DNA of 64,000 bases, from positions 682,001-746,000 of the forward strand of contig CALSQR010000001.1 of NCBI GenBank assembly GCA_943788505.1, in the 5' to 3' direction. Position numbers and translations under genes: made by a program. Of the stretch, positions 1-64,000 are shown piece after piece. Below the pieces are notes generated by a model. The model saw nothing but the letters and a program-made list of their open reading frames with translations. It did not search any database and was not told the origin of the DNA. This DNA comes from an uncultured bacterium (GTDB lineage: Bacteria; Bacteroidota; Rhodothermia; Rhodothermales; UBA10348). Every line of letters starts with the position of its first letter. Position 1 is the first letter of the stretch.

Positions 1-383
1 TGTCGGTTCGTCGATCACGTCACGTCGTGGAAGAACAGCGTCGTGTTGGCCGGTTTCTTCGTGCCTTAGTCGAAGGTGATGTGACAACAGCTGGACAATT
101 GATGCGTGCATCTCACGACAGCTCACGTGTACTGTTTGAAAACTCGACACCCGAGTTGGACATTCTTGTCGAGCGACTAATGGAAAAGCCCGGCGTGAAG
201 GGAGCCCGACTCTCTGGCGCTGGATGGGGCGGAGCCGTCATGGCAATGGTCGATGAATCGTTTGATGATGAAGCAGCTGAGTCTGTTTGCGATGCGTACG
301 AAGAGCTGTTCGAAGCTCGTCCATATTGGTGGCGTACCGATGCAGAAGAAGGCCTGCGCATGGAAGCCTTGGCAACCGACTGA
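1..383 (+). CDS. galK: Galactokinase, C-terminal fragment (5' end outside window)
   Basis: Frame stays open upstream of the listed start to the window edge (…SRHVVEEQRRVGRF); GHMP C-terminal motif GVKGARLSGAGWGGAVMAMV. Confidence 0.85.
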   Translation, partial: SVRRSRHVVEEQRRVGRFLRALVEGDVTTAGQLMRASHDSSRVLFENSTPELDILVERLMEKPGVKGARLSGAGWGGAVMAMVDESFDDEAAESVCDAYEELFEARPYWWRTDAEEGLRMEALATD

Positions 384-433
384 CACCTTATGCACGACGC
401 GTAACCGTTTCCAATCGGAATCTACCTATCCCC

Positions 434-1048
434 ATGAGCAAACAAGCAAAGAAAACTCGTCGCCCCCGGATTCGGACAATCGTTGAATGGAGTGTTTTCA
501 TCTTGTTTTTTCTGTTCCTCCGTTACACGGATCAAGGAACGACTGTGCAGGGATGGATGCAGCAAGCTGTTCTTGCCACCGGACTTTTTCAGGCCAACAC
601 CGTTTATGTCGCTGAGGAAGCCGAGCCGGCCAGCTACCAGTTAGCTCTTGAAACGCTCGATGGCCGCCCTGATCACCTTTCTGCCTATGAGGGCAAAACG
701 ATATTTCTGAACCTTTGGGCTACCTGGTGTGCTCCTTGTTTAGCCGAAATGCCTTACATCCAGGATCTCTACGAAGAGACGAAGGACGAGGGTGTGGTCT
801 TCATCACAATTGCAACGGATGATGATTTAGACCTTTCGCGCCGGTACATGGAGTCCAAGGAGTACACGTTTCCAGCATACAGAGTCGTTGGGCCCATGCC
901 GCCAGTGTATCAGTCCCCCACGTTGCCTACCACATGGGTGATATCTCCAGAAGGTAAAATCGCAACCGTTCACGCTGGAATGGCCAATTACGCCACCCGC
1001 GGGTTCAGACAATTCCTACGCGACTTATCAAATGTTCAGGCGCCATGA
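434..1048 (+). CDS. TlpA/ResA-like thioredoxin-fold protein, membrane anchored
   Basis: N-terminal TM segment; WATWCAPCLAEMP redox motif; start refined to MSKQAKKTRR. Confidence 0.85.
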   Translation: MSKQAKKTRRPRIRTIVEWSVFILFFLFLRYTDQGTTVQGWMQQAVLATGLFQANTVYVAEEAEPASYQLALETLDGRPDHLSAYEGKTIFLNLWATWCAPCLAEMPYIQDLYEETKDEGVVFITIATDDDLDLSRRYMESKEYTFPAYRVVGPMPPVYQSPTLPTTWVISPEGKIATVHAGMANYATRGFRQFLRDLSNVQAP

Positions 1049-1109
1049 CGGTCCGGAGCTAGCTTTGTGCGCCGTCAAACTTTGGTCATTTTTAGGCGCT
1101 TGAGGATAG

Positions 1110-1490
1110 TTATCGACGAAGATAGTCGTCAGTCTTGTCCAACCAATCCTGGCGAGGAGGACTAAAAATATCTACATCCAACGTGTCTTCAAGAGCCTGT
1201 GCTTTGTGCCACACATTTGAAGGAATGTGTAGGACTTCACCTTCATGTACATCCACAACCTCTGATTCATCTTCGCCAATCCAGAACCGTAATGTTCCTT
1301 TCAGGATGTAGGTGATCTGTTCGTTGTCATGTTGATGTAGCGGTACGATGCAATCCTTGTCGAGATACACATGCGCTAACATTACGCGATCGCCACTAAT
1401 GAGCTTGCGCCCGAGGCTAGGAGAAAGCTGTTCCATAGGAAGTTCATCCCAGGAAATCTTTGTGACGGAGGAAGAATTGGTAGTAGACAT
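1110..1490 (-). CDS. Cupin domain protein
   Basis: PLHQHDNEQITYILKG…EGEVLHIPSNVWHKA cupin motifs. Confidence 0.85.
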   Translation of the reverse strand: MSTTNSSSVTKISWDELPMEQLSPSLGRKLISGDRVMLAHVYLDKDCIVPLHQHDNEQITYILKGTLRFWIGEDESEVVDVHEGEVLHIPSNVWHKAQALEDTLDVDIFSPPRQDWLDKTDDYLRR

Positions 1491-1618
1491 AACTGATTTC
1501 AAAATGTGCGGTTGAACGGGATGTAAGAATGATAATCAATTCGTACCCAATCTCCCGAATCACTCAGGCATTGAAAGCGTTGCACGGCACAGGTTAACCC
1601 ATCTTCCTGCCAAGATAC

Positions 1619-2452
1619 ATGGCTGCTGACCCTTCCTTATCGTTGAATCGCTCCCCTTCCCAAGGAGACTTCCCATGCTTTGCTGCGGGGCTTCCCACGG
1701 CCTTACCCGGAGAGGGTGAATATGAGCTTCGTTTTGCCTGCTCACTGCAAGAGTTGACAGCCATCCAACGCCTTCGATATCGCGTGTTTAACATTGAGAT
1801 GAATGAAGGGCTGGCCAACTCGCACACCCGTCAGTTGGATGCCGATGAGTTTGACAAACAGTGCCACCATGTGTATGTCAGGCATCGAGAATCGGGAGAC
1901 ATTGTTGGGACGTACCGAATGCAAACCCAAAATATGGCTCAGGCCGGGAAGGGCTTCTATTCATCCACTGAGTATGACCTCGCAGCAATGAGTACTGCAT
2001 TGCTCGAAAATATCATTGAAATTGGGCGAGCCTGCATTTCGCGAGAACACCGGGGCTTACATGTGCTTTATCTGCTATGGAAAGGCCTCGGCCAATATGC
2101 TGCCCATAATCAGATGCGTTATCTGTTTGGTTGCTGCTCCGTAACGACCCAGGATCAGGCAGAGGGATTGGCCTTACTCGCAAAGTTGAAGCTAGAAGGG
2201 CATATGCATCCTGATCTTCTGGTTCATGCCCTTCCATCTCATCGCTGTCAGGTTCAAGAACAGAAATCCATTTCGAACGAGTTATCCAATAACATTCGCC
2301 CACCTCGATTGATGAGGACCTACCTGAGTCTCGGTGCTACCATCTGCAGTGAACCCGCTATCGATCGGAAATTTGGAACGATCGACTTTCTCGCCCTATT
2401 TGACTTCGAGAATCTCAATCATTCCGATTTGGCATTCTTCAAATTTAGATGA
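1619..2452 (+). CDS. OlsB/GlsB-like N-acyltransferase (GNAT/hemolysin-type fold)
   Basis: LRYRVFNIEM…DADEFDKQCHHVYV…GDIVGTYRMQ…FYSSTEYDL…EIGRACISREHRG…YLFGCCSV pattern of the OlsB family. Confidence 0.75.
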   Translation: MAADPSLSLNRSPSQGDFPCFAAGLPTALPGEGEYELRFACSLQELTAIQRLRYRVFNIEMNEGLANSHTRQLDADEFDKQCHHVYVRHRESGDIVGTYRMQTQNMAQAGKGFYSSTEYDLAAMSTALLENIIEIGRACISREHRGLHVLYLLWKGLGQYAAHNQMRYLFGCCSVTTQDQAEGLALLAKLKLEGHMHPDLLVHALPSHRCQVQEQKSISNELSNNIRPPRLMRTYLSLGATICSEPAIDRKFGTIDFLALFDFENLNHSDLAFFKFR

Positions 2453-3204
2453 TTCGACACGCACGGGCCCTGACCCGCATCACTCTGATCATGCTCTCCC
2501 TGCTGGTATTGCTTCCTTTCTGGCTGCTGACACGCTTGATTACTGCTGGTTCGCCCAGGCTGCAGCGTACATCAAGAGATGCATGGACGCGAGGTTGGAG
2601 CCGTCTAGCCGCTCGATTGATTGGCTTGAGAATTACTATCTCCGGTACGCCGCCAGATCCACCTTTCTGCTTAGTGTCCAACCATCTATCCTATCTGGAT
2701 GCGATAGTAATTTCTGCGCACGCCCCTGGCCTGATGATTGCTAAATCGGAAGTAGCTTCTTGGCCTCTGATTGGCTGGTTGAGTACGCAAATAGGGACCA
2801 TTTTTATTGATCGAAAGACCTCAAAAGATGTGATGAGGGTCAACGATATCATTAAAAAAACGCTTCTTGATGGAAATGGTGTTACGTTTTTCCCTGAAGG
2901 AACGACATCGGATGGCCAGGCTGTCGGGCGCTTCCACTCCTCCTTACTTAACTATCCGGCAAGTGTCTCGTACCCGGTCCATTATGCAACACTGAGATAT
3001 GAATCGGACCATGGGAACGTGGTCAATGATGTATGCTGGTGGGGTGACATGACCTTTGGAGCCCACTTTTATCGTATGTCTCAGTTGCCTAGAATCAAGG
3101 CAAAAATCCATTTTTGCACGGATCCAGTAACCAACCCAGACCGCAAGGAACTGACCGGTATGCTGCGTAGTGGTGTTGCCCAACATTTTCTTCCAATCAA
3201 CTAG
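2449..3204 (+). CDS. 1-acyl-sn-glycerol-3-phosphate acyltransferase-like (PlsC/OlsA/GlsA-like)
   Basis: VSNHLSYLDAIVI (NHxxxxD-like) and FFPEGTTSDG motifs; overlaps upstream gene by 4 nt (ATGA). Confidence 0.85.
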   Translation: MIRHARALTRITLIMLSLLVLLPFWLLTRLITAGSPRLQRTSRDAWTRGWSRLAARLIGLRITISGTPPDPPFCLVSNHLSYLDAIVISAHAPGLMIAKSEVASWPLIGWLSTQIGTIFIDRKTSKDVMRVNDIIKKTLLDGNGVTFFPEGTTSDGQAVGRFHSSLLNYPASVSYPVHYATLRYESDHGNVVNDVCWWGDMTFGAHFYRMSQLPRIKAKIHFCTDPVTNPDRKELTGMLRSGVAQHFLPIN

Positions 3205-3215
3205 TAATCCAACAA

Positions 3216-3731
3216 ATGACTGACACGGAAACACTCGTTGATTCAAATCGCGACTTTCTTCGCCAAGCTCAACGCCTGATCCTTTCGATTACCGATGAGT
3301 CATATGTGCATTCGGATGGGACAATTCATCAAAGTGGTGTTGGCGCTCACTTGCGGCACGTAATTGAGCATTATCAGCGGTTTCTTATTGGGACGCGCGA
3401 TGGCGAGGTCAATTATGATGCACGGCAACGAGATATGCGAATTGCAACAGATCGCAATCTTGCCTGCAGCGTAATGGAGCAGGTGGTCGAGGGTCTTGTG
3501 GACCTTGGTAGTGAAGACGCCGAAGTGAGCGTTCGCATGGCTTCGTCCGGTGATTCCATGCGTACCTCAGACGCGACCCAATCGTCCATCAACAGGGAAT
3601 TGCAGTACTTGGTGGCACACACTGTTCATCACTACGCACTGATCGGGTTCATCCTACGTTTACAGGGTATCGTTCCTCCAGAGGATTTTGGTATTGCGCC
3701 CTCTACGTTACAGCACTTCCAGGCACGATAG
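3216..3731 (+). CDS. DinB-like four-helix protein
   Basis: VGAHLRHVIEHYQRFL … YLVAHTVHHYALIGFILRLQG spaced His motifs; 12 nt after the PlsC-like gene. Confidence 0.55.
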   Translation: MTDTETLVDSNRDFLRQAQRLILSITDESYVHSDGTIHQSGVGAHLRHVIEHYQRFLIGTRDGEVNYDARQRDMRIATDRNLACSVMEQVVEGLVDLGSEDAEVSVRMASSGDSMRTSDATQSSINRELQYLVAHTVHHYALIGFILRLQGIVPPEDFGIAPSTLQHFQAR

Positions 3732-3743
3732 CACGTCTTCCAC

Positions 3744-6452
3744 ATGACGGCTTTAGCCAACTCCATTTCCCCACGTGGACAGACCGGACGGTGGCTTTTC
3801 TGGTTCTGGCTGATACTGTTGCTCGCCTCCTCCATCGTGCGTTGGTTGCAGCCTGACGTTCGACCTCGCTCCTACCAACGTTCGGTTTCGCTCCCTGCAA
3901 TGAATGGTGCGGGCGTAGTGAAAGGGAAACCGGTAGTGATGTCGTGGACAGACTCGAGTATTGGTGCCGTTAAATCAGACGTAAACGCGGAGACAGATTT
4001 AGATGCAGCCTCATCGCATCTTCCCGCCGTCATATTGCTTCACGGAAGCCCTGCAGCGTCTAGTTCGCTGATGCGCCTCCACCAGGAAATGGCTGATAAC
4101 GGTGATTGGCGGGTCATTACACCGGACCTTCCAGGTTTTGAGGGTTCATCTAAAAATATCCCTGACTATTCCGTCGCTGCCCACTCCCGGTATTTAGATG
4201 CTTTCTTGGACTCTTTAGATGTATCACAGGTACATCTGGTTGGCTACAGTATGTCTGGCGGTGTGGTCATTGAAGCGATGGACCATTGGCCAGAGCGCAT
4301 ATCCAGCATTACGCTACTCTCGGGAATAGGCGTTCAGGAGATGGAATTACTCGGTGATTACCATCTGAACCACGGAATCCATGGTCTTCAGTTAGCCGTG
4401 CTGTGGGGCCTCAGGAATCTCGTACCCCATTTTGGATGGATGGACTCGGCCATGTTGGGCGTTCCGTATGCTCGGAATTTTTACGATACAGATCAGCGGC
4501 CATTGAGGGGCATTCTTGGTCGATGGTCAAAACCAATGCTGATCCTGCATGCCGAAAATGACCCGCTGGTCCCTTTCTCGGCGGCGAAAGAGCACCATCG
4601 CATCGTTCCACAAAGTGAATGGGTAATCTATCCTGATGGCGGCCATGGAGTTGCGATGATGGCGGCGGCACGGGTGAGCGCAGATATCTCCACTTTCCTT
4701 CGCCGGGTAGATAGCGGAAACGGCGTCACCCGTGCCGCCGCCGAACCGGACAGATTGGCCGATGCCGCTCGTCCGTTTGATGCCTCACAACTACCCCCAG
4801 CCGTAGGCTTTTCTCTATTCATACTCATGTTTCTGCTCGCTATATCGACCCTCGTGAACGAGGACTTGGCAAGCATTGCAGCAGGGCTAATGGCTGCGCG
4901 CGGCACGATCGGAATTGAACACGCGATGATGGCGGCATTCGCGGGTATTCTGATCGGAGACATCGCATTGTATGCTGCGGGCAGATTCCTTGGACGTCGC
5001 ATACTTCATTTGCCACCATTTTCGTGGTTTATCGACGCTGCACAGCTTGATCGAGGCCAAAACTGGTTCAAGTCAAAAGGTGGTCGTGTGGTCATCGCCA
5101 GCCGGTTTATACCAGGGACTCGCTTTCCCACGTATGTAGCTGCTGGTGTTCTAAAAGCGCCTTTTTGGACGTTTTTAGGATATTTCCTGATTGCTACTGT
5201 CTTCTGGACCCCATTTATCGTTGGTCTTTCTGCATTCGCAGGGGAGCAAATCCTGGAGGTATGGACGGTATACGAAGACGTTGCTCTGTGGGTATTAGGT
5301 GGTCTGATTCTACTTCTCTATGGAATTATTCAACTGGGAATCCCACTCTTTCGACATAACGGGCGTCGCCTATTCGTATCTCGCTGGCGCCGACTCACAC
5401 GATGGGAATTCTGGCCACCTTGGGCCTTTTACCCCCCATTACTTCTTCACATAGCCAGGCTCGCCATAAAGCATCGCTCCTTGATGGTGTTTACGGCGGC
5501 TAATCCAGGAATTGATACTGGAGGATTCCTTGGTGAGTCCAAAGCTGCTGCGCTCGATTTACTGGAAGAAACACCAGAGGTTGTAGCTCGATGGAGTCTC
5601 ATTGCCCACGACCCCAAGGAAACAGAGGCCGATCTTTATGACCGCGTTTGCCGAGCCATGAAAGCGCATGGACTGGCCTTTCCTGTCGTCTTGAAGCCAG
5701 ACGTCGGTGACCGTGGTCATCGAGTTATGATCGTTCGCTCCTCCGATGAATTACGCAGTGCAGCAGTCTCGTTTCCTTCCGACTTCCTGATCCAAGAGTT
5801 CGTGGCCGGTGAAGAGTTTGGCCTTTTCTACATCCGACGCCCCTCCCAGTCGGAAGGCACCATCTTCTCTATCACCGAAAAACGACTTGTTTCGGTTACC
5901 GGAAATGGTGTAGATACGCTCGAGCGCCTGATTTTAGACGATGATCGTGCTGTATGCATGGCTTCGCTTTTCTTGAAGCGACATACAGGGTCCCTCGACC
6001 TGACATTGGACGATGGCATTGAATTCGAATTGGTATCTGTAGGCACCCATTCCCGGGGTGCGCTCTTTCTCGACGGGAGCTCATTGATGACCCCTGAGCT
6101 TGTCGAGGCGGTCGATGCCTTCGCTTCCAGGATGCCCGGCTTCTTTTTCGGTCGATTTGATGTTCGCGTCCCTTCAATCGAGGACTTGCGTCGTGGCATA
6201 CACATCAAAGTGCTGGAAGCAAACGGGGTTTCGTCCGAGGCGACGCACATCTATGATCCTGCCATTTCACTTGCGCAAGCCTACCGAGTCTTGAGATCGC
6301 AATGGGATCTTGCATTCAGCATCGGAGCAGAAAACGCACTACGTGGAGCCCAAGTAAGTTTACTTTCCGTCATCTTGAAGCGCATTGTCAGCCTGAAAAT
6401 GAAACCCATTGACCGACCCGACAAGGCAGCCCACACGACTATCATTAACTAG
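3744..6452 (+). CDS. Three-part fusion: N-terminal TM + alpha/beta-hydrolase, DedA/VTT membrane domain, ATP-grasp-like C-terminal domain
   Basis: LLHGSPAAS … VGYSMSGGVV (hydrolase nucleophile elbow) … GDIALYAAGRFLGRR … ASRFIPGTRFPTYVAAG (DedA) … FPVVLKPDVGDRGHRVMIV … LIQEFVAGEEFGLFY … GRFDVRV … IKVLEANGVSSEATHIYDP (ATP-grasp-like), one continuous ORF. Confidence 0.8.
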   Translation: MTALANSISPRGQTGRWLFWFWLILLLASSIVRWLQPDVRPRSYQRSVSLPAMNGAGVVKGKPVVMSWTDSSIGAVKSDVNAETDLDAASSHLPAVILLHGSPAASSSLMRLHQEMADNGDWRVITPDLPGFEGSSKNIPDYSVAAHSRYLDAFLDSLDVSQVHLVGYSMSGGVVIEAMDHWPERISSITLLSGIGVQEMELLGDYHLNHGIHGLQLAVLWGLRNLVPHFGWMDSAMLGVPYARNFYDTDQRPLRGILGRWSKPMLILHAENDPLVPFSAAKEHHRIVPQSEWVIYPDGGHGVAMMAAARVSADISTFLRRVDSGNGVTRAAAEPDRLADAARPFDASQLPPAVGFSLFILMFLLAISTLVNEDLASIAAGLMAARGTIGIEHAMMAAFAGILIGDIALYAAGRFLGRRILHLPPFSWFIDAAQLDRGQNWFKSKGGRVVIASRFIPGTRFPTYVAAGVLKAPFWTFLGYFLIATVFWTPFIVGLSAFAGEQILEVWTVYEDVALWVLGGLILLLYGIIQLGIPLFRHNGRRLFVSRWRRLTRWEFWPPWAFYPPLLLHIARLAIKHRSLMVFTAANPGIDTGGFLGESKAAALDLLEETPEVVARWSLIAHDPKETEADLYDRVCRAMKAHGLAFPVVLKPDVGDRGHRVMIVRSSDELRSAAVSFPSDFLIQEFVAGEEFGLFYIRRPSQSEGTIFSITEKRLVSVTGNGVDTLERLILDDDRAVCMASLFLKRHTGSLDLTLDDGIEFELVSVGTHSRGALFLDGSSLMTPELVEAVDAFASRMPGFFFGRFDVRVPSIEDLRRGIHIKVLEANGVSSEATHIYDPAISLAQAYRVLRSQWDLAFSIGAENALRGAQVSLLSVILKRIVSLKMKPIDRPDKAAHTTIIN

Positions 6453-6515
6453 TCATGGCTGGGCACGATTTGCCACCCTCTGCCAAGGAAGGGAGATGCT
6501 CCCCCACACCGAGTA

Positions 6516-7334
6516 ATGTTGTGTCCGTCCGTACGCCGTATCTTCGACGGGTTGTTCACATTTCATGAGCCCCGATCAATGATTACAGCCCGAATAGGCC
6601 GCTCGCTTCACAGCATAGGAGAGTACTCCTTGTTCATGGTGCGGGCGTTTTCTTCGACGCGGGAATCCGTCCGTCACGGATCCATCATTTTCATGGAAAT
6701 GGTGAGGCTGGGAGTCAATTCCATCCCTGTCGTTCTGATGGCTTCCATTTTTGCTGGCGTGGTCCTAACCCTTCAGACGGCCTATCAGCTCGAAAACACC
6801 ATCCTAACGGCTGAAGCCATTGGAACCATTGTCGTTCCGACGCTAATTCTCGAGATGGCCGCCCTGACGCCAGGTCTTGTCCTCGCTTCGAGGGTAGGAG
6901 CCAGCATCGCAGCTGAACTTGGCACCATGAAGGTCACGGAACAGGTTGATGCCTTAGAGGCCATGGGGCTCAACTCGGTTGCTTACTTGGTGCTCCCTCG
7001 CGTGATTGCTGGAATTCTGATGTTTCCTTGCCTCTATGTTGCCTCTGCCCTGATGTCAATCTTGGCCGGTGCATTGGCAGGAGAGTACATGGGATTTCTC
7101 TCTGTCCAATCCTATATCATAGGCGCCAAAGCCTGGTTCGTGCCGTTTGATGCTTATTTCGGTGTGACCAAATCTATGGTCTTCGGATTTCTCATAACAT
7201 CCATCGCTTGCTGGAAAGGATTTCACGCTAGCGGTGGTGCTGACGGCGTCGGACGTGCTACAACAGAAGCCGTAGTTATTAGCTGTGTGAACATATTGAT
7301 TGCTGACTATATCATGGCCGAAGTCATACTCTGA
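6516..7334 (+). CDS. MlaE-family ABC transporter permease (start may be 6579)
   Basis: GVVLTLQTAYQLE … ALTPGLVLASRVGASIAAELGTMKVTEQVDALEAMGLN … LPRVIAGILMFPCL, characteristic MlaE. Confidence 0.92.
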   Translation: MLCPSVRRIFDGLFTFHEPRSMITARIGRSLHSIGEYSLFMVRAFSSTRESVRHGSIIFMEMVRLGVNSIPVVLMASIFAGVVLTLQTAYQLENTILTAEAIGTIVVPTLILEMAALTPGLVLASRVGASIAAELGTMKVTEQVDALEAMGLNSVAYLVLPRVIAGILMFPCLYVASALMSILAGALAGEYMGFLSVQSYIIGAKAWFVPFDAYFGVTKSMVFGFLITSIACWKGFHASGGADGVGRATTEAVVISCVNILIADYIMAEVIL

Positions 7335-7355
7335 TCTAACCATCCGATTCTTTCC

Positions 7356-9575
7356 ATGTCGAAGAGTATACCTCACGACGTGATGTCTCCTGACCTAGGA
7401 GACCAAGGGTCCGCCACCGGCCTGTCCACTTTCGGTGGTGTCTTTACTCCCTCGATCCTTACGATCCTGGGCGTAATCATGTATCTGCGATTTGGATGGG
7501 TCGTAGGGAATGTTGGCGTCACAGGCACTTTTTTGATTGTGACCTTGTCCACCGGTATTACGTTTCTTACCGGGCTTTCGATCGCGTCGATCGCTACCGA
7601 TCAGCGAATTCGTACCGGTGGGGCCTACTACATGATTTCTAGGTCGCTCGGCATTGAAGCAGGTGGCGCGGTGGGGATTCCGCTCTATTTGGCCCAAGCA
7701 TTGTCCGTTGCGCTCTACACCATTGGGTTCGCGGAAAGTGTGGTTAACGTATTCCCTGTTTTGGATGCGAAGATGGTTGCGCTCGTGACGACCGCAGCAG
7801 TTACTGTTCTCGCCCTGAAATCAGCACGAGCGGCGATTAAGGCTCAGTACATCATCATGGGAGCTATCGCGATTTCGCTCCTGTCTCTTTTCTTCGGTTC
7901 TCCCCTTGAATCAACTTCCGTACCCACAGCTGCCGAAGCAGCGCAGGGTGTTGAAAAGGCAGGTTTTTGGGTAGTTTTTGCCGTCTTCTTCCCGGCTGTT
8001 ACAGGGATTATGGCCGGAGTAAATATGTCGGGCGATCTCAAGAACCCCGGCCGATCCATTCCAATTGGAACGCTGGCAGCCATTGGTGTAGGGTACCTAA
8101 TCTATATGTCGATCCCCTTGCTATTGGCTAGTAGGGCATCGGATGCGCAGCTTATCTCTGACCCCATGATCATGCGGAAAATCGCATTCTGGGGTGATGC
8201 GATCATTATGGGTGTCTGGGGAGCGACCCTTTCAAGCGCAGTAGGATCCATTCTTGGAGCGCCTCGAGTACTGCAAGCACTAGCACGAGATGGCGTCCTT
8301 CCGCCCTTCCTTCGCTTTCTGGGCCAAGGGTCTGGAGAGGAAGATGAACCCCGGGTAGGAACGGCTTTTACGTTCGCACTCGCCGCTATCACGGTTTTGC
8401 TTGCTGATCTGAACCTCGTTGCACCCATCCTGACCATGTTCTTCCTCACCACCTACGGGGTGCTCAACATCACTGCAGGACTAGAACAGTTTCTGGGAAA
8501 TCCATCCTTTAGGCCCAAGTTCAGGGTCCATTGGCTCTTCTCCTTGGCAGGTGCGGTGGGTTGTACGATAGTAATGTTCTTGATCAACTCGCTTGCCACA
8601 GGTGCGGCCATAGCCATCGTACTCACCATCTATTTCTGGCTGGAGCGGCAAGAATTGCGCTCAGCTTGGGGCGATGTTCGAAATGGTATTTGGTTCAATC
8701 TCACTCGAACCGGCCTATTGCGGCTTCGCAACACGATAGATGCCAAAAACTGGCGTCCTCATCTGTTGGTGCTGTCTGGCGCGCCCACTCGCCGGTGGTA
8801 CTTGATAGAATTTGCTTCCTCCCTTTCTCACAACCGCGGCCTCGTTACGGTCTCATCCATTCTGACAGGGGATAACGTATCTGCACGGCGTCTTGAAAGC
8901 ATGTCCTCAAGTATCTACGAATACCTGGATAAGCAGGGAATCCAAGCCCTCGTTCGCATCATCAGCGCCGATGATCCATTCAAAGGTGCTCAACAGCTGG
9001 TTACGACGTATGGCTTGGGCACGTTGGTCCCGAACACCGTCGTTTTGGGAGCGACTGAACAGCCTGAACATCATGCGCCATACTGTGAAATGATTCGTCA
9101 ATTCCGTGGTGCCCAACGCAATACTCTGATTGTGCGCCAAAACGAACAACGAGGCTTCGGATCCCGTCGTCACATCGATGTTTGGTGGGGCGGACGAAAG
9201 GGAAACGGTGCCCTTATGGTGATCTTGTCATGGCTGCTGAGTACAAGCTTAGAGTGGCGTGGTTGTACCGTGACTATCAAAATGGTCGTACCCTCTGAAT
9301 CCGCCGCTCAAGGTGCAAGAGCAAATCTGGAGACGATTCTGCAAGCCTCCCGTACTGGCTCCCAAGCAGATATCATTGTCTCCAATGGACGTCCTTTTTG
9401 GGAATTGCTTCGAGAGTCATCTAATTCAGCTGATCTGGTCTTCTTGGGAATGGCCGAACCAGATGACAATTTCCTAAGCTACTATTCGAAACTACAGGAA
9501 CAGACGCGCGATCTGCCAACTACCGTTTTCGTCTTGGCGGCGGAAGATCTGGAATTCGGCGAAGTTATCATGTAG
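7356..9575 (+). CDS. APC-superfamily carrier resembling cation-chloride cotransporters (SLC12-like)
   Basis: TFGGVFTPSILTILGVIMYLRFGWVVGNVG … GFWVVFAVFFPAVTGIMAGVNMSGDLKNPGRSIP …; soluble C-terminal domain RPHLLVLSGAPTRRWYLIEFASSLSHNRGLV. Confidence 0.88.
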   Translation: MSKSIPHDVMSPDLGDQGSATGLSTFGGVFTPSILTILGVIMYLRFGWVVGNVGVTGTFLIVTLSTGITFLTGLSIASIATDQRIRTGGAYYMISRSLGIEAGGAVGIPLYLAQALSVALYTIGFAESVVNVFPVLDAKMVALVTTAAVTVLALKSARAAIKAQYIIMGAIAISLLSLFFGSPLESTSVPTAAEAAQGVEKAGFWVVFAVFFPAVTGIMAGVNMSGDLKNPGRSIPIGTLAAIGVGYLIYMSIPLLLASRASDAQLISDPMIMRKIAFWGDAIIMGVWGATLSSAVGSILGAPRVLQALARDGVLPPFLRFLGQGSGEEDEPRVGTAFTFALAAITVLLADLNLVAPILTMFFLTTYGVLNITAGLEQFLGNPSFRPKFRVHWLFSLAGAVGCTIVMFLINSLATGAAIAIVLTIYFWLERQELRSAWGDVRNGIWFNLTRTGLLRLRNTIDAKNWRPHLLVLSGAPTRRWYLIEFASSLSHNRGLVTVSSILTGDNVSARRLESMSSSIYEYLDKQGIQALVRIISADDPFKGAQQLVTTYGLGTLVPNTVVLGATEQPEHHAPYCEMIRQFRGAQRNTLIVRQNEQRGFGSRRHIDVWWGGRKGNGALMVILSWLLSTSLEWRGCTVTIKMVVPSESAAQGARANLETILQASRTGSQADIIVSNGRPFWELLRESSNSADLVFLGMAEPDDNFLSYYSKLQEQTRDLPTTVFVLAAEDLEFGEVIM

Positions 9576-9637
9576 AGTGTTTTTCTCGTCAGATTTGGCC
9601 CATTTTCTAATAGTTTGTTTTGCCTTTATGCGTAGTA

Positions 9638-9661
9638 CTGAGGATGATCACTCGTCCTCGG
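9638..9661 (+). terminator. Hairpin (10-bp stem with two G-U pairs) followed by GTTTCGT
   Basis: CTGAGGATGA-TCAC-TCGTCCTCGG downstream of the 7356-9575 CDS. Confidence 0.5.
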
Positions 9662-9706
9662 TTTCGTGTCCACTACTTCTTGTTAACATAATTTCTCCCC
9701 ACTACA

Positions 9707-10921
9707 GTGCTCGACCGGGACCAACTTCTTACGATCGCGGATCAATATGGAACGCCTACCTATGTTTACTCGGAATCCGTCATTCTGGAACGAATCGATC
9801 GATTAAGATTCCATCTTGAAGGGCTTCCGCTGCAGCTTCTATATGCCATGAAGGCTAATCACGCTGTTCCGGTAATGGAGACCATGCGGGACAAGGGGCT
9901 CGGTATCGATGCTGTATCGCCAGCGGAGCTTCTTCTTGCACTGCGACTTGGATTCAAACCAGAGCGTATCCTTTTCTCCGCCAACAACATGACGGACGAA
10001 GAAATGCGGATGGCACATGAAGCAGGCGTCATACTTAATGTTGGAGAACTCTCTCGTCTTGAAAAACTGGGAAAGGAATTCCCTGGCTCCAGCGTTTGCG
10101 TCCGCTTGAATCCCCAGATTGGAGCTGGCCATCATGAGCACGTGATTACTGCCGGGGAGAAGAGCAAATTTGGGATTCCGGTTGAACACATTGACCGCAT
10201 CGTGGATGTAGCACAGAGGTACGATCTACGAATTCGTGGTCTTCATCAACATATCGGCAGTGGTATTCTGGATACAGAAACTCTTTGGAAAGCCATCAGC
10301 GTCATTCTGGATGCATCGCGATCCTTTGACACACTGGACTTTATCAATGTTGGTGGAGGCCTTGGCATTCCCTACCGCCCCGAGGAAACCGGCCTCGACA
10401 TGGAGCTATTCGAATCCCTCATCGTCTCGCCACTGAAGAGTTTCATAGCATCCCACCCATCGAAGAACCTGTCCATCTGGTTCGAACCAGGACGTTATTT
10501 CGTGGCAGAAAGCGGCGTACTGCTAACGCAGGTCAATACCATCAAACACTCGACACAGAGAATATTCGCCGGTACGGATTCTGGGATGAACCATCTAATC
10601 CGACCTGCGATGTACGGTGCGTACCACGAAGTTAGAAACCTCACTCATCCCGATGGACCGGTCGCCACCTATGATATCGTAGGTAATATCTGCGAATCAG
10701 CCGATTATTTCGCTCGGGACAGAGAGGTAGCTCACCTGACTGAAGGCGACATAGTTGGGGTCATGAATGCTGGAGCGTACGGCATCTCCATGGCCTCGAC
10801 CTATAATATGCGAAGTCTGCCAGCTGAGGTTTGGGTCGATGTCAACAACAAGGCTACCGAAGTGCGAAAGCGAAAAACAGCCAAAGACATCGTTGACGAA
10901 GCTTTATCGTCAGGCAATTGA
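9707..10921 (+). CDS. lysA: Diaminopimelate decarboxylase (GTG start)
   Basis: YAMKANHAVPVME … GLHQHIGSGILD … NVGGGLGIPY … EPGRYFVAESGVLLTQV … GNICESADYFARDR … GAYGISMASTYN. Confidence 0.93.
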   Translation: MLDRDQLLTIADQYGTPTYVYSESVILERIDRLRFHLEGLPLQLLYAMKANHAVPVMETMRDKGLGIDAVSPAELLLALRLGFKPERILFSANNMTDEEMRMAHEAGVILNVGELSRLEKLGKEFPGSSVCVRLNPQIGAGHHEHVITAGEKSKFGIPVEHIDRIVDVAQRYDLRIRGLHQHIGSGILDTETLWKAISVILDASRSFDTLDFINVGGGLGIPYRPEETGLDMELFESLIVSPLKSFIASHPSKNLSIWFEPGRYFVAESGVLLTQVNTIKHSTQRIFAGTDSGMNHLIRPAMYGAYHEVRNLTHPDGPVATYDIVGNICESADYFARDREVAHLTEGDIVGVMNAGAYGISMASTYNMRSLPAEVWVDVNNKATEVRKRKTAKDIVDEALSSGN

Positions 10922-11599
10922 AATCTGTTTGCTAACGCGCACTTCCAGTGAGGGTAAGTCGGTAATTCTAGCCTGAAGTGAATCTCCCGGTGTAACGGCA
11001 GAGACACCTTCCGGAGTACCTGTGAACAATAAATCTCCAGGCATCAGGGTGAAAATAGTACTGCAATAGGCAATCAGGCGTGCAACTGGAAATATCATGT
11101 CCGATGTGTGACCGTGCTGCCGAACTTCGCCATTGACTTCAAGAGTGACCTCTAACGCTTGTGGGTCAGCGACGCTGGCTGATGGCACAAAAGCTCCCAA
11201 TGGGGCAAATGTATCATAGCCCTTTGCGACCGACCAAGGATGGCCTTTTTCTTTCGCTTTCTGCTGAATATCTCGAGCTGTCATGTCCAGACCTACAGCA
11301 AAGCCGGCAACATGCGACATGGCATCTTCTTCTGAGATGTTTTTGCCTCTTTTCCCGATTAAGCAGACCAATTCTACTTCATGATGGACATCCTCTGACG
11401 CAATTGGGATTATTACCGTTGCACCTGAAGGAATGAGAGCAGATGCGGGTTTCAAGAAAACCATGGGTGACGTAGGCACCGCATTACCCAATTCTGCTGC
11501 GTGAGCGGCATAATTACGCCCAATACACATCAACTTGCCCGGCGTAAAGACCCGATCAGGCCGCTTATCTCCGTAAGAAATTCTACATTCCTCCATCAT
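10910..11599 (-). CDS. Fumarylacetoacetate hydrolase family protein
   Basis: KLMCIGRNYAAHAAELG … HHEVELVCLIGKRGKNI … GFAVGLDMTARDIQ … DLLFTGTPEGVSAVTPGD. Confidence 0.9.
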   Translation of the reverse strand: MMEECRISYGDKRPDRVFTPGKLMCIGRNYAAHAAELGNAVPTSPMVFLKPASALIPSGATVIIPIASEDVHHEVELVCLIGKRGKNISEEDAMSHVAGFAVGLDMTARDIQQKAKEKGHPWSVAKGYDTFAPLGAFVPSASVADPQALEVTLEVNGEVRQHGHTSDMIFPVARLIAYCSTIFTLMPGDLLFTGTPEGVSAVTPGDSLQARITDLPSLEVRVSKQISIA

Positions 11600-11733
11600 G
11601 TTCGGAATTGATATCCGCCTCCAGTTGCCTTAAATTTGTGGGCTATGCGATTCTGTGCATTTACTGCAGTGAATGTCAGAAAACTTTCCTCTCGCGTCGG
11701 TATCCAGTCCGGCGCCCCAAAGAAGAGCCCATA

Positions 11734-12117
11734 ATGTACGCTATTGTAGAGATTGCCGGAAAGCAGTACAAAGTGTCGAAAGATGACACGTTGTACATCC
11801 CCCGGCACAAAGCCGAAACAAACGAGAAGCTGAGCTTCGACAAAGTACTCCTTGTCAATGATGGCAAAAGCATTTCCGTCGGCACCCCAGCAGTTGATGG
11901 CATGACCGTCAGCGCTACCGTTATCGATCATGTCAAGGGCGACAAAGTCCTCGTCTTCAAGAAAAAGCGTCGCAAGCGCTACAAAGTGAAGAACGGTCAC
12001 CGCCAGCCTTACACGCAGATCAAGATCGATGCGATTGGAGCAGCCAAGAAAAAGGCCGCCCCAAAAAAGAAAGCCGCCCCCAAGAAAGAAGCAGTGCCAG
12101 CCGCTGATTCTGAATAA
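11734..12117 (+). CDS. rplU: 50S ribosomal protein L21 with Lys/Ala/Pro-rich C-terminal tail
   Basis: [18 protein letters not shown] … [25 protein letters not shown]; start refined from ORF at 11608. Confidence 0.95.
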
Positions 12118-12137
12118 ACAAGCACCCGAGGTCCTGA

Positions 12138-12398
12138 ATGGCACATAAGAAAGGAATGGGCTCGACCAAGAATGGTCGGGACTCCAACCCCAAGATGCTC
12201 GGCATCAAAGCATTTGGCGGTGAATTCGTACAGTCCGGAGCCATCGTAGTTCGTCAGCGTGGAACTAAGTTTCATCCTGGAGACAACGTAGGCCGGGGCG
12301 GTGATGACACCCTATTCGCCACAACGAACGGAACGGTTCGTTTTGCGCAAGGCCGGAACAAGCGTCGCTTCGTCCACATCGATCCAGTATCGAACTGA
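12138..12398 (+). CDS. rpmA: 50S ribosomal protein L27
   Basis: [48 protein letters not shown]. Confidence 0.97.
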
Positions 12399-12444
12399 CG
12401 GCACGTCCTGTTCCACGGAACTGAAGGTTTACCCTTCCAGAGAA

Positions 12445-12475
12445 GGCTCTCTCCATTGTGGAGAGAGCCTTTTTT
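12445..12475 (+). terminator. Rho-independent terminator after rpmA
   Basis: GGCTCTCTCC-attgt-GGAGAGAGCC followed by TTTTTT. Confidence 0.88.
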
Positions 12476-12619
12476 GTTGACCATGGTAATGCCAGATCCG
12501 GCAACTTTGTCGGCACAAAGGCAAAATGTGCCGTGTGCCCCCCTCCATAATCGCCTCCTGAAGGGCCGGTTCCGGACAAACATATCACGCTCCGGACACT
12601 TTTGGTAGAGGGAGGATTT

Positions 12620-12651
12620 CAGGGCGCGCGGCCAATAGGCCGCGCGCCCTG
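12620..12651. terminator. Perfect 14-bp inverted repeat with 4-nt loop, second hairpin between rpmA and ppiD
   Basis: CAGGGCGCGCGGCC-AATA-GGCCGCGCGCCCTG followed by TTCCATTTTT. Confidence 0.65.
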
Positions 12652-12943
12652 TTCCATTTTTAACCCTTTTTACGACCTATTCCCTCCTCTCTGGTCAATT
12701 CAACAAACACCCTATTTCCTCTCTAGCTCACCATGAGCGGTCGCCTCCCGGAAAAGCTCATTTTAAACTTCAGAGAAAGAGCGAACTATTTGCCTGAATC
12801 TGCTGTATATTGCTGGGCTTAGAGAAATCCGTGTTCGCACGTGATTTACCGTCATTTTCAGCCGTCTTCGGACTTTGGGGCAGGTCGTCTGACCCTCGTC
12901 CGCACCCGAAGGCACCTGTCGCCATCACGATTGAGGTTCGTCC

Positions 12944-15031
12944 ATGGGCGTAATGAATAATCTCCGGGAGAATACCGGAGTCATTCTCTGGATTCTTGTT
13001 TTTGCATTCGGCGTTATCTGGGTCCTACAGGATTCAGGAGGCCTGAACGCTGTAGGTAACCTGAGCAATAACATCGGCACGGTGAACGGAGATCCGATCA
13101 CCATCGATGAATACAATCAGGCTATCGACCAACAGGTCCAGAGCTACCAGAACCAGTCCGGAGACAATATGCCTCCGCAAATGCTGGATCAGACCCGTGA
13201 CCGGGTATTTAACCAACTTGTTGAAGCCCGTCTTCGCGAGCAAGAAATGGCTCGTCTTGGACTAGGGGTTTCTGAAGAAGAGCTGGTAGACATGATTCAG
13301 GGGGCAGACCCTCACCCAATCATTGTAGCCTACTTCAGCGACGGCAATGGTGGTGTTGATCGAGCTCTCCTGCAGAACTTCATTGCTAACCCAGATGCAA
13401 CAGCAGACTGGATTAACATCGAAGAGTACCTACGCAGCGAGCGTCGTCGCCAAAAGTTGGAAAACCTGATCTCTGCCTCGGTCCGTATTACGGAACGTGA
13501 TGTTGAAGAGGAATGGGCTCGTCAAAACAAGTCGGTCGATGTTCGCTATGTAGCATCTCGCTTCACGGCACTTTCCGACGACGACATCTCCTACAACGAT
13601 GGCGATCTCAGATCCTTCTATAACGACAACCGCGACGAATTTGCACGTGAGAAGTCCTTTGACCTGGCCTACGTGACTAGTTCCAAGGCTCCGACAGCAG
13701 CCGATACTGCTGTTGTCTTCAGCGATATGGAAGCACTAAGAGAGAGCTTTGCAGCTGCAGAGAACGACTCGCTCTTTTTGGCGCGCAATGGCTCGGAGCT
13801 TCCTTGGTCGGATGCCTATTTCCGTCGCGATGAATTAGCTGAAGATCTAGCTGATGTCATTTTCGACAACCTCGAGGCAGGAACAGTATATGGCCCAGTT
13901 CTATCTGGTGGTCAGGTTCATCTCGTGAAGGTTATCGACGTTCGTGCCCCAGAAGAGACAGCCGTCAAAGCTCGTCACATTCTCTTCCAGGCGGAAGAAG
14001 GGGACGATGAAGCTCGTGCAGAAGCACGCACCACGGCTAATGATGTACGTCGTCAGTTGCGCAACGGTGGAGACTTCGCCGAATTGGCGGCAGAATATTC
14101 AGATGATGGTTCAGCTAATCGCGGCGGCGATTTAGGCTGGTTTGGCCCAGGTCGAATGGTTGCGGAATTTGAAGAGGCGGCATTCGGTGCTAGGATCGGG
14201 CAAATTGTTGGCCCAATCTCGACACAGTTTGGCTTCCACCTTATTGAAGTCACGGACCGTGCCACCGAGGAAGCCAAAATTGCTGACTACGCATTGACAC
14301 TTCGCGCATCAGTTCAGACACTAAATCGTGTACAGTCCAACCTAGATGACCTTCAGTATTTCGCCACAGAAGAAGGCGATTTCGAAGGCGAGTCTGGACG
14401 TCGCAACCTGAGTGTCCGCACGGTCGCAATTGAAGCCGATCAGCAGTTTATTCCAGGCCTCGGTAACAGCCGTGCTCTACTCAACTTCTTGGAAACAGCG
14501 TCTGCGGGCGATGTTAGCCCAGTTATCGAGTTAAACGATGTGTTTTTTGTGGCTACAGTCCGTTCAGTAACGGATGCTGGTTTCCAGCCGTTCGACGAAG
14601 TCCGCGCTCAGATTGAACCTCGAGTTCGCAATATGATGAAAGCGGAAGTTTTGGCTGACCGCATGAATGACGCTCTTGCCACTTCCGGATTTGATGGTCT
14701 TGCTGCTGCAATGGACATCGCTGAACGGGAAGCTGAAGGGTTGTCCTTTTCCAATCAGTCGGTACCTGGCATCGGACGGGACGCCAAGTTTGTTGGCGCT
14801 GCGTTGTCGATGGGCGAAGGAGAGACATCAGGAGCAATTGCTGGGAGTAACTCGGTATACGTGATTCACGTTACCGCGGTGTCTGATCCGGTTGCAATTC
14901 AGCCTTCTGACTTTTCCCGCCTCCAGGAACAGCTTCGTAATCAGCAGCAAAACCTAGTTCGCTCTCAGTGGATTACGGCACTGCGCGAAACAGCTGATAT
15001 CGTAGACAACCGTAGGGCCTTTCTACAGTAG
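12944..15031 (+). CDS. ppiD: PpiD/SurA-like membrane-anchored peptidyl-prolyl isomerase
   Basis: MGVMNNLRENTGVILWILVFAFGVIWVLQD anchor; parvulin domain VKARHILFQAEEGDDEARAEA … FAELAAEYSDDGSANRGGDLGWFGPGRMVAEFEEAAF … GPISTQFGFHLIEV. Confidence 0.88.
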   Translation: MGVMNNLRENTGVILWILVFAFGVIWVLQDSGGLNAVGNLSNNIGTVNGDPITIDEYNQAIDQQVQSYQNQSGDNMPPQMLDQTRDRVFNQLVEARLREQEMARLGLGVSEEELVDMIQGADPHPIIVAYFSDGNGGVDRALLQNFIANPDATADWINIEEYLRSERRRQKLENLISASVRITERDVEEEWARQNKSVDVRYVASRFTALSDDDISYNDGDLRSFYNDNRDEFAREKSFDLAYVTSSKAPTAADTAVVFSDMEALRESFAAAENDSLFLARNGSELPWSDAYFRRDELAEDLADVIFDNLEAGTVYGPVLSGGQVHLVKVIDVRAPEETAVKARHILFQAEEGDDEARAEARTTANDVRRQLRNGGDFAELAAEYSDDGSANRGGDLGWFGPGRMVAEFEEAAFGARIGQIVGPISTQFGFHLIEVTDRATEEAKIADYALTLRASVQTLNRVQSNLDDLQYFATEEGDFEGESGRRNLSVRTVAIEADQQFIPGLGNSRALLNFLETASAGDVSPVIELNDVFFVATVRSVTDAGFQPFDEVRAQIEPRVRNMMKAEVLADRMNDALATSGFDGLAAAMDIAEREAEGLSFSNQSVPGIGRDAKFVGAALSMGEGETSGAIAGSNSVYVIHVTAVSDPVAIQPSDFSRLQEQLRNQQQNLVRSQWITALRETADIVDNRRAFLQ

Positions 15032-15101
15032 GCTGATACCTGAATGAGGGTCCATCGGCGAGAAAATCCCCTACGGACAGTAACCTCCGTTCAATGTTAG
15101 A

Positions 15102-15133
15102 AAAGGCGCGCCCGCATTAGCGGGCGCGCCTTT
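15102..15133. terminator. Strong hairpin between convergent ppiD and dapF
   Basis: AAAGGCGCGCCCGC-ATTA-GCGGGCGCGCCTTT, perfect 14-bp arms. Confidence 0.8.
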
Positions 15134-15179
15134 CTGCTTTTACTCCAACTCGGAGAAAGCCTTTTAGCCGGCTGCACGT

Positions 15180-16046
15180 TTATAGCTCTACAGAGCCTCG
15201 ATAGACGACCTCTGCAGGCCCTTCTAAATACAGACTTTCAGGTTGATCAGCGCTCCCCTCAAACCCAACATACAGCGTCCCTCCTGCCATTTGGACTGTA
15301 TATCGATTGACAGATTGCTCGCGCGTAAGTGCCGTCACAAGGCTCGACGCGATTGATCCAGTGCCACAAGCGAGTGTTTCAGCTTCTACTCCTTTCTCAA
15401 ACGTCCGTACGCGAAGAACGCCATCGTCTATAACCTGAACAAAATTGATATTGGCCCCATTGGTGCCCAATAATGTATCTCGCCTGAGTGCTGACCCGAA
15501 GCCTACTACATTGACGTTTTCGACATCATCAACATATACCACGGCATGCTCTGTGCCCGTCCATAGGTAGTGAGCGTCAGTAGAACCAGGCGGAACCGCT
15601 GAAGAAAACTTGATATCACGACGGAATCCCTTTGGAGGGGGGACAAATAATCGAACGCTCTGCTCCACACCTGGTACCGAAGCACTATATATCCCCGCAT
15701 CTGAATCAAAGATTAGCGGTTCGTTTGTCAATCCTGCTTGTCGGGCGAATCGAGCAAGACATCGCGCTCCATTGCCACACATCGTCCCCAAAGATCCATC
15801 GGCGTTGTAATATGCCATACGATAGACAGCTTCATTGGACGTCGCAGGATTCAAGGCAAGAAGTCCGTCCGCACCAATTCCAGTTCTTCGCGCGCAGAAA
15901 CGCACGGCAAAGGAAGACAACTCTTCCCCTAAAAACCGATAAAATCGATTATCGAGTACGATAAAATCATTTCCTGCGCCGCTCATTTTCGTAAATTCAA
16001 GTACGAATCGTCGAGCCGGCGGCGTAATGCCCGTTTGGGTCGTCAT
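15180..16046 (-). CDS. dapF: Diaminopimelate epimerase
   Basis: FTKMSGAGNDFIVLDNR … CGNGARCLARFA … GVEAETLACGTGSIASSLV; start refined to MTTQTG. Confidence 0.93.
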   Translation of the reverse strand: MTTQTGITPPARRFVLEFTKMSGAGNDFIVLDNRFYRFLGEELSSFAVRFCARRTGIGADGLLALNPATSNEAVYRMAYYNADGSLGTMCGNGARCLARFARQAGLTNEPLIFDSDAGIYSASVPGVEQSVRLFVPPPKGFRRDIKFSSAVPPGSTDAHYLWTGTEHAVVYVDDVENVNVVGFGSALRRDTLLGTNGANINFVQVIDDGVLRVRTFEKGVEAETLACGTGSIASSLVTALTREQSVNRYTVQMAGGTLYVGFEGSADQPESLYLEGPAEVVYRGSVEL

Positions 16047-16117
16047 GATGATTGTAATTACCTGGAAAGACTTGAAGACTCCCCAAAATACTCGGACCAG
16101 AGGTAAAAGAGCCCGAT

Positions 16118-17107
16118 TTGAAAGAAAAACGACTTGAAATCGACAAAGCCGAACCACTCTTACTTTTCGGCTTCAATGACATTTATCTGAAACGGATTGA
16201 ATCCGCCTTTTCTCAAACGCAGATTACCGCGCGCGGAAATCAGGTTCTCCTGAAGGGCGAGGACGCCGATTTGGATTCCATTACGCGTATTCTTGAGGAG
16301 CTGACCATCCTGCTCAATCGCAATGGCAACCTTACTGAAAACGACGTTGAGACGGTACTAGCTCTTTTTTCTTCTGGGGATAGTGGGCCTAGGAATCAGC
16401 CACAAGGCTCTAATCACACTATTCTTTTTACGCCACACGGTGGCAGCGTAAAGGCAAAAACGCCTAATCAGGCAAAGCTGGTTGAATCAGCGCGCCGTAA
16501 CGATATCGCTTTCGCCATCGGTCCCGCGGGGACGGGTAAAACATACACCGCAGTTGCCCTTGCCGTTGCAGCATTAAAGTCTAAACAGGTAAAACGCATC
16601 GTTCTTTGTCGACCTGCGGTAGAAGCGGGTGAACGGTTAGGATTCCTGCCCGGTGACCTCAAGGAAAAGGTGGATCCATACCTGAGGCCTCTCTACGATG
16701 CATTGGAAGACATGCTTCCAAAGGAGAAGCTCAAGACATTCATGGAGAACAACGTCGTAGAAATCGTTCCATTAGCCTTCATGCGTGGACGGACGCTCAA
16801 TTCAGCGTTTGTCATCCTGGATGAAGCCCAGAATGCGACGGCCCTTCAAATGAAGATGTTTCTTACCAGGCTCGGTGCTAATAGCCGTGCAATTATCACG
16901 GGGGATCTAACCCAAACAGATCTTCCCGTAAGAGACATTAGTGGCTTGGCACAAGCCCGAAACATTCTTGGTGATGTGGCCGGCATCGACTTTGTTTATT
17001 TCGATGAGGGCGACGTAGTGCGGCACAAATTGGTAAGGGATATCATCAATGCCTATTCCAATTTTTACGACGAGGACACGGAACCAGGAATGTCTAAAAG
17101 GGGCTGA
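16118..17107 (+). CDS. PhoH family ATPase (TTG start)
   Basis: AIGPAGTGKTYTAVALAVAAL … CRPAVEAGERLGFLPGDLKEKVDPYLRPLYDAL … FVILDEAQNATALQMKMFLTRLG. Confidence 0.93.
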   Translation: MKEKRLEIDKAEPLLLFGFNDIYLKRIESAFSQTQITARGNQVLLKGEDADLDSITRILEELTILLNRNGNLTENDVETVLALFSSGDSGPRNQPQGSNHTILFTPHGGSVKAKTPNQAKLVESARRNDIAFAIGPAGTGKTYTAVALAVAALKSKQVKRIVLCRPAVEAGERLGFLPGDLKEKVDPYLRPLYDALEDMLPKEKLKTFMENNVVEIVPLAFMRGRTLNSAFVILDEAQNATALQMKMFLTRLGANSRAIITGDLTQTDLPVRDISGLAQARNILGDVAGIDFVYFDEGDVVRHKLVRDIINAYSNFYDEDTEPGMSKRG

Positions 17108-17487
17108 TCAGCGGCTTCTGAGACGGGTAGATGTAAGACATCTTTCGGACTATTGTGTTCGTCAACAAGCACGACGGTGGCAACGTGATCCAACGCTTCA
17201 TCGTGTGTCATTTGAGCGTAAGATATCAAGATAACCTCATCCCCCATGGACGCCATGCGGGCTGCAGGGCCATTGAGGCAAATCGTTCCAGAGCCTGCTT
17301 TCGCGGGAATCGTGTACGTTTCAAGACGTGCTCCATTGTTTACGTTCACAACATGGACCCGCTCATAGGGTAGAATACCGGCAAGATCGAGCAGCGCACG
17401 ATCTACGGTAACCGAGCCTTCGTAGTACAATTCGGCCTGCGTAACGCGAGCGCGGTGGATCTTAGCCTTAAAAAGGGAAATGGTCAT
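17065..17487 (-). CDS. panD: Aspartate 1-decarboxylase
   Basis: KAKIHRARVTQAELYYEGSVTVD … NGARLETYTIPAKAGSGTICLNGPAARMASMGDEVILISYA. Confidence 0.95.
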   Translation of the reverse strand: MTISLFKAKIHRARVTQAELYYEGSVTVDRALLDLAGILPYERVHVVNVNNGARLETYTIPAKAGSGTICLNGPAARMASMGDEVILISYAQMTHDEALDHVATVVLVDEHNSPKDVLHLPVSEAADQPLLDIPGSVSSS

Positions 17488-17611
17488 AAACGTTGTCAGG
17501 AGACGGTGATGCAGGGCGCTCATATAGAGATGAGCGGCACAGGTTTCGCATATAGGAAACCTTCATGATGACAACGCTGAACTCGTTCAACTTTAGAGTC
17601 TAAGCGCCTTG

Positions 17612-18493
17612 CTAGGGTACGTCCACAATTGTGTTATCGATAAGACGGGCAGTACCGAAATAGGCGGCGACGGCTATCAAAACTTGAGATCCCGATTCAA
17701 GTGACTCAAGCGGCTGCAGCTCCTCGGTGTCTACAACGGATACATAATCCGGTCGGCACGTAGGCTCAGCAAGTAGCTGTGCCTCTATATCCAAAATGAT
17801 TTTGTCAACATCCCGCATTCCCCCTTTCGAAATACTATGGTGTGCCGTCTGAAGACTTCGATTCACTATTGGTGCGGCTGCTCTTTCTGAGGCATTGAGG
17901 TATCTGTTCCTTGATGACATCGCAAGGCCATCGGCCTCACGCACCGTTGGAATACCAGCGAGCCGGGTAGGAAATCCCATCTCGTGCGCCATGCGCTTAA
18001 GAATGAAAAACTGCTGCGCATCCTTCAGGCCAAACACAGCAACATCAGGCGTGAGAATAGTAAAAAAGCGAGCTACTACGGTCGTTACGCCTTTAAAATG
18101 ACCTGGACGGGTCGCTCCACATAAGTGGTCCCCAAGACGGTCAACAGTTACCCACGTCTTATTTGAGCCGAAGGGATACATTTCGATGGGATCTGGAGCA
18201 AAGACGGCATCACAACACCCATTGCTCTTAAGCTTCGCCACGTCCAGCTCTAAAGTGCGTGGATACGCTTCGAAGTCTTCGTTTGGCCCAAATTGGGTCG
18301 GATTAACAAAAATAGAAACAATTACTTGGTCGCCTTCTTCCCGGGCGCGTCGGACAAGCTCTAGATGCCCATCGTGAAGAGCTCCCATCGTCGGCACGAG
18401 TACAACCGTTTCACCACGGGAATGTGCTGCCGCCCGCCACGATCGGGCGTCATCGATGGTAGTAAGTGTGAGAGGGTGGTCGGACATGCGCAT
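17612..18493 (-). CDS. panC: Pantoate-beta-alanine ligase
   Basis: LVPTMGALHDGHLELVRRAR … IFVNPTQFGPNEDFEAYPR … PGHFKGVTTVVARFFTILTPDVAVFGLKDAQQ. Confidence 0.95.
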   Translation of the reverse strand: MRMSDHPLTLTTIDDARSWRAAAHSRGETVVLVPTMGALHDGHLELVRRAREEGDQVIVSIFVNPTQFGPNEDFEAYPRTLELDVAKLKSNGCCDAVFAPDPIEMYPFGSNKTWVTVDRLGDHLCGATRPGHFKGVTTVVARFFTILTPDVAVFGLKDAQQFFILKRMAHEMGFPTRLAGIPTVREADGLAMSSRNRYLNASERAAAPIVNRSLQTAHHSISKGGMRDVDKIILDIEAQLLAEPTCRPDYVSVVDTEELQPLESLESGSQVLIAVAAYFGTARLIDNTIVDVP

Positions 18494-18638
18494 GATTATT
18501 TCAGGTGCGTCAAAGATACGGTTGCATTTGCACCGATTTCAGCAAAGCTCAACAACCTATAATTTCAATCCCAGATATATTGGACCTACTATTGTTATCC
18601 ACTTTACGTCCATTCCTTTCGGAGGCGAATCGTCCATC

Positions 18639-20039
18639 ATGAGTGACTACCGCATCGAAAAAGATTCCCTTGGCGAGGTTCGAGTACCCGCTGAGGCTTG
18701 GTACGCAGCACAGACGCAGCGTGCCCATGACAACTTCCCTATTTCCGGAATTCGGTTTCCACGTCGGTTCATCCAAGCGCTGGGTACTGTAAAGCTAGCC
18801 GCCGCCAAGGCCAACCGTGATCTCGGTATTCTAGAGTCGAATACGGCCGATTTGATCGTTGCTGCCTCTGAAAGAGTACGAGCTGGAGAAGTAGATAGTG
18901 AATTCGTTTTGGACATTTTCCAGACCGGATCGGGTACGTCCTCAAACATGAATGCAAACGAGGTGATTTCCAACCTTGCGACCGTTGCAGCAGGGGGGAA
19001 ACGCGGAGATAAGACGGTTCACCCGAATGATCACGTGAACATGTCTCAGTCGTCGAATGATGTCATTCCAACGGCGATGCATGTCTCTACTGTTGTAACC
19101 ATTGAAGAGGAGCTGATTCCGGCCCTAAAGGCTTTCCAGAAGGGACTAGAAGACAAAGCGACTGAGTTCGACGATGTGCTGAAGTCAGGCAGAACTCACC
19201 TCATGGATGCAACACCAGTGCGATTGGGCCAGGAGTTTTCGGGCTATGCTGCCCAAATATCTCAGGCGACCGAACGAATTCAGCGCTCTGTGAAAGAGCT
19301 GCGGGAGTTAGCCCTAGGTGGCACAGCCACGGGAACGGGTATCAATTGTCCAGATGGATTTGCGCAAAAAGCTATCGAATACATTAGCGAGGCAACGGGG
19401 TACCATTTCCGCGAAGCTGACAATCACTTTGCGGCACAGGCTGCGAAAGATGCCTTCGTGCAGGCCTCTGGATCCCTAAACACACTTTCTGTAGCGCTCC
19501 TCAAGATCGCTAACGACATCCGCCACTTATCCTCCGGCCCAACATCAGGGCTCTCAGAAATCCTATTGCCGGCCATTCAGCCAGGTTCTTCCATCATGCC
19601 GGGAAAAGTTAATCCGGTGCTCAGCGAAGCAATGATGATGGCATGTGCACGAGTCATGGGAAACAACATGACCATTACCATCGGCGGGCAGCACGGTAAC
19701 TTTGAGCTAAACGTCATGATGCCCGTCATGGCCCAAGCTATGCTTGAAAGCATCTCAATCCTTGCCGGCGCTATGAATGCTTTCCGGACCGGTTGCTTAG
19801 TAGGCATTAAGGCGGATCGGGATCGCTGTCGCGAATTGCTCGAGTTAAATCCGTCCATTGCAACGGCACTGAACCGGACGATTGGTTATGACATGGCCTC
19901 AAAAGTAGCCAAGAGGTCAGCCGCGGAGAAAAAATCTGTTCGCCAAGTGGTCCTCGAAATGGAATTGTTGGATCAGGCAACCTTGGATGATGTTCTGGAC
20001 GTGCGTCACATGACGGAGCCGGGCATTCCCGGGCAATGA
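18639..20039 (+). CDS. fumC: Class II fumarate hydratase
   Basis: FQTGSGTSSNMNANEVI … VHPNDHVNMSQSSNDVIPTAMH … LLPAIQPGSSIMPGKVNPVLSEA; start refined to MSDYRIEKDSLGEV. Confidence 0.94.
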   Translation: MSDYRIEKDSLGEVRVPAEAWYAAQTQRAHDNFPISGIRFPRRFIQALGTVKLAAAKANRDLGILESNTADLIVAASERVRAGEVDSEFVLDIFQTGSGTSSNMNANEVISNLATVAAGGKRGDKTVHPNDHVNMSQSSNDVIPTAMHVSTVVTIEEELIPALKAFQKGLEDKATEFDDVLKSGRTHLMDATPVRLGQEFSGYAAQISQATERIQRSVKELRELALGGTATGTGINCPDGFAQKAIEYISEATGYHFREADNHFAAQAAKDAFVQASGSLNTLSVALLKIANDIRHLSSGPTSGLSEILLPAIQPGSSIMPGKVNPVLSEAMMMACARVMGNNMTITIGGQHGNFELNVMMPVMAQAMLESISILAGAMNAFRTGCLVGIKADRDRCRELLELNPSIATALNRTIGYDMASKVAKRSAAEKKSVRQVVLEMELLDQATLDDVLDVRHMTEPGIPGQ

Positions 20040-21280
20040 GTCGTAGCGCCACATCGCCCCAAACGCCCTCCTGGACGGACGGATTATGCGAGGGACTAAC
20101 CGTTTTGGAATTGGCTAGCGTGTTAGCTGGCCCAAGCGTCGGCCAGTTTTTCGCGGAGCTGGGTGCTCGAGTTATTAAGGTGGAAAACCCTTCCACTCAA
20201 GGAGATGTTACCCGGACTTGGAAGACAGCTACAGAGCCTGATTCAGACCGATCTGCCTATTTCCACGCCTGCAACTGGGGGAAAGAGTCGGTTGCCATCG
20301 ATCTGCGCAGTAACGCGGGCATTCGTCTACTGCATGAACTAGTGGCTGCTTCGGACATTGTGATCAGTAACTATTTACCGAGAGCAGCAAAAAAGTTTGA
20401 GGCAGATTTTGACCAGCTCAAGAAAGTCAAATCTGATATCATCCTAGGAACGATTGTTGGTTACGCGCCAGATTCAGACAGGCCGGGGTATGATGCCATT
20501 ATTCAGGCTGAAGCCGGATACTATCATATCAACGCGAGCCCCACGTCTGAAGGATGGAAGCCGGCCAAAATGCCCGTAGCCCTAATGGACGTTCTTGCTG
20601 GCCATCAGTTGAAGCAAGCACTGTTGATGGCCCTCCTAAGACGGGAACGAACCGGACAGGGAGCAGAGGTCGTGGTCAGCCTGTATGAGGCAGCGGTTAG
20701 CGGATTAGTAAATCAGGCAACCAACTGGCTTGTTGGGGGCAAAGTCCCTGCACCATTAGGGTCCGCCCATCCAAATATCGCTCCATATGGATCTGTCTAT
20801 ACGACGCTGGACGCTCATCCTATCATTCTGGGAGTCGGTACAGATAAGCAATTCGTTTCGCTTTGTGACATCCTTGGCAAGCCTGAGTGGGCCGATGATC
20901 CTCAGTTCAAAACGAACCAACTCCGAGTGATAAATCGGACTGCACTGAATGACTGCTTACAGTCAGCCATCGGAAGCGTGCGAAGGGAAATCATGCTCTC
21001 TGCCTGCGAAGAAAAAGGTATTCCTGCAGGAGCAGTGCGTCAAATGGACGAGGTTATTGGCAAAACTGCTGGACACCTCCTCCTTCTCGATGACGCCAAC
21101 AAAGCCAGCGGAGTACGCGAAACAGCTATTTGGCCTCCCGCTGCGCCGCAAGAATCACTGTCCCTGTCTGCGCCCCCCTCCTATGCAGCCAATACCTCGC
21201 AGGTACTGCGGGAAGTGCTCTCTATGGACCAGAAGCACATCGACAGCTTGATCGCTGAAGGCACTATTGTTCAATCGTAG
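20036..21280 (+). CDS. CaiB/BaiF (type III) CoA-transferase family protein
   Basis: GLTVLELASVLAGPSVGQFFAELGARVIKVENPSTQGDVTRTWK … SVAIDLRSNAGIRLLHELV … VSLYEAAVSGLVNQ; ATGA overlap with fumC. Confidence 0.92.
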   Translation: MSRSATSPQTPSWTDGLCEGLTVLELASVLAGPSVGQFFAELGARVIKVENPSTQGDVTRTWKTATEPDSDRSAYFHACNWGKESVAIDLRSNAGIRLLHELVAASDIVISNYLPRAAKKFEADFDQLKKVKSDIILGTIVGYAPDSDRPGYDAIIQAEAGYYHINASPTSEGWKPAKMPVALMDVLAGHQLKQALLMALLRRERTGQGAEVVVSLYEAAVSGLVNQATNWLVGGKVPAPLGSAHPNIAPYGSVYTTLDAHPIILGVGTDKQFVSLCDILGKPEWADDPQFKTNQLRVINRTALNDCLQSAIGSVRREIMLSACEEKGIPAGAVRQMDEVIGKTAGHLLLLDDANKASGVRETAIWPPAAPQESLSLSAPPSYAANTSQVLREVLSMDQKHIDSLIAEGTIVQS

Positions 21281-21785
21281 CAGCACTGGCTTCGGTTGCC
21301 TCTTCCGCCTCAGGAATGCCAATTCTGAACCGCAGACGAGATGACTGAAACAAATCTCTTTCACCTTCAGCTGCTCTAACACGCGTAACCTCGTCTGCCA
21401 AAACGGCGTCGGCGTCATTCCCGAAATTGGATCGAACATAGGTTAGTACACTAGCTACCTGTTCATCCGTCAAAAAACCATGCGGGGTCATCACATTGTT
21501 ATAGGAGACCCCCTTTACCTCAATGGGCCCCTGCATACCGTAAAGGACTAAACGGATGATTCTTCCTTTATCCCCTAAAACCCACTCAGTCTGCCGCAAC
21601 GGAGGAAATGCCCCCTCCACTCCATTTGCATCTGGTTGATGGCACGTTGCGCAATATCGCTGAAACAATTCTTGCCCTGAACCGGAAACGGGCTCAGATG
21701 AGCAAGCACTCCATAATCCTGTCAATCCGGCAAAACCTACCACGGCTATCATTAGCCGCACGCTAATTGGGGTTTGGTTAGTCAT
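21264..21785 (-). CDS. c-type cytochrome lipoprotein
   Basis: Lipobox-like LTGLWSACSS; FQRYCATCHQPDANGVEGAFPPL haem-binding CxxCH. Confidence 0.88.
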   Translation of the reverse strand: MTNQTPISVRLMIAVVGFAGLTGLWSACSSEPVSGSGQELFQRYCATCHQPDANGVEGAFPPLRQTEWVLGDKGRIIRLVLYGMQGPIEVKGVSYNNVMTPHGFLTDEQVASVLTYVRSNFGNDADAVLADEVTRVRAAEGERDLFQSSRLRFRIGIPEAEEATEASAATIEQ

Positions 21786-21814
21786 CAGTTCGAGAGACTT
21801 AAATGGAAGTTCAA

Positions 21815-22348
21815 TCAGTGAGTAGAACGATCCGATTCCAAGGCGACTTCGCGTGGCATGACTTGTATGGGATCCCCTTTTTGGATGGTCCCACCCTGCT
21901 CAACATGAAATAGGGCACCCCTAAGCTGAAGCGCTAGAACTGCTTCCTTGGCTTCTTGCGAGATTCTACGCGCGAATAAATCGCACGGGCGGTGGATTTT
22001 ATCTGCTCTGCGCAGAATGACGTTCCCAATTCGGACCAGTTGCCCTACCTGTAGACTTTTAAGGTCGACTCCTTTGGTTACGATATTGTCACCCGGCACT
22101 TCAGGACCTGCCCCCAACGCATCAAGCACTTCTCGCGTTATAGCCGTCACCTCTCTGCCAGGAACTCGCTCTCCTTTCCACCAATCCTTCTTAGTGTGGT
22201 CACCATCGAAGCCTTTACCTGCGACGACGTGAGCAACATCAACAAGGGCGTGCATCCCAACAGCCGGCTTCTGCACCAACGAGTCTACCTTGGCTGAACC
22301 GTTCCATTTGAGCGCGGATAAACGAGATATGAGATTGGATAGGTCCAT
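21815..22348 (-). CDS. MOSC domain protein
   Basis: GKGFDGDHTKK … REVTAITREVLDALG … PGDNIVTKGVDLKSLQVGQLVRIGNVIL … RPCDLFARRI. Confidence 0.8.
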   Translation of the reverse strand: MDLSNLISRLSALKWNGSAKVDSLVQKPAVGMHALVDVAHVVAGKGFDGDHTKKDWWKGERVPGREVTAITREVLDALGAGPEVPGDNIVTKGVDLKSLQVGQLVRIGNVILRRADKIHRPCDLFARRISQEAKEAVLALQLRGALFHVEQGGTIQKGDPIQVMPREVALESDRSTH

Positions 22349-22391
22349 TCGAGAGAATGTGATGGGATGGATACTCCGACAAAAAAGCTTC

Positions 22392-22410
22392 CTAGGCTAA
22401 CCTAGCCTAG
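22392..22410. repeat. Perfect 8-bp inverted repeat, 3-nt spacer (possible operator), 44 bp upstream of MOSC start
   Basis: CTAGGCTA-ACC-TAGCCTAG. Confidence 0.6.
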
Positions 22411-22422
22411 CCAGAATCTAAC

Positions 22423-22445
22423 ACTCCAAAATATACATTTGGAGT
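22423..22445. repeat. Perfect 8-bp inverted repeat, 7-nt spacer
   Basis: ACTCCAAA-ATATACA-TTTGGAGT. Confidence 0.6.
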
Positions 22446-22451
22446 CAATTC

Positions 22452-22483
22452 AAGCCTGAGACCGGTCCAAACGGATCAGGCTT
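22452..22483 (-). terminator. Hairpin at ppk1 3' end
   Basis: AAGCCTGA … TCAGGCTT outer stem overlapping ppk1 stop; no clear T tract. Confidence 0.4.
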
Positions 22484-24728
22484 ACAAATCCCATGGGAGA
22501 TTTGACTTCATTGTACGCTTGAGCGCCCTATCCATGAACAACTGGTGTATACCATAAATAGATGTTTGTCCGGGCACTGATCGAAGCCGATAAATCCCTT
22601 CGGAATCCAACTCCCACGCGGAAGAACGATCCTCCAGAGAGAAATCAAGAATTCGTTTTAAGCGATTTTTGAGCCTTTTTTTCTCGATTTCAACAATGAC
22701 CTCGACGCGGTCTTCCAAATTCCTGCGCTGCCAATCAGCGCTACCAATGAAATACCTAGGGTTGTCGTTTCCGCCAAAATAGTAAATGCGGCTATGCTCA
22801 AGGAATCGCCCTATGATGCTCACAATGCGAATATTTTCACTGAATCCCGGAAGTCCAGGTCGTAAACGGCAGTGTCCTCGAACAATGAGATCGATCTGTA
22901 CGCCTGCCATCGAGGCCTTGTACAGCTCCTTGATAATCACGAGATCATCGAGGGCATTCATTTTGGCGATAATACGGCCATTTCCGGTTTCTTTCTGGAT
23001 GGCGACCTCCTCCCTTATTCGATCTACGAAAAAGGAGCGCATGTCACGCGGAGCTACAAGGAGCTTTTGATAGTGCTGCTCTGGAGCATATCCGGTTAGA
23101 TAATGAAACAGGTTGACCATGTCATCCCCCACTTCACGAGAGCAGGTAAGCAGACCAAAGTCGGTATACAGTTTGGCGTTACCAGGATGATAGTTACCCG
23201 TGCCGATGTGACAATAGGTTTTTAACCCACTTTTTTCGCGACGAACAACGAGCGTAGTCTTTGAATGCGTCTTGAGACCTACGAGTCCGTACGTCACGTG
23301 GACACCGTGCTGTTCCAGCATCTGGCCCCATTCAATGTTATTCTGCTCATCAAAACGGGCTTTCACTTCGACCAAGACTGCGACCTGTTTGCCAGCATTG
23401 GCTGCTTTAAGCAATGCTTTGACCACAGGCGACTCATCAGAAGTGCGATAAAGCGTCTGCTTAATAGCTAAGACATCTGGATCAGAGGCCGCCTCTTCGA
23501 TAAAACGAAGTACGCTAGAAGCGAACGATTCGTAAGGATGATGCAGGAAAAGATCACCATTCTTGATGACCTCAAAGATATTCAGTCGATCCTTCGCCTC
23601 TCCCTCATGCAGAAGGCGTTGAGGTGTAACCGGATCCCAAGGCTCATATTGCAGAGCGGGGAAATCCATGTTGGCAAACTGCGTAATGGATGTAAGGTCG
23701 AGATCACCCGATATTTCATACACATCATCAGCACGCAGAGATAGCTCCCGCATAAGCAGATCTGTGACTTCGCGAGGCATGTCCTCGGTCACTTCAAGGC
23801 GAACAATGGGAGCAAATCGACGCTCCTGAAGCTCATCTGAAATCATCTCAATGAGGTCGTCGGCAATCTCCTCATCGCGTTTTAGGTCGGCGTTTCTAGT
23901 AATCCTGAATGGATGAACGCTGACTACTTTCATTCCCCGAAAAAGCTCGCCAGCATTGGCTGCAATCACCTGTTCGATGGGGACCCATCCCGATTGATCT
24001 CGCAGCTGAATCCAACGACCAGTCGTCGTGGGTACTTTGATTCGCGCAAAATGCTCTGTCTTTCGGCCAGGATGCTTGAGTGAAACAGCTAGCGAAAGAG
24101 AAAGGTTAGAAATGAACGGAAAAGGATGCCCTGGATCGACGGCCAGTGGTGTCAGGACTGGGAAAACATGCGCCATGAAATAATCCCGGAGTCCATTTTT
24201 CTGACTCGCAGTCAACTCATCATACTGCCGAATCTGTATGCTTGTTAACGAAGAAAGCTCATTTTTAAGGTCCACTTCCCATGTATGCATGAGAACCCGG
24301 GTCATTTCCAGTACAGCTTCCCGCGCCATTCGTAGCTGTTCCGCAGGCAGTTTTCCGTCTGGAGACGGATGATTCACGCCGGCCGCCACCTGTCGTTTTA
24401 GGCCCCCTACGCGTTTTCGGAAAAACTCATCCAGATTGCTGGCTGCGATGGCAACGAATCGAACGCGTTCGAGCATTGGAACACGTTTATCCTGGGCTTG
24501 ATATAGAACCCGCCAATTGAAATCCAGCCAGCTCAATTCTCGGTTGAACAACAGTCTGGGGCTTTCCAAACCGCCAGCGGGAAGTACCGACGCAGGTTGA
24601 GTGGCTCTAGGTACCAATTCTAATAGAGCATAGCCTTTACCACGCTTCGTCTCACCAGTCATCGAAGGCAATAGTCCCGCTGCTACCTTTTCATGCTCCA
24701 CGTTCTCCATTTCTTCGCTTCGTTCCAT
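22482..24728 (-). CDS. ppk1: Polyphosphate kinase 1
   Basis: FNRELSWLDFNWRVLYQAQD … FVAIAASNLDEFFRKRVGGL … ALKQTLYRTS-like AIKQTLYRTSDESPVVKALLKAANAGKQVAVLVEVKARFDEQNNIEW. Confidence 0.96.
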   Translation of the reverse strand: MERSEEMENVEHEKVAAGLLPSMTGETKRGKGYALLELVPRATQPASVLPAGGLESPRLLFNRELSWLDFNWRVLYQAQDKRVPMLERVRFVAIAASNLDEFFRKRVGGLKRQVAAGVNHPSPDGKLPAEQLRMAREAVLEMTRVLMHTWEVDLKNELSSLTSIQIRQYDELTASQKNGLRDYFMAHVFPVLTPLAVDPGHPFPFISNLSLSLAVSLKHPGRKTEHFARIKVPTTTGRWIQLRDQSGWVPIEQVIAANAGELFRGMKVVSVHPFRITRNADLKRDEEIADDLIEMISDELQERRFAPIVRLEVTEDMPREVTDLLMRELSLRADDVYEISGDLDLTSITQFANMDFPALQYEPWDPVTPQRLLHEGEAKDRLNIFEVIKNGDLFLHHPYESFASSVLRFIEEAASDPDVLAIKQTLYRTSDESPVVKALLKAANAGKQVAVLVEVKARFDEQNNIEWGQMLEQHGVHVTYGLVGLKTHSKTTLVVRREKSGLKTYCHIGTGNYHPGNAKLYTDFGLLTCSREVGDDMVNLFHYLTGYAPEQHYQKLLVAPRDMRSFFVDRIREEVAIQKETGNGRIIAKMNALDDLVIIKELYKASMAGVQIDLIVRGHCRLRPGLPGFSENIRIVSIIGRFLEHSRIYYFGGNDNPRYFIGSADWQRRNLEDRVEVIVEIEKKRLKNRLKRILDFSLEDRSSAWELDSEGIYRLRSVPGQTSIYGIHQLFMDRALKRTMKSNLPWDL

Positions 24729-24752
24729 AGTCCATTCCGGTTCCTTCTTGCA

Positions 24753-26639
24753 TCAGGCTGATGCAATGAATTTGCGCTCCCTCACTGCTTTCTCGAATCT
24801 CTTGAGATCTACTAACTGCTGATTGAGTTCCCTCGTATTCTCCCCCGCCGATTCAAGTCGATAGATTTCTGCTCGCAACACGTCCTCTCTTTCCTGCACC
24901 CTGTGCAATTTAAGAAGTACCATCGCGCTTGCAGCTGCCTCGGTACTGTTTTCATCTAATCCAGGTACCCGGATGTTTTTACGCCGGGTCCAATTCTCGG
25001 ATGGCTCCACCTGTAGGGTCATCACATCAGCTGCTAATGATCTAACATCCTCATTTTGCACGTTGGTAAAGAATGTTTGGCGATCAAATGAATCGTCCTC
25101 GTACTGATGTACGAGCTCAGACGCCATAATCCTCGAGGGCCCGTCTGTAAAATCAGCCAATGGCATAGTGCCCATTATCCACTCAATCATGGGAATCCCA
25201 CCCTCGAGCATAAGGCGCAGAAGCTTTTTCTCCATGGGAAGCGGGCCTTCCTGGCTCGATCGGCGTCGGATAGCGGGTTGTTCTTCCGTCGAGGTCCGTG
25301 CTTGCTGCCTGCGCTCCTGCCGAACCACAGCTCGGCGCTCTCCTCTCATTGCTGCGTCCAACACGGGGCGAAGCTGCAAATCAGGAATATCCAACCGGCT
25401 CGAAGCGGTCCTCAGATAGGATTCTCGGACCAGGTCGTCTGGAATTAGGGCAACAGATTGAACAATAGTACGCTGGACACTGGCCCGGCCTTCGGGCGTG
25501 TCCATACTGCCTGCTGCACGGGCATTTTCGTACACAAAGTCTATAAAGTTCTGGCGGTGGTCCCGAAGATACGCCTCGAAGGCCGGGCCTCCGTTATCAC
25601 GAACATAGGAGTCGGGGTCGTCTCCATCCGGAAGTCGAACCGCATAGGGAATCAATCCCTTCTTGAGCACCAAGTCGATGCCCCTCAGGGCTGCTCGCAG
25701 GCCAGCCTTGTCAGCGTCGTAAAGAAGCACAATGGTACGAGCGTAACGTGACAGGGCCGATACTTGATCGTCGGTGAGGGCCGTCCCCGACGATGCTACG
25801 ACATGCTGAACACCAGCCTGATACAAGGCAACAACATCCGTGTATCCTTCCACCAGAATAACTTCTTCTCTCGAGCGAATCGCATTTTTTGCATGATAGA
25901 GTCCGTACAGGACCCGACTCTTATTGTAGACCGCCGTTTCTGGGGAGTTGATATACTTAGGTTCGTCATCCTCGCGTAGAATACGGCCACCAAATCCTAG
26001 CACCTTGCCCACATGCGAGAAAATGGGGAAAATCAAACGGTACCGATATCGGTCATAGTGGCCTGAGCCATCCTTTCGAGGAACAACAAGCCCAGCCTTT
26101 TCGAGAATTTCCACATTGATCGGCGCTGCTTCAGCCGCTTTTATCAGATGGTCCCAGCCATCAGGTGCAAATCCGATTCCAAATGTTTTGACCGCCTCTG
26201 GAGTGACACCGCGCTTTTTCAGATAGCTCCTAGCAACTTCCGCCTCATCCGTCGAACCGAGCGAATCATGAAAAAATCGAGCGGCAAAACGGAGTGCGTG
26301 ATAGATCGACTCATTCTCGGAAGCTTCCTCTCCTGGCACGTCGGCCTCAGGTAAAACGATGCCTACTCGTTCGGCCAATAAGCGGACCGATTCGGGAAAA
26401 GTCAGTCCTTCAACCCTACTGACAAAACTGAAGACATCGCCACCCTCACCGCACCCAAAACACTTAAAGATGCCTAGACCCGGATTAACATTGAAAGAGG
26501 GCGTCTTTTCTGTGTGAAATGGGCATAATCCGACAAAATTGGAGCCTCTCTTTTTCAATCGCACATAATCCCCCACTACGTCCACGATGTCCGCCGAGGA
26601 TCGGACTTCTTCAATGGATGTGTCTGAAATTATACTCAT
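24753..26639 (-). CDS. dnaG: DNA primase
   Basis: VVGDYVRLKKRGSNFVGLCPFHTEKTPSFNVNPGLGIFKCFGCGEGGDVFSF zinc domain; EGYTDVVALYQAGVQHVVASSGTALT Toprim. Confidence 0.97.
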   Translation of the reverse strand: MSIISDTSIEEVRSSADIVDVVGDYVRLKKRGSNFVGLCPFHTEKTPSFNVNPGLGIFKCFGCGEGGDVFSFVSRVEGLTFPESVRLLAERVGIVLPEADVPGEEASENESIYHALRFAARFFHDSLGSTDEAEVARSYLKKRGVTPEAVKTFGIGFAPDGWDHLIKAAEAAPINVEILEKAGLVVPRKDGSGHYDRYRYRLIFPIFSHVGKVLGFGGRILREDDEPKYINSPETAVYNKSRVLYGLYHAKNAIRSREEVILVEGYTDVVALYQAGVQHVVASSGTALTDDQVSALSRYARTIVLLYDADKAGLRAALRGIDLVLKKGLIPYAVRLPDGDDPDSYVRDNGGPAFEAYLRDHRQNFIDFVYENARAAGSMDTPEGRASVQRTIVQSVALIPDDLVRESYLRTASSRLDIPDLQLRPVLDAAMRGERRAVVRQERRQQARTSTEEQPAIRRRSSQEGPLPMEKKLLRLMLEGGIPMIEWIMGTMPLADFTDGPSRIMASELVHQYEDDSFDRQTFFTNVQNEDVRSLAADVMTLQVEPSENWTRRKNIRVPGLDENSTEAAASAMVLLKLHRVQEREDVLRAEIYRLESAGENTRELNQQLVDLKRFEKAVRERKFIASA

Positions 26640-26788
26640 GGGAGGAAGTGTGCTGCAGGGGGGCGGAGATTAGCCCGAATACAACTAAAAACCAATGAAA
26701 CCCCCGTGGGTTCGATCCGTAGCGCAATAGACGCAAAGAACCTCCTCATTCAGGAAGGTCACCAAGCCGTTAAACTGGAGCACGTTCC

Positions 26789-27013
26789 ATGAAAATCGAA
26801 GGATTCATCGTCCATAAGGACATTGAGGGTGGTTTCTGGGGAATCCAGGCAAATGACGGTCGCCGGTTTGTACCGGTCAATCCTCTAGCCGAGGAATTCC
26901 GAAAAGACGGACTGCCCGTCATCGTGGAGCTGTCCCCTGTTCAGGTATTGAGCGCGCTTCAATGGGGAGAGCATGTACAGATTCAATCCATTGATAAGCT
27001 CCAGCGAGTTTAG
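26789..27013 (+). CDS. Small conserved-looking protein (74 aa)
   Basis: MKIEGFIVHKDIEGGFWGIQANDGRRFVPVNPLAEEF; good upstream spacing, compact ORF. Confidence 0.65.
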   Translation: MKIEGFIVHKDIEGGFWGIQANDGRRFVPVNPLAEEFRKDGLPVIVELSPVQVLSALQWGEHVQIQSIDKLQRV

Positions 27014-27040
27014 GGCTAATCCCTGAACTCCATCCTACAA

Positions 27041-28564
27041 ATGGTCATGATGATTCCAGGTTTTATAATCGTTTCTGCCTTCCTTTTGGTTGGTCTGGGA
27101 GCCACCAGAACATCAAAAGGAGCCCTTTACATGACGGCTGGAAGTCTTCTGTTTGTTATTGGGGCGGCCATGCATGTGACGATGTACGAGGGCTTCGTCT
27201 CGTTGATGGGTACCATGTCTGCCGAACTTGGTATCGGTTGCATACTCGTGGCTGGAATGCTCACAAAGCACGGTAAGCAGGGTCGGCCTTTCTTCGTGAT
27301 TGGTGCAACGTCCCTTCTGATGACCGTCCTGATTTTTGCTTCGGTACAATTGTTTACAGCATCAGATGCCGAACCTCAAGAACAAGCCTCACACGCTAAG
27401 CGCCATGGCGAGATTGCCAGTTGGCTGGTTGAACTAGGCGAAGATGATGACATCTCTGAAATTGAGCAGTTGCTCAACGTAGCAGGCGCTTCATGGGAAG
27501 AGGCCTTCCCGTCCGTTTCTATGGAGCAAGATGCAGACCTGGCTCAGGTTTATATAATCCGGGTCGAAGAATCGGCCTCGATTCTCCTGGCTAATGCGCT
27601 GCGCGCTGATAAGGAAAACGTGGACCATGTTGAGCTCAACTTTATGGTTCAACTAGAAGAGCCTGTTGTAGCCGATGAGGCTGGCATTGCCGACAACGAC
27701 CTACTCGAAAACGACCCTCTCGCATCCCAACAATGGGCACTCGACGCGATAAACGGACATGCGGTCCATCGCATGCTTGAAAATACCCAGCCTATCCGCA
27801 AGGCAATCGTGGCTATTCTGGACACGGGCGTGGATGCTCGACATGAAGATGTGTCAGGAACGTTCACTGACAGTCCGGCAACAGTAGATATTCATGGGCA
27901 CGGGAGCCATTGTGCAGGTATTGCTGGAGCTATTACTAACAACGGAACAGGGATTGCCTCGTTGAACTGGGAAGGTCGTTTCCTTGATATTGCAGGCTAC
28001 CAAGCCTTGAATGAGCAAGGATTCGGTAGCATTGAAATGATCTCGCAGGCTATTATCGATGCAGCTCAGGACAAAGTAGATGTGATATCGATGAGCTTGG
28101 GGGCAAAGGCTCAAACGCCAAAAGTGATTTCAGACGCTATCGCTTTTGCTCGGCGCAGCAAGGTGATTGTTTTGGCCTCCGCAGGCAACTCCAATGAAGA
28201 CGCCATCGACCACATGCCTTCCAGCGTAGAAGGAGTGATTGTTGTTTCGGCAGTCGATGAGAATTTGGACAAAGCGAAATTCTCCAACACGAACACGTCC
28301 CTTGCCCGTCCGATCACGGCACCCGGAGTCAATATTTTATCGCTCAAAACCGGCGGTGGGTATGTAACCATGAGCGGCACCTCTATGTCGACACCGGTGG
28401 TCTCCGGTATTGTGGGCATGATGCGCGCCATGAACCCTGACATTACCGACGATCAAGTATGGGACATCCTGCAATCGACGGGCAGAGATGTGAAAGACAC
28501 GCAGAGAATCGGGAGATTGATTGATGCAGAAGCAGCCATTAAGAAAGCCATGGATCTGCGCTAA
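27041..28564 (+). CDS. Subtilisin-like S8 serine protease with polytopic membrane N-terminus
   Basis: 3-4 hydrophobic segments, then AILDTGVD, HGSHCAGIAG, GTSMSTPVVSG catalytic motifs. Confidence 0.9.
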   Translation: MVMMIPGFIIVSAFLLVGLGATRTSKGALYMTAGSLLFVIGAAMHVTMYEGFVSLMGTMSAELGIGCILVAGMLTKHGKQGRPFFVIGATSLLMTVLIFASVQLFTASDAEPQEQASHAKRHGEIASWLVELGEDDDISEIEQLLNVAGASWEEAFPSVSMEQDADLAQVYIIRVEESASILLANALRADKENVDHVELNFMVQLEEPVVADEAGIADNDLLENDPLASQQWALDAINGHAVHRMLENTQPIRKAIVAILDTGVDARHEDVSGTFTDSPATVDIHGHGSHCAGIAGAITNNGTGIASLNWEGRFLDIAGYQALNEQGFGSIEMISQAIIDAAQDKVDVISMSLGAKAQTPKVISDAIAFARRSKVIVLASAGNSNEDAIDHMPSSVEGVIVVSAVDENLDKAKFSNTNTSLARPITAPGVNILSLKTGGGYVTMSGTSMSTPVVSGIVGMMRAMNPDITDDQVWDILQSTGRDVKDTQRIGRLIDAEAAIKKAMDLR

Positions 28565-28658
28565 CATTCTATTCAGATTGCTCCGGCCCGAATGGCGAAA
28601 TGGGATACCTCGCCTTAAAGCGCGTTGATTCTTCCTTCTAACGATGTAGATTTGCTCT

Positions 28659-29165
28659 ATGGAAGAGCCTACACAGAGCATAGAGGTCCGAAAAGCGCGT
28701 CAAGAAGACACTGACGCCATAGCCGCGATTTACACGGAGTCCATTCTTGCCAGGGATTCTACGATGGTAACCGACCCAGTGAGCGGAGCTGAGATGCTAG
28801 AAAGACTTTCTGGATTGGATCCCCGGGAAACCCTACTCGTCGCTCAAGAAGGCGAAAGCGTCATTGGGTGGGGTATCGTTAAGCTCTATTCAGAACGCCC
28901 TGGATATCGGCTTGCATGCGAAACGTCCGTTTTCCTTAAAAGGGACCACCTTGGACAGGGAATAGGCAGTCTCGTCCAGAAAGAATTGATGGCCAGCGCT
29001 CGAAATGGTGGATTCCACCACGTGCTGGTTCGAATCTGGGCTCAAAACGACTCCAGTATCGCCATGCACCGCAAATTCGGATTTACGATTGTAGGCACCC
29101 AGCAGGAAATCGGGGAAATGGACGGTCAATGGATTGACGTGACCATCATGCAGTGTCTGCTCTAA
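28659..29165 (+). CDS. GNAT-family N-acetyltransferase
   Basis: VRKARQEDTDAIAAIYTESI … VFLKRDHLGQGIGSLVQKELM … NDSSIAMHRKFGFTIVGT. Confidence 0.9.
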   Translation: MEEPTQSIEVRKARQEDTDAIAAIYTESILARDSTMVTDPVSGAEMLERLSGLDPRETLLVAQEGESVIGWGIVKLYSERPGYRLACETSVFLKRDHLGQGIGSLVQKELMASARNGGFHHVLVRIWAQNDSSIAMHRKFGFTIVGTQQEIGEMDGQWIDVTIMQCLL

Positions 29166-29189
29166 ACAGACTCGTCAAGCGGGGCGACC

Positions 29190-29531
29190 TTAAAACTGTT
29201 CGTGAGCCAGAGCTGGACCGTCGCAAAAGATATAGTCAATATTGAATAGGACTTGGATCAAGTCGCCATCTTCGTTGACAGCGTAATGGGCACGAGTACC
29301 GAGCTCGCCGGTCGATGGGTCCCAGTTCACGCTTTGGAATTGATCGAGAAGGTCTTCCACTCTGTCGCGGGATGGTCCTTCAACCCAAATTACATCCACA
29401 CCGCAGATGTCATCCTGATCCACAACAGGATCTTCCAGCCTCACAGCAAACACCGTGGACGGGAATTTATTTTGAAGCATTTCGCTTACCATTTCCAGCG
29501 TTTCTTCCGCTGTTACGACTACTGTAGTCAT
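29190..29531 (-). CDS. Small hypothetical protein, possibly LPD29-like
   Basis: VFAVRLEDPVVDQDDICGVDVIWVEGPSRDRVEDLLDQFQSVNWDPSTGEL. Confidence 0.5.
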   Translation of the reverse strand: MTTVVVTAEETLEMVSEMLQNKFPSTVFAVRLEDPVVDQDDICGVDVIWVEGPSRDRVEDLLDQFQSVNWDPSTGELGTRAHYAVNEDGDLIQVLFNIDYIFCDGPALAHEQF

Positions 29532-29708
29532 GCTGTCACGCACCCTCTTGAGCAATTGATACCTTCAATATCCCGGTGTCGTTTAACCCGTGGATCTTCT
29601 GTCTTATGAGTACGGGAAAGATCACATTTTTTGCGTAGCTCTGAAAAAGGATCTGATCCACTTGCCACTCGTTCATCGCTCTTTCCGATCCGTTCCTTCA
29701 TCTTGAAA

Positions 29709-30257
29709 ATGATCATGGCTCGTGCACCTGAAAACTTGTCACTAGGAGGCTCGTCTCCTGAAGAAATAGCCCGGGATATAGCCTACCGAGACGTTCTCAC
29801 TCGTATAGAGACGCTACTCTCTGAACCGTGTGACTGGGTCGCTGCTATGGCCACGGTAGCCTGCGAACTCCATCATGCATTTGATCATTACCACTGGACA
29901 GGGTTCTATCGCACCGTCCGCCCAGGTCACTTGCAAGTCGGTCCATACCAGGGAGGGCATGGATGTCTGGATATTTCCTTTGAACGAGGCGTCTGCGGAG
30001 CAGCTGCCCGGCTTAAGGACACGCAACTTGTGCCCGATGTTGAAGCGTTTCCCGGGCATATCGCCTGCTCATCGTCAACACGATCAGAAATTGTTGTACC
30101 AATCCTCACGTCGGATGGCCAGGTCGTAGCGGTCCTAGATGTTGATTCGAATGACCCTGACGCGTTTGGCGAAACTGATCGTCTTCATCTGGAAGTTTTG
30201 GCTGCTGATCTGGGTGAACGTTGGGGCAAAGAGGCCCTTCAGGCAATGACGAAGTAG
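29709..30257 (+). CDS. GAF-domain free methionine-(R)-sulfoxide reductase-like protein
   Basis: WTGFYRT … GPYQGGHGCLDISFERGVCGAAAR … VPDVEAFPGHIACSSSTRSEIVVPI … VLDVDSNDPDAFGETD; three Cys in fRMsr-like positions. Confidence 0.87.
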   Translation: MIMARAPENLSLGGSSPEEIARDIAYRDVLTRIETLLSEPCDWVAAMATVACELHHAFDHYHWTGFYRTVRPGHLQVGPYQGGHGCLDISFERGVCGAAARLKDTQLVPDVEAFPGHIACSSSTRSEIVVPILTSDGQVVAVLDVDSNDPDAFGETDRLHLEVLAADLGERWGKEALQAMTK

Positions 30258-30326
30258 CGATGACGAAGTAGCAGTGTCAAAGCAGCTTGCTCTAATAGAC
30301 GTTCCAGGCCATGGAAAATCGCATGA

Positions 30327-32270
30327 TCATGTCGGGAAGGCGTCACCTGCAAATAAATTCAAATCTATTGGCAGTGGCGAAAGGAACCCCTCTTTACTGG
30401 CTGACACCGACCAAGCATCCTGATTCAATTCGAGACTCCAAAGTCCATTACCATCAGTAACCGTCTCGAGGACAACATCAGGAGAAGCTGCCTCAATCCT
30501 GGCCTGGGGCACAGGAATCCCGTCTTGATTAACGACCCGCCCGGACAAAAACACTTCGTCATCCACGACAACTAGGGGATCAGGAAGCGTTAGTGTCTGG
30601 TTCTCCGCTACGGAAACTGTAATAACCGGAGCAGGTCGATACCCTTGTTTGGTAGCTAAAATTGAATAAGTACCTGGTAGCAAGTCTCTAGAGAAAACCC
30701 CACTACCATCGGTATTCGTTTCGTACGAATAACCCATGCCTAGGTGGGTCATCGAGACGTTGACGTTCGTGACAGGGGCATCATTCGCGTCTACCACCTG
30801 GCCCGTTATTCTCGATGGCAAAGGATCCATAAAGATGGGCACCAACGAAACCTCGTCCTGTTCTATCACAACGGAGACTGTTGTGTCGTCATACCCATCT
30901 TTCGATGCGATAAAGCGATACGAACCGACTGAAAGACTGTCCGATAAACTGACACTGGATGTATTGACAAAAGGATTAGATGGCGTGTACCCACCATCTG
31001 TAGACGCCACCCTGACGGTTACGCCTAGCAGTTCTTCCCCATCCAAGGACGACCTGGTCTCGAATGTGAACCCACCCATGGGCGTATTGAACAGAAACGA
31101 CTCAAATTCACTCACACTAGCTGCGCCTTCTCGGTCGTTGGCGATCACAAACCATCGATAGGACCCGCGACGAAATACCTCACGAGCTGGTATCGAAAGC
31201 GACGTATTGGGCGAGTTTGCAGCATAAATCTGCTGATCTGATTTGAACCCATCCCCCTGCAGCCGCTCAAACACCGATATGTCGTAGGAGAGGGCCCCTG
31301 GCACCGGATCCCATCTCAATTGGACATCTTCTGGATCATTCAATAACACGTTTCCAAGAGGAGCCGTAAGAATGGGCGTGGCCAGCGAATTGCGGTTTTC
31401 TAGAGTGAAAGAAATGAGAGGACCAAGTACAACGCTGATGAATCCTGGATCTGTCGTGCTGTACGCGTTGAGGATGCTGTAATAGTAGGTCCTCCCGGGG
31501 ACGAGCGATCCCGCAGGAAACTGAATGAGTGGATTTGTATCGGTGCGTTCTCCGAAAATCGCACTGGTTTCGGTGGTCAGATAGATCCAAACGGGGTTTA
31601 GCCCTTCGAAGTCCGAGATACTCGAACCAGAGGCTGCGACGGTAAACGGTGAACTTGAAACGACAAGAGCGTAGGCTGTCGCTCCTGGCACCGATTCCCA
31701 CTCAAAGGTCGGTACCCGTTCAGAGATACTATTTCGAGGCGTGATGGCCCGAGGAGTTACCGTGTTTTCTACTGCGAAACGAAATTCTCTAGAGTACCTA
31801 ATATCCGGATCCGCCGAAGCATCAATCTGGATGCTGGTATAGGATTCTTCGTCCGAAGTAGTCAAGACACCGTAGTAAACACCCACTGGGAGGCCGACTA
31901 CCTCCGGCGAAAACGATGAGGCTTGGGTTCCTCGCATTTGGACGGTCTTCAACCCGTAGTATCCGGGGACTTCGCCAACCTTGAGCTCCAATCCTGGTAC
32001 AGATTCTTCCCATCGTAGCGTAACGATGTCACTTGGACGAAAAAGAACCGTCGAGAGGTTCTCTCCGCCGCGCTCTACCACCGCGGGGCGCAACGTAATG
32101 TTTTGCGACCACGCTGGAAGCGCGACTAGAAATGAGACAATGACTAGCAGAATGAACTGATAGTATTGCCGGATGCTATGTCCCCTTGGCCTTTGCCGCA
32201 TATGGCACGCTCGGAATCGCCGTTTTAGGGCAATCCGAACAGATTTCATGGTTGGATTCACTCCTAACAA
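30327..32270 (-). CDS. Secreted multi-domain protein with fibronectin-like and carboxypeptidase-regulatory-like repeats
   Basis: Signal-like segment FILLVIVSFLVALPAWSQ; TPRNSISERVPTFEWESVPGATAYALVV; GQVVDANDAPVTNVNVSMTH … GRVVNQDGIPVPQARIEAA. Confidence 0.75.
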   Translation of the reverse strand: MLGVNPTMKSVRIALKRRFRACHMRQRPRGHSIRQYYQFILLVIVSFLVALPAWSQNITLRPAVVERGGENLSTVLFRPSDIVTLRWEESVPGLELKVGEVPGYYGLKTVQMRGTQASSFSPEVVGLPVGVYYGVLTTSDEESYTSIQIDASADPDIRYSREFRFAVENTVTPRAITPRNSISERVPTFEWESVPGATAYALVVSSSPFTVAASGSSISDFEGLNPVWIYLTTETSAIFGERTDTNPLIQFPAGSLVPGRTYYYSILNAYSTTDPGFISVVLGPLISFTLENRNSLATPILTAPLGNVLLNDPEDVQLRWDPVPGALSYDISVFERLQGDGFKSDQQIYAANSPNTSLSIPAREVFRRGSYRWFVIANDREGAASVSEFESFLFNTPMGGFTFETRSSLDGEELLGVTVRVASTDGGYTPSNPFVNTSSVSLSDSLSVGSYRFIASKDGYDDTTVSVVIEQDEVSLVPIFMDPLPSRITGQVVDANDAPVTNVNVSMTHLGMGYSYETNTDGSGVFSRDLLPGTYSILATKQGYRPAPVITVSVAENQTLTLPDPLVVVDDEVFLSGRVVNQDGIPVPQARIEAASPDVVLETVTDGNGLWSLELNQDAWSVSASKEGFLSPLPIDLNLFAGDAFPT

Positions 32271-32411
32271 GTCAAATCCTGTGCCAAGCAGCTTTTTGTC
32301 TCAATTCGGGAACGAGTCAAGACCACGTTCAGGCCAAGACGACGCTAGCTCGAGGGTCTTTTTCGGCCAGAAATGCCCTAAGAAGAGCGGCCCTTCACGT
32401 CTGAACAGGCC

Positions 32412-33353
32412 CTAGTTCCCAGCTTCTGGCAGCACATTTACCAATCGGCTAACACGAGCCATGCTTCCAAATATGCCCGCTCCGCCTTCAATCGGATCGA
32501 GGACATTCGGGATCTCTCCCGGCGAAAGAAGGCCACCATTCTGCTGCACTTGCTGATAGCGCTGGAAGTCATAAAGATTGTCGTCCAGCACACTCATCGT
32601 GATCTCATTCTCCCCATAAAATGCAACGGCGAACCAGGGAAGGCGCACTCTCAACGTTCCATCGGCAAGAATCTCATAGTTGCCTTCGTTGATAGGTGGA
32701 GAGGTAAAACGAGCCAATTCTTCCCGGTCTCCCGGTTCAAATTCAAGCGGTTCACCACTGTCGATGTCCTCGCGGTCAAAGACAAAATCTAAATATGGAG
32801 CTACCAAGTTCTCTGGCACCGGATTGCCACTGGCAATGGTGAATACGAATATCGACTGACGGTCCGCAAAACTACTTCTTGTAACTAAGTAGGAGAATTG
32901 TTCTGGATCGAGGTACTCAATTTCAGTATGGCTGACGTCTAACACCTCGAAAGATTCAGGAACGAGGGTTTCGGCCGACACGGGATCAAGTCCAGTTGTA
33001 GCCGCCTCTAACCTATACCTCGCCCCCGATTTCACAACGTGCTGAGTGGCTGGTACATACTTACCAGGAGCGGAGAATGTGCGTTCATAAACGAACGTTT
33101 CTGCCGTTGTGCCATTTTCTTCTACCATCATGACAACGACTGACGCGTCATTGACTGCCGCAGATGATTCCGTCCAGACTCCATCCACGTCTAAGCTTCG
33201 CGTGAGCCAGATTGGAGGCAACTCCTCTCCTGCCACCAGATAACTCTCGACAACCAATTCCTCATCGTGGACGGATGGACTAGTTGTATCACATCCAGCA
33301 AAGAGGATCAGAAGGGCCAATACGGCCGGGTATTTTAATGCGTTCATGATCAT
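32412..33353 (-). CDS. DUF4249-like lipoprotein
   Basis: Lipobox LLILFAGCDTT; ELVVESYLVAGEELPPIWLTRSLDVD; directly abuts TonB receptor. Confidence 0.72.
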   Translation of the reverse strand: MIMNALKYPAVLALLILFAGCDTTSPSVHDEELVVESYLVAGEELPPIWLTRSLDVDGVWTESSAAVNDASVVVMMVEENGTTAETFVYERTFSAPGKYVPATQHVVKSGARYRLEAATTGLDPVSAETLVPESFEVLDVSHTEIEYLDPEQFSYLVTRSSFADRQSIFVFTIASGNPVPENLVAPYLDFVFDREDIDSGEPLEFEPGDREELARFTSPPINEGNYEILADGTLRVRLPWFAVAFYGENEITMSVLDDNLYDFQRYQQVQQNGGLLSPGEIPNVLDPIEGGAGIFGSMARVSRLVNVLPEAGN

Positions 33354-35608
33354 CAGAAGCGAAGTGTATAAGAAATGTTTGGTACTGGAACTGGAATCTG
33401 AGGTACCACATTTTGCGTGATGGATCCGTCATCTTCGAACTCATAGAAGTAAAACCAGATATTGCGCCGACTGTACGCATTGATCAACTGGATTTGCAAC
33501 TCGGAATCTCCTCCGAAGAGTGTCCCTTTGCGCATGAAGCCCACATCTAGCCGGTGATACGCTGGCAGCCTGGCACCGTTGAAAGGCGAAATGAGTACGT
33601 CCGTTTGCTGAAGCTCAAAAGGCGAATTGGTCAACCGATACTGAGATTCTGGACGGGTATAGGCCTGTCCAGTAGCATAGGAGAAGACGCTTGTAAAACT
33701 CCATTTTCTGGTCAGTCTTGCCGTGGTCGTGAGATTCAGATCATGGGTACGATCATACTTGGGAGCGTAGTAGGAATTCTCATTGATCGTTGGAAAACGC
33801 CTTTTCGTCACACCATACGTGTATCCGGCAAACCCTGAGAACCGTCCAACGCCACCCTGAATAAAGATCTCACTTCCAGTGGCATACCCTTCGCCAAAGT
33901 GAAACAGCTCTTCGTATTCAAGACCTGCCACATCCGGTAAAAACGGATTGAGCGAAAACAAGTCTTTCATCGTGCGATAATACACTTCCCACTCGATGCG
34001 GAATCCAGCGTCAGATGCATACTTAAGCCCCCCCACGATCTGGTCTCCATAGGCTGGATTCACGTTTTCAGCCGCCGAAAGCCATGTGTCAAGGCCCGAA
34101 AAGGCTTCGTTTGTCACTAGCGTAAGGAACTGGTGATACCGTCCCATGCCAATCTGAGCAAACAATTTTTCATCCAAGCGCCGTTCAACAGACAGTCTAG
34201 GTTCGAAACGGACATAATCTCCATCGCTGAAGTAGGCCGCACGCATCCCGGTAGTAATCGTCCAGTCTGCGGTGGGCCGGAAAACGTATTCCCCAAACAG
34301 GTTTGTATAAAAGGCACGTGTCTCTAAGGACAATCCTTCAAGACCGTCGAAGACACTCCTGAAGTCAAACCGGTAATTACCAGCCCAAAACCCTGCTTTC
34401 ACCTGATGTCTTGAATCTGGCAGGTATTCAAAGTCCCCTTTGGCTGAGAAGTCCCACACGTCATTGTTTTGGAATATCTCCGTCGTAGCAAACGTGAATT
34501 CTGGCTGACTGAAATACTGCGATCCTGTGAGCGTGAAATTGGAATAGAGCGTTTCGGAGAACAGATGCGTCCAGTTTGCACTCAGCGTTCTGTTTCCGTA
34601 GCGCAAGCGCGCACTTACTGACTCTGCAATCGGAACATCAACGACATCCTGCCCGGCATAGAACGACACAGATACACGATTGTCCTGGTTCAGATCAAGA
34701 TTCAGTTTCCCATTCGCATCAACGAAATAAAACGTATTGGGAATTCCTTCAACGTCCTGACCTCGCGCAATAGCAAGGAGCGGCTCCACCGTAGAGCGTC
34801 TCACAGCGAGCATCCACGACCCCTTGGAATGCGGCCCTTCAACCAGAAACCGGGACGCAAGTAGACCGATCGAGACGGATCCAGCATTCTCTCGTCTGTT
34901 TCCATCTTTATTGTAGATATCCACTACAGAGCCAATGCGCCCTCCATACTCGGCGCCATATGCGCCCTTGTACAGTCGCACATCCTTGATGGCGTCCGGG
35001 TTGAACGTGGAAAACACCCCAAAAAAGTGGGTCGGGTTGTAGACCGTAGTGCGATCAAGTAAAATCAGTGTCTGGTCAGGACTGCCACCGCGAATGTAGA
35101 GACCACTGGAAAAGTCTGAAGCCGCCTTCACGCCAGGAAGAAGCTGTAGCGATCTGAAAACATCCGGCTCCAGCACGGTTGGTAACTGCCGAATAGTTGC
35201 TGTTGGCATTTTGATGACACCCAACCGCCTCTGCTCCTCTTCGTCGTCCGCCTCTGCAGTTACTACCACCTCATCTACTTCATACTTTCGTGGCTCGAGG
35301 TCGATGTCCTTGCGGAGGGCCTCTCCTTCTGCCAACTCGACAAGCAGCTCAAACGTCTCAAATCCAACGTACGAGAACTGAAGAGTGATCTCACCAGCCT
35401 CCAAACCGGTCAGCGTGTAATACCCGCTCGTATTTGTGGCTGTACCAGTGAGGGTGTCTTTGACCCTTACGTTAGCAAGGATCAACGTTTCGCCCGTTTC
35501 TGCATCTCGGACATACCCACTAATTGATGAATCCTGGGCGCTAACCGCTTCCGCTTTGAACAGCAGAATCACTAGAAAGAAGAGGATCGGAATCTGTTTT
35601 AGAAACAC
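33353..35608 (-). CDS. TonB-dependent receptor with N-terminal carboxypeptidase-regulatory-like domain
   Basis: SGYVRDAETGETLILANVRVKDTLTGTATNTSGYYTLTGLEAGEITLQFSYVGFE; plug domain GLYIRGGSPDQTLILLDRTTVYNPTHFFGVFSTFN. Confidence 0.93.
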   Translation of the reverse strand: MFLKQIPILFFLVILLFKAEAVSAQDSSISGYVRDAETGETLILANVRVKDTLTGTATNTSGYYTLTGLEAGEITLQFSYVGFETFELLVELAEGEALRKDIDLEPRKYEVDEVVVTAEADDEEEQRRLGVIKMPTATIRQLPTVLEPDVFRSLQLLPGVKAASDFSSGLYIRGGSPDQTLILLDRTTVYNPTHFFGVFSTFNPDAIKDVRLYKGAYGAEYGGRIGSVVDIYNKDGNRRENAGSVSIGLLASRFLVEGPHSKGSWMLAVRRSTVEPLLAIARGQDVEGIPNTFYFVDANGKLNLDLNQDNRVSVSFYAGQDVVDVPIAESVSARLRYGNRTLSANWTHLFSETLYSNFTLTGSQYFSQPEFTFATTEIFQNNDVWDFSAKGDFEYLPDSRHQVKAGFWAGNYRFDFRSVFDGLEGLSLETRAFYTNLFGEYVFRPTADWTITTGMRAAYFSDGDYVRFEPRLSVERRLDEKLFAQIGMGRYHQFLTLVTNEAFSGLDTWLSAAENVNPAYGDQIVGGLKYASDAGFRIEWEVYYRTMKDLFSLNPFLPDVAGLEYEELFHFGEGYATGSEIFIQGGVGRFSGFAGYTYGVTKRRFPTINENSYYAPKYDRTHDLNLTTTARLTRKWSFTSVFSYATGQAYTRPESQYRLTNSPFELQQTDVLISPFNGARLPAYHRLDVGFMRKGTLFGGDSELQIQLINAYSRRNIWFYFYEFEDDGSITQNVVPQIPVPVPNISYTLRF

Positions 35609-36124
35609 GGAAATCGCACAAATTGAGGGAAAGGAAAAAGCTCCATGGTCGTTGAGTACGCAAGCCCCCCATCCAGTTTCACTTGAATGGTCAGACTTGC
35701 CAGAATGAGAGCATCATTCACCGTCTTTTCTTAGAACTCAAGACACCAATCTTGCAGAAAAGGACGAGGTAAATAGCACCAAAAAGAGCTCTGTTGCACT
35801 CGGATTTTTATGATGGATGAAAAGCGACCTCGATAATACCCGTATGCCCTTGTTGCACAATGCTTTATAGAGCATGGATTACGCAGCTATTGGGGTAGGT
35901 TTTCACTCCTCTTTTCTGTATATTTAAGGATCCCGAACAGCTGATTTTTAATCATCTTTTCGACCGCAGGACAGGACCTTTTGGACCAGCCCCCAAAGTC
36001 GGGGTAATGTCCACTTTCCTCGTGCAATTTCTATCTCAAACAGACAGAATTCTGCATGACGAAGTTGGAGTCCAGTCCGGCAGATTATCACATCCCAGAG
36101 CAGTAAAGAGAAGCGCCAAAGCGC

Positions 36125-38773
36125 ATGGAACCAGAAAACAACCCCCGGATCATCCCGATCAACATCGAAGAGGAAATGAAGTCCTCATACATCGACTATT
36201 CTATGTCGGTGATTGTTAGTAGGGCACTTCCTGATGTTAGGGACGGACTCAAGCCTGTTCACCGCAGGGTTCTGTACGCCATGAACGAACAAGGCATGGG
36301 TGCAGGATCGGCCTATAAGAAAAGTGCTCGTGTGGTGGGTGAAGTACTGGGTAAGTACCATCCCCATGGTGATTCGGCCATCTACGACACGATGGTCCGA
36401 ATGGCGCAGGAGTTTTCCTTGCGCTATCCGATGGTCGACGGCCAAGGCAATTTTGGATCAGTAGACGGTGACGGCGCTGCCGCCATGCGTTATACCGAAG
36501 CCCGCATGACCCGCCTAGCAGAGGAATTGCTGCGGGACCTCAATAAAGAGACGGTAGATTTCCAGGACAACTTTGACGGCTCTTTACAAGAGCCCCAGGT
36601 CCTGCCTTCTGCCATCCCAAGCCTGCTGATTAACGGCTCCGACGGTATTGCCGTCGGAATGGCAACGAAGATCCCGCCACACAATATTACAGAGTCGATT
36701 AATGCTACCGTAGCCTATATCGACAACCCTGATATTACGATCGACGAGTTAGTCGAGATCATGCCAGCCCCTGATTTTCCGACAGGTGGCATCATCTATG
36801 GTCATACGGAAGTGCGCCAGGCGTATCACACAGGTCGAGGGCGAGTCGTGATGCGTGCACGCATCCACGAAGAAGAGATTCGGCCTGGACGATATGCACT
36901 CATTGCGACTGAAATCCCCTACCAGGTCAACAAGAGCTCGTTGATCGAAAAGATTGCGATGCTTGCGCGCGACAAGCGAATCGAAGGTATCTCCGATTTG
37001 CGGGATGAATCAGACCGTGACGGAATGCGGATCGTGATTGAACTGAAGCGGGACGCTGTTCCGATGGTTGTTCAGAATCAGCTCTTCAAGTACACCCAGT
37101 TTCAGCAGACATTCGGGATGAACGTGGTTGCCCTCGTTCACGGACGGCCCCGTACGCTGAATCTGAAACAGATGATCAAGTACTACGTCGAGCATAGGCA
37201 CGAAGTAGTTCAGCGACGCACTCAATTCGAATTACGCAAAGCTCAAGAACGCGCCCACGTACTCGAGGGTCTAAAGATTGCACTGGATCATCTTGATGCT
37301 GTGATCTCCATCATCAGGCATTCGGCCGATGTTGATGAGGCTCGGGCTAACCTCATGAACGGGGTGTTCCCTCAAAAGCTTACTACGGCCCAACTTGAGC
37401 GCCTAGGCCTCCCCACTCATGGGGATTCCATGTTTACGCTTTCTGAAATCCAGGCCAAGGCCATTTTGGACCTGCGCCTAAACCGCCTGACTGGTCTTGA
37501 GCGTCAGAAAATTGAAGATGAGTTTGAAGCCATCCTCAAAGAGATTGAACGCTTGAATGCCATCCTCGCTGAGGAAGGGATTCGAATGAGCATCATCAAA
37601 TCAGAATTGATTGAGATGCGCGATAAGTACGGGGATGATCGCCGCACCGAAATTGATTATACCGGTGGTGGAGACATCTTCATAGAGGACTTGATCGACG
37701 ATGAGCAGGTAATCGTGACCATTTCGCATCAGGGACTCATCAAAAGGACCTCAGCGTCTGAGTATGAAGCCCAGGGTCGCGGTGGTGTTGGTCGTCGCGG
37801 AACGTCTATGCGGGATGAGGACTTCGTGGAGCATCTCTTTGTGGGTAATAACCACGATTATCTGCTGTTTTTCACGGATCAAGGCCGATGTTATTGGCTG
37901 CGCATCTATGAAATCCCCGAAGGTACGCGGATTGGAAAAGGCCGCTCTATTCGGAACTGCATCCAGATAGGACCAGAGGATCGCATCCGCGCCATCGTGC
38001 CGGTTGCAAAAGAAGACTTCCGTAACCAGGACTTCCTGAACTCCCATTACGTCCTCATGGCTACAAAAAGTGGTCAGGTCAAAAAGACTCAACTCGAATC
38101 TTTCTCCCGACCGCGTGTCGATGGTATCATCGCGATTTCCATTGATGAAGGCGACGAACTGTTGGAAGCCCACCTGACGGATGGTAGTGCAAACGTAATT
38201 ATCGCCTCGTCCAGTGGTGTCTGTATTCGTTTCCAAGAGAAGGATGCTCGTCCGATGGGTCGTAACACACGTGGAGTTCGAGGCATCCGTCTTACCAAGG
38301 GATCGGAAGTCATCGGAATGATCGTGATGGATGACGAAGCGCGGGATATTCTCACGATTAGTGCCAACGGTTACGGCAAGCGGACTGCGCTGGAAGAGTA
38401 TCGACTCCAGTCACGAGGCGGAAAAGGAATTATCGCCCAGAAAACGACCGCCAAGACAGGCCCAATTGTGGCTATCAAGGGGGTTTTGGAGAAAAATGAC
38501 TTGATGATCTCGACGGTTCAAGGGATCATGATCCGTATGGATATTGGGGCCATTTCTCGCTTGGGACGTAATACCCAGGGTGTCCGGGTCATCAAGCTAA
38601 GAGGCGGTGACTCAATCGCTGATGTGACGAAAGTCATTGTTGAAGACGAAGACATCGAATCCGCAGTTATGGGTGAACCATTGGATGGCGAGACGTCACA
38701 TGCTCAACCTGATTCAAGCGCAGAACAGCCAGAATCAAACGATATGGACAGCGACGTCGATAAAGACGGCTAA
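36125..38773 (+). CDS. gyrA: DNA gyrase subunit A
   Basis: [33 protein letters not shown] … [20 protein letters not shown] … YTEARM. Confidence 0.97.
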
Positions 38774-38802
38774 ACCATTTCTGAGCCCCGGCTATCCAAA
38801 TA

Positions 38803-38834
38803 ATGCACCGTCTGGAATCATCCGGGCGGTGCAT
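38803..38834 (+). terminator. Hairpin downstream of gyrA
   Basis: ATGCACCGTCTGGA-ATCA-TCCGGGCGGTGCAT (two G-U pairs) followed by CTGTTTGTT. Confidence 0.6.
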
Positions 38835-38897
38835 CTGTTTGTTGTGACGACCGTATACCTAGCCTGAAACTATCACGGAAGACATACTATACCTCTC

Positions 38898-39677
38898 ATG
38901 TTGAAACGATTATCCTTTTTAGCCTTGGTTCTCTCCATGGCAATTTCTCTACCTGCTTCCACTACAGCGCAAGATCTTTCCACGGCTGAGGGCATCCTTC
39001 GTGCTCATGTCGAAGCAACAGGCGGTGAAAAGGCTTGGGCTGCTGTCGAGGACATGTACGCAGAAATCCAGATTGAAGCCGGTACACCAATGGGGCCTCT
39101 TACCCTTGAAATGAAGACTTGGTCTATTTTTCCTGGATATGGCTACACTGAAATGAACCTGTTAAATGGCCCAGATGGCATTCCAGCTGAAGCTGTCAAC
39201 ATGAAGGCCTACTACACGCCGCTAGAAGGCTGGATGGAGCAAGGTGGACAGCGGCAGGACATGGCCAATGTTAATCCGCAAATGACGCAACAGTTCATGC
39301 GTACCTCTCCAAAACAGGAATTGGAGCTTCTTTCCAACGAGGAAGTTACGCTCGCCTTGAAGGGAGATTCGACATTTGACGACCGTGCTGTTTACGTCAT
39401 TGGTGTCACCATGGCCGGAACGGAATCCGACATGATGATTGACAAGGAGACTCTAATGATTCTAGGGCAGTCAACATCTACACCGATGGGTGACGTTGTT
39501 ACTCGCATGAGCGGTTACGAGGAAGTTGATGGGCTGATGTTCTCCATGGGCCAGTCCGCAGAATCTGCCCAAGGAACTCAGAAGGTGACTATCAAGAAGG
39601 TTGAGTTGAATTCAGGCCTGACGCCCGGAGCTGTTGCTACGAAAGCAGGTACAAACAAGCGGGTCATGCCAGAGTGA
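38898..39677 (+). CDS. Secreted LolA-like (outer-membrane lipoprotein-sorting-like) hypothetical protein
   Basis: Signal peptide LALVLSMAISLPASTTAQ; AEGILRAHVEATGGEKAWAAVEDM; DKETLMILGQS. Confidence 0.6.
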   Translation: MLKRLSFLALVLSMAISLPASTTAQDLSTAEGILRAHVEATGGEKAWAAVEDMYAEIQIEAGTPMGPLTLEMKTWSIFPGYGYTEMNLLNGPDGIPAEAVNMKAYYTPLEGWMEQGGQRQDMANVNPQMTQQFMRTSPKQELELLSNEEVTLALKGDSTFDDRAVYVIGVTMAGTESDMMIDKETLMILGQSTSTPMGDVVTRMSGYEEVDGLMFSMGQSAESAQGTQKVTIKKVELNSGLTPGAVATKAGTNKRVMPE

Positions 39678-39726
39678 TTTGAGGATAACGTAGTCGTTAG
39701 GCGTTTCTTCGGGATTGCCTAAACGT

Positions 39727-39766
39727 AAAGCGGGGCGGCGCCAAATGGCGCCGCCCCGCTTTTTTT
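39727..39766. terminator. Strong rho-independent terminator between convergent genes
   Basis: AAAGCGGGGCGGCGCC-AAAT-GGCGCCGCCCCGCTTTTTTT. Confidence 0.9.
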
Positions 39767-39809
39767 CTAGTCGTTTCGCAAACAAACTAAACCGTTTGAT
39801 GCCAGCGGA

Positions 39810-41201
39810 TTAACCATCCATGAGTGCATCCGTGAGCCCTGCTTTTTTGCGGTACGGCTTATACTCGGCCTCTACCGTGAGGATAATATTCCGAATGAGA
39901 TCTAGACCCTTGTCGATCTCCTCCTTGGTAATCGTAAGAGGCGAGCGGAACCGGACGGATTTAGCACCACATCCAAGAATGATGATTCCATCATCGTAGC
40001 AGCGCTGCAAAACACGATCGCGGAATTCGTTGGTCGGCATGTCCACAGCACACATGAGACCAAGCCCGCGCACATTGGATACCGAAGCCGATTCAGCTGC
40101 CAGCGAATGGAGACGAGCCATCAGATGAGCGCCAACCGTGCGAGCGTTGCCAATTAAGTCATCCTCTTCAATAATCTCAAGGATGCGGTCAAAGCGTACC
40201 ATGTCAACCAAATTTCCACCCCAAGTGGAGTTGATACGGCTACCCATCTTGAACACGTGATCCTCAACCTCGTCGAGCCTGCGGCCGGCTAGAATTCCAC
40301 AAACCTGAGTCTTTTTCCCAAAAGAGATAATATCCGGCTCTACTCCGATAGCCTGATGGGCCCAGAATTCACCGGTCATGCCTACACCTGTCTGTACCTC
40401 ATCAAAAATCAACAAGGCATCGTTTTCCAGACAAATGTCCTTCAGTGCCTGTAGATATTCCTTTCGGAAGTGATTATCTCCGCCTTCACCCTGAATAGGT
40501 TCGATGATGACACAAGCAATCTCATCCTTATATGCTTCGAAATAATGTTTGACCTGGTTGAGGGATACTTCCTCACGTTTTAGAAGGTCATCCATATGGT
40601 CTTCCATCGGGAAAACAATCTTGGGGTTCGAAACGCGTGGCCAATCAAACTTTGGGAAGTGCATGGTCTTGCGCGGATCAGCCGTATTGGTCAGCGTCAT
40701 TGTGTACCCGCTTCGACCATGAAAAGCCTGATCAAAATGCAGAACCTTTTGGCCAACTTCACGACGATATCCTTTCTGATAGTTCTTGCGAACCTTCCAG
40801 TCAAACGCAGCTTTTAGCGCATTTTCGACTGCTAGAGCGCCACCGGAAACGAAGAAGGCGTAAGGAAGGTAATCTGGCTTTGCAACCCGACCGAACGTGT
40901 CTAGGAAACGCGCCATATGCACGGTTCGGACATCGGAGTTAGTGACTTTATTCATCGCAGAATCAAGCAACCGTTCCTTGAAGTCCTCATCCCCCGTCAT
41001 CTTCGGATGATTCATTCCCACGGAACTTGAGGCATAAAACCCGAAGAAATCCATATAGGCCCGATCGGATTGTTCATCCACCAGGTCGATACCGTGGCTG
41101 GAGTGCGTCCCAAGAACCATAGGCATCATGCCTTCAGCGTTGGTATGCTCCATAAAAATGCTTTCGACCTGATCTGGCGTGATATGCCTTCTGTTACCCA
41201 T
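39810..41201 (-). CDS. lat: L-lysine 6-aminotransferase (LAT-type class III aminotransferase)
   Basis: FFGFYASSSVGMNHPKM … FFVSGGALAVENALKAAFDWK … FDQAFHGRSGYTMTLTNT … DALLIFDEVQTGVGMTGEFWAHQ … SFGKKTQVCGI. Confidence 0.88.
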   Translation of the reverse strand: MGNRRHITPDQVESIFMEHTNAEGMMPMVLGTHSSHGIDLVDEQSDRAYMDFFGFYASSSVGMNHPKMTGDEDFKERLLDSAMNKVTNSDVRTVHMARFLDTFGRVAKPDYLPYAFFVSGGALAVENALKAAFDWKVRKNYQKGYRREVGQKVLHFDQAFHGRSGYTMTLTNTADPRKTMHFPKFDWPRVSNPKIVFPMEDHMDDLLKREEVSLNQVKHYFEAYKDEIACVIIEPIQGEGGDNHFRKEYLQALKDICLENDALLIFDEVQTGVGMTGEFWAHQAIGVEPDIISFGKKTQVCGILAGRRLDEVEDHVFKMGSRINSTWGGNLVDMVRFDRILEIIEEDDLIGNARTVGAHLMARLHSLAAESASVSNVRGLGLMCAVDMPTNEFRDRVLQRCYDDGIIILGCGAKSVRFRSPLTITKEEIDKGLDLIRNIILTVEAEYKPYRKKAGLTDALMDG

Positions 41202-41409
41202 ACTCCGTTCCGCTTCTGTCGTTATTAAAACCTATTATGTCGCCCCCAGAGCACACTTTACTGCCTTCTGGAAGCGCTATTAAGATAGCGAATTGGACCG
41301 AAACTTCATTCCCGTTCCGTCGATTTCAGGGATCATTCAAGAGAACGACAGGTTGGTCCCATGCGCTCGAAAAACCCACACTCCGCTCAATCAGAAAGCC
41401 CTTCGCACG

Positions 41410-42375
41410 ATGGAAGCACGCAAACCGCTTCGCCCCGGAGACATCAAACTAAAGTCAACGTCCGTTCCTGTTCAGGAACAGGAGGATGGCATGCTAGGGC
41501 TGCCCGTGATCGAAGCGCCGGCTGTGGACAATGAGCGAGGAAAACGACCAGAGTGGCTTCGGGTCAAGCTTCCATATGGTGAGACCTACAAAAAGCTCGT
41601 TGATACGATCGACTCAAATGGGTTGCACACTGTTTGCCAAAGCGCACGGTGTCCAAATATGGGCGAATGTTGGACCGCTGGAACCGCAACATTCATGATC
41701 TTAGGAAACGTCTGTACGCGAAGCTGCGGGTTCTGCGCCGTCCTGACAGGCCGGCCAGATGAAGGACTGGATTGGGATGAGCCGAACCGAGTTGCTCACG
41801 CTGCGAAGACAATGGGTATCAAGCACGCCGTGATTACAAGTGTGAACCGGGATGAACGTGAAGATGGTGGCGCCCCCATTTTTGCAAAAACTATTGAAAA
41901 GCTTAGAGCAGAGATTGAAGGAGTCACTATTGAAGTCCTTATTCCTGATTTTCGCGGTCTATGGGACGCTCTTCAGCTTGTGATAGATGCCCATCCGGAA
42001 GTCATGAACCATAATATGGAAACCGTTCCTAGGCTCTACAAGCGGGTTCGTCCTCAGGCGGTGTACCAGCGTTCGTTGGATGTTCTACATCGTTCAAAAC
42101 AACAGGGCCTTAGAACCAAAAGCGGCATAATGGTGGGTCTCGGAGAAAGAGACGATGAAGTGCTTCAGTTGATGGATGACTTTGTGGAGATTGGTCTCAA
42201 CGTAATGACGATCGGCCAGTACCTACAGCCAACTCGCATGCACCTTCCTGTTGAGGAGTTTGTCCACCCTGACAAATTTCAATGGTTCAAAGAAGTCGGA
42301 GAAGCCAAGGGAATTGAACACGTTGAGAGCGGCCCATTGGTTCGTTCCTCGTATCATGCAGAGCGTCACATTTGA
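41410..42375 (+). CDS. lipA: Lipoyl synthase
   Basis: [61 protein letters not shown]. Confidence 0.97.
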
Positions 42376-42408
42376 CAAGTCCTACCCATCAAGCCTGATT
42401 GACCTGAT

Positions 42409-43203
42409 ATGTCCTTTTCCCTGCAACGTGAATCCGACCGCCTGCGCGGAGCGATTCGGCAGGTGGACTGGCAAACGGCAACCGTACTGCTGTTCGCCGC
42501 CCTAGCCGTAATCCTCCAGATGAATTACGGAGACCGCGGATTCTTTCGTAGGGACATTGCATCACTCTTTACCGATGAGCCAACCGGACTTCATGGCTGG
42601 ATTTGGTGGTTCGGTATGCAAGGGGTACTTGGTTTTTTACTGCCCATAGCTATTCTTCGTCTCGGCTTCCGTAACTCGTTCTCTGCCATGGGCCTAGGAG
42701 CAGGCGACTGGCGTTTTTCAGTCCGTATCAGTCTTCTCTACTTGCCACTAGTCATTGTTGGCACATGGTTTCTTTCCGATTCATCGGCTTTTAAGGACAA
42801 CTACCCTCATTACGCTCCTGCAGCCGAGGATTGGAGCATTTTCTTCCTATATGAGGCGTTTTTTCTCTTCTATTGGATTGGGTGGGAGTACTTGTGGCGA
42901 GGATTCGTCTTATTTGGAACCGCTCGAACCTTCGGTGTCATGGCAATCTTTGTACAGACAGTTCCATTTGCCCTGATGCATTACGAAAAGCCAATGCCCG
43001 AAGCCCTGCTTTCAATTGTCGGCGGCGTTGTACTCGGCGCACTGGTATGGCGTAGTCGCAGCTTCTGGATTGCTGTGCCCATCCATGCCGCCCAAATGAT
43101 GATACTGGACTTCTGGTGCTCCCTCCGGATCAGAAGTGGTGCAAGCGGATGGGGCCTAGATGCACTCTCAAATGTATTCAGGTCGCTGTTTCAGAATCCG
43201 TAG
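42409..43203 (+). CDS. CPBP-family intramembrane protease-like membrane protein
   Basis: Multiple TM segments; EYLWRGFVLFGTAR … PFALMHYEKPMPEAL … IHAAQM (EExxR-like / H motifs). Confidence 0.78.
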   Translation: MSFSLQRESDRLRGAIRQVDWQTATVLLFAALAVILQMNYGDRGFFRRDIASLFTDEPTGLHGWIWWFGMQGVLGFLLPIAILRLGFRNSFSAMGLGAGDWRFSVRISLLYLPLVIVGTWFLSDSSAFKDNYPHYAPAAEDWSIFFLYEAFFLFYWIGWEYLWRGFVLFGTARTFGVMAIFVQTVPFALMHYEKPMPEALLSIVGGVVLGALVWRSRSFWIAVPIHAAQMMILDFWCSLRIRSGASGWGLDALSNVFRSLFQNP

Positions 43204-44168
43204 GTCAGGGTAAGAATATGGGCTGGGCCGCCAAACCCATCATCGAAGGGAAGTAAGGCGTAGTCAAATACTAGGTCGACGACTTCAACCCCCACTCCCG
43301 CCGAGAAATCTCGCAAGTAGTCATTTGAGAGATATCCAACTCGTGCTGTAACTGTCTCGAGTACTTCCCCTGAAAGACCGACATGCATGCGCGTTGATTC
43401 CGTAACGAAATTTCTGGAAACCTCGAGCAACAAAGAGGTCGAGAGGAAGGCGGCTCCATCAAGCGCCGTTATCATTCTGAAAGGAAATACCTCAATACCA
43501 ACTCGAGCAGTCTTTGGTAATTCGGTAGCCTCCACGTTCAACTCCTGCATCTTTCCAAGATTGGAATAAGTAGCCCCGAAGTGCACACTTTCTCCAGCCA
43601 GCGCGCCCTGCACCCCGAAGTCAAACCCGTATCCGTTGGCCGCATTTGTATAGATCCGTTCGGAAAGAAATTTTACGGTCATGCCCGTACGCAACGGCCC
43701 GAAGCGGTGAGCAATCGAAGCGCCGGCACTAACGAACTGTGCATCAAAGGCTCCATCTGACTCCCCAGGTTGTTGCCTCGCTTCGAGATCACCTGCGCCT
43801 GTCGCTATCATAAATAGGCCCACTCCTGACTTTTCACCCAATGCAAAGCCTGCATTCAACGCGTAGGTGCGAACATCAGCAATCCAGACGTGATGAGATA
43901 GAGCGAGCTCATGGCCACTACCACCCGCTAGACCTGCCGGATTCCAGTAGGTTGCAAAGGCTCCAGTTGTTGTTGCTACACCTGCATCTCCACGAGCTAA
44001 TGCTTCAGCATTTGTCCCCAACGTGAGAAAAGAGAGACCAGAATCTTGCGCAAAAGCTCGTGTTGGCGCACCCAAGACGAAAGCACCAACGATCAGTATT
44101 GTCCATAGGACCTGCTGAAGAATATGCGTTACTTCAGTTCTGCCTGTTGAGGAAAAAATGTTGGCCAT
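43191..44168 (-). CDS. PorV/PorQ-family outer-membrane protein
   Basis: Signal peptide; FLTLGTNAEALARGDAGVATTTGAFATYWNPAGLA … beta-barrel. Confidence 0.82.
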   Translation of the reverse strand: MANIFSSTGRTEVTHILQQVLWTILIVGAFVLGAPTRAFAQDSGLSFLTLGTNAEALARGDAGVATTTGAFATYWNPAGLAGGSGHELALSHHVWIADVRTYALNAGFALGEKSGVGLFMIATGAGDLEARQQPGESDGAFDAQFVSAGASIAHRFGPLRTGMTVKFLSERIYTNAANGYGFDFGVQGALAGESVHFGATYSNLGKMQELNVEATELPKTARVGIEVFPFRMITALDGAAFLSTSLLLEVSRNFVTESTRMHVGLSGEVLETVTARVGYLSNDYLRDFSAGVGVEVVDLVFDYALLPFDDGFGGPAHILTLTYGF

Positions 44169-44231
44169 TGCACTTCAATTGAGGTAAAAGGACGAGGACT
44201 GCCGCAAGCGGCATGTTGATCTTCAATAATC

Positions 44232-45341
44232 TTAGAGGAATAACTGCAATCCGAGTATATGCACTCGGCCCGAGGCCTGCCACTCCATGGCAAATGCATA
44301 GTCGAAGCGTAATCTCAGTTGACCAATAAGTTGTTCGGCACTGAATCCAGCCGAGGGCCGTACGGAGTCTAGGACATCCGAACCTAGTTGCTCAATGCCA
44401 GCCCGAATGGCAAAACCTGTAGCAGGAAGATACTCACCCCCCAAACGGAGACGCGTTTCTCGCAGCGTCAACTCAGATTCTTCTCTGACACGCGCCGGAG
44501 AATCTCCGAGGATCCGAGGCTCATAGGTGTATACGTTACGCGAAATCATCCGATTCTCCACTTCAAGCGAGAGTAGGAGTCGATCATTCAAACGTTGATT
44601 TGCTAGCCCTAAACGTAGGCGACGAGGGAAATTTTCTTGGATGTTGCTCCCGCTTCCGCCAATATCTCCGGAATCCCAGGAATAGCGAGCTAGCATATCA
44701 TCCAAGACGAGAGCGACAGCCCAGCCTGGACGCAGTCGAACTGCCACACCAAGGTCAGCTCCGATAGTTTGAGCGGGTGTTAGGCCTTCAAATAGATCGG
44801 TCCTAAACATCTGCAGGTTGATACCAGCACTGACCCGATCACTCAATCGTAAGCCAAATGCCAAGAACCCCGCATACTCATCTACAGATAGTTTGCCAGT
44901 GTGGAAACCGCTGTTATCGCGGCCATCAATGTCCGACACTGACGCATGAATGATGCCTAGAGCAAAACCAGCTCGTTGCTGCAAGGGAGCGCCAAGCTGA
45001 AGAACTTGCTGGGAGCGGTCGAAACTCATCGATGAGACTGACATCCTGATGGACTGCCCGGCCTGGTGTGGAGCATGCGCAGGATTGTAGTATGGAGAGG
45101 TACCTGAAAAAATATCTGCAGCCAGGGCATTACCCATCGAAATACCTCGCGCTCCGAAACCTGTGCGGGAAAATGCTCCTGCGTGCTGTGCTTGCACGGC
45201 TGGCACACCAATGGTCAGGCATAAAAACAGAGACGCAGCCATTTTACAGAGTGATCTCCTCGACATGTTGGCCTCGACTCTCATTTTGGCTTTACTCAGC
45301 ATGTTGGAACGAATCCGTGTGATTTTGAGGTTTCGATTCAT
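44232..45341 (-). CDS. Outer-membrane beta-barrel protein, PorV/PorQ-like
   Basis: Signal peptide; GFGARGISMGNALAADIFSGTSPYYNPAHAP; alternating barrel strands. Confidence 0.7.
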   Translation of the reverse strand: MNRNLKITRIRSNMLSKAKMRVEANMSRRSLCKMAASLFLCLTIGVPAVQAQHAGAFSRTGFGARGISMGNALAADIFSGTSPYYNPAHAPHQAGQSIRMSVSSMSFDRSQQVLQLGAPLQQRAGFALGIIHASVSDIDGRDNSGFHTGKLSVDEYAGFLAFGLRLSDRVSAGINLQMFRTDLFEGLTPAQTIGADLGVAVRLRPGWAVALVLDDMLARYSWDSGDIGGSGSNIQENFPRRLRLGLANQRLNDRLLLSLEVENRMISRNVYTYEPRILGDSPARVREESELTLRETRLRLGGEYLPATGFAIRAGIEQLGSDVLDSVRPSAGFSAEQLIGQLRLRFDYAFAMEWQASGRVHILGLQLFL

Positions 45342-46927
45342 TCTATTACCAAGATCTTGCCCCTAAACCGATCAGAACCGGCTCGGATTTCATAAAAGTA
45401 GGCACCGTTTGCCACCTGCATGCCGCGACTATCCGTTCCGTCCCAAAGACTTTCTGCGACTCCATCAACTCCCGATTCACGCAGCGTTCTGACCGTATTC
45501 ATTCCAAAGTCGAAGATGCGGATCTCAATGTTTTGCATTGAACCCGTCTCGTACTTGATGCGCACATACCGATCTTCGCCCGGCGAAAACGGATTTGGAT
45601 ACGCGAAGGCGTCAACGTCTGGAGCAAGTGAAGACGGCTCATCTGGGTGCAGAGGGACATCTACTCTGAATAAAGTCCAAGACGCCGCCTCATCGTCGGA
45701 GCGAAGTAATCCATCCGATGTCCCTACCCACAAGATGCCATCATCTACTTCAACAGAAAACACTTCTGAGCCTTGCCGAACAAGTCTGGATGGTTGAGTC
45801 CGGTCCCTAAACTGGTTGACTGAATTCCAGGTTCGTCCACCATCATCCGTCATAAACAGTCCCCCATCTCCGGCAGCATACACCCGATTACCGTCGAAGG
45901 CGAAGTCATAAATTCGTTCGCCTAATAACGTTTGCTCGAAGCTCTGGCCCCCGTTTGAGGTGAAGGAGACACCAAACTGACCGGTACCTCCTCCTGACTC
46001 TCCCGTATTCCAAGTGGCTGTCCAAATCACGCTGCCACTACCCATCTCTTGTTCTTCGATGGAAATGATCCAGTCCCCAGTTAGCGAAGAAGAAGTCCCG
46101 TCAGCTTTAAACTTCTGCCAGCCGACTCCTCCATCCGTGGATTTGTTGAGACCTCCTGCCGTTCCCGCCCAGACCGTTCCGTCAGACGCCACCAGTACAG
46201 AAAAGCCCATGTGATTTAATGACCCGTTACTTCCCCTTTGTGGCTCAAGGGAAAACGAATAGGGCTGATCCGGGGAAATCGCGTCGAGATTGTCTGGCGG
46301 AAGCACTACCCGCTCCCAATTCCGACCATAATCAAGCGAGCGACGAAGCCCACTGGCCCATCCTGCAACGTACAAGACTTCTGTAGCTGCGTCATAGTCC
46401 ACATCAAAAGGTGGACTCTGTTGGGGAACGATGACTGGAAGTGCAGGCAGAATAGACACACCATACTCCTGCGTATCAGCTTCCGGCCCGTCTAATTGCG
46501 GAAATCGATACTGGAAAGATTGTCCTCCGTCTATAGAAACAAGGAAGCCTGAGGCCGTTTGAATACTTTCGCCTCCGCTTCGGTCTGCTCTTCCAAGCCC
46601 AGCGACAATCACGTCTCCCTCAACATCAATCGAAAATAGCCGGTTTACGGTTCCAAATAGAGAATCCGAATCGGGGACATACCATGATGCGCCTCCATCC
46701 GCGGAGTTACTCAAAAAAGGACCTGCCCAAATCACTCCGCCCGAAGCGTGAAGGTTGGCTACGCTATTGTTCAGAATTCCGTACGGGCTAAGATCAGGTC
46801 CCCCTACTGACTGGCGAGCTGATGCACTGGTAGCCGCAACGGCTAGTAGCCCAAATAGGGCCAATACACCTGCTGAGATTCGTTTTTGCTTCATTTTGGA
46901 TCGATGCCCTTTCATGGTGCTATTCAT
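45338..46927 (-). CDS. Secreted BNR/sortilin-like beta-propeller with FlgD/T9SS-type C-terminal domain
   Basis: Repeated SxDGGxxW motifs; C-terminus YPNPFSPGEDRYVRIKY … IRIFDFGMNTVRTL … WDGTDSRGMQVANGAYFYEIRAG. Confidence 0.82.
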   Translation of the reverse strand: MNSTMKGHRSKMKQKRISAGVLALFGLLAVAATSASARQSVGGPDLSPYGILNNSVANLHASGGVIWAGPFLSNSADGGASWYVPDSDSLFGTVNRLFSIDVEGDVIVAGLGRADRSGGESIQTASGFLVSIDGGQSFQYRFPQLDGPEADTQEYGVSILPALPVIVPQQSPPFDVDYDAATEVLYVAGWASGLRRSLDYGRNWERVVLPPDNLDAISPDQPYSFSLEPQRGSNGSLNHMGFSVLVASDGTVWAGTAGGLNKSTDGGVGWQKFKADGTSSSLTGDWIISIEEQEMGSGSVIWTATWNTGESGGGTGQFGVSFTSNGGQSFEQTLLGERIYDFAFDGNRVYAAGDGGLFMTDDGGRTWNSVNQFRDRTQPSRLVRQGSEVFSVEVDDGILWVGTSDGLLRSDDEAASWTLFRVDVPLHPDEPSSLAPDVDAFAYPNPFSPGEDRYVRIKYETGSMQNIEIRIFDFGMNTVRTLRESGVDGVAESLWDGTDSRGMQVANGAYFYEIRAGSDRFRGKILVIE

Positions 46928-46930
46928 GTT

Positions 46931-47821
46931 TTATTGCACCACAATCGTTCTGGAAACTGTTCCGCTGCGTAATCCCGTGCGGTCTACAGCCGTGAATTCG
47001 AAGGAGTTCGTTCCTGCGCTATTGGAGGCGTCTAGCTGAATGGTAAGCGTGTACACACCATCACCGGCATCGAGGTCCCCACTGCTTCCAAATCCATTGT
47101 TGCAGGTTCCGCTACCGCCGTCATCACACAAACGAAGCGTGGCGGCACCATTTACAATGACCTCTACGAAGGCAACATTGTCCAATCCATCTGGATCGCT
47201 GACTGTTGCCTGAATGGAAATACTAATTGGGGGTAGCCCTGCTGCGGGTCGAGTAACCTGATCAGGCATGTCGATGGACATGATTTCCGGTGGCGCGCTT
47301 TCGCCGCTCACTTGAATCGATCCATAGGCAGTGTTACTGATATTCCCTGCTGCGTCGGCCGCAAAAACGGAAACAACGAATTGCCCTCCAGATGCACGAG
47401 GAACCGTCAAATCAAGGCGTGAAGTGAATGTCCCGGCATTGCCTAACTGAACTTCCTCCTGCGCAAGCGGCGCTTGGCCTGGAGATGAAGAGCGAATCAA
47501 CACGAAGGCTGCGGTCAAATCGTTATCAGCATCCGTCACGTCAGCCGTAACGGTGATTTGAGCCGAAACGGTTTCTCCTTCTCCTCCCAATTGATCCAAA
47601 GCAAGTACCTCTGGCGACACCTGAATGCCAGATACTACCGGAGAGGATGCTGTTGGGTCTGTAACACCGGGAACGGAGTCACACGACGTAAAAACCAGCA
47701 GAAAAAAGGCAAAAAGCCACGTTGGGACGTTGCCGTGGAAGAATGGTCGATTTCCGTTGGAAACCTCAGTTAGTCCGAGATGAAGCGTCATCAAACCCCG
47801 TATCGTAGAAATCCCGTGCAA
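46931..47821 (-). CDS. Lipoprotein with Ig-like domains
   Basis: Lipobox FFLLVFTSCDS; DPDGLDNVAFVEVIVNG … GDGVYTLTIQLDASNSAGTNSFEFTAVD. Confidence 0.65.
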   Translation of the reverse strand: MHGISTIRGLMTLHLGLTEVSNGNRPFFHGNVPTWLFAFFLLVFTSCDSVPGVTDPTASSPVVSGIQVSPEVLALDQLGGEGETVSAQITVTADVTDADNDLTAAFVLIRSSSPGQAPLAQEEVQLGNAGTFTSRLDLTVPRASGGQFVVSVFAADAAGNISNTAYGSIQVSGESAPPEIMSIDMPDQVTRPAAGLPPISISIQATVSDPDGLDNVAFVEVIVNGAATLRLCDDGGSGTCNNGFGSSGDLDAGDGVYTLTIQLDASNSAGTNSFEFTAVDRTGLRSGTVSRTIVVQ

Positions 47822-47921
47822 AGTGGAAAGGTCGGTAGCAAACGGGATCGATAGGCGAACGTTTCGTTGGGAATGAGGGAATTACAACTGACTCGTTAAG
47901 GGTACCCCGCTTGAGTCTGTT

Positions 47922-49109
47922 CTACCCAAGGTACAGCGGCCGGAAACTGAAACACAGGGCAAAAATAAAGAGCCCAAGCCATGCTAGCTTTCTGCGGCCC
48001 GGAGTCAGTGGCTCCATGAACACAACAGGTGGATGATCGACCTTAATAAGTACGACGATGAGCAGACACCAAACCAGCCAACCACTATACCCGAAAGAAT
48101 TGACTACGGTTAGCAAACCTGACCCTATGGCCGAGAATACTACTAGCCCCAAAACGCCCGGTACAATCCATCGGTAGTCTCCGCTAAAGATCCTGACAAG
48201 GAAAACCAGGAAGATGGTCGATAAGATGACCCAAACAAGTTGTCCCAGCCCAGGACCCATGGATGCTAACCAAGGAGTCATTTCATCGATAAATCCAATA
48301 CCCCCAGAAAGAAGCAATAACATGACGAAACTTCGCGCCATTATGCGATGCCACTTGGGGCCCACCAAGGCATATAACATGTGGCCACCGTCCAATTGTC
48401 CGACTGGCAGCAAGTTTAGCGCCGTGAAAAATAGTCCTAACCAACCTGCAAAGAGTACCGGATAGTGGTACATCTCCCACATCGGAGGCACGTCGCTGAA
48501 CAATTGGGACAGCATCCAATACAGAGGCGTCATGCCAATGGTCAATGTGGTCAGGCCTTCTGCAGCTGGAATCGGCGACGGATCATCCGGAAAAGAACCA
48601 TTCTGGGCTATGTACTCCTTTAGAGCCTCATGACCATAGAAGCCATCGACATACCCGAGATCTGGAAGTGTTATAAAGCCGACGATTAAGACACCTAGCG
48701 CGATAACGAAGCCGGCAAGCGGACCTGCCGCTCCAATATCGAACAACTTGGTCATCGACGGGACCTGTTCTCGGATGCGAATAACAGCTCCAAACGTTCC
48801 TATCCCGTTGAAGGGAAAAGGTATATAGTATGGTAGCGAAACAGCTACGCGATGGAAGCGGGCAGCGAAGTAATGACCGAATTCGTGTACGGAAAGAAAT
48901 AGAAGCAGCGATCCGCCAAATCGTAGTCCATCCAGCAAAAAGGGCGTTGATATACCCATCTGCCCTATCGAAAACCATGGAGCGGCGGCATCGTAGATCA
49001 AGATCCGAGCGGCCATTTGTGCCCCAGAAAACACTGTCGTCGCTAGTGTTAGCAAAAAGAGCACAACATGAAGCCAGTAGCGGTCCTTGAACCCTGCCTG
49101 ATCAGTCAT
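47922..49109 (-). CDS. Site-2 protease (M50) family membrane metalloprotease
   Basis: SVHEFGHYFAARFHRV and NLLPVGQLDGGHMLYALVG. Confidence 0.92.
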   Translation of the reverse strand: MTDQAGFKDRYWLHVVLFLLTLATTVFSGAQMAARILIYDAAAPWFSIGQMGISTPFLLDGLRFGGSLLLFLSVHEFGHYFAARFHRVAVSLPYYIPFPFNGIGTFGAVIRIREQVPSMTKLFDIGAAGPLAGFVIALGVLIVGFITLPDLGYVDGFYGHEALKEYIAQNGSFPDDPSPIPAAEGLTTLTIGMTPLYWMLSQLFSDVPPMWEMYHYPVLFAGWLGLFFTALNLLPVGQLDGGHMLYALVGPKWHRIMARSFVMLLLLSGGIGFIDEMTPWLASMGPGLGQLVWVILSTIFLVFLVRIFSGDYRWIVPGVLGLVVFSAIGSGLLTVVNSFGYSGWLVWCLLIVVLIKVDHPPVVFMEPLTPGRRKLAWLGLFIFALCFSFRPLYLG

Positions 49110-49111
49110 AT

Positions 49112-50329
49112 TCAGGGACGCTCCAGTCGTGCAAAGGCTGCGTCCAGTCGGTCACAAGCTTGTTTTAGCTCAGCCTCTGAGGCCGCGTAGGACATTCTAA
49201 GACCAGTCGGTGCTCCGAACGCCTGTCCCGGTACCAACGCAACGTCATGTTCTTCCAGGATAAACATGCATAAATCTTGGGAATCCTTGATGTGCCCACC
49301 TGCAGGAGTTCGGCTTCCGAGCCATTGGCCAATATCAGGAAAAAGGTAAAAGGCCCCTTGAGGAGTCGGGCACTTGACACCCGGTAATCTCGCTAGTCTC
49401 TCCAGCATCAAGTCACGACGTATCCGAAATGCAGATACCATGTTTGCAACAATGGAGGGATCCATTTCTAATGCAGCGATTCCCGCTTTCTGGGTTATGG
49501 TCGATGGTGCCGATGTGAATTGGCTCTGGAGTTTGGAAGCGGCCTTGACGATGGGCAGAGCAGCAGCCATGTATCCAAGCCGCCATCCCGTCATCGCATA
49601 AGCCTTGGAGAATCCATTAACCGTAATGGTTCTTTCCTTCATCCCATCAAAACTGGCGATACTTTTGTGAGGCACTTCATATACAATGTGTTCGTAGATC
49701 TCGTCTGAAATCACATACATATCAGGGTGACGCAATAACACGTCAACAATATCAGCCAACTGCTCCGGGGAATAGACGCCTCCCGTTGGATTCGAAGGCG
49801 AGCAGAGAATCAGCATCCGAGTTTTATCGGTGATAGCTGACTCAAGTTGAGATGCCGTGAGGAGATATCCAGAATCTACCGTCGTCGAGACAGTTATCGG
49901 AGTGCCTCCAGCAAAACGAACCATTTCAGGATAGCTGACCCAGTATGGGGCAGGAATAATGACCTCATCACCAGCACGAACCAAAACGGAAACTGCTTGT
50001 GCAACCGATTGCTTGGCTCCATTGGAACAGATTATCTCATCTGGACCATACATCAAACCGTTGTCCTGCTCCAGCTTACGGGATATTGCCTCTCTCAGTT
50101 CAGGGAGGCCTAAATTATTTGTGTACTGGGTAAATCCATCACGAATCGCTTTAATGCCCGCCTCAGCAATCACTGATGGCGTGGCAAAATCAGGCTCTCC
50201 AGCACTTAGGGAGATGACGGGGTGACCCTGCCTGATGCGCTCCTTTGCCGCTGCCGTCATGGCAAGCGTGGCGGAGGGCTTCATAGAGGCGACACGTTCG
50301 TTAAACGTTAGTGGGTTGGATGAAGGCAA
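49112..50329 (-). CDS. Pyridoxal-phosphate aspartate-type aminotransferase (class I)
   Basis: ISLSAGEPDFATPSVIAEAGIKAIRDGFTQYTNNLGLPELREAI … PSNPTGGVYS … VNGFSKAYAMTGWRLGYMA. Confidence 0.94.
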   Translation of the reverse strand: MPSSNPLTFNERVASMKPSATLAMTAAAKERIRQGHPVISLSAGEPDFATPSVIAEAGIKAIRDGFTQYTNNLGLPELREAISRKLEQDNGLMYGPDEIICSNGAKQSVAQAVSVLVRAGDEVIIPAPYWVSYPEMVRFAGGTPITVSTTVDSGYLLTASQLESAITDKTRMLILCSPSNPTGGVYSPEQLADIVDVLLRHPDMYVISDEIYEHIVYEVPHKSIASFDGMKERTITVNGFSKAYAMTGWRLGYMAAALPIVKAASKLQSQFTSAPSTITQKAGIAALEMDPSIVANMVSAFRIRRDLMLERLARLPGVKCPTPQGAFYLFPDIGQWLGSRTPAGGHIKDSQDLCMFILEEHDVALVPGQAFGAPTGLRMSYAASEAELKQACDRLDAAFARLERP

Positions 50330-50353
50330 TGTTCACTACCGCTGGGCGGCTAA

Positions 50354-50833
50354 TCAAGTTGAGGACAGGGCTTGGAGAACAGGCTTAGGAACGAATGAAG
50401 AAATATCTCCTCCATGCCCATGGATTTCCCGGACAATTGAGGCACTAATCAAGGCGTGACGTTCGCTTGTCATGAAAAATACGGTTTCCACTTCTGGTGC
50501 CAAGCGTCGGTTGGCGAAAGCCATGCGAAACTCATAGTCGAAGTCGGATACTTGCCTAAGCCCACGAACTAAAGCTACGGCCTCCATTGACCGGGCATAA
50601 TCAGCAAGTAGTCCGTCGAATACTTCAACGGACATGTTATCGAGATGCTGAGTGCACTCCAGTATCAGTTCGCGTCTACGTGCATTGGGGAAAAAACCAG
50701 ATTTTTCGGAATTACGCGCGATAGTTACCTGCACATGATCAAAAATCCGGCACGCTCTCTCAAGGATATCGAGATGACCGAAAGTGAAGGGATCAAAGGA
50801 CCCTGGATAAAGGGCAATGCCAGCTTTCTTCAT
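50354..50833 (-). CDS. coaD: Phosphopantetheine adenylyltransferase
   Basis: ALYPGSFDPFTFGHLDILERACRIFD … VRGLRQVSDFDYEFRMAFANRRLAPEVETVFFMTS. Confidence 0.96.
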   Translation of the reverse strand: MKKAGIALYPGSFDPFTFGHLDILERACRIFDHVQVTIARNSEKSGFFPNARRRELILECTQHLDNMSVEVFDGLLADYARSMEAVALVRGLRQVSDFDYEFRMAFANRRLAPEVETVFFMTSERHALISASIVREIHGHGGDISSFVPKPVLQALSST

Positions 50834-50907
50834 CTGTTCGTCTACCTGATTAATGATCTTCTGATCGCATTTCGGAGCAGCCAAGCATCGGAGCCTGCCA
50901 ATCCCAC

Positions 50908-51456
50908 TTATTCCTGATCCAATTCCGGCCCAAAAACAGAAAGAGCTGTTTTCCCGTACTTCCTAGTGAAAAGTAATTCGGGCCTTTCTTCGATTTGGAC
51001 AGATCGATCATGTTCCAGAATAAAAAGGCCAGTCGGTTTCACCACACGCAGTGTTCGTTCTATCAATCCAGTCAGATCTTGGGCATCATAAGGTGGATCC
51101 GCTAAAATAAGGTCATAGGCTTCTTCTGGCTGTGTACTCAACCAGTTGGCGGCTCTATCCTTTACAAAACGACAAGGAGCATGTTCTTCCAACGCATACG
51201 CGTTTTTCCTTGCTAGAGACAATGCGTCAGGATCACGATCAACAAAATGCACCATAGCAGCCCCTCTGCTCCATGCTTCAAGGCCGAGGGATCCACTTCC
51301 ACAATATAGATCAGCAACATGGGCACCATCTAGGTCCATCCTGGACGAAATGATGTTGAACATAGATTCACGTGTGCGATCCGTGGTAGGCCTGATGCCG
51401 TTGCCGTCAGGCGAGGAAAGAACGCGGCGTCTGAACCGTCCAGAAATGATACGCAT
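50908..51456 (-). CDS. rsmD: 16S rRNA (guanine(966)-N(2))-methyltransferase
   Basis: MRIISGRFRRRVLSSPDGNGIRPTTDRTRESMFNII … DLYCGSGSLGLEAWSRGA … LILADPPYD. Confidence 0.95.
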   Translation of the reverse strand: MRIISGRFRRRVLSSPDGNGIRPTTDRTRESMFNIISSRMDLDGAHVADLYCGSGSLGLEAWSRGAAMVHFVDRDPDALSLARKNAYALEEHAPCRFVKDRAANWLSTQPEEAYDLILADPPYDAQDLTGLIERTLRVVKPTGLFILEHDRSVQIEERPELLFTRKYGKTALSVFGPELDQE

Positions 51457-51458
51457 GA

Positions 51459-52358
51459 TTATTGAATTGCTGCTCCAATGGCCGGGACGAAGGCTTCTAT
51501 GGGATAATCTGTTTCAAAACGGTCCGGTTCCAGATTTACAATGATCCCAGGATTCAACAGTTGGACTCGATCTCCAAATGCATCCCGCAAGCCTGCCATA
51601 CCCGCCTCCCGATCAGCATTTCCATACACGTAAACCGTCTGGATATCGTGACATGTCTTGCCAAATCGGCTGCATGTGAGCAAGGCATGATAGGCAGTAT
51701 CCTCTGGATATGGTGTAACCATCGTCGAATGTGTCAGAGATTCCGCATTGTGCATCAGAATGAAATCACTTAGGCCGTCTATCATACCAACGAGTAGATA
51801 CGAACCAGTGGATAGGCTTTCTCGATGGGCTACATGCCTGAAAGACAGAGCGGCTGCGTTCATCGATGGAACCATCTGCACCTCAACGTCCGGAAATACT
51901 GACCCGACGGCACGTATATGGTTAGCCACACGCTCGTCCACGTGAGCTACAGCAAACCCTTGAACTTGTGATCTGTTTTCAGATCGGAGGTGGACCGGAA
52001 ATACGTCTCCCCCTTCCCTATTCGATGTAAACAAGCGGGTTTCGAATCCGATCAGACCACTTCGCTCTTGAACATCAGCATCGATTGGGACCGCGGTCGA
52101 AAAACGGGTCTGCAACGGTGTCGGGATCACAAACCGAATAACGGACGACGTTGTGTCCCTGAATACATCCTGAATGGCTTCCCTGATTGTCGGGAGCAAA
52201 TCAGGCTGCATTCCGAGATAAGCCACAGAGGCCGCGTCGAATTCGAATTCGCAATTTCCGAGTCGTTGTAATCGGAATCGGGATTCTGCCTGTTCAATTT
52301 CAGCGTAGCGCATCACGCTACCACTGAACTCAACTCCTGCAGTGGTCAGGCCTGCCAT
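51459..52358 (-). CDS. PilM-like (actin-fold) hypothetical protein
   Basis: VEFSGSVMRYAEIEQAESRFRLQRLG … TTSSVIRFVIPTPLQTRFSTAVPID … VPSMNAAALSFRHV … AFVPAIGAAIQ. Confidence 0.5.
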   Translation of the reverse strand: MAGLTTAGVEFSGSVMRYAEIEQAESRFRLQRLGNCEFEFDAASVAYLGMQPDLLPTIREAIQDVFRDTTSSVIRFVIPTPLQTRFSTAVPIDADVQERSGLIGFETRLFTSNREGGDVFPVHLRSENRSQVQGFAVAHVDERVANHIRAVGSVFPDVEVQMVPSMNAAALSFRHVAHRESLSTGSYLLVGMIDGLSDFILMHNAESLTHSTMVTPYPEDTAYHALLTCSRFGKTCHDIQTVYVYGNADREAGMAGLRDAFGDRVQLLNPGIIVNLEPDRFETDYPIEAFVPAIGAAIQ

Positions 52359-52419
52359 GGTTACCTGCTCAAGAAAGTGTACTCGGTCAATCTACTCAAA
52401 GACTGACCCGGACGGCTTG

Positions 52420-52881
52420 TTACTCCCAGCTCGCGGCGTTGAGCTGGGTCACGTCACCACTGACCGTTCCGATATAATCACCCGAGTCTGGATCGTCGAT
52501 ACGATACGTGGACGTGCGCGATGTATCGTTGATAGCAAGCTCAAACTCTTTTCCCGTACGTGGTGAAAACGGGAGAGAGTCAGCCATAAAGCCAGCCGCG
52601 AAAATGGAATCAGAAGAGGCAACCATCGTAGAGTCGGTCTTGAGCCATAAGACCAAAGAATCCAGCGTCGACACATATCGACCATTACGTCGCTGATACT
52701 CGATCATGGCAGCTCGAACTTGATCCATTCGGCTACGCGTCATCTCGGTGACTTCTTTCTGACGTTCCACTGCCTCGTAAGGCGCGGTGATAGAGACGTA
52801 GAGGAAATACGTGAGACCGATGATGGCAATTGCTAGGATTACCTGCATTGCGGTCTGAACTGCCCTGCTGCTGGACGCCAT
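52420..52881 (-). CDS. Pseudopilin-like single-TM protein
   Basis: N-terminal hydrophobic helix VILAIAIIGLTYFLYVSI followed by heptad-rich EAVERQKEVTEMTRSRMDQVRAAMIEYQRRNGRY, GspG-like DSLPFSPRTGKEF. Confidence 0.5.
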   Translation of the reverse strand: MASSSRAVQTAMQVILAIAIIGLTYFLYVSITAPYEAVERQKEVTEMTRSRMDQVRAAMIEYQRRNGRYVSTLDSLVLWLKTDSTMVASSDSIFAAGFMADSLPFSPRTGKEFELAINDTSRTSTYRIDDPDSGDYIGTVSGDVTQLNAASWE

Positions 52882-53126
52882 TGTGTTAGGTCGATGTATG
52901 CGTTTTGACGGAATAAAGTGATGACAAGAATCTTGGACGCTCAATAGAGCGCGCGCTTCTCACATCACGTCCGAAAATAGGAGCCGCCCCCTCTAAAAGC
53001 AATTGCTGAGACTGCGGCAACTGAAGCAAAACATTCCCTGAACAGAGGTGTTTCACCCGACCGCTTCCCCATGTTCAAGACTCATGGATAGCGACCAAGT
53101 TGCTCCGGCCTGACTACCTACGAATA

Positions 53127-53864
53127 ATGACGCGTCTTCTGATCAACATCGACCACGTTGCGACCTTGCGAAATGCTCGGCGTGAGACGTTTCCTGACCC
53201 GATTGCAGCGGCACGCGAATGCCTGGCTGGGGGTGCTCACGGTATTGTTTTTCATCTTCGCGAAGACCGTCGTCACATCACGGACGAAGACGTCCGACGG
53301 CTCAAGTCAGAATTGGATGCAAAACTTGATTTTGAGTTGTCCACCGCGGAAGAGATTGTTTCGATCTGTATTGCAACGCAACCTGAATTAGCCACTCTCG
53401 TTCCGGAACGGCGTGAAGAGGTAACAACAGAAGGTGGCCTTGATGTGATCGCTAACCGGAATCGACTTGAATCGGTGATTCCTCGTCTATTTGATGCCGG
53501 CATTGCCGAAGTAGCCCTTTTTGTTGATCCGGATTTGGATCAAATCGATGCGTGTGCGGCTTCTGGCGCCAACGGCATCGAGCTTCATACGGGTGACTAT
53601 GCCAATGCATCCAATTGGGAAGAGAGGCAGTATGTACTGGGCCGCATGGCGGCAGCGGCTGAAAGAGCTCACCAAAATGGTCTCCGCGTGCATGCGGGAC
53701 ATGGACTTGATTTAAATAATTATCCTGACTTTGGAGCGGCAGTTCCGCACTTGTACGAAGTATCCATTGGTTTCGCGGTTATAGCCCGAGCCCTATTCAA
53801 AGGAATCCGCACCTCGGTTTCCGAAATGAAACAGATTGTGGAATCAACCACTTATGTCAACTGA
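53127..53864 (+). CDS. pdxJ: Pyridoxine 5'-phosphate synthase
   Basis: MTRLLINIDHVATLRNARRETFPDPIAAARECLAGGAHGIVFHLREDRRHITDEDV … HAGHGLDLNNY. Confidence 0.97.
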   Translation: MTRLLINIDHVATLRNARRETFPDPIAAARECLAGGAHGIVFHLREDRRHITDEDVRRLKSELDAKLDFELSTAEEIVSICIATQPELATLVPERREEVTTEGGLDVIANRNRLESVIPRLFDAGIAEVALFVDPDLDQIDACAASGANGIELHTGDYANASNWEERQYVLGRMAAAAERAHQNGLRVHAGHGLDLNNYPDFGAAVPHLYEVSIGFAVIARALFKGIRTSVSEMKQIVESTTYVN

Positions 53865-54774
53865 AGAATCGTCGGCCATGTCAACAGAAGAAACGTCTGG
53901 TCAGCATAAGTGTGGCTATGTCGCACTCGTGGGAAAACCTAACGTCGGTAAGAGCACGCTGCTCAATACCATGATGGGTTTAAAGTTGTCTATTGTTACC
54001 CATCGTCCCCAGACCACACGCCGACGTGTCCTTGGTATTTTGTCCGGGGATGACCACCAGGTTATCCTTTTGGATACGCCGGGAATCATCAATCCTCGAT
54101 ACGGATTGCAAGAGTCAATGATGAAGGACGTCCGCATGTCGACCAGTGATGCGGATATATTGGTATTCATGGCAGATGCCACGAGGGACAGAGTCGATGA
54201 TTTGAGTCTCTCATTTGTGGGAGACACGCCAGCCATCTTGGTTCTGAATAAGATCGACAAGATCAAACAAGAAGATGTGCTGCCCTTGGTATCCTCTTAT
54301 ATGGAAGCACATGCATTTGAAGAAGTCATCCCACTTTCTGCGCTGAAGGGGAAAAACGTCGATGTGCTACTGGAGACGTTGCTCAAACGACTTCCAATGG
54401 GACCTGCCTTTTATCCGAAAGAGATGATTAGCGAGCAGCCTGAAAAGTTTTTCGTCGCAGAAATCATCCGGGAAAAAATCTTCAAGCTCTATCGGCAAGA
54501 AGTACCTTATTCCACTCAGGTCGACATTGTCAGCTGGGAGGAACGGGAGGGCGATAAGGACCTTATCCATGCAGATATTATCGTAGAGCGGGACTCACAG
54601 AAAGGGATCCTCATTGGGAAAGGCGGCAAGGCGCTGAAAAAAATCGGCACGTTTGCCCGAGAAGACATCGAAGAATTCATAGGGCGTGGCATCTTCTTGA
54701 AGCTGCACGTCAAGGTTCGCAACGACTGGCGTAACAACGAAACACATTTGCGCTCCTTCGGCTACACCCAGTAA
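53854..54774 (+). CDS. era: GTPase Era
   Basis: GYVALVGKPNVGKSTLLNTMMGLKLSIVTHRPQTTRRRVLGI … LDTPGI … KH domain GKGGKALKKIG. Confidence 0.96.
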   Translation: MSTEESSAMSTEETSGQHKCGYVALVGKPNVGKSTLLNTMMGLKLSIVTHRPQTTRRRVLGILSGDDHQVILLDTPGIINPRYGLQESMMKDVRMSTSDADILVFMADATRDRVDDLSLSFVGDTPAILVLNKIDKIKQEDVLPLVSSYMEAHAFEEVIPLSALKGKNVDVLLETLLKRLPMGPAFYPKEMISEQPEKFFVAEIIREKIFKLYRQEVPYSTQVDIVSWEEREGDKDLIHADIIVERDSQKGILIGKGGKALKKIGTFAREDIEEFIGRGIFLKLHVKVRNDWRNNETHLRSFGYTQ

Positions 54775-55988
54775 TCCGCTGGCTGGAGGCCTAGTGCGCG
54801 AAACATGTCTTGATTCGGGGAATCGGACGGAAAGCCATAATTGCTAAATGCTCGCCGAGGCGGATAGGACGCACGGTAGGCATGGAATGCAGCTTTTCTC
54901 TCTGTATCAAATAAGCTTGCCTCTTCGCGAGACCTATTACAGCCCATAACTTCGCGGAATCGCTCATCGTCCTGGCGAATGTCAATCATTTGTCTTACCA
55001 CCTTATCCAGCCAAGCCAAGTCAGAGGGACCCGTTGACTGTCCCTGAAGGTTTTGTGGCTCCGCGATGAGGTGTGATTCCATCCCTTGGCTTTCTCTTGG
55101 GTGAGGATGTTGGCTGCTGGTGGAATCTTTGACGTCAATGCCAAGAGCACTACACAAAGAAGTTCGGACCATTTCTACGCCTTGGCGCTTGGCATCGACG
55201 GAGTAGCCTGCTATGTGACCGGTTGCGATGTCAGCAACTACTATAGACTCTTGGAATGGCAGCGGTTCGTTCTCAAAAACGTCCAGCACTAGAGCTTGCA
55301 ACACGCCTGCCCTGCGAGCGCGAATGAGTGCTGATTCATCACATGTGCTTCCACGAGATGACTGGATCAGCCAGGATCCGTGTTTCAAGAATGACAATTC
55401 CTTCTCTGCAATCAGGTGATATGTCGGATGCGCGCCGTTGCGGATGAGAGGAACGTGAACGGAAACAATGTCTGAGTGAGACATGAGAAACTCCAACGAC
55501 ACAAATTCCGTCTCCCCTCCCTGACCCGCTCGCGGAGGGTCATTTCTCAAAACCGTCATCCCTAGGCGTTCCGCTGCCTGTGCTAAAGACTCTCCTACAT
55601 GCCCACACCCAACGATTCCAAGCGTTCGGTCTCGCCAAGTTGTACTTCTCTTTATTGCAATAACGGATATAGCGGCCATGACATACTCCACAACGGATCG
55701 TGCGTTGGCACCAGGTGCACTCGCCCACGAAATATCAGCGGCGGAAAGAAAGTCCGTGTCTAGGTGATCTGTTCCAGCCGTTGCGGTTCCGACAAATCGC
55801 ACCTTAGAGCCTCTCAACAGCTGTTCTCCCACAGATGTGATGCTTCTGACGATGATCGCATTTGCGTTCTTAACGGCAGAATTGTCGATTTTATGGCCAG
55901 GAACGGAATGTACCTCCCCTATCTCGGAAAAAAGCTCCGTTGCAAAAGGAATATGCTGGTCGACTACGATCTGAGGTTTCACCGTCAA
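54762..55988 (-). CDS. pdxB: Erythronate-4-phosphate dehydrogenase-like
   Basis: VVDQHIPFATELFSEIGEVHSVPGHKI … FVGTATAGTDHLDTDFL … APGANARSVVEYVMAA … GIVGCGHVGESLA. Confidence 0.93.
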   Translation of the reverse strand: MTVKPQIVVDQHIPFATELFSEIGEVHSVPGHKIDNSAVKNANAIIVRSITSVGEQLLRGSKVRFVGTATAGTDHLDTDFLSAADISWASAPGANARSVVEYVMAAISVIAIKRSTTWRDRTLGIVGCGHVGESLAQAAERLGMTVLRNDPPRAGQGGETEFVSLEFLMSHSDIVSVHVPLIRNGAHPTYHLIAEKELSFLKHGSWLIQSSRGSTCDESALIRARRAGVLQALVLDVFENEPLPFQESIVVADIATGHIAGYSVDAKRQGVEMVRTSLCSALGIDVKDSTSSQHPHPRESQGMESHLIAEPQNLQGQSTGPSDLAWLDKVVRQMIDIRQDDERFREVMGCNRSREEASLFDTERKAAFHAYRASYPPRRAFSNYGFPSDSPNQDMFRALGLQPADYWV

Positions 55989-56478
55989 TACACCGTTTTG
56001 GCTTCGAAGACTGCCCTTCCTTCGAGTAATCGCGTCCAGAGACTCGTTTTAAGGCTTTTTCCCACCTCCCAATGATACATCAACTAGAAGAATTAGGACG
56101 AACACGTCATATTTACGACTGATATCATGGGTTTCGAGCGTGTCTTGGGTGTATTAGTGGTACGAAATGCCGTCACTCAACGGTCCTAGGTGAAGTCGGC
56201 ATGGAGCTTGCAGGTACCATTCACGAATAGGAAATGAACCGGAAGTGAAGGGCGTAAGAACCCAGAATGAATTCACTCGATCCTGTCCACAAGATGCTGT
56301 TTATGTGAGACATAAGCGGTGTATAGAACACGAAACCGGTGGCCGAGGCTCTCGTAGAGAACGGCCATCTGATTGGATCACCCTCCGATCGCACATGTCC
56401 ATCAGGCGAGACGCAGTCAAAAAGGCTGATTCAAACCGTTGGATATGAAACTACCCCAAGAACCTACCGCCATCTGTA

Positions 56479-57141
56479 ATGAAACTAAAGCTGTTTACGA
56501 CCGGCACAGTCGCCGCCATCGTACTTGGCTCTTCATGCATGATTGCGTATCGGCACGAACTAATTGGCGGACCCTCACCTCTTCCTGAAGAGGCTCACGT
56601 TGTGGCACACCCTGTCATGGTACCAGGTCCCAAGCTGACGCCGATAGAAGAAGCTCTCCATAATCCGCGCAAATTCAAACCGCTGTCACCGGATCAAATT
56701 GATTCGGAAACACTGTGGCTTGCGCGCGTCATCTATTCCGAAACCAAACGCGCCGATGAACAGGTACTCGTTGCCTGGGTTGTTCGAAACCGCGTAGAAT
56801 CTAGATACCGGGGCAAAGCAACCTATGAAGGTGTTGTTCTGGATCCATGGCAATTCAGCGCTTTTCAACTTGACAACGAAAAACGACCGTTCTATGCTGG
56901 ATTGAATGCATCCTCCCGAGTACCGGGATGGCAAACTGCACTCAATATTGCGTACAACGTGCGCAGAGCAGACCATCGCCATCGCCCGTTTTCCCCAAGC
57001 ACGCGTCATTTCTACAGCCAGCGCTCCATGACGGACGCTGTGAGTCCTCACTGGGCTGAAGGAATGGCCCCAGTTGAGATTGGATACCACAGTATCCAGA
57101 TCGATGAGCGTAGATTTCGCTTTTTTGAGGACGTGTCCTAA
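56479..57141 (+). CDS. SleB-like cell-wall hydrolase
   Basis: LARVIYSETKRADEQVLVAWVVRNRVESRYRGKATYEGVVLDPWQFSAFQ … STRHFYSQRSM. Confidence 0.8.
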   Translation: MKLKLFTTGTVAAIVLGSSCMIAYRHELIGGPSPLPEEAHVVAHPVMVPGPKLTPIEEALHNPRKFKPLSPDQIDSETLWLARVIYSETKRADEQVLVAWVVRNRVESRYRGKATYEGVVLDPWQFSAFQLDNEKRPFYAGLNASSRVPGWQTALNIAYNVRRADHRHRPFSPSTRHFYSQRSMTDAVSPHWAEGMAPVEIGYHSIQIDERRFRFFEDVS

Positions 57142-57244
57142 TACTCTGTATCTGTAAGACGGACTACGTCTTCAGGTCTGATATGGACTCGTTACAAGAT
57201 TCTCAACTGCGAAAATTCTAGTACAATAAAAATTCTATTACAAT

Positions 57245-57281
57245 AAAAAAGGGCGCCGGTGCAAAAGCACCGGCGCCCTTT
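57245..57281. terminator. Bidirectional terminator between convergent genes
   Basis: AAAAAAGGGCGCCGGTGC-AAAA-GCACCGGCGCCCTTT. Confidence 0.9.
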
Positions 57282-57301
57282 CTCATACAATCAGGCTCAG
57301 C

Positions 57302-57673
57302 TTACCAACGGTTTCCACCGCCGCCGTTACCGCCGCCGCCGTAACCGCCGCCGCCGCCACGGTTTCCACCGCCGCCGCCGTAACCGCCACCGCCGCCACG
57401 GTTTCCACCGCCGCCGCCGCCACTACGCTGTGGGCGATCCTGGGCTTCATTTACACGGATTGCGCGGCCGTCGACTTCCGTCTCGTTCAGTCCGCTGACA
57501 GCTTCCATGGCTGCTTCGTCATCCATTTCAACAAAGCCAAATCCACGAGAGCGACCTGTGTCGCGATCCTGGATTACTTTAGCCGAGTGGACGTCTCCGT
57601 AGGCGCCAAAAAGTGATTCTAGTTTCTGGTCGTCGACACTCCAAGGGAGGTTTCCGACAAATAAGTTCTTCAT
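57302..57673 (-). CDS. RRM-domain glycine-rich RNA-binding protein
   Basis: KNLFVGNLPWSVDDQKLESLFGAYGDVHSAKVIQDRDTGRSRGFGFVEM; GGGNRGGGGGYGGGG repeats. Confidence 0.95.
   Translation of the reverse strand: MKNLFVGNLPWSVDDQKLESLFGAYGDVHSAKVIQDRDTGRSRGFGFVEMDDEAAMEAVSGLNETEVDGRAIRVNEAQDRPQRSGGGGGGNRGGGGGYGGGGGNRGGGGGYGGGGNGGGGNRW
57310..57420. repeat. GC-rich direct repeats encoding the Gly-rich tail
   Basis: Recurrent CCACGGTTTCCACCGCCGCCGCC / CCGTAACCGCC units. Confidence 0.8.
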
Positions 57674-57755
57674 ACCGTTGGTCGAGCCTGAGGCTCTTAT
57701 CTGTTATAAAAGGTCCAATCTGCGCAGGAATCCCCGATGCGACGTGCATCAAAAA

Positions 57756-57789
57756 GAAATGTCGCCCGGACCAAGCCGGTCGACATTTC
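57756..57789 (-). terminator. Terminator-like hairpin downstream of the OMP gene, minus strand
   Basis: Minus strand GAAATGTCGACCGGCTTGGTCCGGGCGACATTTC followed by TTTTT. Confidence 0.7.
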
Positions 57790-57920
57790 CTGTAAGCTCC
57801 ACGGCAGACAAGGCGATAATACGACTTTGAGGAGTAAAGATTCGCATTACCAATGCCCAACGTCAATAATTCACGGTACATATGGGTCGCACTGGGTGGA
57901 TGAAGGGCTGTAGAGACAGC

Positions 57921-58556
57921 CTAGAATCCAATTCCGAGGCGTAGCATAACGGAGTTTTGGCGCTGCATTTCGTCTGCCTCAAAGGCTACACTCCCAATCG
58001 AGAAATTGTCTTTCATGAAGCGCGAAACGCCAATTGCATAGCGAAGCTCGGGATACAAACGTAAACTCCCTAATGAAATAGCGAGTCCCACACCCACGTT
58101 TCCCGATACAGAGACATCAGCGAGAACGTTATCATACTCATCATTACCGGACGAGGGGAAAGACAGAACAGGTCCAACCATTACATATGGACTAATGATT
58201 GGCGTGGCGGTAAGGTTGAACCGCAGATCAACCGGGACATCTACCATCCTCAGGTCAAACGCATCTTCGACGCCATCTAGCGTCAGTTCAACGTCCCCAA
58301 CGTCTCGGAAAAACGCACCCACCCTGAGTGCTATAGGCCCTGCTCCAAGGTCGTAAAAAACACCTACGTGGTACCCATTGGCATTGTCAAATGTCGCTTC
58401 CCGATCCCCGCTGATATCGCTGAGATCCTCGAAGTTCAATCCGGCGGCTACCCCTAATTGCGCTTGGGCAGTATTCGCAAAGGACATCAGTGCCATGAGA
58501 AGGAACGCGGACAGAATGTGACGGGCCAAAATGAGTCGTGACATAGCTTTGATCAA
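57921..58556 (-). CDS. Outer-membrane beta-barrel (porin-family) protein
   Basis: Signal peptide ILSAFLLMALMSFANTAQAQ; GVAAGLNFEDLSDISGD … GYHVGVFYDLGAGPIALRVGAFF … VMLRLGIGF C-terminal aromatic. Confidence 0.82.
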   Translation of the reverse strand: MIKAMSRLILARHILSAFLLMALMSFANTAQAQLGVAAGLNFEDLSDISGDREATFDNANGYHVGVFYDLGAGPIALRVGAFFRDVGDVELTLDGVEDAFDLRMVDVPVDLRFNLTATPIISPYVMVGPVLSFPSSGNDEYDNVLADVSVSGNVGVGLAISLGSLRLYPELRYAIGVSRFMKDNFSIGSVAFEADEMQRQNSVMLRLGIGF

Positions 58557-58754
58557 AAAATGACGTGGAGTCTGACGAAGTTGATAACACCCACTTACCT
58601 AGCCGCGGCTAAGGTCGATAAGGTTTCACGAACGACCGCCTTTTCGGGTCCCTCGCACATGCGAATCGATGGGCTGAAAACGTAACAAGTCACTCGGCAA
58701 CATCACCCACCCCTGCGAGTTTGCCGCTTACACTCCTCTTACGAACTGGACGTC

Positions 58755-59897
58755 ATGAAAATCGGAATCACTTGCTACCCAGTCTACGGAGGTAGCGGCG
58801 TTGTCGCCACGGAATTGGGCAAAGCACTTGCTGCAAGGGGGCATTGCGTCCATTTCATTGCCTACTCGATGCCATTCCGGCTCGGACACATCGAAGAGAA
58901 TATTCGTTTCCATGAGGTAAATGTTAACGCATACCCGTTATTCGAGTATCCGCCCTACACGTTGAACTTGACGTCTAAGATCGTCGACGTGGTCAAGTAC
59001 GAGGAACTGGATATTCTGCATATGCACTATGCCATTCCTCATGCAACGAGCGCGGTACTTGCCCGGCAAATCCTGGCGAAGGAGGGCATCCGTATCCCCA
59101 TCGTTACGACGCTTCACGGCACCGACATCACGATTGTCGGCCAAGATCCTTCGTTCGCTCCAGTCGTGAATTACTCGATCAATGAGTCTGACGGTGTAAC
59201 AGCCGTGTCGGATTACCTCAGACGGGAAACGCTGGGTGGAGATATCACGGCGGACATTGAAGTGATTCCCAACTTCATCGATACCACCAGATTCCGGCGG
59301 CATCCGAAGGAGCATTTCAAACAGGCACTATGCCCGAATGGTGAGCGATTGTTGGTTCATGTTTCCAACTTCCGACCCGTCAAACGAGCTGTTGAGGTAG
59401 TAGAAGTATTTCATCGACTCCAACAGGCGGGACATGGAATCAAACTACTACTCGTGGGTGACGGCCCCGACCGTGCTGCATGCGAACACCGTGCTCGCGA
59501 ACTGGGCGCCTACGATGATGTGCGCTTTCTAGGCAAGCAAGAGCCCGTCGAGGAAATTCTTTCCATTGCAGACATCTTTCTTATGCCGTCCGGCTCGGAA
59601 ACCTTTGGGCTCGCGGCGCTAGAAGCCATGGCCTGTGGCGTTCCTGTAATCGCCTCGGAAATTGGTGGGCTGCCAGAGCTAGTTATTGATGGCGAGACTG
59701 GATTTTTGTGTGAGTTAGGGGACATAGATAGCTACACATCTGCATGTGATCAGCTATTAAAAGATGATAATCTGCATCAGCGAATGGCCAAAGCTTCCAG
59801 GGATCGCGCGGTAAACATGTTCGATGAGAGCATCATCATTCCAAAATACGAGTCGTATTATGAGCAAGTAATGGAGCGCGCAACCCTAGCCGTCTGA
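58755..59897 (+). CDS. bshA: N-acetyl-alpha-D-glucosaminyl L-malate synthase (bacillithiol biosynthesis)
   Basis: MKIGITCYPVYGGSGVVATELGKALAARGHCVHFI … LHMHYAIPHATSAVLA … TTLHGTDITIVGQDPSF … SGSETFGLAALEAMACGVPVIASEIGGLPE. Confidence 0.94.
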   Translation: MKIGITCYPVYGGSGVVATELGKALAARGHCVHFIAYSMPFRLGHIEENIRFHEVNVNAYPLFEYPPYTLNLTSKIVDVVKYEELDILHMHYAIPHATSAVLARQILAKEGIRIPIVTTLHGTDITIVGQDPSFAPVVNYSINESDGVTAVSDYLRRETLGGDITADIEVIPNFIDTTRFRRHPKEHFKQALCPNGERLLVHVSNFRPVKRAVEVVEVFHRLQQAGHGIKLLLVGDGPDRAACEHRARELGAYDDVRFLGKQEPVEEILSIADIFLMPSGSETFGLAALEAMACGVPVIASEIGGLPELVIDGETGFLCELGDIDSYTSACDQLLKDDNLHQRMAKASRDRAVNMFDESIIIPKYESYYEQVMERATLAV

Positions 59898-59960
59898 TCC
59901 CTGTAGCAGGATGGTGCACGTTGCCGTTTATCTAAACTAAGCACGGCCCCGGATCCTGTT

Positions 59961-61025
59961 ATGGGCGATACTCACCTCATTTCGAATAAGAAGGCTCTTT
60001 ACCCTGTCTCGGACTTCCTCCGGACCTACCTCTCACGATACGGCCGGATCTGGGCAGACTCAATTCGCTACGACGATCTAGGTCGATTTACGAATGCCAT
60101 TCCTGTCTATGACGAGAAAGGATTCGATACGCTCTGGTCAACAGTTCTTTATTCCGATTCAGAGCGCACCGAGATCCACGAAAAGCTGTTAAATGCGTAC
60201 GCTATTCTGAAGGCAGACGGGGATATTTCGATAACAAAATACCTGTTCATTGACCGTGTAGATCAGTGTAATCACGGTAATACGCTTCCCTTTCGCGTTC
60301 GAGTCGTGAACCGTATCAACGAGAACTTTGACTATTTCTATGTCAAAAAAATTGATGCCAACAGGATTTACGGTTTGGAGCTCGAGCACATCCTCTCTCC
60401 CAACCGAATCAACTACTTCATTCACCGCCGAACGATTGTTGAAGAGCATATTATCGGGATCCCAGCCGATGCGTTTCTAAAAGAAGACCTCCCCATCACG
60501 GACTTCGACCGAGTCCGATTGGCCAAGGAGTTCGTGAAATTCAACGAACGTTGCTTCGTCTCTTTACTGGGCGACATGCATTCGGGCAACTTCGTCATCG
60601 AGTTGACGCGGGATTTCGAGAAGTGGCACTTTCGAATTCATTCGATCGACTTTGACCAGCAGAGCCATCATTGGCGAAAAGAGGTATACCTACCCCAATT
60701 TTTTCATCAAAACGATCCCTTCCTGCAGTTAACGATGCAAAACCTTGCGCCGGAAAACGTTCTGCAATACCAGAAGGAAGAACGGAGCCTTATTGCAAAC
60801 CGGGTGAGAGTCTCGCACGGACGATTCAATGCCCTAATGGAGGTTATGCGCGAAGACATCATTTCTACAGACAGCAATATCGAGCGTCTTGGCGCCCAAT
60901 TGGCGCTCCACTATCGGGATAATCGATTTGAAACCTGTGATACGATGGGTGAAATCGTATATCAATCCATCATGCTATTGCTTGAATCATCGGCGCCCGC
61001 TACCTCTCCGCAGACCCGGATCTAA
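59961..61025 (+). CDS. Hypothetical protein with kinase/APH-like motifs
   Basis: FVSLLGDMHSGNFVIEL … FRIHSIDFDQQS resemble the HGDxHxxN and IDFD motifs of aminoglycoside-phosphotransferase-like kinases. Confidence 0.6.
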   Translation: MGDTHLISNKKALYPVSDFLRTYLSRYGRIWADSIRYDDLGRFTNAIPVYDEKGFDTLWSTVLYSDSERTEIHEKLLNAYAILKADGDISITKYLFIDRVDQCNHGNTLPFRVRVVNRINENFDYFYVKKIDANRIYGLELEHILSPNRINYFIHRRTIVEEHIIGIPADAFLKEDLPITDFDRVRLAKEFVKFNERCFVSLLGDMHSGNFVIELTRDFEKWHFRIHSIDFDQQSHHWRKEVYLPQFFHQNDPFLQLTMQNLAPENVLQYQKEERSLIANRVRVSHGRFNALMEVMREDIISTDSNIERLGAQLALHYRDNRFETCDTMGEIVYQSIMLLLESSAPATSPQTRI

Positions 61026-61049
61026 CGGGACGTGTCCGGGAACGCCCAA

Positions 61050-61106
61050 TTGCAGCGGCTATCCAATCAGCGTGGCTATCCTTTTGCAGCGGCTATCCAA
61101 TCGGCG
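61050..61106. repeat. Two direct repeats of 23 bp (22/23 identical), 34-bp period
   Basis: TTGCAGCGGCTATCCAATC(A/G)GCG at 61050-61072 and 61084-61106; second copy contains the stop codon of the MBL gene. Confidence 0.85.
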
Positions 61107-61743
61107 CATGGCCAACTAAAAATGGATTCGAGGTACGTTCTCGTCCAACCGTAGTCTCCGGACCGTGCCCACTGAGCACCCTGAAGTCATCTCCCAATGG
61201 CATCAATTGCTGAAAAATAGATTGCATCAGGATTGGCAGAGAGCCCTCCCACAAATCAGTCCGGCCGATTGAACCGGCAAAAAGAACATCACCGGAATAA
61301 ACCACTTTCGATGCATGGTCCACAAAGCTGACGGAGCCTGGGGAATGGCCGGGCGTGTGACGTACCTCAAGGGAAACGCTGCCAAAAGTGATGGTTTCCC
61401 CAGGTTCAATGAAGCGAATCGGTGCCGGTGGAGGCGTAAGCTGCATCCCAAACATCTGGGATTGCACTTCTGCCCGTTCTAGTAGAACTGATTCCGACGC
61501 GTGGACCTCAATGCCCACGCCAAACTCTTCGCTCAACCGTGCGCAGCCAAAAATGTGGTCGATGTGAGCATGCGTCAACAAAACGCGTGTTAGCTGAGCA
61601 TTCTGTTCGTTGATCCAGTCGATCAAGTGCTGCTGTTCACTCTCGCTTTCACAGGATGGGTCAATTACAATCAGCTCCTCTCCACTCAAAACGATATGGC
61701 AATTGGTAGAAAACGGGTTGAACGTGAAGGATTTGATTATCAT
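61093..61743 (-). CDS. MBL-fold metallohydrolase (glyoxalase II-like)
   Basis: VLLTHAHIDHIFGCARL … VRHTPGHSPGSVSFV … VYSGDVLFAGSIGRTDL … VLSGHGPETTVGRE. Confidence 0.94.
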   Translation of the reverse strand: MIIKSFTFNPFSTNCHIVLSGEELIVIDPSCESESEQQHLIDWINEQNAQLTRVLLTHAHIDHIFGCARLSEEFGVGIEVHASESVLLERAEVQSQMFGMQLTPPPAPIRFIEPGETITFGSVSLEVRHTPGHSPGSVSFVDHASKVVYSGDVLFAGSIGRTDLWEGSLPILMQSIFQQLMPLGDDFRVLSGHGPETTVGRERTSNPFLVGHAPIG

Positions 61744-61890
61744 ACTCCTGCTGTTTGAAACTTATGCTGGTGCGTCGAATACCCGCATTTTCCAACTGAT
61801 TCCCTCCGAATAGGGCGTATTGGGCTTCTCCTGACTCATCCTGATCGGATTCGGACCCGTGCTTTCGGGCCCCTCTGCCACGCAGGTCGA

Positions 61891-63288
61891 ATGAAACAGT
61901 TTCACCGAATGATCCTACGGATGCTGCCCGGCCCATTTCTGGCCTGGCTGACGGTGCTCCTGTTTTTATTAGTCATGCAGTTCTTGATCAAGTATTTGCC
62001 CCAGCTGGTTGGAAAAGGGCTGCCCGTTCCGGTCATCGGCGAATTGATCCTGTATAACCTGGCTTACATGTTAGTTCTGGCAGTTCCTATGGCTGCCTTG
62101 ATTGGAACGGTCATGGCGTTTGGCAAATTGGCAGAATCAAACGCCTACGTCGTAATCAAGGGATCTGGCGTTTCTTTCCCTCAGCTTGTCTGGCCTGTCT
62201 ACCTCGTGGGTATTCTACTAACGGCCGGTATGTGGATGTTTAATACTGAATTTCATCCTGAAGCCAACTTCAGAGCCCGCAACTTGTGGCAAGATATTCG
62301 ATCTGCTAAGCCTGGATTCGATCTGCAAGCTGGCGTCTTCTACGATGGTATCGAAGATTACCGAATCTTGGTGGGCTCGATTCCACCCGACGCACCGAAT
62401 GAACTCGAGGATGTCACGATCTTTGATTATACCGAAGGGGCCCGGTTCCGCACTGACATCCGTGCTTCAAGAGGATATCTCCAGCCCATTCGAGATGGCG
62501 CCACCCTGCATCTCGTCCTGTTCGATGGAGAGGTCCACCGCAAACGGCCGCCGGGAAGTGGGAATGAGGACCGGTACGAGCGCTTAGCCTTCGATCGACA
62601 CCTCATGCGGATATCACTGGAAGATCTGAATTTCACGCGTTCTGACCCCAGAGAGGGACGACGTACCGATCGGACTATGAAGTCGCGTGAAATGATCGAC
62701 TTAGTGGACTCTCTCGATGCGACAGTAGCGACACAACAAAGACATCTTTCAGATATAATCGCGCTGCTAGGAACAGGAGCGGTTACACGCGATGAAGTCG
62801 GGACCCTTATACGGGACGAGGCCCGCTTCACGCTGGCGCAGAATGCTGCCGGTGGTAGTGTTGCGCTTTCTGATGACGCTACCATCCGCACCATTCGAGC
62901 ACTTCGCATGAAAGTGAATTCAGCGCGGGCCGAAATTCAATGGGCGGCCGAGCGAGCGGACAGATACCGAGTTGAGATCCACAAGAAGTACTCTATCGCA
63001 CTGGCCTGTTTGATATTCATGATGATCGGTGCTCCGCTTGGGCTCTTCGTTCGCAAAGGTGGTCTTGGCACTTCAGCCACGTTGGCTGTGGCGATTTTCC
63101 TTTTCCACTGGGTATCACTCGCAAACGGTGAAAAACTGGCCGACCGGGGATTCATCGAGCCGTGGCTGGGTATGTGGCTCGCGGATATCGTGACCGGGGG
63201 TATTGCCATATGGCTAACCTTTGTGGTGTGGAAAGACCTCAGGTCTATTCCATCCTATTCATTCACTCTGCCCTGGCGAAGATCGTGA
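61891..63288 (+). CDS. LptF/LptG-family (YjgP/YjgQ) permease
   Basis: LRMLPGPFLAWLTVLLFLLVMQFLIKYLPQLVGKGLPVPVIGELILYNLAYMLVLAVPMAALIGTVMAFGKLAESNAYVVIKGSG. Confidence 0.92.
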   Translation: MKQFHRMILRMLPGPFLAWLTVLLFLLVMQFLIKYLPQLVGKGLPVPVIGELILYNLAYMLVLAVPMAALIGTVMAFGKLAESNAYVVIKGSGVSFPQLVWPVYLVGILLTAGMWMFNTEFHPEANFRARNLWQDIRSAKPGFDLQAGVFYDGIEDYRILVGSIPPDAPNELEDVTIFDYTEGARFRTDIRASRGYLQPIRDGATLHLVLFDGEVHRKRPPGSGNEDRYERLAFDRHLMRISLEDLNFTRSDPREGRRTDRTMKSREMIDLVDSLDATVATQQRHLSDIIALLGTGAVTRDEVGTLIRDEARFTLAQNAAGGSVALSDDATIRTIRALRMKVNSARAEIQWAAERADRYRVEIHKKYSIALACLIFMMIGAPLGLFVRKGGLGTSATLAVAIFLFHWVSLANGEKLADRGFIEPWLGMWLADIVTGGIAIWLTFVVWKDLRSIPSYSFTLPWRRS

Positions 63289-64000
63289 TCGTTGACCGAC
63301 CTGGAATATTATACCTCGTGCCTACGCCTATCGGAAATCTTTCCGACATGAGCGCTCGCGCTATTGAAGTCCTCAGTTCTGTTTCTCTGATAGCCTGCGA
63401 GGACACTCGTACGTCCGGTGTTCTTCTGAATCACTATGGCATCACGACGCCCAGAACATCGTTTCATGCACACAACGAGCACGGCAAGAGCAAACGCATC
63501 CTTGATGAGCTTCGGTTCGGAAAGGATGTTGCACTTATTTCAGATGCTGGATCTCCTGGGATTTCGGACCCAGGGTACCTCCTAGTTAGGGCAGCACTTG
63601 ATGCACATTTGGATGTGACAGCCCTTCCGGGCCCTTCAGCTCTTGTGCCTGCCTTGGCAGCGAGTGGGTTGCCATCGGATCGGTTTGCCTTCGAAGGTTT
63701 TTTGCCCCAGAAGAAAGGACGGCAGACGCGGATCAAAGCGATTGTAGAAGAAGACCGAACCGTGATATTGTACGAGTCGCCTCATCGCCTCCATAAACTG
63801 TTAAAACAACTTGCCGAGTTTGCAGGAGAGGACAGGCAAGTGGTTGTGGCGAGAGAGATTTCAAAAAAATTCGAGGAGTTTCGAAGGGGCACATTGACCG
63901 ACTTGTTAGCCTGGTGCGACTCGCTCGAGAGGGTACGTGGAGAATGCGTTGTTCTACTTGCCTCGGCTCGAGCGTCTGAGCGTCTTAACGAAGCTGCAAA
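63285..64000 (+). CDS. rsmI: 16S rRNA (cytidine(1402)-2'-O)-methyltransferase, partial (GTG start, runs off window)
   Basis: Own translation: VIVDRPGILYLVPTPIGNLSDMSARAIEVL … CEDTRTSGVLLNHYGI … LISDAGSPGISDPGYLLVRAA … LPGPSALVPALAASGLPSDRFAFEGFLPQKKGRQ; open to the window end. Confidence 0.95.
   Translation, partial: MIVDRPGILYLVPTPIGNLSDMSARAIEVLSSVSLIACEDTRTSGVLLNHYGITTPRTSFHAHNEHGKSKRILDELRFGKDVALISDAGSPGISDPGYLLVRAALDAHLDVTALPGPSALVPALAASGLPSDRFAFEGFLPQKKGRQTRIKAIVEEDRTVILYESPHRLHKLLKQLAEFAGEDRQVVVAREISKKFEEFRRGTLTDLLAWCDSLERVRGECVVLLASARASERLNEAA

Follow-up and report, generated by a model that had tools for sequence, protein, structure and literature searches.

MprF is an aminoacyl-PG synthase-flippase whose synthase is tRNA-dependent. 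In the LpiA-AcvB system, a lipid aminoacyl synthase and an interacting periplasmic hydrolase are encoded in one operon; AcvB binds LpiA, and the hydrolase removes the modification made by the synthase (PMC13197417). Ornithine lipids are synthesized by OlsB/OlsA, OlsF, or OlsH/OlsI, and the OlsI of Singulisphaera is an alpha/beta-hydrolase acting as an O-acyltransferase (PMC12493201). Other bacteria contain acyloxyacyl lipids whose heads are of the taurine-ornithine and Gly-Ser types (PMC12493201); no ligase named for these heads was found in the searchable literature. Among membrane transporters, VTT/DedA proteins move lipids, undecaprenyl phosphate being the one flipped by relatives of DedA (PMC12893004, PMC11474028), and the characterized DedA C55-P flippases move their lipid inward, recycling C55-P (PMC11474028). 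For phosphorus-free amino lipids, both the extension of the head and the passage across the inner membrane are still to be explained.

The fusion gene analyzed here is one testable candidate for both of these steps. The theme of MprF and LpiA-AcvB, one polypeptide that both synthesizes and flips a lipid head group with a periplasmic hydrolase as partner, would recur in its product. The domains, however, are unrelated: an ATP-grasp domain stands in for the tRNA-dependent synthase and a VTT domain for the flippase of MprF, the hydrolase is part of the same polypeptide, and the linked genes are those for ornithine lipids, not PG. No MprF synthase or flippase Pfam domain was found in the whole protein at E<0.1. 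With the ornithine-lipid synthesis systems the fusion has its operon in common, and with OlsI the alpha/beta-hydrolase fold, but unlike them it is an extra protein downstream of two acyltransferases. No publication describing the fusion was found in the literature searched, and none combining DedA, ATP-grasp, and ornithine lipid, most subscription journals lying outside the search. The fusion is tentatively regarded, at slightly less than an even chance, as a membrane enzyme of the OlsB/OlsA pathway, in which the ligase extends the head group, the VTT domain exports the lipid, and the hydrolase, where active, trims it. It would also be an ATP-grasp counterpart of MprF, made from unrelated parts.

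The locus and its linkage to ornithine-lipid genes

The window, a stretch of 64,000 nucleotides, belongs to a genome of 2.75 Mb in two contigs. It contains an operon with the gene order OlsB-OlsA-DinB-fusion on one strand, the fusion being the last gene. The following features were found:

1619..2452, + strand: OlsB-type N-acyltransferase (PF13444; Pfam 8.7e-32), first gene of the module
2449..3204, + strand: OlsA-type O-acyltransferase (PF01553; Pfam 6e-19)
3216..3731, + strand: DinB-family protein (Pfam DinB 1.6e-7, over cut-off), adjoining the fusion in most loci
3744..6452, + strand: hydrolase-VTT-ATP-grasp fusion, 902 aa, ATG start, single uninterrupted ORF
3777..3848, + strand: N-terminal TM anchor, residues 12-35 (AF2 helix 12-35; hydropathy peak 17-35)
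4011..4718, + strand: alpha/beta-hydrolase domain, residues ~90-325 (Pfam, profile, and fold matches; triad S169, D273, H301)
4800..5351, + strand: VTT/DedA membrane domain, residues ~353-536 (PF09335, 1.1e-15)
5403..6413, + strand: ATP-grasp ligase domain by predicted fold, residues ~554-890 (profile against PDB, AF2, Foldseek), beginning at the WEFWP motif

The start of OlsA overlaps the stop of OlsB by 4 bases, and the remaining gaps are 11 and 12 bases. Both acyltransferases match ornithine-lipid models best. The NCBIfam matches are nevertheless below the equivalog cut-offs, both for OlsB (9e-43; 147 bits against 350) and for OlsA (2.4e-36), so the amino acid could be other than ornithine. 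OlsB is a single-copy gene, the only one with PF13444 in the genome; thus, its placement no more than 5 kb from the fusion and on the same strand would be expected by chance in ~0.4% of cases per genome.

The ligase domain was found in three forms: ligase alone (~350 aa, Bacteroidia), VTT-ligase, and hydrolase-VTT-ligase. The count was limited to loci whose upstream sequence spans 3 kb or more, many of them related and so not independent draws. A same-strand OlsB or OlsF gene at a distance of no more than 5 kb was found in 29 of the 32 three-domain loci (12/12, 5/5, and 12/15 in three groups), in 4 of 13 VTT-ligase loci, and in none of the 22 loci with the ligase alone. The three three-domain loci without a nearby Ols gene count against the preferred reading.

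Full-length homologues were found in 16 of the 41 relatives searched, the genome of the window included. OlsB and the full fusion were both present in 15 of the 41 relatives and both absent in 24, with one discordant genome of each kind. Both discordant cases are contig ends, one stopping within DinB (G017) and the other within the hydrolase (G013). For the 29 good-quality genomes the table is 12/0/1/16 (Fisher 2.5e-7, with no correction for kinship). Differences were found even inside single genera: OlsB and the fusion are present in G000 and G005 and both absent in G003, G004, and G006 of one genus, and in another they are present in G016, G020, and G023 and absent in G008. In G003, G004, G006, and G018 the site is empty: the whole OlsB-OlsA-DinB-fusion block is gone, the flanking cupin, MlaE, and KCC-like genes are kept, and the cupin gene is followed directly by MlaE, the aligned ends being separated by 157-336 bases. 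In G001, only a decayed remnant of the ligase domain, frame-shifted and split over two frames, was found at the site of the block (L123:6476-7323). Since the block is lost whole while its flanks stay, OlsB-OlsA-DinB-fusion is a unit that excludes the downstream genes. Gene linkage and joint presence and absence with OlsB both mark the fusion as a putative member of the ornithine-lipid pathway. This compact module of four genes comes and goes as a whole, and its linkage recurs in several phyla.

Other candidate members were rejected. The MlaE, KCC-like, and LysA genes are kept when the block is lost, and outside the family other genes are found at these positions. DinB is not a strict partner, being absent from 5 of the 12 loci of family f18 (Rhodothermia; L082-L093), nor is TANGO2, whose only gene in the genome of the window is located far away. 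A defense system was ruled out, as PADLOC gave no match.

Several further features were observed around the block. In G002, OlsA is the only gene of the block that remains between cupin and MlaE (L131:4123-4863); OlsB, DinB, and the fusion have no counterpart there. Positions 6516-9575 of the window encode an MlaE-type permease, whose usual partners are not its immediate neighbors, and then a large transporter, cation-chloride cotransporter-like by eye; this pair has conserved synteny in the family and stays in place where the lipid block has been lost. The genes directly upstream of OlsB often encode a ferric-reductase-like/Rieske membrane protein and a protein of 250 aa (L021:118-1155 and 1174-1983; also L094, L095, L097, L104, L112-L114, L117, L118, and L127). 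The 250-aa protein has no Pfam match and contains a conserved VDSKC...HRACATRCISGGIPP stretch.

Domains of the fusion and their predicted sidedness

The initial annotation had described one unbroken 902-aa ORF with a TM anchor, a hydrolase, a DedA/VTT core, and, more doubtfully, an ATP-grasp region. Every motif it quoted was found in 3744-6452, and all four domain calls, the doubtful one included, proved correct; the boundaries were refined to those listed above. The observation lies far outside what chance would produce, and the suspicion of an assembly artefact was dispelled by full-length homologues with 44-58% identity in other assemblies and phyla, dozens of these assemblies being unrelated. 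The AF2 model of the full chain has a pLDDT of 83.8 and a pTM of 0.57; each domain can be trusted by itself, but not the way in which the domains are arranged relative to one another.

ATP-grasp enzymes join a carboxylate to an amine. In the whole-protein Pfam search, the RimK ATP-grasp family (PF08443) matched residues 632-689 at 0.0012 and 19 bits, below the 21-bit cut-off. A profile of 15 homologues searched against PDB matched CphA2 (3e-8), CphA1 (4e-7), GshAB (5e-6), and Ddl (4e-5). The C-terminal part modeled alone by AF2 reached a pLDDT of 89.5 and a pTM of 0.87, and the top Foldseek matches of this model were CphA1 (1.3e-10), GshAB (1.6e-10), and Ddl (3e-9). The possibility that this region is not ATP-grasp was thus ruled out, and its membership in the superfamily is confirmed at the level of the predicted fold. 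In the 34 of 35 aligned three-domain proteins that reach the ATP-grasp region, twelve positions are invariant (K651, G655, R657, Q684, E691, K713, H769, R804, D806, E825, N827, and E832); they include all the ATP/Mg-binding residues K651, E691, D806, E825, and N827, the last two forming the Glu-x-Asn motif. Fold and catalytic residues are common to the fusion and to CphA1/CphA2, GshAB, Ddl, and RimK. Unlike these peptide ligases, to which its identity is ~18% (Foldseek), the ligase domain opens with the conserved hydrophobic WEFWP region. No equivalog model was matched above its cut-off: NCBIfam scores for RimK, cyanophycin synthetase, and Ddl were 11-25 bits against cut-offs of at least 140.

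The VTT family (PF09335) matched residues 376-496 at 1.1e-15 and 58.6 bits, above the 33.9-bit cut-off. In this domain E373, D406, R454, P457, G458, and R460 are invariant in all 35 aligned three-domain proteins. The functional charged residues compared were E39, D51, R130, and R136 of YqjA (PMC6849406), of which the R130/R136 pair is required in YqjA/YghB (PMC6849406). R454 and R460 have the spacing of this pair, and in an alignment with the other DedA protein of the genome E373-D374 fall at its D51 position; a counterpart of E39 is not clear. The fusion shares the G-D and R-F-x-P-G-x-R signatures and an above-cut-off PF09335 match with DedA/VTT flippases (UptA, YqjA/YghB, PA4029), but differs from them by the lack of an apparent canonical E39-type acid and by its fusion to two enzymes. 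When the VTT domain alone was compared with solved structures by sequence, no match was found. It did match the UptA model (NF052604) at 2.7e-14, as would be expected if it were an ordinary C55-P or phospholipid flippase, joined for convenience to two domains that act in separate processes. Such an arrangement is highly improbable: the UptA score is only 53.7 bits against a 250-bit equivalog cut-off, the fusion and OlsB are linked and disappear together, and the genome has a separate DedA gene.

The predicted sidedness is based on flanking charges. Of the 35 aligned three-domain proteins, 34 have a net positive charge on the N side of the anchor, and all 35 have a charge of +3 to +7 in the stretch that follows the last VTT helix. 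By the positive-inside rule, the membrane would separate the two enzymes, with a periplasmic hydrolase and a cytosolic ligase.

In both sequence and fold, the hydrolase part resembles ordinary alpha/beta-hydrolases. In the Pfam search, Abhydrolase_1 (PF00561) matched residues 94-194 at 6.6e-26 and 91.9 bits, above the cut-off, and Abhydrolase_4 matched residues 252-320. The TM-anchored lipid hydrolases PlaF (6i8w) and ABHD6 (7ots), which combine an anchor with the same fold, are among the Foldseek matches; both, however, stop after the hydrolase where the fusion continues, and the scores of general alpha/beta-hydrolases are better, which gives no sign of a specific kinship. The Ser-Asp-His triad S169/D273/H301 is present in the protein of the window and whole in 22 of the 35 aligned three-domain proteins. 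In family f18 all 12 sampled proteins lack the nucleophile serine, and most lack the other triad residues too; the hydrolase domain is still there, and the flippase and ligase residues stay invariant. To judge from these residues, the N-terminal domain of f18 has become a pseudo-enzyme. One locus of different character (L016:337-3063, on the same contig as G013 C181) has the first half of the hydrolase swapped for sequence that by eye resembles a leucyl-aminopeptidase N-domain; it lies at a contig end and is probably a chimeric MAG contig.

The state of the hydrolase bears on two other explanations. With the hydrolase outside and the ligase inside, the protein could serve turnover or salvage: the periplasmic hydrolase would cleave ornithine lipid, the VTT domain would carry the product inward in the manner of DedA flippases that recycle C55-P (PMC11474028), and the cytosolic ligase would re-use it. 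PlaF and ABHD6 among the fold matches agree with this scheme; it is unlikely, given that the nucleophile is lost in 12/12 f18 proteins though the operon and the other domains persist, and that VTT-ligase forms exist without the hydrolase domain. Alternatively, the hydrolase could act as an O-acyltransferase following the precedent of OlsI (PMC12493201), and the fusion would take part in ornithine-lipid synthesis itself. At three loci (L030, L094, and L104) OlsB and the fusion are present with no OlsA between them and with the triad intact, so the hydrolase could stand in for OlsA there; the dead-triad family f18 always has OlsA. This role is improbable, as most loci with an intact triad also carry OlsA, three cases are too few, and OlsA could be located elsewhere in these genomes.

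Proposed function

Under the preferred reading, in which the fusion extends and exports a lipid of the OlsB/OlsA pathway, the linkage to OlsB and OlsA points to an acyloxyacyl amino lipid as the likely substrate. The cytosolic ATP-grasp domain would form an amide bond on the head group of this ornithine-type lipid, the N-acylated amino acid most likely being activated at its free carboxylate; the amine joined may be an amino acid or a taurine-like compound, which is a guess. The product would have a head of the taurine-ornithine or Gly-Ser type. The VTT domain would then carry this lipid across to the outer leaflet. Where the triad is intact, the TM-anchored periplasmic hydrolase may trim or turn over the exported product, the bond cleaved being likewise guessed. 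We infer both the direct action on the lipid and the order of these steps. The loss of the serine in f18, with flippase and ligase residues invariant, suggests a ligase-flippase core in which periplasmic hydrolysis is optional and the hydrolase dispensable. It is possible, though doubtful, that this single-chain synthase-flippase-hydrolase supplies both the missing ATP-grasp ligase for dipeptide- or taurine-type heads and a dedicated flippase of acyloxyacyl amino lipids. Against the preferred reading stand the whole-chain pTM, which is that of a loosely defined arrangement, and the inward direction of the known DedA flippases.

The initial annotation had suggested hydrolysis, flipping, and ligation of one lipid or lipid-linked substrate. 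Its candidate lipid substrate gained support from the OlsB-OlsA operon, the 29/32 linkage, and the joint presence and absence with OlsB, and a ligase-flippase core in a lipid pathway can be retained. The three-step scheme on one substrate is supported only in part: hydrolase and ligase are predicted on opposite sides, the serine is lost in 12/12 f18 proteins, and many relatives consist of VTT-ligase or of the ligase alone.

Distribution and the stand-alone ligase

The closest named relative, with 57-58% identity and identical gene order, is a Rhodothermales MAG (L015). The ligase domain was found in 45 of 196 genomes of Rhodothermia, where nearly all frames have 810-920 codons, and in 38 of 247 genomes of Acidobacteriota, where most frames are either long (~870-980 codons) or shorter (~540-640 codons). 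Members from Verrucomicrobiota and Planctomycetota were recovered by contig search. From a tree of 73 ligase domains, a single origin of the three-domain form could not be told apart from several origins.

In Bacteroidia, the stand-alone ligase has DinB, TANGO2, YHS, DoxX, DM13, and LysE as neighbors. OlsB was found near it in none of 20 loci, and a LysE-type gene was found beside it in 8 of 21. Either the ligase was recruited secondarily to lipid metabolism, or its direct substrate is something other than the lipid. These loci fit equally well a soluble amino-acid or dipeptide product: the ATP-grasp domain would make a cytosolic dipeptide or amino-acid conjugate, the VTT domain (LysE in Bacteroidia) would export it, and the Ols genes would merely be co-regulated, for example in a stress regulon. 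The nearest folds, those of amino-acid and peptide ligases, are in line with such a product. It is nonetheless quite unlikely, since the fusion is gained and lost with OlsB and OlsA and not with the downstream MlaE, KCC, and LysA genes, and we know of no VTT protein that carries free amino acids. Extension and export of an OlsB/OlsA lipid remains the preferred reading for the three-domain form.

The gene order DinB-TANGO2-ligase recurs in Bacteroidia, Acidobacteriota, and Verrucomicrobiota. Bacterial TANGO2 homologues were described as heme-trafficking proteins (PMC10470608) and human TANGO2 as an acyl-CoA binder (PMC11867700). At one Bacteroidia locus (L069:5384-7174), a TANGO2 (NRDE) domain is fused to the same ATP-grasp ligase.
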